From the NCBI GenBank assembly GCA_030622125.1, contig JAUXGM010000079.1:1-10273 (forward strand): a DNA stretch of 10,273 nt, in the 5' to 3' direction. Below are positions 1 through 10,273 of this stretch, one piece after another. The notes beneath the pieces are model-generated. The model saw only the letters and a program-made list of their open reading frames with translations, did not search any database and was not told the origin of the DNA. The DNA comes from a bacterium. Lineage in GTDB: Bacteria; AUK180. The stretch's first letter is position 1. Every line of letters begins with the position of its first letter. A program made the translations under genes and the position numbers.

Positions 1-440
1 TAGACTCATACTATGTAGTTGATGCTGACGGAAACTATAATAATGATAAATACGATGGTGGTGTTATTGTAGGCGAAATTGAAAGAACCGGTATTTACGG
101 AATATTTGTAAATACAAATAAAGCCGTGAATAAGAACTTTGATGCAAAATTGATAAGGGTGTATCCAAATCCTTGCAAATTTAAAAATGGAGATTCATTT
201 ATAAAAATCGATAACTTCGGAATAATTTCAAATATTAAAGATGTAAAAATATATACTATTTCCGGAGAACTTGTTGCCACTTATGAAGATGCAATTAAAA
301 ATTATAATGATGGAAATGATTATCTTCAATGGGATCTTGAAAATGATAGCGGTTCTTCCATTGCCTCAGGAATTTACATTATAACAATTGAATCCACTAC
401 TGGAAAAAATGTGATAAAAAAGATCGCAGTAATAAAATGA
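1..440 (+). CDS. 3' end of a large exported protein with C-terminal FlgD-like / type IX sorting-like domain (5' partial)
   Basis: The reading frame is already open at position 3 and runs to the TGA at 438-440, so this is the tail of a gene that begins outside the window; the ATG at 126 is internal, not the start. About 145 residues are visible. The first 40 or so (DADGNYNNDKYDGG, then IERTGIYGIFVNT) look like the end of an extracellular beta domain. The remainder is a typical C-terminal beta-sandwich: it opens with RVYPNPCK, has VKIYTISGELVATY in the middle, and closes with YLQWDLEND, SGIYIITIE, TGKNVIKKIAVIK. In the FCB group this layout is the FlgD-Ig-like or type A C-terminal domain that directs secreted proteins to the cell surface. 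Function of the missing N-terminal part (protease, adhesin or other) cannot be told. The domain call is strong; secretion by a type IX system is inferred, since no Por genes are seen here. Confidence 0.85.
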   Translation, partial: DSYYVVDADGNYNNDKYDGGVIVGEIERTGIYGIFVNTNKAVNKNFDAKLIRVYPNPCKFKNGDSFIKIDNFGIISNIKDVKIYTISGELVATYEDAIKNYNDGNDYLQWDLENDSGSSIASGIYIITIESTTGKNVIKKIAVIK

Positions 441-444
441 GCGA

Positions 445-461
445 AGCGAACAAAGTTCGCT
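445..461 (+). other. Perfect hairpin just after the exported-protein stop codon
   Basis: AGCGAAC and GTTCGCT form a perfect 7-bp stem around an AAA loop, starting 5 bases after the stop codon. There is no T-run after it, so it is not a canonical intrinsic terminator. It could protect the mRNA 3' end, or be a decayed member of the GCGAAGCGA-type repeats seen elsewhere in the window. Confidence 0.5.
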
Positions 462-484
462 GAGCGAATACGAATAGACTAATC

Positions 485-519
485 GGGGGACGTACCTCGG
501 ATGTTTAGGTGCGTCCCTC
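485..519. repeat. REP-like palindrome (GGGACGTACCT / AGGTGCGTCCC)
   Basis: An 11-bp stem (487-497 with 507-517, a single T-G wobble) encloses a 9-base loop. It is GC-rich compared with its surroundings. The GGGGACGTACCT form resembles the REP palindromes that RAYT (Y1 REP) transposases mobilise in other bacteria. No such transposase is in the window, so the REP assignment is by resemblance only. No T-tract follows, but it may still block 3' exonucleases between the two plus-strand genes. Confidence 0.5.
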
Positions 520-585
520 TACCCTATGAATTCTGAGGTTAAAGGATGATAAGAAAAACAATAACATAAAACAGTAGAGGTATGT

Positions 586-1434
586 ATGAAAGCATTTAAG
601 GTATTATTATTGATTATTGTGTTAATGTTCAGCATTATCGGATGTACCAAACAAATTGATACTTCAAAGATCGAAAAGAAAAACGGATTATATTATGAGA
701 TCGGTAAATCAAATCCCTATACGGGAAAAACTATTGATAAATACGATAACGGTAAGATAAAACATAAAGAAAATTACAAGAATGGTAAAAAAGATGGTAA
801 ATCAATTTATTATTTTGAAACAGGTAAGATTAAGGAGATAGGTAATTATTTAGACGGTAAGGCAACCGGCAATTATATTAGATATTATTCCAATGGGAAT
901 TTATACGCAAAAGGTAATTTTATAGATAATAAAAAAACAGGAGTATGGAAATACTATTATGAAAATAAAAACGAAAAATTCCAAGCAAATTATAAAAATG
1001 GAAAAGAAGACGGAGTAGTTACATTCTATTATGAAAACGGTGCCCTCAAATCTAAAGCTACCTATAAAGACGGGAAGGGATACGGTGATTTTATTTCCTA
1101 TTATGATAATAAACAAATAAAAGAAAGTTATAAATTAACAGGTGAATACATCTCTTATTATGACAATGGACAAATTCAGTCAAAAGGGAAATACAAGGAT
1201 GAAAAAAAAGAAGGGGAATGGATATCTTATTTTAAAAACGGAAAGGTAAAAATTAAAGGTAGTTATAGTGCAGATAAAATGAATAGTAAATTTTCAATGT
1301 ATTATGAAAATGGACAATTACAAATGGAAGGAATTTATATCAACGACAAACCGGAGGGCAAATCTATATCATACTTTGAAGATGGTAAACTCAAAGCAGA
1401 ACAAAATTATAAAGATGGTGAATTGGTAAAATAG
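586..1434 (+). CDS. MORN/YwqK-type repeat lipoprotein
   Basis: This encodes 282 residues. The N-terminus is a lipoprotein signal peptide: Lys-2 and Lys-5, a hydrophobic stretch, then SIIGC with the lipidated Cys at residue 20. The mature protein is almost entirely about ten repeats of roughly 24 residues with the pattern G-x-x-x-x-YY-x-NG-x-[IL]-x-x-x-x-x-Y-x-x-x-K. This is the MORN_2 / YwqK antitoxin-type repeat, which forms an elongated beta-hairpin solenoid. One unit (GDFISYYDNKQIKESYKLT) is 5 residues shorter than the rest. AGAGG at 576-580 lies 5 bases before the ATG and fixes the start; an ATG at 582 is out of frame and reads only 5 codons. Although the family name mentions an antitoxin, no toxin gene is adjacent, and lipidated envelope versions are common with no proven role. 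The fold is certain; the function is unknown. It probably sits in the inner or outer membrane facing the periplasm. Confidence 0.85.
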   Translation: MKAFKVLLLIIVLMFSIIGCTKQIDTSKIEKKNGLYYEIGKSNPYTGKTIDKYDNGKIKHKENYKNGKKDGKSIYYFETGKIKEIGNYLDGKATGNYIRYYSNGNLYAKGNFIDNKKTGVWKYYYENKNEKFQANYKNGKEDGVVTFYYENGALKSKATYKDGKGYGDFISYYDNKQIKESYKLTGEYISYYDNGQIQSKGKYKDEKKEGEWISYFKNGKVKIKGSYSADKMNSKFSMYYENGQLQMEGIYINDKPEGKSISYFEDGKLKAEQNYKDGELVK

Positions 1435-1451
1435 GAGCGTATAAATTTTAA

Positions 1452-1482
1452 GCAATCTCATCCCCTTCACCGTCATTGCGAA
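1452..1482. repeat. Half-copies of the dispersed hairpin repeat
   Basis: Within the gene-free stretch 1435-1774, AGCAATCTCAT (1451-1461) matches the right end of the repeat family and CGTCATTGCGAA (1471-1482) matches the left end. They face outward with CCCCTTCAC between them, as expected from two broken or abutting copies. Another left-end trace, GTCATTG, occurs at about 1496. Confidence 0.5.
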
Positions 1483-1520
1483 TTATTTATTTTCTGTCAT
1501 TGTCTTTTTTATGGAGTTTA

Positions 1521-1572
1521 CCCCGTTGATACGGGGTCATCCTGAGGGAAACGAAGTGACGAAGGATCTCAT
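1521..1572. repeat. Dispersed hairpin repeat, ATCCT/AGGAT variant, with adjoining CCCCGT/ACGGGG hairpin
   Basis: 1521-1536 is a perfect 6-bp stem (CCCCGT-TGAT-ACGGGG). It runs straight into a 37-bp element, 1536-1572, that starts GTCATCCTGAGGG, contains AACGAAGTGACGAA and ends AGGATCTCAT. The ends pair (ATCCT with AGGAT). The same element with ATTCT/AGAAT ends occurs at 9907-9940, so the closing pair is kept by compensatory change. Confidence 0.7.
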
Positions 1573-1582
1573 TTTGTTCACC

Positions 1583-1643
1583 GTCATTGCGAAGGAGGTA
1601 CCTGGCTCGCTTGCGGACCTGGCTCCGACTGTGGCAATCTCAT
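1583..1643. repeat. Dispersed hairpin repeat, ATTGC/GCAAT variant
   Basis: This 61-bp element begins GTCATTGCGAAGGAGG and ends GGCAATCTCAT, with pairing ends ATTGC and GCAAT. Its interior is GC-rich (short CCTGGCTC direct repeats at about 1611 and 1627 neighbourhood) compared with the flanks. The outer sequence matches the family at 1536, 6848, 9907, 10000, 10104 and 10221. No coding function; the minus-strand ORF that crosses it is built of repeat sequence. Confidence 0.65.
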
Positions 1644-1690
1644 TTATAAGTTGCGAAAGTTCTCCACCGTCCCCGATTTTTATATAATAG

Positions 1691-1751
1691 CATTTTGTCA
1701 AATGATTTACTATAATGTATATCATTTTGTAAAATGATTTAACGAAATGAT
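1691..1751. promoter_or_regulatory. Operator-like pair of 19-bp direct repeats containing a dyad
   Basis: CATTTTGTCAAATGATTTA (1691-1709) recurs as CATTTTGTAAAATGATTTA (1723-1741) with one mismatch, 32 bp apart. The second copy lies within a perfect 8-2-8 palindrome, ATCATTTT-GT-AAAATGAT (1721-1738). A third AAATGAT is at 1745-1751. TATAAT lies between the copies at 1711-1716 but without a -35 box at the right distance on the plus strand. Paired dyads three helical turns apart are typical of repressor operators, yet no gene starts here: the site is downstream of the ADP-ribosylglycohydrolase gene. It may be a leftover promoter of a lost gene. The rest of 1435-1774 shows only the hairpin repeats listed separately. 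Confidence 0.45.
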
Positions 1752-1774
1752 CCTATTCTCCATTTTTTTCCAAA

Positions 1775-2716
1775 TTAATCCCCTTCCAAAGCTTTGTAAA
1801 AACTTTCGAGTAAAACAAATATATCATCTTTTTTTATAATTGTTTCAATCCAATTTTTATTGATATTATCCAATCCATAATATGTTCCAGCCATACCGCC
1901 TGTTATTGCACCAATGGTGTCTGTATCTTCTCCCAAATTTACTGCTTTTAATACCGCTTCATTAAAGGAAGAGCTGTTTAAAAAAGACCATAATGATGCG
2001 GTAAGGGAATCTACAACATATCCAGAGGAGCGAATCTTGTTTTCAGAAAACTTTGAAATATCATTTTCAAAAATGTGACTGAAATGGTTTAATTCACATC
2101 TAAACGGGTGATCCTTATAAAAATTTTTGGCAATATTGTTTGTATTTATATACGCACTTTGAGGGGAATTTCCCTTTAATAATTGTAAGATAAATTGTAT
2201 ATAATATCCGCATGCAATTTTTGATCTCGAATGTCCATGAGTAATTGAAGAAACATCATGAACTATTTCAAATTGTTTTTTTATATCCATATCTTTAACA
2301 TAAAATGCAAGCGGTAAAATACGCATTAATGATCCGTTTCCGTTGGAATATTCATCAGATGGTCCGGCATCCTTTGGAGAAATCCCTCTTTTTAAATTCT
2401 TCATTGCAATCCTTGTACCTCTGCCGATATCAAAACTCTTACCGAACGGAGTCCATAAACCGTTATCATACCAATCGATAAACTTTTTACCGATATCTTC
2501 TAAATTATAACCGTTTATTAAAGAATCAATCAGGCAAAGTGTCAGGGAACTGTCATCCGACCATGTGCCCGGGGGCATATTAAAGGTTCCGTATCCCGTC
2601 ATCCCCGTAATATTTTTCTCTTTTACCTCGTCTCTTGACAGAAATTGTACGGGAATTCCCAAAGCATCACCGGTAATAACACCAAAAATTCCACCGAAAA
2701 ATTTATTTTTATCCAT
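1775..2716 (-). CDS. ADP-ribosylglycohydrolase family protein (DraG/ARH type)
   Basis: The 313-residue protein has the full set of family motifs in order: GDALGIPVQF (residues 16-25), PGTWSDDSS (49-57, Mg-binding Asp-54 and Asp-55), NGNGSLMR near 130, THGH near 157, and NLGEDTDTIGAITGG from 260 (Asp-264 and Asp-266 complete the binuclear Mg site). The length is normal for the family, which removes ADP-ribose from proteins (Arg or Ser), nucleic acids or small molecules. No signal peptide, so it is cytoplasmic. It is the last gene of a short operon: only 4 bases separate its ATG from the stop codon of the upstream cysteine-rich gene, and its ribosome site (TTGAGG) overlaps that gene's final codons, implying translational coupling. 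The substrate is unknown: no ADP-ribosyltransferase, DarT toxin or nitrogenase gene is in the window. All catalytic acids appear present, so it is probably active. Confidence 0.93.
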   Translation of the reverse strand: MDKNKFFGGIFGVITGDALGIPVQFLSRDEVKEKNITGMTGYGTFNMPPGTWSDDSSLTLCLIDSLINGYNLEDIGKKFIDWYDNGLWTPFGKSFDIGRGTRIAMKNLKRGISPKDAGPSDEYSNGNGSLMRILPLAFYVKDMDIKKQFEIVHDVSSITHGHSRSKIACGYYIQFILQLLKGNSPQSAYINTNNIAKNFYKDHPFRCELNHFSHIFENDISKFSENKIRSSGYVVDSLTASLWSFLNSSSFNEAVLKAVNLGEDTDTIGAITGGMAGTYYGLDNINKNWIETIIKKDDIFVLLESFYKALEGD

Positions 2717-2720
2717 TTCA

Positions 2721-2930
2721 TTACCTCAAATTCTTATTAATTATACCATCTGGCAACATATTATCAGGGTGATATTCGTTCCTTTCCTCCATTTGATAAC
2801 GGATACATTTCTCGTGATCCCCGAAACAGTAATTTTCAATGTATTTTTTATCAATTAAACCCCTTTCATAATATATTCTCATAGGACAACAACAGTACCA
2901 TTTACATTCTTTGCTCTTATCAAAATTCAT
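2721..2930 (-). CDS. Small cysteine-rich protein, probable metal or Fe-S binder
   Basis: This is a 69-residue cytoplasmic protein with six cysteines: Cys-9, the run Cys-13/14/15 followed by Pro-Met, Cys-35 and Cys-42. The C-terminal half reads EKCIRYQMEERNEYHPDNMLPDG. I recognise this layout (CKWYxCCPM, then YCxGDxxxCxRYQMEExxxxHPDxMLPDG) from a family of 60-70 aa proteins in anaerobes and archaea, often labelled uracil-DNA glycosylase; that label should not be trusted, because there is no room for a glycosylase fold. The cysteines suggest a zinc or Fe-S site (inference). The gene precedes the ADP-ribosylglycohydrolase gene by 4 bases. There is no clear Shine-Dalgarno sequence before its ATG, but that ATG lies inside the end of a possible 42-codon ORF, so it may be translated by coupling. 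Confidence 0.8.
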   Translation of the reverse strand: MNFDKSKECKWYCCCPMRIYYERGLIDKKYIENYCFGDHEKCIRYQMEERNEYHPDNMLPDGIINKNLR

Positions 2931-3048
2931 ATTTTAATTTATCATAACCGCTGAGTACATTTTTACGCTTTTTCATTTTATTTACTATTTTTTTTAATAT
3001 TTTATCTCCATACATTTGATACAAATATTTTAAATTTTTGATACTCAT
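2920..3048 (-). CDS. Possible small basic protein, 42 aa, first gene of the operon
   Basis: An ATG at 3048 opens a 42-codon frame that begins MSIKNLKYLYQMYGDK and ends SGYDKLKYEF at a TGA (2922-2920). It is rich in lysine and tyrosine, with a helical, amphipathic look and no cysteines. The stop overlaps the start of the cysteine-rich gene by 11 bases, and an extended -10 promoter sits just upstream, both in favour of a real gene. Against it: the ribosome site is weak (GAGA only), the composition is what AT-rich DNA gives by chance, and I recognise no family. It could also be a gene remnant or simply leader. Confidence 0.35.
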   Translation of the reverse strand: MSIKNLKYLYQMYGDKILKKIVNKMKKRKNVLSGYDKLKYEF

Positions 3049-3063
3049 AATCTCATTTTTTAC

Positions 3064-3072
3064 ATTATAACA
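3064..3072 (-). promoter_or_regulatory. Extended -10 promoter for the ADP-ribosylglycohydrolase operon
   Basis: On the minus strand TGT-TATAAT is a perfect extended -10 element (TGn-TATAAT). No good -35 box is present 17 bases upstream, which extended -10 promoters tolerate. Transcription would start near 3057, just before the 42-codon ORF and about 125 bases before the cysteine-rich gene. It lies only about 30 bases past the stop of the TonB-dependent receptor gene, with no hairpin terminator between, so read-through from that receptor gene is possible. Confidence 0.5.
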
Positions 3073-3099
3073 TATTTTGCTGTTTTCGGTGGATTCTCT

Positions 3100-5481
3100 T
3101 CAGAAACTTAACTTAATTCCACCATAAAATAATCTTCCGTAAGCAGGAGCATACATAAATGCTGCATCATCCGTATGTTTTTCCGGTTGCACATAATCAA
3201 ATAGGTTTTTAACACCGACATATCCGTCAAGGTCCTTAAATAGTGTTTTCCTGATCTTCATATTGACAATAGTAAAATCCGGAGTATGAACAATTTTAGT
3301 ATTTGGTGATGACATATCTTCTTCTTCACAATAATCAATATACATTCTGCCCGTATAGTTTCCACTCACAGAAACTGATAAACCTTGATTTTCATAAAAA
3401 AATTCTACGAATGAGGTAAATTGTGGTACTCTTGAAATATGTTGACTTATATCATAATAATCCGTACCTGACCAATCATCTCTTTTATGTTCATACTTAG
3501 CGTCGGTATAACCTGAGTTTATGTTTATGCCGAGATCTCCAATAAGATTGAGTTTCATTTTTAATTCAATTCCCTGTGTCCAAGCATTATCAATATTCTG
3601 CCATTCATAATCGTAACCGAGTAATCTGGATTCATCGCTTGCATCACCAAATCCGATTTTATCCGAAAGGGCTGTTCTAAAAATATTGATACCGACATCA
3701 AAATTCTTCTTGAAATAATCCGTACTGAAATTGTAACTTAATGATTTTTCAGGGTTTAGTCCCGCAGGTTTATTAACCTTTGGAGAGCCACTGCATAAAT
3801 GCAGGTCTTCGCTAAAGCCATAAGGAACTCTAAAACCGGTTCCGATACTGCTTCTTATATTTATATTTTTACCTTTGTAACTTACCGCCATTCTCGGATT
3901 AAAGGAGTTTTCATCATATTTTAATTCTACATTTTCAATCTTTGCAACCTTTGCACTTCCGCCGAATTTATCATTTGAATGGTGTGAATCATATCTTGCA
4001 CCCAAAACTACTTCAAAATGATTGTTTATATGGAATTCATCCTGGATGAAAAATCCGTATTCAAAAGCTGATTTATTACTTTCGGAAAGATAATCCGCAC
4101 CATAATCAAGGGAAGAGCTATCGATGATCACATATTTTCCGGATTCTTTTAAGGAATCATAATTCGATTGGAATCCCGTAAGGATATGATGCTTATCCAT
4201 AAGAATATGATAATAACTGAGATTACTTATATATGAATCCTCTTTTGCAGTATAGGGCTGCATTATATCGGTACCGGGATAATTATCACTATGAGTTGCC
4301 ATATAATCACCGACAAAGGTGTCATTGGTAGCATTTCGCTTATGAATTGCCGATGCAAAAGAAAATGAGAGCATATTTTTATCCGTAAAATATTTTTTAT
4401 AACCTATCGTTGCTTGATACCTATTTGTTTTAATGTGTTCCGATGCCTCGGCATAAGGATTTTCAATAGTTTCCAATACTCCACCCTTTCTCATTTCATT
4501 TATTGCCTGTCCACTGAACATCAATACATCCTTACCGAACAATACATTACTTCCTTTAAGATTGAATCCGGCTGAAAAATTATCTGATTTTACTCTATCT
4601 GAAACACCATCGGATTCTGTTTTCCAGCCATCACCCGTTTGATCAATGACCCCGGCTTCATTTTTCTGAGCAAAGAACGCAATTCCCCAATTACCTGCTT
4701 TTATGGTATTATTTAAACTGAATTTATTTGTATCTTCACTTCCAAATTCAATATTTAGATTTGCATACGAATGGGTCGGCTCTTTTGTAATTATATTTAT
4801 TACTCCACCGATCGCGCTACTCCCATAAAGTGCAGAACCGGCTCCCTTGGTGATCTCTATTCTCTCAATCATTGAATCGGGTATCTGTTGCAAACCGTAA
4901 ACCCCGGCAAGACCGGTATAAATCGGTTCCCCATCAATCAATACCTGTGTATGATCACCCGATAATCCCTGCATTCTTACCATGCTGAAATTGCAGTATG
5001 AACATTGTTGTTCAACACGAATGCCATCCTGCCCTTCAAGTGCTTCATAGAGATTTGCTGCATCTTTGTTTTCAATTTCTCTTGAAGTGATGACCTCGGT
5101 TCTTATCGGTGAATCTTTAATATATCTCGGTGTCCTTGTTCCGGTAATAACAATTGTTCCACCGCCAAAGAGATCTCTGGTAAGATAGACATCCTGTTCT
5201 TTATACTTACCATTCTCAATTTCAACCTCAATCGTTTCAGCGATATAACCGGGCTTTGAAACCAATATTCTGTGCCTTCCTTCCGACAAAACCAAAAGGT
5301 ACTCTCCTTTCTCATTTGATAGAGTAAAATTAACGGAATTATCCTGAAAGATCTTAACACCATAAACTATTTGGTTTGTCTTTTTACTAATAATTTTTCC
5401 GGTTAAAAATCCCTGTGCTTTTTCTGCGAAACCGCAACATACTAATAAAACCAACACCAAAAAGATAAATGCTTTTTTCAT
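3100..5481 (-). CDS. TonB-dependent outer-membrane receptor with N-terminal carboxypeptidase-regulatory-like domain and CxxCxxxM plug motif
   Basis: The 793-residue protein has a Sec signal peptide (cleavage near GFA-EK, residue 19), then a CarboxypepD_reg-like beta-sandwich (about 25-100: LTGKIISKKTNQIVYGVKIF to KPGYIAETIEVEI). The plug follows (about 108-225: VITGTRTPR, VRMQGLSGDHTQVLIDGEP, IERIEITKGAGSALYGSSAIGGVINIITK), then a 22-strand-type barrel ending GGIKLSF, whose terminal Phe is the BAM recognition residue. The plug holds Cys-160, Cys-163, Met-167 and Met-170 (CSYCNFSMVRM). The Cys-163-xxx-Met-167 spacing is that of the copper site of Pseudomonas OprC, but the plug CxxCN form is also common in Bacteroidetes receptors of unknown substrate. 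A further Cys lies in the loop LHLCSGSPKVN next to the GLNPEKS segment. AGGAGG at 5492-5487 lies 5 bases before the ATG. Monocistronic, with a promoter block nearly identical to that of the other receptor gene. Substrate: metal ion or metal complex (inference); a BtuB label would be a guess. Confidence 0.92.
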   Translation of the reverse strand: MKKAFIFLVLVLLVCCGFAEKAQGFLTGKIISKKTNQIVYGVKIFQDNSVNFTLSNEKGEYLLVLSEGRHRILVSKPGYIAETIEVEIENGKYKEQDVYLTRDLFGGGTIVITGTRTPRYIKDSPIRTEVITSREIENKDAANLYEALEGQDGIRVEQQCSYCNFSMVRMQGLSGDHTQVLIDGEPIYTGLAGVYGLQQIPDSMIERIEITKGAGSALYGSSAIGGVINIITKEPTHSYANLNIEFGSEDTNKFSLNNTIKAGNWGIAFFAQKNEAGVIDQTGDGWKTESDGVSDRVKSDNFSAGFNLKGSNVLFGKDVLMFSGQAINEMRKGGVLETIENPYAEASEHIKTNRYQATIGYKKYFTDKNMLSFSFASAIHKRNATNDTFVGDYMATHSDNYPGTDIMQPYTAKEDSYISNLSYYHILMDKHHILTGFQSNYDSLKESGKYVIIDSSSLDYGADYLSESNKSAFEYGFFIQDEFHINNHFEVVLGARYDSHHSNDKFGGSAKVAKIENVELKYDENSFNPRMAVSYKGKNINIRSSIGTGFRVPYGFSEDLHLCSGSPKVNKPAGLNPEKSLSYNFSTDYFKKNFDVGINIFRTALSDKIGFGDASDESRLLGYDYEWQNIDNAWTQGIELKMKLNLIGDLGININSGYTDAKYEHKRDDWSGTDYYDISQHISRVPQFTSFVEFFYENQGLSVSVSGNYTGRMYIDYCEEEDMSSPNTKIVHTPDFTIVNMKIRKTLFKDLDGYVGVKNLFDYVQPEKHTDDAAFMYAPAYGRLFYGGIKLSF

Positions 5482-5571
5482 AAAAGCCTCCTATAAGTAA
5501 AATAGCCCACACTAAATAATGTAGTTTTATCTACTTTTCAAAAGTATAGCATATTATTTATAAAATGTCAA
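5482..5571 (-). promoter_or_regulatory. Shared promoter-leader block, copy 1: sigma-70 promoter, dyad operator, leader and RBS
   Basis: Read on the minus strand, TTGACA (5571-5566), a 17-base spacer and TATACT (5548-5543) make a near-consensus sigma-70 promoter, with the start of transcription expected near 5536. A perfect dyad TACTTTT-G-AAAAGTA (5546-5532) overlaps the -10 box and start point, the usual place for a repressor. The leader of about 55 bases contains a small GTAG/CTAC hairpin and ends in AGGAGG. The whole 90-bp block matches 9763-9852 at 87 positions; the similarity stops just at the -35 box on one side and the start codon on the other. I do not recognise the dyad as a Fur, Zur or MntR box. 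Confidence 0.85.
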
Positions 5572-5580
5572 ATGTTTTTT

Positions 5581-6339
5581 TTAAAATAGATACAAGCTCA
5601 AAGCCATTATTGCCATTCCTAAAATAGTTCCTGATATTGCTATATGACCTTTGCTATTCTCAAAAGATAATGGTAAAAGTTCATCAAAACTAATAAATAC
5701 CATTATTCCGGCAACAAAAGCAAGAATAAAAGATAAAACAAAATCTGAAAGAAACGGCTTTAATATCAAAAAGCCGATAATTGCACCAATAGGTTCTGCA
5801 ATTCCGGAAAAGAATGAGTAGAAAAATGCTTTTTTTCTGCTTTTTGTCGCATAATATATGGGCATTGAAACTGCAATTCCTTCAGGAATATTATGTATGG
5901 CAATGGCAAAACAAAGTGTTAGACCTAAATTTACATCCTTTACCGACCCCATAAACACAGCTAACCCCTCGGGGAAATTATGAATTGTTATGCCAAGTGC
6001 TGTAAATATACCTGCTGTCATAAGTTTTCTATTTTTTTTGTCAACCTTTACATGCTCTTCAATATATTCGTGGGGAATAAGAAAATCAATGAGCATAATA
6101 AATAGCATTCCGGAAAAAAAGGCGATATTTCCTCTCAAAAAACCAATCTCCGAAACGGATGATGAAAAGAGCTCTACAAATGAAACATAGATCATTACAC
6201 CTGCTGAAAATCCAAGACAGAAACGAAGATAACTCTTTTTAAATTTTTTAATAAATAAAGAGATTAAACTTCCGATACCTGTGGAAATACCTGCTATAAA
6301 TGTTAGTAATAATGGAAACCAAAACTCGGATTCATTCAT
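5581..6339 (-). CDS. zupT: ZIP-family divalent metal transporter, ZupT-like
   Basis: The 252 residues match the usual length of bacterial ZupT (about 257). There are about eight hydrophobic helices, starting with PLLLTFIAGISTGIGSLISL and CLGFSAGVMIYVSFVELF. The two metal-site helices carry HNFPEG (His-120, Glu-124) and HNIPEG (His-149, Glu-153), and SGIAEPIGAIIG supplies Glu-182; this is the full ZIP signature of the inner-membrane ZupT subfamily. It imports Zn and often Fe, Mn or Co into the cytoplasm. The start at 6339 is preceded by AGGAG 11 bases upstream; a nearer ATG at 6346 reads only four codons. It lies 103 bases past the flavodoxin gene with no promoter seen between, so it is probably the last gene of the receptor-FmdE-flavodoxin operon. 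Its TAA ends 10 bases before the -35 box of the next receptor gene. Confidence 0.93.
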   Translation of the reverse strand: MNESEFWFPLLLTFIAGISTGIGSLISLFIKKFKKSYLRFCLGFSAGVMIYVSFVELFSSSVSEIGFLRGNIAFFSGMLFIMLIDFLIPHEYIEEHVKVDKKNRKLMTAGIFTALGITIHNFPEGLAVFMGSVKDVNLGLTLCFAIAIHNIPEGIAVSMPIYYATKSRKKAFFYSFFSGIAEPIGAIIGFLILKPFLSDFVLSFILAFVAGIMVFISFDELLPLSFENSKGHIAISGTILGMAIMALSLYLF

Positions 6340-6359
6340 TTTTCATTATTCTCCTATTC

Positions 6360-6455
6360 TTAAAATACATTTGGGATCATTCTCCACCTAACTTTTCTTT
6401 TATATTCTTCATATTCTTTCTTATCCTTTATCCGTTCTTTTATTATCTTGTATTT
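6360..6455 (-). pseudogene. Possible 3' remnant of a membrane methyltransferase-like gene
   Basis: Between the flavodoxin and ZIP genes an open frame of 31 codons, without an ATG at its upstream end, reads KERIKDK then EYEEYKRKVRWRMIPNVF and a TAA. It overlaps the last bases of the flavodoxin gene in another frame. The tail EYxEYxxKVRxRxIP is what I associate with the C-terminus of small integral-membrane methyltransferases (isoprenylcysteine methyltransferase / NnrU type). If that is right, a gene was deleted here, leaving only its last codons, and the flavodoxin gene now lies at the deletion point. The segment is short and the family match is from memory, so chance or a short real peptide remain possible. 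Confidence 0.35.
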
Positions 6456-7003
6456 TTACTTCCTTTTAATTCTTTCGCAAAACTTTTCGCATTTTCTAAA
6501 TCGTTTTCATTAGGTCTGCCTTTACATATTCCACCAATAAGTTTAAATGGTCCGACAATTTCAAATCCTCTACAATCAAATTCTCCAATGATATTGAAAC
6601 CTTTCTTCAATAATTTCTTTTTTAATGGAATATGAAAGTGAGAAACTCTGTGACGAATATTATGAATAAAATTTCCCGCATTACTCATACCACTGGTTGA
6701 AAAAATAAACACTTTCTTGTCTTTCAAGTTGGGTAATTTATCAATTAGTTTGAATAAACTTTTATGATGTTTCCCAAAATATATTCCGGAACCAAACCCA
6801 ATTAAGTCATATTCTGAAAGGGCATTTATCTCTACTTTACTTTTTTTGTCATTCTGAGCGAGTGAGCCAAAGCCCTGAACAGAGTGAAGGGGAAGAATCT
6901 CATGTGGTTTAACAATTCTCGCATCAAGAACTTCAGCCATTGTTTTAGCAATTTTCGAAGTGTTTTTATTATGTATTGAAATACAAATTATTAGAGTTTT
7001 CAT
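6443..7003 (-). CDS. Flavodoxin family protein with a repeat-derived insertion
   Basis: This is a 186-residue cytoplasmic FMN-binding flavodoxin fold: the phosphate loop is ISIHNKNTSKIA (residues 8-19), with LIGFGSGIYFGKHHKSL (67-83) and VFIFSTSGMSN forming the other flavin-side loops, and EFDCRGFEIVGPFKLIGG and GRPNENDLENAKSFAKEL at the end. It probably transfers electrons to an unknown partner. The ATG overlaps the TGA of the FmdE gene (ATGA), so it is translated by coupling, and it has no good Shine-Dalgarno sequence of its own. Odd feature: residues 34-52 (HEILPLHSVQGFGSLAQND) are encoded by a copy of the dispersed hairpin repeat. The insert keeps the frame and sits between beta-2 and the helix before the FGSGIYFG loop, where relatives have a short linker, so the protein may still fold. 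In this locus it could reduce a metal complex after import (inference). Confidence 0.88.
   Translation of the reverse strand: MKTLIICISIHNKNTSKIAKTMAEVLDARIVKPHEILPLHSVQGFGSLAQNDKKSKVEINALSEYDLIGFGSGIYFGKHHKSLFKLIDKLPNLKDKKVFIFSTSGMSNAGNFIHNIRHRVSHFHIPLKKKLLKKGFNIIGEFDCRGFEIVGPFKLIGGICKGRPNENDLENAKSFAKELKGSKNTR
6848..6903. repeat. Dispersed hairpin repeat inside the flavodoxin gene, ATTCT/AGAAT variant
   Basis: On the plus strand this 56-bp segment starts GTCATTCTGAGCGAGTGAGC and ends GAAGAATCTCAT. The ends match the intergenic elements at 1536-1572, 1583-1643 and 9907-9940, with pairing ATTCT/AGAAT. It lies antisense to the coding strand and is read without stop codons through the flavodoxin frame. 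Confidence 0.8.
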
Positions 7004-7605
7004 TTTATCATTTCAAAGAGTTCATCTATCGGTGAATTTATAAAAATATCTTTTAGCTTGTGCTTTGCCAGTTTAAATTCTTTTTTCTCCTCATCCGTTA
7101 CCGTTTTCAATTTTATTTTTGTTCTTATGCTAAAGAAACTGCCGGAAATTTTTTGAAATATTTCTTTCTTTACCTTTATTATTATTTTCTTACCGGTTGA
7201 CTTCCTCATAAAAACAAACGAGTAGTTTTCTTCCGATGTTATTAGATTACTTGTTCCTTCCGGCAACTTAATCTCAAAATCTTTTCTCCTTTTCACTCGT
7301 GTTATGAATTCAAAGGTATCTTCTGCTCCGTGAGTTGGCAATGAATTTATTATCTTGAAATCCTCTCTTTTCGGTATCTCATCTTTCCAGAGTTCTGATA
7401 TGGCAAGTTGTGTCGCTCTAAAAGCAATCACAACACAGGGACAAATATCTCCATGGTATTTTTCCACATCTTTTAGTGAAATTTTAAGCACACTATCCTC
7501 GTCATAAATTGATATGGAAGATATTTCCGTATTCTTTTCCTCACATCCATTGAAAATATTGAATGCAAGAAATAAACAAACCATTACTGCAAATGTTCTT
7601 TTCAT
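7000..7605 (-). CDS. FmdE-domain lipoprotein (periplasm-facing, metal or cofactor binding)
   Basis: The 201-residue protein starts with a lipoprotein signal (MKRTF, hydrophobic run, FNGC with Cys-21 followed by Glu-Glu). The mature part has the FmdE signature KYHGDICPCVVIAFRATQLA (His-51, Cys-55, Cys-57), where the family usually has FHGHxCPG, then NSLPTHGAEDTFEFITR (His-92, Glu-95, Asp-96) and a strand-rich segment TSNLITSEENYSFVFMRKSTGKK. FmdE was named after the formylmethanofuran dehydrogenase subunit, but most bacterial members are stand-alone metal-binding proteins; no methanofuran pathway is suggested. AGGAGG (7620-7615) lies 9 bases before the ATG. It follows the receptor gene by 30 bases and overlaps the flavodoxin gene by 4, so the three are one operon. 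The likely job is to take the metal or metal complex from the receptor in the periplasm (inference). The CPC in place of CPG is unusual and would add a third thiol/imidazole ligand. Confidence 0.82.
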   Translation of the reverse strand: MKRTFAVMVCLFLAFNIFNGCEEKNTEISSISIYDEDSVLKISLKDVEKYHGDICPCVVIAFRATQLAISELWKDEIPKREDFKIINSLPTHGAEDTFEFITRVKRRKDFEIKLPEGTSNLITSEENYSFVFMRKSTGKKIIIKVKKEIFQKISGSFFSIRTKIKLKTVTDEEKKEFKLAKHKLKDIFINSPIDELFEMIK

Positions 7606-7635
7606 TTTACTATTCCTCCTATTTTATTAAGTTTT

Positions 7636-9762
7636 TCAAAAGGTCATCTCTACTTTCCCGGTAATTTCGCGCCCGGGTGTTTTCAAATTCCATGACTCTT
7701 TCCATTGTTTATCAAAAATATCTCGGACAGATACAGCTGCTGAGATATGTTTTTTAATTTTTCTGCTGATATTCACACTGAAATTGGTATAGCCGTTCAG
7801 TTTTTTGGTATTCTCAAGGTCGTCGTATCTTTCACCCTCATAATGTCCCGTCAATTTAAAAGTAGCGATTTTGGGATGTTCATAGACTAAACAGATGCTG
7901 ACATTATGTTCAGGCTGACCTGTCAGCCAATTGCCTTCATAGTCTTCGGAAATATAACTACCGCTTAGTATATCGGCATCAATTTTTTCTACCTCGGTTT
8001 TAAGATAGGTGTAATTAGCTAAAAGTGAAAAATTGGATAATTTATATCTTAAACCAAGCTCAACACCATTAGTTTTTACTTTATCTATATTGTGCCATTT
8101 AAATTTCTTTGTGCCGTCTTCTTCTTTCCAAAAAACTATATCCATCCAATCTGAAATATCATTGTAAAAATAGAATAAGTTGGCGGTAAAATTCTTTAAG
8201 AATTTTTGTTCTATGCCAACCTCATAATCTATTGTTTGTTCGGGCTCAATATCAGGATTACCCACTCTCATTTTACCGGGTGGACATTCAAATGTGCCAA
8301 AAAGTGAATATAGATATGGCACATCGGAAGCTTTGCCAACTGAAAGTTTTACCGCGGTCAGGTCAGATATATTATATGCTAACCCGATCTTCGGATTGAT
8401 TATCTCATCTGATTTAGAACTATATTCAGCATTTTGAGTAGGATCGGATGAATCCGTATAGGAGCCGTCTTTGGTCTTAAACCAATCATAACGAGCACTT
8501 AGATTTAGCAATAATTTACCCAATTCAATTTCATCCTGACCAAAAACCGACCACCTTGATTGTTTGCCCTTTGCAACAGTTTTTCTTCCGGATTCCCATA
8601 CACTTTCATTTTCCATCTCACCATTGCGGTAATCAATACCATAGGTTAGAAGTTGTTTACTGCCCAAAGGACTGGTTAGAGTAAGATTACCGCCCATATC
8701 TTTCACAGGGATGATATCTTCCATTTCTATTTTATCGTAACCCCAGTATGATTTTTTTGGGTTGGGTTTGGCATCATAGGTATCACCAAACCTTTCGTCA
8801 AGATAAAATATATTTGAAGATATTTTTAAATTCCCGTCTTTTTTTATATACCCAGCAGTAAATCTATCTCTTTTAAAATTCTTGATAAAGTATTTTCTTC
8901 CCATCGTAGTTTCTTCATCCCATTTTGAATATCCAAAAGTCAGTTTTGAATTTCCGGTTAACCAATAATTAAAATTACAAAAGAAATTATAAGCATTTCT
9001 ATCCTGATTAACGGCATTTTCTTTAAAAGCATCCATAATATTCCCGACTATTTTTTCTGCTTGCGCCTGTGTTTTTCCTTTCTTCATCATTGCCTCTATT
9101 TTTGCATTCGTGATGGCATCATAGTCCCATGAATCATATCCGGTGTTTTGGAATATATTCAAGTGCATTATATAACTCAAATTATCAATTAAATATCCTG
9201 AAAAAGTAGCATTGACAGTATAAGCGGAATTGCTTCCCATTGAGCTGTTAATATTACATTTGCTTTTAGGTTCGGTTTTTTTTGTAATTATATTAATTAC
9301 ACCACCCATAGCACTTGATCCGTAGAGTGAAGAGCTTGCACCTCTGACTATCTCTATCCTCTCAACAATTTTCACTGGTAATTCATTCCATTTCGCACCG
9401 CCACAGGCATACCTATTGATAGGAATGCCATCTTTCATTACCAAAGTTGCTCTTGGATGTGGGAAGCCCCTTAAACGAACCCATGTTCTTGCCGAGCCTG
9501 CTCCCTGCGGTCTTGTAACTATAATTCCGGCATACTCACTTAAAAGTTCATCAACATATTTTGCCGATGATCTCTCGATATCTTTTTTTGTTATGATAGA
9601 TACGCTGGAAGCAACCTTATTTAAATTCCTCTCTCCTCTTGTTGCAGTTACAGTGATCTCTTCATGCAATAATATTTTTGTTCTTGTTTCCTCCGCATAT
9701 ACATTTCCTGAAAATAGCACAGTTACAATAAACATTGCAAAAGGCATAAATCGCTTCTTCAT
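7636..9762 (-). CDS. TonB-dependent outer-membrane receptor, first gene of the metal-uptake operon
   Basis: The 708 residues begin with a Sec signal peptide (cleavage near VYA-EE, residue 24) and a TonB-box-like EEITVTATRGER. The plug (about 38-160) contains SVSIITKKDIERSSAKYVDELL, VRLRGFPHPRATLVMKDGIP, VERIEIVRGASSSLYGSSAMGGVINIITKK. The barrel that follows ends GKVEMTF with the BAM-recognised terminal Phe. Length is normal, and there is no N-terminal accessory domain, unlike the other receptor in the window. The plug loop NRYACGGAKWNELP and the loop FECPPGKMRVGNPDIEPEQT each hold a cysteine. The NPDIEPE segment is the usual site of the last third of TonB receptors. AGGAGG lies 5 bases before the ATG, and the promoter is the shared 90-bp block. 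The FmdE lipoprotein gene follows after 30 bases. The substrate is most likely a metal complex, judged from the ZIP and FmdE neighbours (inference). Confidence 0.92.
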   Translation of the reverse strand: MKKRFMPFAMFIVTVLFSGNVYAEETRTKILLHEEITVTATRGERNLNKVASSVSIITKKDIERSSAKYVDELLSEYAGIIVTRPQGAGSARTWVRLRGFPHPRATLVMKDGIPINRYACGGAKWNELPVKIVERIEIVRGASSSLYGSSAMGGVINIITKKTEPKSKCNINSSMGSNSAYTVNATFSGYLIDNLSYIMHLNIFQNTGYDSWDYDAITNAKIEAMMKKGKTQAQAEKIVGNIMDAFKENAVNQDRNAYNFFCNFNYWLTGNSKLTFGYSKWDEETTMGRKYFIKNFKRDRFTAGYIKKDGNLKISSNIFYLDERFGDTYDAKPNPKKSYWGYDKIEMEDIIPVKDMGGNLTLTSPLGSKQLLTYGIDYRNGEMENESVWESGRKTVAKGKQSRWSVFGQDEIELGKLLLNLSARYDWFKTKDGSYTDSSDPTQNAEYSSKSDEIINPKIGLAYNISDLTAVKLSVGKASDVPYLYSLFGTFECPPGKMRVGNPDIEPEQTIDYEVGIEQKFLKNFTANLFYFYNDISDWMDIVFWKEEDGTKKFKWHNIDKVKTNGVELGLRYKLSNFSLLANYTYLKTEVEKIDADILSGSYISEDYEGNWLTGQPEHNVSICLVYEHPKIATFKLTGHYEGERYDDLENTKKLNGYTNFSVNISRKIKKHISAAVSVRDIFDKQWKESWNLKTPGREITGKVEMTF

Positions 9763-9852
9763 ACAAGCCTCCTATAAGTAAAATAGCCCACACTAAAAAA
9801 TGTAGTTTTATCTACTTTTTAAAAGTATAGCATATTATTTATAAAATGTCAA
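9763..9852 (-). promoter_or_regulatory. Shared promoter-leader block, copy 2: sigma-70 promoter, dyad operator, leader and RBS
   Basis: This has the same elements as at the other receptor gene: TTGACA (9852-9847), 17-base spacer, TATACT (9829-9824), dyad TACTTTT-A-AAAAGTA (9827-9813), and AGGAGG 5 bases before the ATG. It differs at three positions only. One of the three is the central, unpaired base of the dyad, so both arms are intact in both copies. It should drive the receptor-FmdE-flavodoxin operon and probably the ZIP gene. Confidence 0.85.
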
Positions 9853-9906
9853 GTACTTTTTGAAATATTTGCGAAATTCTAAATATCCAACCCCGTTAAT
9901 CCTTCC

Positions 9907-9940
9907 GTCATTCTGAGGGAGCGAAGCGACCGAAGAATCT
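9907..9940. repeat. Dispersed hairpin repeat, ATTCT/AGAAT variant
   Basis: The element reads GTCATTCTGAGGGAGCGAAG at its left end and CGAAGAATCT at its right. It is the same short type as 1536-1572, with both members of the terminal pair changed (TC to CC, GA to GG). It is followed by TATC instead of CAT and then a T-run, so it could act as a terminator for a plus-strand transcript, but no plus-strand gene precedes it. Confidence 0.7.
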
Positions 9941-9967
9941 ATCTTTTTTTATTATTCTTCATTTATA

Positions 9968-10042
9968 TGGGGTCTACCCCGTGATAATCTCATATTTCTG
10001 TCATTATGAACCATTGATTTATCAATGGTGTAATAATCTCAT
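9968..10042. repeat. Half-copy plus full copy of the hairpin repeat, ATTAT/ATAAT variant
   Basis: 9968-9993 has GGGGT-CT-ACCCC followed by GTGATAATCTCAT, the right end of the family. The full element, 10000-10042, starts GTCATTATGA, has an 8-bp inner stem CCATTGAT-TT-ATCAATGG, and ends GTAATAATCTCAT. The outer ATTAT/ATAAT pairing gives a two-step hairpin. Confidence 0.65.
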
Positions 10043-10273
10043 ATTTCGAAGATCAAGAAGAAGAAAATAAGGCAATAAGGAAAAACTGGAATATCCTCCT
10101 CGCGTCATTATGAGGATTTTGAAAAAATCCGTAATAATCTCATATTTCACAGGTCAAGAAGAAGTAAATAAGGCAATAAGGAAATAAGACAATAAGGAAA
10201 AACTGGAATATCCTCCTCGCGTCATTATGAGGATTTTGAAAAAATCCGTAATAATCTCATATTTCACAGGTCA
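10037..10273. repeat. Tandem repeat, 101-bp and 117-bp units, running off the window edge
   Basis: Unit 1 is 10037-10137, unit 2 is 10138-10254, and a third begins at 10255 and is cut off at 10273. Each begins TCTCATATTTC, contains a polypurine stretch (AAGAAGAAAATAAGGCAATAAGG in unit 1), then CTCCTCGC and a copy of the hairpin repeat (10104-10143 and 10221-10260, inner stem GGATTTT-GAA-AAAATCC). Unit 2 is 16 bp longer because AAGGCAATAAGGAAAT is itself repeated with two changes. I see no gene in 9853-10273; it holds only repeats and AT-rich spacer. Too few and too long units, with no distinct spacers, for a CRISPR array. Confidence 0.8.

Follow-up and report, generated by a model that had tools for sequence, protein, structure and literature searches.

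Why two genes for clearly different TonB-dependent receptors should start from nearly the same stretch of non-coding DNA is the question raised by the window, as we call the whole 10,273-nucleotide stretch analyzed here. The window derives from a 2.08 Mb draft genome (G000; 96% complete, 192 contigs). Alignment of window positions 5482-5571 (copy 1) with 9763-9852 (copy 2), which are 4.3 kb apart and both on the minus strand, confirmed the claim of an earlier note that the two match at 87 of 90 bases (90 of 93 counting the ATG). A chance match is excluded (E about 4e-39), and the mismatches fall at block positions 33, 55 and 89. The same note had the similarity running from the -35 box to the start codon, and these limits hold: upstream of the -35 box identity fades within a few bases, while at the 3' end it stops just past ATGAA, beyond which the signal peptides of the two receptors are non-homologous. 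Each copy contains the elements named in the note, namely a near-consensus sigma-70 promoter, a dyad over the -10 box, a leader (about 54 nt, given there as about 55) and a ribosome-binding site (RBS), TAGGAGG, shortly 5' of the ATG. Copy 1 precedes TonB1 (3100-5481, minus strand; 793 aa), and copy 2 precedes TonB2 (7636-9762, minus strand; 708 aa). Both receptors possess Plug and barrel domains; a CarboxypepD_reg domain is present in TonB1 only, and the two can be aligned only over a part of the plug region, with about 38% identity over residues 109-261. The description of the receptors as clearly different was therefore apt.

Copy 2 stands at the head of a series of genes on one strand, in which TonB2 is followed by genes for an FmdE-family putative lipoprotein (7000-7605, minus strand; 201 aa; PF02663), a flavodoxin-family protein (6443-7003, minus strand), whose gene overlaps the end of the FmdE gene, and a ZIP transporter (5581-6339, minus strand), which matches the ZupT equivalog model with 325 bits against a cut-off of 252. 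A gap of 9 nt separates the stop codon of the ZupT gene from the copy 1 -35 box. Neither receptor scored above the curated cut-off of any substrate-specific receptor model, the nearest being CirA, BtuB and the haem receptors; for TonB2 the closest profiles were BtuB and the haem receptors, all below cut-off. The occurrence of FmdE beside a TonB receptor, together with ZupT, suggests a role in the uptake of a metal or a metal cofactor. This adjacency is not unique to the lineage of the window: G219, a genome from outside the phylum, encodes a TonB receptor, a DUF4198 protein and an FmdE protein (61% identical to that of the window) in a row, without the block. Within the literature collection searched, no paper connects FmdE with TonB-dependent receptors. 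Given their identical control DNA, TonB1 and TonB2 are likely to be co-expressed, and this common DNA, with the order of the genes, makes it plausible that a single response joins both receptors, FmdE, the flavodoxin and ZupT.

The two promoters (5543-5571 and 9824-9852, minus strand) have the same hexamers and spacing, TTGACA-17-TATACT with an extended TG, agree with the consensus at 11 of 12 positions and outrank all other sigma-70-like sites in the window. In the genome as a whole the promoter pattern TTGACATT-N15-TATA(C/A)T / TATACT, with one mismatch allowed, has 24 sites versus 0 for the control, and several of these are directly before genes of unrelated function. The putative promoter of the block is an ordinary and common strong sigma-70 (housekeeping) promoter of this genome. 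Over the -10 box each copy carries a perfect 15-bp dyad, TACTTTT-N-AAAAGTA (5532-5546 and 9813-9827), whose centre base, block position 33, is the sole difference between the two dyads. This dyad is a candidate local operator. It is not enriched, as a whole-genome search with at most one mismatch recovered 9 sites versus 8 for a control pattern; because every match apart from the two in the window is inside an ORF, the dyad marks no regulon.

In both copies the start codon, behind TAGGAGG, is 61 nt after the -10 box. Among the other genes with the same promoter for which this distance was measurable it is mostly 18-26 nt, with longer values of 44, 72 and 130 nt, and the leader of the block is longer than in most of them. 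Where the mRNA is predicted to begin, the leader can assume a stem-loop of two 7-bp helices with a 5x5 internal loop (predicted at 5495-5536 in copy 1 and 9776-9817 in copy 2, minus strand), which leaves the RBS free. The fold of copy 1 has a z of -3.3 over 70 nt and -2.8 over 52 nt; z is about -3 in both copies, which as recent duplicates are not independent evidence for structure, and some 2-4% of 52-nt segments drawn at random from the genome equal that value. A possible role for the predicted stem-loop is that of a 5' hairpin stabilizing the mRNA. Such a stabilizing 5' stem-loop is present in the mRNA of the E. coli outer-membrane protein gene ompA. The window leader is reminiscent of it: here too the mRNA encodes an outer-membrane protein and is predicted to carry a stem-loop at its 5' end or close to it, followed by an unpaired RBS; unlike that of ompA, the window leader has a start that is predicted only and a stem-loop that is not conserved in the relative G003 described below, and the two share no homology. 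A leader peptide was considered and rejected, as the leader reads without a start codon that has its own RBS. In the leader upstream of the G219 genes (L053, 1-90 and 71-3435), pairing of ACUGACC with GGUCAGU is possible and would partly occlude the RBS, with a z of only -1.5.

The history of the block can be read from relatives. A search of seven genomes of the phylum recovered one extra copy, in G003, which belongs to another genus of the same family; the block was not found in the other phylum members. In G003 it precedes genes orthologous to FmdE (86% identical to the window protein), the flavodoxin and ZupT, along with a gene for a PEMT/ICMT-like methyltransferase, which stands between those for the flavodoxin and ZupT. 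Of TonB2 only the terminal ~65 bp survive between the G003 block and FmdE, and the receptor was therefore evidently deleted there. Orthologues of TonB1 are found in G005 (79% identity), G003 (63%) and G001 (46%), where they stand elsewhere and have no block in their upstream regions. From the block-free TonB1 orthologues and the G003 block at the FmdE operon we infer that the block is native to TonB2-FmdE, with copy 2 in the ancestral place and TonB1 as the recipient; G003 is the one relative with the block. The G003 block is 72-77% identical to the window copies (61 of 85 aligned positions; BLAST 75-77%). Thus, the window copies differ from each other by 3% and from the G003 block by 28%, while 18% of the fourfold-degenerate sites of the operon genes (34 of 188) differ between the window genome and G003, which implies that the copying or conversion postdates the split from G003. 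At position 55, the differing position that is readable in G003, the latter carries the base of copy 1, suggesting that both copies derive from one ancestral block. Furthermore, in the bases that precede the -35 box G003 agrees with copy 1 (CATTTGACA) at a few more positions than with copy 2; together with position 55, this agreement would mean that copy 2 has changed since. Either of the present copies may thus have been the donor.

We consider it probable that the second block arose by a recent local duplication of promoter and leader, from the TonB2-FmdE-flavodoxin-ZupT operon to TonB1, once this lineage and G003 had separated. The earlier note had offered recent duplication or gene conversion as one of two alternatives; the presence of only two copies and the source operon apparent from comparative genomics bear it out. 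According to this proposal the block would be the native promoter, leader and RBS of the operon, and a copy of it, ~95 bp long, would have come to lie between ZupT and the unrelated receptor gene TonB1. The latter would thereby have lost its own upstream region and gained the start signals of the neighboring operon. Each copy would fire an ordinary strong sigma-70 promoter, over whose -10 box the dyad may act as a local operator, and the 54-nt transcribed leader would open with a stem-loop that may stabilize the mRNA or carry weak control. The observed pattern would look no different if two older copies had undergone gene conversion.

An unlikely alternative is an older pair of paralogous control regions that gene conversion, or strong purifying selection acting on an operator and leader RNA common to both, has prevented from diverging. 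Such constraint would be in keeping with copies that are near identical, with a perfect dyad changed at its centre base only, with comparable stem-loop z-scores in both and with a distance from -10 box to start codon well beyond the usual 18-26 nt. However, it does not sit well with TonB1 orthologues that are without the block, nor with a G003 block that has changed more than the fourfold-degenerate sites. The G003 dyad differs and is shifted in register, and the leader there could still make 11 of 14 pairs, with a fold no better than shuffles (z -0.4). Compensatory changes on both sides of a pair are absent among the three sequences, a comparison of weak power with only one divergent homologue. 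The G003 leader may also have decayed after the loss of the receptor.

More doubtful still is the reading in which the leader is an unrecognized cis-regulatory RNA, or the dyad the operator of a metal regulator, specific to the TonB2-FmdE-flavodoxin-ZupT operon, with TonB1 recruited by copying of the unit. That the stem-loop is a riboswitch or another regulatory RNA sensing the substrate of the receptors is very improbable: the symmetric internal loop and a fold that few random windows of the genome equal would suit it, but an Rfam search of the leader gave no match at any useful score, and a covariance model of the leader run on 290 genomes returned the same three copies and two chance-level matches, with no further leader homologue. 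In addition, the G003 structure is not above shuffles and has no covariation, the RBS is outside the stem and the leader showed no terminator, so that a riboswitch is not supported. The two chance-level matches, in G202 and G212 (E 0.002 and 0.004), were set aside since about 3 are expected in 290 genomes and neither is before a receptor.

A whole-genome search of G000 recovered only the two window copies; the few percent that the draft lacks may hold another. Further copies before metal or receptor genes, with the dyad arms conserved, were sought in the genome, the phylum and with the covariance model, and these searches added G003 alone, in which the dyad is changed. Among partial DNA matches, those before a Zn-ribbon protein gene (L004) and an apparent IMP dehydrogenase gene (L005) were judged to be ordinary promoter or RBS matches, that in L003 involves the RBS only, and a single 40-bp match in a plasmid collection, from Monoglobus, is uninformative. 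The least probable reading, the regulon-wide cassette that was the other alternative of the earlier note, here extended to a mobile promoter cassette serving many genes in this genome and its relatives, would account for the loss of homology near the -35 box in the window copies and G003, as expected of a discrete unit, and for an FmdE present in just 2 of the 7 phylum genomes, as if the operon itself were often moved or lost, but is largely refuted by the lack of a third copy in G000, by the yield of G003 alone from the phylum and of nothing else above chance level from the 290 genomes, and by the other dyad sites, all within genes and at the frequency of the control.

The local duplication that we favor falls under known promoter re-use, or promoter propagation. 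Mobile promoters (Matus-Garcia et al. 2012 NAR; van Passel et al. 2014 Genetics), in the form in which they are cited in PMC8049555 and PMC9208149, are near-identical short promoter regions before different genes of one genome. The window block likewise places a near-identical promoter before strongly divergent genes; unlike the mobile promoters of those accounts, it has two copies 4.3 kb apart rather than at several unlinked loci, with no repeated movement seen, and local duplication suffices to explain it. In the erp (ospEF-elp) genes of Borrelia an upstream homology box, or promoter-operator, precedes divergent outer-surface protein genes, which are co-expressed; the homology extends into the leader peptide, involves many genes on cp32 replicons and is associated with the regulators BpaB, BpuR and EbfC (PMC10016077). 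The window case is a minimal counterpart in scale, with a conserved promoter and candidate operator before divergent surface-protein genes. It differs in that the homology stops at the ATG, without a shared leader peptide or initial residues, covers two genes and has no known regulator. The locus probably represents phylogenetically oriented regulatory rewiring by promoter-leader copying in an uncultured bacterial lineage; comparison with relatives identifies the donor operon, the recipient gene and the arrangement that preceded the copying. A further lesson is that control regions can be nearly identical in two places without marking a regulon.

Several minor features of the window were also observed. 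Between the flavodoxin and ZupT genes (6340-6429) lies a ~70-bp remnant, from the 3' end, of the PEMT/ICMT-like methyltransferase gene, which is intact in G003 (L018, 9171-9737), the genome that lost TonB2 instead; gene order thus points to reciprocal gene loss in one operon, of the methyltransferase in the window genome and of TonB2 in G003. The DNA of the ZupT region (window 5581-6429 versus L018 9668-10523) is 92% identical between the two genera, as opposed to only 63% for the TonB1 proteins. This difference, together with the sparse occurrence of FmdE in the phylum, makes horizontal transfer of the operon possible. The flavodoxin gene contains an in-frame insertion of ~62-63 bp (6838-6899), absent from the G003 orthologue, which carries a dispersed repeat motif of the genome (GTCATTCTGAG...GAAGAATCTC), also present at 1536 and 9907; it looks like a frame-keeping palindromic-repeat insertion comparable to the Rickettsia palindromic elements. 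Tandem-like repeats of about 100-117 bp (AATAAGGAAAAACTGGAATATCCTCC...) occupy 10030-10273 and reach the contig end. Finally, in G003 the TonB1 gene has its own promoter, TTGACA...TAATGT (L026, around 1020-1108), and between this and the start codon there is an inverted repeat, TGTAGTC...GACTACA, a possible operator.
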